Shown here: positions 1-10,819 of the stretch, one piece after another
Layout: each line of letters starts with the position of its first letter
How positions within the stretch are numbered: position 1 is the first letter of the stretch
NCBI GenBank assembly: GCA_026416715.1
Contig: JAOAEQ010000026.1
Coordinates: forward strand, 34,547-45,365
DNA length: 10,819 nt
Direction of reading: 5' to 3'
Origin: a bacterium
Lineage (GTDB): Bacteria > UBP4 > UBA4092 > JAOAEQ01
Notes under the pieces: generated by a model
Database searches by the model: none
What the model was told of the DNA's origin: nothing
Seen by the model: the letters and a program-made list of their open reading frames with translations, nothing else
Position numbers and translations under genes: made by a program

Positions 1-17
1 ATGTGTATAAGAGACAG
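1..17 (+). other. Nextera/Tn5 mosaic-end adapter remnant (artefact)
   Basis: The bases ATGTGTATAAGAGACAG equal the last 17 bases of the 19-base Tn5 mosaic end used in Nextera library adapters. They sit exactly at the end of the window, where an untrimmed adapter would end a contig. They are not genomic. Read in frame from base 3 they give the peptide MYKRQ, which supplies a false GTG start to the gene that follows. True genomic sequence begins at about base 18. Confidence 0.96.
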
Positions 18-1469
18 GCTGTATCATGTGGACGTTATAACACGATGATAATCAAGAACGATGGAACATTAACCGCAATGGAAATGAATGTTTTGAGTAA
101 TACCGGCGCGTATGGCACGCATTCGCTGACGGTAATGAGTAATACCGGCAGTAAGAATCTCCCGTTATATCGCTGTCCGAACCTCAAGTTTTATGGAAAT
201 GCGGTATATACTAACCTTCCGGTCGCTGGCGCTTGTCGCGGATACGGCGCACCACAAGGAGCGTTCGCGCGGGAAGTGTTGATTGACGAACTCTGTGATA
301 CGATAAACCTTGACCCGCTCGAATTCCGAAAAAAGAACCATATTAAACTCGGAGAAACCAGTCCGATATTCGTTGCGCTCGGTGAAGGGCGGGAAGGATT
401 CGAGCAGTATATCAAAAGTTGCGGTCTAGATGAATGTATTGATCGCGGTGCTGAAGCTATCGGCTGGTATACTAAACAAAGAAGATATAGAAAAAATCTT
501 CAAATTGCACATCGCACATCGCATATCTGCTATGGTGTCGGTATGGCTTGTCTGATGCAAGGGTCAGGGATACCCGGAGTCGATATGGGCGGAGCGAGGA
601 TTAAAATGAACGAAGATGGTTCGTTCAACCTGCTCATCGGCGCAACAGATTTAGGAACCGGCAGCGATACCATCCTCGCTCAGATTGCTGCGGAAACGCT
701 TGCGGTTGAACTTGATAAAATCATCGTGTATTCTTCCGATACCGATTTCACGCCGTTTGATAAAGGCGCGTATGCCTCGAGTACAACGTATATTTCCGGC
801 GGTGCAGTGCTTAAAGCCGCACAGATAGTTAAACAGAAAATTCTGCAGGTAGCCGCAGAAATGGTAAATGAACCGATAGATAATCTGACCTGCAAAGATG
901 CTATGGTCATCAGCAGTTCCGGTAAATCTGTATCCTATCGCGATATCATGAATCGGTCACTTTATTCTGCGAATCAGTTCCAGATTGAAGGGGAAGCGTC
1001 GCATATGTCGTATGAATCTCCGCCACCGTTCGCGGCGCATTTCGCTGAAGTTGCGGTAGATACTGAAACCGGAGTGATTAAAGTTCTGAATTATGTCGCT
1101 GCAGTAGATTGCGGAACAATCATTCATCCGAACCTAGCGGAAGGGCAAACGGAAGGTGCGGTGCTTAACGGTATCGGGTATGCCTTATCCGAAGAGATGG
1201 TGTTCGATAGTCACGGGAAGATGGTTAACCCAAGTTTCCATGGATATCGGATTTTCTCAACGCGTGATGTTCCACCGATTAAAACAATCCTGGTTGAAAC
1301 CTACGAACCGACTGCACCGTATGGCGCAAAAAGTGTTGCGGAAATCAGTATCAACGGACCACTCCCAGCGATTGCGAACGCAGTCTATGACGCTTGCGGT
1401 ATCAAACTTCGCAACCCACCGTTTACGCCAGAAAAAGTCTTAACCGCACTTAAAACCAGACCCGTTTAA
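18..1469 (+). CDS. Molybdopterin-binding large subunit, xanthine dehydrogenase family, 5'-truncated
   Basis: This is the C-terminal part of a molybdenum hydroxylase catalytic subunit (xanthine dehydrogenase / 4-hydroxybenzoyl-CoA reductase type). Such enzymes hydroxylate N-heterocycles or remove a ring hydroxyl at a Mo-pterin centre. About 483 genuine residues remain. Family members are usually about 700-800, so roughly the first third (the a/b hammerhead domain and the start of the first Mo-binding domain) is missing. Visible family signatures, counted from base 3, are AGACRGYGAPQGAFARE near residue 75, IDELC with DPLEFRKKN near 94-112, GATDLGTGSDTILAQ near 213, AYASSTTYISGG near 257, GTIIHPNLAEGQTEGA near 371, and GAKSVAEISINGPLPAIANA near 441. 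Glu447 of the last motif is the expected catalytic glutamate. The KSVAEI form resembles the version common in clostridial-type enzymes. The substrate cannot be told. No FAD or 2Fe-2S subunit lies downstream. The gene converges on the transporter genes. The apparent start (MYKRQ) is adapter. Confidence 0.93.
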   Translation, partial: AVSCGRYNTMIIKNDGTLTAMEMNVLSNTGAYGTHSLTVMSNTGSKNLPLYRCPNLKFYGNAVYTNLPVAGACRGYGAPQGAFAREVLIDELCDTINLDPLEFRKKNHIKLGETSPIFVALGEGREGFEQYIKSCGLDECIDRGAEAIGWYTKQRRYRKNLQIAHRTSHICYGVGMACLMQGSGIPGVDMGGARIKMNEDGSFNLLIGATDLGTGSDTILAQIAAETLAVELDKIIVYSSDTDFTPFDKGAYASSTTYISGGAVLKAAQIVKQKILQVAAEMVNEPIDNLTCKDAMVISSSGKSVSYRDIMNRSLYSANQFQIEGEASHMSYESPPPFAAHFAEVAVDTETGVIKVLNYVAAVDCGTIIHPNLAEGQTEGAVLNGIGYALSEEMVFDSHGKMVNPSFHGYRIFSTRDVPPIKTILVETYEPTAPYGAKSVAEISINGPLPAIANAVYDACGIKLRNPPFTPEKVLTALKTRPV

Positions 1470-1576
1470 CACCACGGAACTAAACCACTAAAAGTTTCTC
1501 GTTTGCTGCGCAATTGATTTGGGGTACCTCTCGAGAATCTCTATACACTATTCCGCCCGTAAGTTGACTGATTCGC

Positions 1577-1614
1577 TTCTATCTTTGATTGTCAAGATTT
1601 CCATTGAGATAGAA
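1577..1614. terminator. Inverted repeat between convergent genes, possible bidirectional terminator
   Basis: TTCTATCT at 1577-1584 is an exact inverted match to AGATAGAA at 1607-1614, with a 22-base loop. The loop can form a smaller TTGA/TCAA stem (1585-1588 with 1592-1595). It lies in the 150-base gap between two convergent genes, just past the end of the permease gene, where a shared terminator would be expected. There is no GC-rich stem and no T-run on either side, so it does not fit a classical intrinsic terminator. The rest of 1470-1576 holds no gene. Confidence 0.3.
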
Positions 1615-1619
1615 ATGTA

Positions 1620-2447
1620 TCAGTCCTTAATTCCCGATAAAGAGATACCTTGAATAATATATTTCTGGAATAGGAGGAACGCTATTAAGGTTGGGATTGT
1701 CCCGAGAACACAAGCGGATAATGTCAATCCATATTCTGCATAATATGAAGTTTGGAATAACGCGATACCGACCGGAAGGGTATATTGATCAACTGAATCG
1801 AGAAAAACTAATGGCGCTAAAAAATCGTTCCAAGACCCGATGAAAGTAAATATACCCAAAGTTGCTAATGCTGGTTTCGATAGCGGCAGGATAATATGCC
1901 GATATATCCGCACGGTCGAACAGCCGTCAATAACTGCGGCGTCTTCTAAATCTTTCGGAATCTGCAAGAAGAATTGATGTAATAGGAAAACGCCGAACGC
2001 GCCGGCACCAGCCGGAATGATTACCGCTAATGGGGTATCCAGCCAACCGAATTTGTTCAGAATCAAATAAACCGGAACTAAACATATCTGACCGGGTACC
2101 ATCAGTGTCCCGATAATCATGAAAAAGATTAACCGATTATATGGTAGATTCAATCGTGCTAACGCAAACGCAGCGAGTGAATCAACGAGTAGAACTAATA
2201 CGGTTATTGCAGATGAGATGAAACCGCTATTAACCAACCAGCGGACTAGCGGGATTTCTTCCGGATTCCCGAGAATCTCTCGGAAGTTTGCAAGAGTCCA
2301 GTTCTGCGGGAAGATGCTTTTAAAATGGACGATTTCGATATCCGGCTTAAATGCGGTGATGAATATCAAGAGCACCGGAAACAGCATAAGAAAAGCACCG
2401 ATGGCGATCATGAGTTCGATAATTTTTTTGTGAAAAGTATTTACCAT
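1620..2447 (-). CDS. ABC sugar transporter permease, MalG/UgpE type
   Basis: This is an inner-membrane permease of a carbohydrate ABC importer (CUT1 family), 275 residues, the usual length. A short cytoplasmic N-terminus is followed by a membrane segment at about 12-32. A run of hydrophobic segments follows (about 75-97, 105-130, 138-160, 195-215, 243-262). The cytoplasmic EAA loop, which docks on the ATPase, is clear at 168-192: EDAAVIDGCSTVRIYRHIIL followed by PLSKPAL. The WNDFLAPLVFL stretch near 206 is typical of MalG-like proteins. An in-frame TGA lies two codons before the ATG, so this is the most upstream start possible. No good Shine-Dalgarno site is seen; an AAGAG lies about 14 bases upstream. 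It is the last of six genes in one direction. Unusually, 136 non-coding bases separate it from its partner permease. The arabinosidase upstream suggests arabinose or arabino-oligosaccharides as substrate, which is inference. Confidence 0.95.
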   Translation of the reverse strand: MVNTFHKKIIELMIAIGAFLMLFPVLLIFITAFKPDIEIVHFKSIFPQNWTLANFREILGNPEEIPLVRWLVNSGFISSAITVLVLLVDSLAAFALARLNLPYNRLIFFMIIGTLMVPGQICLVPVYLILNKFGWLDTPLAVIIPAGAGAFGVFLLHQFFLQIPKDLEDAAVIDGCSTVRIYRHIILPLSKPALATLGIFTFIGSWNDFLAPLVFLDSVDQYTLPVGIALFQTSYYAEYGLTLSACVLGTIPTLIAFLLFQKYIIQGISLSGIKD

Positions 2448-2583
2448 AATTCAATGATAATCTCTTGCCACAAAGCCACCAAGACCAAAACGAATCACAA
2501 AGTAATAGAATTATTTGATTTAATATAAATCATTATTTAGTGTATCTTAGCGTCGTGAAGTCTATGTAGTATATTTTTTATAC
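2448..2583 (-). other. AT-rich spacer between the two permease genes, with hairpins and a CACCAAG-like repeat
   Basis: This 136-base gap carries no open frame of note. On the plus strand 2468-2502 is a degenerate repeat built of CCACAAAG, CCACCAAG, ACCAAAAC and TCACAAAG units. Next is a perfect 7-base stem, TGATTTA (2516-2522) and TAAATCA (2526-2532), with a 3-base loop. GTATA/TATAC (2569-2573 with 2579-2583) forms a weak AT stem directly after the upstream permease stop. The hairpins could slow or end transcription and lower the amount of the last gene. That is inference; none has the GC stem plus T-run of a strong terminator. Confidence 0.45.
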
Positions 2584-3474
2584 TTACTTTTCTCTCAATA
2601 GCCGAAACTGGATGAATGAAAATATCGCTATCACTAAAAATAATAGCCAGCTCATTGCGGCACCGTATCCCATCCGATAATTCATGAACGCTGTTTCATA
2701 AATATATTGGACTAAAACTCGAGTGGCTAATTCCGGTCCGCCACGGGTTACCATGAACGTCTGCCCGAAAATCTGAAATGATGCGATAATCTGGAGCACG
2801 ATTACTAATAATAGCACCGGCCGTAAGAGCGGCAACGTAATATGGATAAACTTACGGAACGCACTAGCGCCATCAATCGCTGCTGCTTCATAATAATGCT
2901 GCGGAATATGCTGTAGTCCTGCAAGTAGGATAACCATCGGTGCGCCGACAGTCCACCAAATCGTCATAAGAACAATTGACCGCATTGCCCAAACGCTATC
3001 AGTAATCCACGGGATTTTCAACCCAACCGAAGCTAGATATGCGTTAAACAAACCGAATTCGGGATTATAGAACCAGCGCCATAATATCCCAACTACACTG
3101 ATGGAAATGAGCGTTGGAAAAAAATATGCTGCACGATATACGACTTGCCGTTTCCGAATCACTGCATTGATTCCAACCGCAATTAATAATGCAGAGAGTA
3201 CAATCGGTGGAACTACCATCAGAACGAATTTAAATGTCGTACTAAGCGCTTTCCAGAAATAAGCACTAGCGAGCGCTTCTCGATAATTCGCCATTCCGAT
3301 AAATTTCGCTGGTTCCGCAGCGAGTAATTCCCAACGATAGAAACTTAACCCGAATCCGTAAATAAGCGGAAGAACTAAAAAGATACCGAATAGAATTAGA
3401 TACGGAAGTAAAAAGAGATAACCGGAATATTGTCTTTTCATAACCGAATTCATCGACACATTAGTTAGGATCAT
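2584..3474 (-). CDS. ABC sugar transporter permease, MalF/UgpA type
   Basis: This is the partner inner-membrane permease of the same CUT1-type importer, 296 residues. The first membrane segment (about 18-42, YLFLLPYLILFGIFLVLPLI) is typical of UgpA-like proteins, and further segments lie near 82-102, 117-136, 168-188, 217-236 and 272-290. The EAA loop is at 195-219: YEAAAIDGASAFRKFIHITL followed by PLLRPVL. The motif VTRGGPELATRVLVQYIYE near 242 is also characteristic. The chosen ATG overlaps the end of the solute-binding protein gene by 14 bases, in another frame, which suggests translational coupling. No Shine-Dalgarno site is seen before it. Met8 or Met12 are possible alternative starts, and Met12 (MKRQYSGY) would give a more usual charged N-terminus. 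The identity is firm; the exact start is not. Confidence 0.95.
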   Translation of the reverse strand: MILTNVSMNSVMKRQYSGYLFLLPYLILFGIFLVLPLIYGFGLSFYRWELLAAEPAKFIGMANYREALASAYFWKALSTTFKFVLMVVPPIVLSALLIAVGINAVIRKRQVVYRAAYFFPTLISISVVGILWRWFYNPEFGLFNAYLASVGLKIPWITDSVWAMRSIVLMTIWWTVGAPMVILLAGLQHIPQHYYEAAAIDGASAFRKFIHITLPLLRPVLLLVIVLQIIASFQIFGQTFMVTRGGPELATRVLVQYIYETAFMNYRMGYGAAMSWLLFLVIAIFSFIQFRLLREK

Positions 3475-4789
3475 TTTGGGGACTGGGTATCGCCCCTACT
3501 TGGCGCTGCCTTCGAATTATCTGATTCACATTCTCGGTAGCGATATCCAACGCTAGCTTGGGAGACAGTGATCCCCGTAACGCTTTTTCCACAGCAATAT
3601 CAAATTCCGTTAAAAATTCAAAAATGTACGGAATACGCGGTACATAACAGATATACGGAATCTGGGTTGCGAACTCATATTGGACTTCCATCCGGTGAAA
3701 TCGGTCAGTTGCACGCAGACTTTTCCGAACCGGGATTTGCCCGCCATCAGCCCAATCGAGACTATTATCGGATAAGAATTTTATAAACCGCCACGAGGCA
3801 TCAAGTTTCTTGCCATCTAATCCGGATTTCAAGCAGAGCAGATGCGAATCCGCCCAAGCTGCCGGTTTAATACCTAGCAGTGGTAACGGTGCACCGGCAT
3901 ACTCTAAATCCGTCTGCTTTTTCAAATCTTCTAACATATAGATCCCTTCAAACGCGATCCCGACTTTCCCCTGCCGAAACCCGATCCAAGAATCGAAATT
4001 CTGCGGTGCCGGAGCGACTTTCAGCTTCTGAATTAGGTCTACACAGAATTGTAACGCTTCAACATTTTCCGGACTATTTAACAAACATTGCGAATAATCC
4101 GAATTAAAAAATTTTCCGTTCCATTGCTGCATAATGGTATATACATTCGTTCGGAGCCAAGTATATACATAACCCCACGTCTCTGGCTGACCATCATGGT
4201 TAGTATCTTTGGTTAATCGCACCAGCGCATCAATAAACTCCTGTTTCGTTTTCGGTGGGCGTGGGTTCCCGAGCGCATCAACGAGTCCTGCCTGTTTGAA
4301 TAACGTCCGATTATAATACATTCCGAGTATATGCACGTCCAGCGGAAGCGCATAATGCTGACCGTTGTTTTCGGTTATTTGCCAGATATTTTCTGAGAAA
4401 TCAGCGATATCTATACCATTCGGGCTCGGTTGGGTTATTAAATCATCAATTGACCGGAGAAACCGTGCGTGCATAAACCGTTCGATATTTCCCGCATGAA
4501 TAACGAAAACTTCCGGTGCACGGTTACTAATCCCAGCAACGAATAGTTTGTTATAATAGGTTCCCCAATCCATCCGCTGCATTAGAACGTGTATCGTTGG
4601 ATTCGATTCGTTGAATCGTTTAACCAATCGCAGCATCGTTCTTCCATCCGGTCCGGTGAATCCGTTCCAGAAACGGATAGTAACTCGGTTGCTAGGATTA
4701 AAACTACATCCGAAGAGCACGACCAATAGCAGATAGCTGATGCTTATTCTGATAAGACTATTACGAGTGAACATACCTAACGGTTTCAT
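3461..4789 (-). CDS. Extracellular sugar-binding lipoprotein of an ABC importer (family 1)
   Basis: This is the solute-binding component that captures sugar outside the cytoplasmic membrane and hands it to the two permeases. At 442 residues it has the usual length. Residues 7-27 form a positively charged then hydrophobic signal, ending in LFGC, a lipobox with Cys28 as the lipid-modified residue. The mature start, VTIRFWNGFTGPDGRTMLRLVKRFNE, is typical of this family: beta strand, FW, then a helix with F-N-E. DWGTYYNKLFVAGISNRAPEVFVIHA (about 74-99) and the GKVGIAFEGIYMLEDL stretch are also characteristic. The start has no clear Shine-Dalgarno site; Met6 is an alternative. A 103-base gap to the arabinosidase gene upstream holds two small stems (TACCA/TGGTA at 4836-4848 and ACAAC/GTTGT at 4859-4875) but no gene. 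Ligand is unproven; context favours arabinose-containing oligosaccharides. Confidence 0.94.
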   Translation of the reverse strand: MKPLGMFTRNSLIRISISYLLLVVLFGCSFNPSNRVTIRFWNGFTGPDGRTMLRLVKRFNESNPTIHVLMQRMDWGTYYNKLFVAGISNRAPEVFVIHAGNIERFMHARFLRSIDDLITQPSPNGIDIADFSENIWQITENNGQHYALPLDVHILGMYYNRTLFKQAGLVDALGNPRPPKTKQEFIDALVRLTKDTNHDGQPETWGYVYTWLRTNVYTIMQQWNGKFFNSDYSQCLLNSPENVEALQFCVDLIQKLKVAPAPQNFDSWIGFRQGKVGIAFEGIYMLEDLKKQTDLEYAGAPLPLLGIKPAAWADSHLLCLKSGLDGKKLDASWRFIKFLSDNSLDWADGGQIPVRKSLRATDRFHRMEVQYEFATQIPYICYVPRIPYIFEFLTEFDIAVEKALRGSLSPKLALDIATENVNQIIRRQRQVGAIPSPQNDPN

Positions 4790-4892
4790 CCTAAATAGTT
4801 TACCTGCACAGACGTAAAGGTAATCCGCTAAAGTTTACCAAGATGGTAGTATAGTTTTACAACTGTTGCGGTTGTCTTAGTTCGCTTGGCGG

Positions 4893-7019
4893 TTATCTTT
4901 TACTTGTTGGAATCAGGGTTTTAGGGTTATACAAAGTAATAACATTTAACGAAGCTGGTTTTAAAACCATTGCGAATTTCTCAGGATTTTCTAATTTCAC
5001 GTGCCTGATATGTGGGGTAACACGATTCGGATATTTCAGTTCGTTCCGCGCCATAAACGATTCGCCAGCAAGTTCATAGTAGCGTGCGATTTTCTTAAAC
5101 TTCGCTTGGGGAATATCGAAATTCACTGGTACCGAGGTATCCGGCGTGCGATTGATTAGGATAATTTTCAGTTCATTCTTATCCATTAATGGCATAACAT
5201 CTACCAGCGGGAATTGTACCGGAGTATCTCCTGCCCAAGAACTTTGCCATTCAGGAATAGAAGAAAACCGGCATCGGACGGTAACTGCTACCGGTCGAGT
5301 TCCAATCACCTGTCGCAATTCTTTCAATGCATAATATACCGGCTGCGGATAAACGATCCCGTTTTCTTTTGCCATCCCGCCGCCATGGTTGATGAGCGCA
5401 CTATGCGTAACCAGATTGACTAACCCTTCAGTTCGAATCGCCGATGTGATAATCCCAGCGTAATAGATTGCTTCAGTCATTGTTTCCGGTCTCGGCTGAT
5501 ACGCCGGAAAATTGAATACCATCGCTTCAGTTATCGCAATGTTAATATCCGCTTGATATTTCCTGCCAAGCTGATGTATCCGCCGATAGACATTTTCGAA
5601 TATATGCGAATACCCGATTTGGCTTAAATAAGCATATACCGCATCCGCATGCGGAGTATTACTAAACAGAAAATGGACTGAAACTGACCGCAGGATATCC
5701 GCGCAGTTCTGAAACAATACTTCATTCCAATCACCGGAAATATGTCCGCACGCAATGAGTTCAATTGACGGATCGCGCGATTTCATTGCAGTATAAAATG
5801 CGCGATATCTCCGTGCATATTCGCTTGCAGTACAATGTCCAATTTGCCAATCACCCCAAAGTTCATTCCCAATTTCCCAGAATTTAACATTATACGGTTC
5901 CGGATGACCGTTTTCAGCCCTGACTTTACCCCAACGCGTTGTCGGACTCCCATTACAATATTCAACCCAATCGGCAGCTTCTTCCGCAGTTCCGTTCCCA
6001 GCATTAACGCAAATCATCGGTTCCGCACCGATAAGTCGGCAGAAGGAAATATGTTCATCGGTACCGACCTGATGCTGGTCAACATCGTTCCAAGCCACAT
6101 TTTTGCTCGTAATCCGTTTATCCCGCGGACCGATATCATCTTTCCAATGATATCCGCTAACATAGTTTCCGCCCGGAAATCGTAACAGCGTTACTCCCGC
6201 TTGTTTCCAGAGTGTAACCACTTCCGGATCGAATCCTTCTGCAATCGCATCCGCAGGAAATAACGTCAATTGGTCGATTTGGCATTTCCCTGGTTGCGTT
6301 AGTCCGATACATAACCAAACCGGTTTCCCGAGCATCGCTTTGGAAATATTCACGGATAAAACGCCCTGATATTGTTTCCAGTCATCTGCACATTTACCCG
6401 TATCAAATTTTAGGATACCGTAGATTTTCTTCGGATTGACACTATCGTTGATTACCACTATTATCGGGGTCGTAGCTGATTTCGCATAAAATGATACCTG
6501 ATATTGTCTAACCCGATTTACTGGCAGAAATATTAACTGCCGAATGCCGACGCCAACGTGGTCTATCGGAATTCTTTTTACTTCAATCAATTGCGAATAA
6601 GAAGAATTATATGCTTCCGGTAGTAGTGCGTAGTTTGCATTACCATCACCATTCCAATTCGTCCAATAATATCCGATATGTTTCGCATCGGATTCTGTCG
6701 GTATCTCGAGTTGGGTATATCGTTTAAAATAATTCTTTTCGTGATTCGTATACCAGTCGCGATGTAAGCATATCCGAATAGGTTCAAGACTCGGATTTTC
6801 AACAATCTGCGCCCAGAATCCGCCGTAGATATTCTTGCCGAGATTTTCGCTAAATTTACCGAATAACCGTCCGGAAACAATATAGTCTGATTGGCGAGAA
6901 ATATGTATCGTTACATCGGCAGTCGGTGAATCTTTTTCTTGATAAACAAACATTTCCGTTCCTTGACAAGCGAAACTAAAAATTAATACCATTGAGATAC
7001 CGCATATCGCGCGTAGCAT
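4893..7019 (-). CDS. Secreted alpha-L-arabinofuranosidase, GH51 type
   Basis: This is a glycoside hydrolase that removes terminal alpha-L-arabinofuranosyl units from arabinan, arabinoxylan or their fragments, by a retaining mechanism in GH51. At 708 residues it is longer than the roughly 500 of cytoplasmic GH51 enzymes. Residues 1-20 are a signal peptide; FSFAC near Cys18 only weakly resembles a lipobox. A family-like opening, RLFGKFSENLGKNIYGGFWAQIVENPSLEP (split over 51-80), is followed by about 170 residues of beta-rich, probably carbohydrate-binding-like insert (85-255). The (beta/alpha)8 domain then starts near VVTLWKQAGVTLLRFPGGNY (267-286). FWEIGNELWG places the acid/base at Glu386. 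INIAITEAMVFNF places the likely nucleophile at Glu498, 112 residues later, close to the GH51 spacing. A C-terminal beta domain ends in FAMVLKPASLNVITLYNP. A strong GGAGG site lies 8 bases before the ATG. Substrate chain type is not known. Confidence 0.92.
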   Translation of the reverse strand: MLRAICGISMVLIFSFACQGTEMFVYQEKDSPTADVTIHISRQSDYIVSGRLFGKFSENLGKNIYGGFWAQIVENPSLEPIRICLHRDWYTNHEKNYFKRYTQLEIPTESDAKHIGYYWTNWNGDGNANYALLPEAYNSSYSQLIEVKRIPIDHVGVGIRQLIFLPVNRVRQYQVSFYAKSATTPIIVVINDSVNPKKIYGILKFDTGKCADDWKQYQGVLSVNISKAMLGKPVWLCIGLTQPGKCQIDQLTLFPADAIAEGFDPEVVTLWKQAGVTLLRFPGGNYVSGYHWKDDIGPRDKRITSKNVAWNDVDQHQVGTDEHISFCRLIGAEPMICVNAGNGTAEEAADWVEYCNGSPTTRWGKVRAENGHPEPYNVKFWEIGNELWGDWQIGHCTASEYARRYRAFYTAMKSRDPSIELIACGHISGDWNEVLFQNCADILRSVSVHFLFSNTPHADAVYAYLSQIGYSHIFENVYRRIHQLGRKYQADINIAITEAMVFNFPAYQPRPETMTEAIYYAGIITSAIRTEGLVNLVTHSALINHGGGMAKENGIVYPQPVYYALKELRQVIGTRPVAVTVRCRFSSIPEWQSSWAGDTPVQFPLVDVMPLMDKNELKIILINRTPDTSVPVNFDIPQAKFKKIARYYELAGESFMARNELKYPNRVTPHIRHVKLENPEKFAMVLKPASLNVITLYNPKTLIPTSKR

Positions 7020-7027
7020 TTACCGAG

Positions 7028-7032
7028 CCTCC
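7028..7032 (-). promoter_or_regulatory. Strong Shine-Dalgarno site of the arabinofuranosidase gene
   Basis: On the minus strand GGAGG lies 8 bases before the ATG at 7019. It is the best ribosome binding site in the window; the transporter genes downstream have weak or no visible ones. It fixes the start of the enzyme and suggests that it is the most strongly translated gene of the set. Confidence 0.8.
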
Positions 7033-7040
7033 TATCTTCA

Positions 7041-7050
7041 TTGATATCAA
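7041..7050. promoter_or_regulatory. Perfect 10-base palindrome upstream of the arabinofuranosidase gene, possible operator
   Basis: TTGATATCAA is its own reverse complement and lies 21 bases before the enzyme's start codon, inside a 149-base non-coding gap (7020-7168). A gap of this size with a strong ribosome site suggests an internal promoter. A weak -10-like TATCAA overlaps the palindrome, with TTGTTT 17 bases upstream, but the match is poor. A dimeric regulator could bind here. AT-rich palindromes of this length also occur by chance, so the call is tentative. Confidence 0.3.
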
Positions 7051-7168
7051 ATGCAACTTTACAAAACAAAAAGACTGAATGAACCAATGTACCTAAATAC
7101 AGGGATATAAGCGTATTATTGAATAGTTCTTTCATTGTTCAGCATTTGAGTCTGGAACATCTACCAGT

Positions 7169-8527
7169 TTATTGAATTAATTTAACATAATCGAAGGTAG
7201 CATAGAAATCATAGTCGTTTGGATACTGGATAAAAATATCGCCAGAGGCAAATAGTCGTAGTTCTGTAGCTGGATAAACGAGCATAAATTCACCACAATG
7301 AAACCAATCCCGATAATTATACGAAACTTGCACCCGATATTTCGCTGGGAGCAATTTCTGAATCCGGAAATATACATCCGTTACTTTCCTTTTTCGAAAC
7401 GCAACCTGGTGAACGGTACCGAAATAATCGAAGCGGGTATCTACACAAATCTGTTCGCAATACATCTGGTCAAGTTCATGGTCAGCAACTACGGAAACCG
7501 ACCCATAATTCTTATGCCCTAGCCAAAGGATAACCCCCGCTTTATTCCAAGCCCCTTTTGCAAAAGGATTAAACTGCGCTAGGTTTATTTCCAGTACCCA
7601 AGTATCAGATTGCGGAACGGGAATTGCAAGATAGGGATAGGTTTCGTTTCCGATGAAGAAATCCGAACCAGGAACAGGAACAATATATAATTTTCCGTTT
7701 CGCATTTCTATGGTTCCGATTCCGGTAGACCAATCGAGATTGGTTTGCCCACGAACCCAATTCGGAACAATTTCGTTGCTATCAAACTCGGTATCCACAT
7801 ACCCTGGTAATTTTCGTTCTTCCCAGCATGAGAATCGTGGTGATTTGAGCATTCTCCCACCGATTCCGATAATCCCAATTCCACGAAAGAACGATTCTGA
7901 ATCTGATTCCGGAATAACGAATCCGCCGAGGATAAACCAGACCTTCTTATCCCAGGAAACGAACGTAGTTACATTATGTTTTCTAACTTCCATCCGCAAA
8001 ATGACCCGTTGCGGATGTTCGCGCGGATAAATAGGCATTAATCCTTTCGATTGCGGGTTACCATCGAATTCCGCTAACGATTCTACTGCAGGGTTTATAA
8101 ACCCGTAGGTAGCTCGAATATAATTATCTGCATCGCGCCAGATAACTAACCCGACTTGCGCATAGGGTTCTGCTGGTATAAACTCATCAATTTCCACCTG
8201 AAAATAATAATCAGACTTAAATTTCGGCTGTCGGAACAGAATCGCTTTTTGATTATTTTGATTGCGATAACAATCGCCGGTAATATCAGTGAACTGAATG
8301 CCGCAGTCGGTCAGGCACAGAAAATCGAATAGATCGTTCGGAGCAACTGTTTGCCAGCTCCGCTTAAATTCCGCTCTATCGTTATAGATTAGATTATCTT
8401 GAAACAGAACAGATTCGGTAGCGTAAGTGAGAGAAATATAACCGATAAGAAATAGAAATATCCATAAATATTTGAGTTTGCCGGGCGGGGTTTGAAACTT
8501 AGATTGTGGAATTTGGAAATTATCCAT
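7169..8527 (-). CDS. Secreted protein with two tandem concanavalin-like (DUF1349/GH43_C2-like) domains
   Basis: This 452-residue protein has a signal peptide: a polar stretch 1-19, a hydrophobic core at about 20-35 (YLWIFLFLIGYISLTY), and probable cleavage near ATES. Two similar beta-rich halves follow, about 40-238 and 245-452. Each carries the pattern of beta-xylosidase C-terminal concanavalin-like domains: AQVGLVIWRDADNYIRATYG (123-142) and VTTFVSWDKKVWFILGG in the first, and NKAGVILWLGHKNYGSVSV (328-346) and RVQVSYNYRDWFHCGEF in the second. No catalytic motif is seen, so a glycan-binding or accessory role is most likely. The start lies 2 bases after the ankyrin gene stop, with GGAAG 8 bases before the ATG, which shows translational coupling. 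The polar N-terminus (FQIPQSKFQTPPGK) before the signal core is odd and reads like repeat-derived DNA. The gene is followed by the arabinofuranosidase. The domain assignment is by pattern only. Confidence 0.8.
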   Translation of the reverse strand: MDNFQIPQSKFQTPPGKLKYLWIFLFLIGYISLTYATESVLFQDNLIYNDRAEFKRSWQTVAPNDLFDFLCLTDCGIQFTDITGDCYRNQNNQKAILFRQPKFKSDYYFQVEIDEFIPAEPYAQVGLVIWRDADNYIRATYGFINPAVESLAEFDGNPQSKGLMPIYPREHPQRVILRMEVRKHNVTTFVSWDKKVWFILGGFVIPESDSESFFRGIGIIGIGGRMLKSPRFSCWEERKLPGYVDTEFDSNEIVPNWVRGQTNLDWSTGIGTIEMRNGKLYIVPVPGSDFFIGNETYPYLAIPVPQSDTWVLEINLAQFNPFAKGAWNKAGVILWLGHKNYGSVSVVADHELDQMYCEQICVDTRFDYFGTVHQVAFRKRKVTDVYFRIQKLLPAKYRVQVSYNYRDWFHCGEFMLVYPATELRLFASGDIFIQYPNDYDFYATFDYVKLIQ

Positions 8528-8529
8528 TG

Positions 8530-10173
8530 CTACTTCTTCCGGCTGGTATCTCTCTGGTAAGTATCGAAAACCGATTTATCGTTCGTATCGAGATAGATTT
8601 GTTCGGTTCGTTCATCGAGAACAACCCATCGGTCAATCTGCCCATCCTGATTCGAATCGAATTCAATCCAGCCAGGATATTCATATTTTTCCGGCAGCCC
8701 GTTATCATCCGCATCGAATAATGACATTTTCCAATCACCCCATTGCGAAATGATGATATATTCCGGGTTACCATCTTTATTGCTATCCGCAGTCTCGAAA
8801 ATAAACGAAACACCACCAGGACGACTATAATATTCTAGGTTTCGTTTCCGACCGTTATCGAAATAATAGATGAAATTCAACTGCGGGTTGATATAATCCT
8901 TTTCCGGATTATGTTCCCGAACCAGAATCTGTCTGATTAATTCCGGATACCGTTCGCGGATATGTTTCTCGAATAATGGCGTATAGTTGACAATACGATT
9001 CCAATCGGGGTCAGTAACCTCTTTCGCTAGCTCAAGTCGGTTTTGCGGCGGTTTCTCGTTCACTGCATCTACGATTCCGGTACCGGTTAACGAAATTTTT
9101 TGACCGCGTTTGATTCCGTTCTTATCATATACCGTCCACGAGATAGTATATGGCGTATCTTTCCCCGGCATAAACCATTCGGTGCGCGCGAGCCCTTTTC
9201 CATCGAAATATTCGCGTTTATCGCACGAACCATCCGTATCATCATCATAGGCGAGTCCGATAACTTTCTCGTTTTCGATAATCGGGGTAATACTATCCAG
9301 ATGTCGCGCTTGTTTAATGAGATTAACGATATCTAACGTGCCTTTCATCACCGCTGTATAGAGCGCTAGACGAATATTCTCCTGCGCACCGGCATCAAGC
9401 AGAAGTTTAACGATATCCGACCGACCGAAATATGCAGCGATAACCAGCGCAGGTTTCCCGAGTTCATCTTTCGTGTCCGGATTAGCGCCCGAAGATAAAA
9501 ACCGATTCACCTGTTCCGGTTCATTCAAAACGATTGCGGTTATCAGGTTTTTATTCATATCCGCACCATATTTCGGTGCACCGGCGGTAACCAGCAGTTG
9601 CGCAAGTTCCGCATATTCGTTCATTGCAGCGAGTGTAACTGCGGTATCGCCATCTTTCGATTTCAAGGTAACATTCGCACCGCTTTTCAGTAATAAAGTA
9701 ACGATATCCGTTTTCCCGAGCATCGCCGCAAGCATCAGCGGTGTATATCCGAAAACGGTATCCGCAGAATTAACATTAGCCCCGGATTGAATCAATAGTT
9801 TAACGATTTCAAGATTACCGGTTCTCGTCGCAAAATGGATTGCCGTTAATCCGATCGGTGTTTTTGCATTCACCATCGCTCCTTTTTGAACGAACATTTT
9901 TACCAATGCGGGGTTCTCGCTACCAGCAGCGAGCATCAACGCCGTATATCCGGTTTCGGAATGCTGTAGGTTCGGGTTCATTCCAGCAGTGAAAAATAAC
10001 GATACCACTGCAGTATCTCCTTGCAGAACTGATTGGATAAACATATCCTTCGTAAACGGGATATTCCGTTTCGCTAGTTCTTTTTTCGCTTCCGTCGGTG
10101 TTAAACTGAACACTGGTTGCAGAGTTACGCTAAACCATATCAACCAGCAACATATCAATTTCGTATATTGCAT
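8530..10173 (-). CDS. Secreted ankyrin-repeat protein with C-terminal Ca-binding-like Asp/Gly loops
   Basis: This 547-residue protein starts with a signal peptide (about 1-23, ICCWLIWFSVTLQPVFS). About eight ankyrin units follow from residue 42 to 292. The clearest are GYTALMLAAG..., GLTAIHFATRTGNLEIVKLL, GYTPLMLAAMLGKTDIVTLL and GKPALVIAAYFGRSDIVKLL, with SGANVN-type turns. The C-terminal part (300-547) holds DxDxDG-like loops of the EF-hand/dockerin/FG-GAP kind: DDDTDGSCDKREYFD (310-324), DSNKDGNPEY (463-472), DADDNGLPEKYEY (487-499), DSNQDGQIDRW (506-516) and DTNDKSVFDTYQ (529-540). Ankyrin units bind proteins; the loops may bind Ca2+. The start is supported by AAGGA 7 bases before the ATG. 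The gene heads the minus-strand set and is coupled to the ConA-like protein. Its function is unknown. A periplasmic or surface scaffold is a guess. Confidence 0.88.
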   Translation of the reverse strand: MQYTKLICCWLIWFSVTLQPVFSLTPTEAKKELAKRNIPFTKDMFIQSVLQGDTAVVSLFFTAGMNPNLQHSETGYTALMLAAGSENPALVKMFVQKGAMVNAKTPIGLTAIHFATRTGNLEIVKLLIQSGANVNSADTVFGYTPLMLAAMLGKTDIVTLLLKSGANVTLKSKDGDTAVTLAAMNEYAELAQLLVTAGAPKYGADMNKNLITAIVLNEPEQVNRFLSSGANPDTKDELGKPALVIAAYFGRSDIVKLLLDAGAQENIRLALYTAVMKGTLDIVNLIKQARHLDSITPIIENEKVIGLAYDDDTDGSCDKREYFDGKGLARTEWFMPGKDTPYTISWTVYDKNGIKRGQKISLTGTGIVDAVNEKPPQNRLELAKEVTDPDWNRIVNYTPLFEKHIRERYPELIRQILVREHNPEKDYINPQLNFIYYFDNGRKRNLEYYSRPGGVSFIFETADSNKDGNPEYIIISQWGDWKMSLFDADDNGLPEKYEYPGWIEFDSNQDGQIDRWVVLDERTEQIYLDTNDKSVFDTYQRDTSRKK

Positions 10174-10244
10174 AATTTTATCCTTTTTAAAATATGTAGT
10201 AAATACCTTATCACATCCTGCTAGATATATTCAATTCAGTTCCA

Positions 10245-10262
10245 CCCGAGCTCAAGCTCGGG
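10245..10262. repeat. GC-rich hairpin, copy 1 of a mirrored pair
   Basis: CCCGAGCTCAAGCTCGGG folds into a 7-base-pair stem (10245-10251 with 10256-10262) around a TCAA loop. There is no T-run on either side. Its reverse complement matches 17 of 18 bases of 10760-10777, so the two are inverted copies that flank the small Cys-rich gene. It is probably a dispersed palindromic element. Confidence 0.75.
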
Positions 10263-10279
10263 ACAATTTATTACCTATA

Positions 10280-10309
10280 CTCGGGTATCCGCCAGAAGCG
10301 GATACCGAG
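10280..10309. repeat. Bulged 12-base-pair hairpin
   Basis: CTCGGGTATCCGC (10280-10292) pairs with GCGGATACCGAG (10298-10309) around a CAGAA loop. One unpaired G interrupts an otherwise perfect 12-base-pair stem. There is no adjacent T-run. It lies 17 bases from the preceding hairpin and may belong to the same kind of repeat cluster. A transcribed structure is also possible. Confidence 0.65.
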
Positions 10310-10360
10310 CGCAATCGAGTGATTGGTTCTCATACCCCACTCCGTAAATCATAACATTAT

Positions 10361-10370
10361 CGGTTAACCG
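10361..10370. promoter_or_regulatory. Perfect 10-base palindrome, possible operator
   Basis: CGGTTAACCG is a perfect palindrome midway between the two divergent genes, about 140 bases before the small gene and 190 before the ankyrin gene. The position would suit a regulator of both. The motif is short and matches no operator that I recognise. Confidence 0.25.
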
Positions 10371-10509
10371 TTTATTGATACCGGCTCACTTGCTAATTTC
10401 ACCTTTTTCCTTGATAATGGTAGGGAACCGTCGGTTATTCAGCCGGTACTCTGGTAATACTAAGAAGGATTATTACATCTAAATTGTAACGTAAAGGATG
10501 TGAACGGAC

Positions 10510-10656
10510 ATGGCTAGTGTTAAAGCGGGTTGGGGTGGATGTAAAATATGTAAAGCGTCAGGGAGAGAATTGCGACAATGTGTCTATTGCGGTGCGGTAG
10601 CTTGTGCGCAATGCTGGAAAGAACGAAATGATACCTGCCCGGTATGCAATAAATAA
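10510..10656 (+). CDS. 48-residue Cys-rich protein, four CxxC pairs, RING-like zinc-binding pattern
   Basis: The frame starts at an ATG with AAAGGA 11 bases upstream and ends at TAA. The protein has eight cysteines in four CxxC pairs, at 11/14, 24/27, 32/35 and 43/46. The spacings are CxxC-x9-CxxC-x4-CxxC-x7-CxxC, which gives ligands for two zinc ions. The first pair reads CKIC, the last CPVC, and a Trp follows the third pair, as in RING-type cross-brace domains (the all-Cys version). Double zinc-ribbon or B-box-like folds are alternatives. There is no signal peptide or membrane segment, so it is probably cytoplasmic. It stands alone between hairpin-rich spacers and is divergent from the ankyrin gene. 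The regular Cys pattern is strong evidence that it is a real gene. Function is unknown: nucleic-acid binding, protein binding, or an adaptor role would all fit. Confidence 0.78.
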   Translation: MASVKAGWGGCKICKASGRELRQCVYCGAVACAQCWKERNDTCPVCNK

Positions 10657-10665
10657 TATATTCTG

Positions 10666-10702
10666 CCGTACCCAGGGGTCGTATAACCCTTTCGGGGTAT
10701 GG
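10666..10702 (+). terminator. Hairpin just after the small Cys-rich gene, possible terminator
   Basis: CCGTACCC (10666-10673) can pair with GGGTATGG (10695-10702) with one G-T wobble. A competing inner stem pairs ATAACCC (10683-10689) with GGGGTAT (10694-10700), with one mismatch and a TTTC loop. The structure begins 10 bases after the stop codon, the right place for a terminator, but no T-run follows. Confidence 0.35.
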
Positions 10703-10758
10703 TAAACTTCAGACGATAACCTCGGAATTAGAGCAGATCAGCTCTGGTAAGTGAATAG

Positions 10759-10778
10759 CCCCGAACTTGAGCTCGGGG
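10759..10778. repeat. GC-rich hairpin, copy 2 of a mirrored pair
   Basis: CCCCGAACTTGAGCTCGGGG forms an 8-base-pair stem with one A-C mismatch (10759-10766 with 10771-10778) around a TTGA loop. It is an inverted copy of the hairpin at 10245-10262, with one change in 18 bases. It is followed by AAAATAG on the plus strand, so it is not a plain intrinsic terminator. Weaker stems lie on both sides: AGAGC/GCTCT at 10730-10745 and TGGGT/ACCCA at 10799-10813. Confidence 0.7.
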
Positions 10779-10819
10779 AAAATAGTGGATAAACACGTTG
10801 GGTGTTCAACCCATACTTC

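Follow-up and report, generated by a model that had tools for sequence, protein, structure and literature searches.

A lineage-restricted bacterial microprotein gene encodes a 48-residue relative of RING fingers

We find that a short bacterial open reading frame (ORF) encoding 48 amino acids is a genuine, lineage-restricted microprotein gene, that it is conserved in a sister genome, and that its product is similar to RING-family proteins. We consider it fairly likely that the gene encodes a stand-alone, binuclear, RING-like treble clef that works as a passive docking module and not as a ubiquitin E3; such a protein would bind zinc, be cross-braced and act as an adaptor. No ubiquitin machinery was found in the genome that carries the gene, so the protein probably serves as a small scaffold for binding and not as a ubiquitin ligase. 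The whole stretch of DNA that was analysed, hereafter the window, is 10,819 nucleotides long. The gene and its candidate expression signals are:

10390..10418, plus strand: weak promoter-like site 91 nt before the ORF, TTGCTA-17-GATAAT
10493..10498, plus strand: possible Shine-Dalgarno sequence AAAGGA, 11 nt 5' of the ATG, a suboptimal spacing
10510..10656, plus strand: ORF of a RING-like C4C4 microprotein, Prok-RING_2-like (PF14445, 28.3 bits against a cut-off of 22.4; 52% identical homologue)

The ORF runs from ATG to TAA and is translated as MASVKAGWGGCKICKASGRELRQCVYCGAVACAQCWKERNDTCPVCNK, in which eight cysteines form the pairs C11/C14, C24/C27, C32/C35 and C43/C46. A preliminary description of this DNA had reported four CxxC pairs separated by 9, 4 and 7 residues, with CKIC as the first pair, CPVC as the last and a Trp directly after the third, and the translated ORF bears out each of these points (the Trp is W36). 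Four CxxC motifs occurred in none of 20,000 random 50-codon stretches with the base composition of the window, and no other frame has more than two among the 788 stop-to-stop frames (at least 30 amino acids) of the whole 45-kb contig. A chance origin of the pattern is thus excluded.

The sister genome, which belongs to the same class and a different family and is the sole other genome of the phylum in the searched set, carries a homologous ORF of 47 amino acids (MAFTRDGWGICKYCQAGAKQLYQCIYCGIIACKDCFKDDVCPECKKK; 52% identity over the full length, E 5.8e-12) that shares the start and keeps all eight cysteines. The gaps of 9 and 4 residues and the N-terminal GWG are identical in the two proteins, whereas pairs 3 and 4 stand 7 residues apart here and 5 in the homologue. 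The ATG of the homologue is preceded by a clear GGAGG Shine-Dalgarno sequence, clearer than the AAAGGA of the window. Over 46 codons, the two ORFs differ at 14 first, 15 second and 28 third positions; synonymous sites are saturated at this distance, and the third-position excess fits purifying selection on the protein. The lack of conservation in related genomes for which the preliminary description had allowed is therefore excluded.

The best profile match of the protein is to the Pfam family Prok-RING_2 (PF14445), with an E value of 2e-6 over residues 11 to 46, that is, from the first cysteine to the eighth, and a score above the gathering cut-off. The homologue scores 16.9 bits against the same profile, under the cut-off of 22.4. 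Other Pfam RING families match the protein at E values of 7e-4 to 0.04 (zf-RING_2 and zf-C3HC4_3 at about 7e-4). When the cysteines were held fixed and all other residues were shuffled, none of the nine controls matched Prok-RING_2 (best RING-type E 0.008); thus, the PF14445 match reflects more than the cysteine pattern. Searches against Protein Data Bank (PDB) sequences gave RNF126 as the best match of the single sequence (E 0.005) and RNF4 as that of a two-sequence profile (E 4.5e-5), followed mostly by further RING E3s. Together with the conserved frame, these matches uphold the earlier view of the ORF as a stand-alone RING-like microprotein. Prok-RING_2 itself is rare, with matches in 3 of the 386 genomes searched, and the family reportedly stems from a 2011 paper by Burroughs, Iyer and Aravind.

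The likeness to a minimal RING finger in layout, as also proposed, is a loose one. The classical consensus is C-x2-C-x(9-39)-C-x(1-3)-C/H-x(2-3)-C-x2-C-x(4-48)-C-x2-C, and both homologues depart from it at a single place, the gap between pairs 2 and 3, which has four residues rather than two or three; the remaining spacings fit. A four-residue gap at this place, after CxxCG, is typical of C4C4 RING/FYVE-type fingers.

Given the PF14445 match and the shuffled controls that never matched, a cross-braced, two-zinc treble clef is the likeliest fold, and we regard it as quite probable. The indel that separates the homologues falls in the loop between pairs 3 and 4 (7 residues to 5), and pairs 2 and 3 keep their four-residue spacing, a pattern that would suit a cross-brace; cross-braced RINGs commonly vary in length in that loop. 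An AlphaFold model built from the single sequence with no alignment was of low confidence (pLDDT 58.9, pTM 0.33). In the model, a hairpin links pairs 1 and 2 and a helix follows pair 3, an arrangement suggestive of a treble clef; a Foldseek search with this low-confidence model returned nothing significant. The fold assignment therefore rests on sequence, from two known members.

In the main competing reading, pairs 1+2 and pairs 3+4 would each make up a zinc ribbon or knuckle, one after the other, in a microprotein that binds nucleic acid or protein like the haloarchaeal C(P)XCG proteins. The small size of the protein, its CxxC pairs and its net positive charge (+5 as calculated from sequence, and +3 in the homologue) would fit such a protein, and half of the protein weakly matches SPT4 in the PDB profile search (E 0.2). 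However, no zinc-ribbon family was matched at E ≤ 1 in the Pfam search, whereas RING families align across the full span from the first to the eighth cysteine. In addition, the five-residue stretch that separates pairs 3 and 4 in the homologue would be very short for a single zinc site made of two knuckles. We consider sequential ribbons unlikely. Note that the Haloferax protein HVO_2753 has four C(P)XCG motifs yet binds one zinc only (PMC11241148), so four CxxC pairs are no guarantee of two zincs.

The second alternative places the protein in a ubiquitin-like conjugation system of the bacterium, where it would act by itself as a RING-type E3 or as an E3-like adaptor. The RING-family matches point in this direction, as do an Ile after the first cysteine and a Pro after the seventh, which many E2-binding RINGs also have. 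In RINGs, E2 is contacted by a hydrophobic residue two positions after the first cysteine (C1+2), an aromatic residue at C6+4, a Pro at C7+1 and an Arg linchpin at C8+1. This set is incomplete in the protein: I13 and P44 fit, but C6+4 is R39, which is not hydrophobic, and the linchpin position is N47. In the homologue, positions C1+2, C6+4 and C8+1 hold Tyr, Asp and Lys. W36 does not correspond to the Trp with which RINGs contact E2, since it occupies C6+1 and not C6+4, and Phe replaces it in the homologue.

The gene content of the host argues in the same sense. Its genome is listed as 100% complete, and profile searches found no match to ThiF/E1, Prok-E2_B or Prok-JAB; for UQ_con there was a single chance match (E 0.098, with an internal stop). 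These searches covered those four families, two of them (Prok-E2_B and UQ_con) E2 families. Positive controls were recovered for E1 (279 bits) and JAB (77 bits) in the sister genome, and most control genomes were positive too; the E2 searches are without a strong positive control. Nothing ubiquitin-like was found near the homologue or beside the gene in the window, which was seen up to position 10819, where window and contig both end. The tie to ubiquitin-like systems suggested in the preliminary description thus goes unsupported, and the E1/E2/JAB-like neighbours that it proposed to look for adjoin the gene in neither genome (up to the contig end in the host). An E3 function is largely refuted and, in our judgement, very improbable.

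The small protein remains best read as a RING-like docking module, and its distribution is narrow. Among 384 further bacterial genomes, neither a profile search nor the DNA pattern GWGxCxxC-x9-CxxCG, for which a reversed-pattern control gave zero matches, yielded a convincing orthologue; this and the sister-genome homologue define a lineage-restricted gene. Profile matches elsewhere in the 386 genomes were to long ORFs, of unrelated architecture where read, and were rejected as orthologues. Searches of genome contigs from 85k species with peptide patterns and with a DNA pattern gave three matches, all of them chance frames, and viral contigs, plasmids, phages, NCBIfam, PHROGs and PADLOC held no relative. 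It is scarcely credible that the ORF is a chance or non-translated frame, as its weak ribosome-binding site, its lack of a significant promoter (3 sites in the scan against a chance expectation of 1.9) and its absence from almost all other searched genomes might suggest, because a same-start homologue of near-equal length and 52% identity exists in another family and random frames do not produce four CxxC motifs.

The neighbours of the gene in the window are:

1620-4789: sugar ABC transporter operon with two permeases and a solute-binding protein
4893-7019: arabinofuranosidase
7169-8527: GH43_C2-type protein
8530-10173, minus strand: ankyrin-repeat protein of 547 amino acids, divergent from the microprotein gene

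The genes at 1620-8527 are likely a plant-sugar utilisation cluster. The environments of the two homologues are unrelated: the one in the sister genome lies downstream of a GH66 gene and a sucC/sucD block, with nothing in common with the genes listed. This GH66 gene is split into two overlapping frames of 293 and 316 amino acids (L023:13180-14980) and so appears frameshifted, through mutation or assembly error. The ankyrin protein gives a strong match to part of the PADLOC candidate model PDC-M72A, which is probably due only to shared ankyrin repeats. Palindromes flank the microprotein gene (CCCGAGCTCAAGCTCGGG at 10245-10262 and CCCCGAACTTGAGCTCGGGG at 10759-10778). They were considered as mobile-element ends and rejected as unsupported, since the genome has similar palindromes in other places too; interspersed hairpins are what they resemble. 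The window contains no Rfam matches or tRNAs.

At its other end, positions 1-17 of the window (ATGTGTATAAGAGACAG) are a Nextera transposon-end adapter directly after a scaffold gap of 10 N, the opposite side of which ends in CTGTCTCTT (C26:34528-34546). This is an adapter-joined scaffold inside a xanthine-dehydrogenase-type gene, and the first codons of the ORF at 3-1469 are adapter. It is odd that the host genome, listed as 100% complete, has a xanthine dehydrogenase-type molybdopterin enzyme yet no ThiF/MoeB-type E1-like match. MoeB usually serves molybdopterin synthesis.

In a cross-braced protein, the first zinc would be held by pairs 1 and 3 (C11, C14, C32, C35) and the second by pairs 2 and 4 (C24, C27, C43, C46). 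A beta-hairpin would connect pairs 1 and 2, and a short helix would follow pair 3. The two zincs would stiffen a domain too small for a hydrophobic core, which may then serve a partner protein as a passive docking surface; nucleic acid is less likely as the partner and is the main alternative. Candidate contacts are the conserved N-terminal GWG, a shallow groove between the zinc loops and the basic surface. More specifically, and tentatively, the protein could be a stand-alone RING-like adaptor that works independently of ubiquitin, its minimal cross-braced domain docking on a protein complex of the bacterium. Were this so, it would show the job of the RING fold before, or apart from, ubiquitin.

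With these findings, the few known prokaryotic RING-like fingers gain a very small, conserved, stand-alone member, from a poorly sampled phylum and a genome in which the searches found no ubiquitin-type conjugation genes. If cross-braced, the protein would rank with the smallest RING-like proteins in nature and give a clear example of the fold at work outside ubiquitin chemistry; if not, it would be an ordinary zinc microprotein.

Among known systems, Prok-RING_2 is the closest by profile, matching over its cut-off from the first to the eighth cysteine, although the homologue scores below that cut-off. Eukaryotic C4C4/RING E3s such as RNF4 and RNF126, the best PDB sequence matches, share the four ligand pairs, CxIC as the first and CPxC as the last, and a helix, predicted here, after pair 3; CNOT4 and p44 are further eukaryotic comparators with C4C4/RING E3 domains. 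Unlike these E3s, the microprotein has a gap of four residues rather than two or three between pairs 2 and 3, lacks the E2-contact Trp and the linchpin Arg, and resides in a genome with no E1/E2 match. Its core spacing, CxxCGxxxCxxC, is that of FYVE domains, but it lacks their R(R/K)HHCR, WxxD and RVC motifs, and the Pfam search gave no FYVE match. The haloarchaeal C(P)XCG micro-proteins, among them HVO_2753 and HVO_0758, are likewise stand-alone proteins of under 70 amino acids with CxxC pairs, and mostly bind zinc (PMC11241148). These are archaeal whereas the protein described here is bacterial, and it is in size and CxxC pairs that they are alike.
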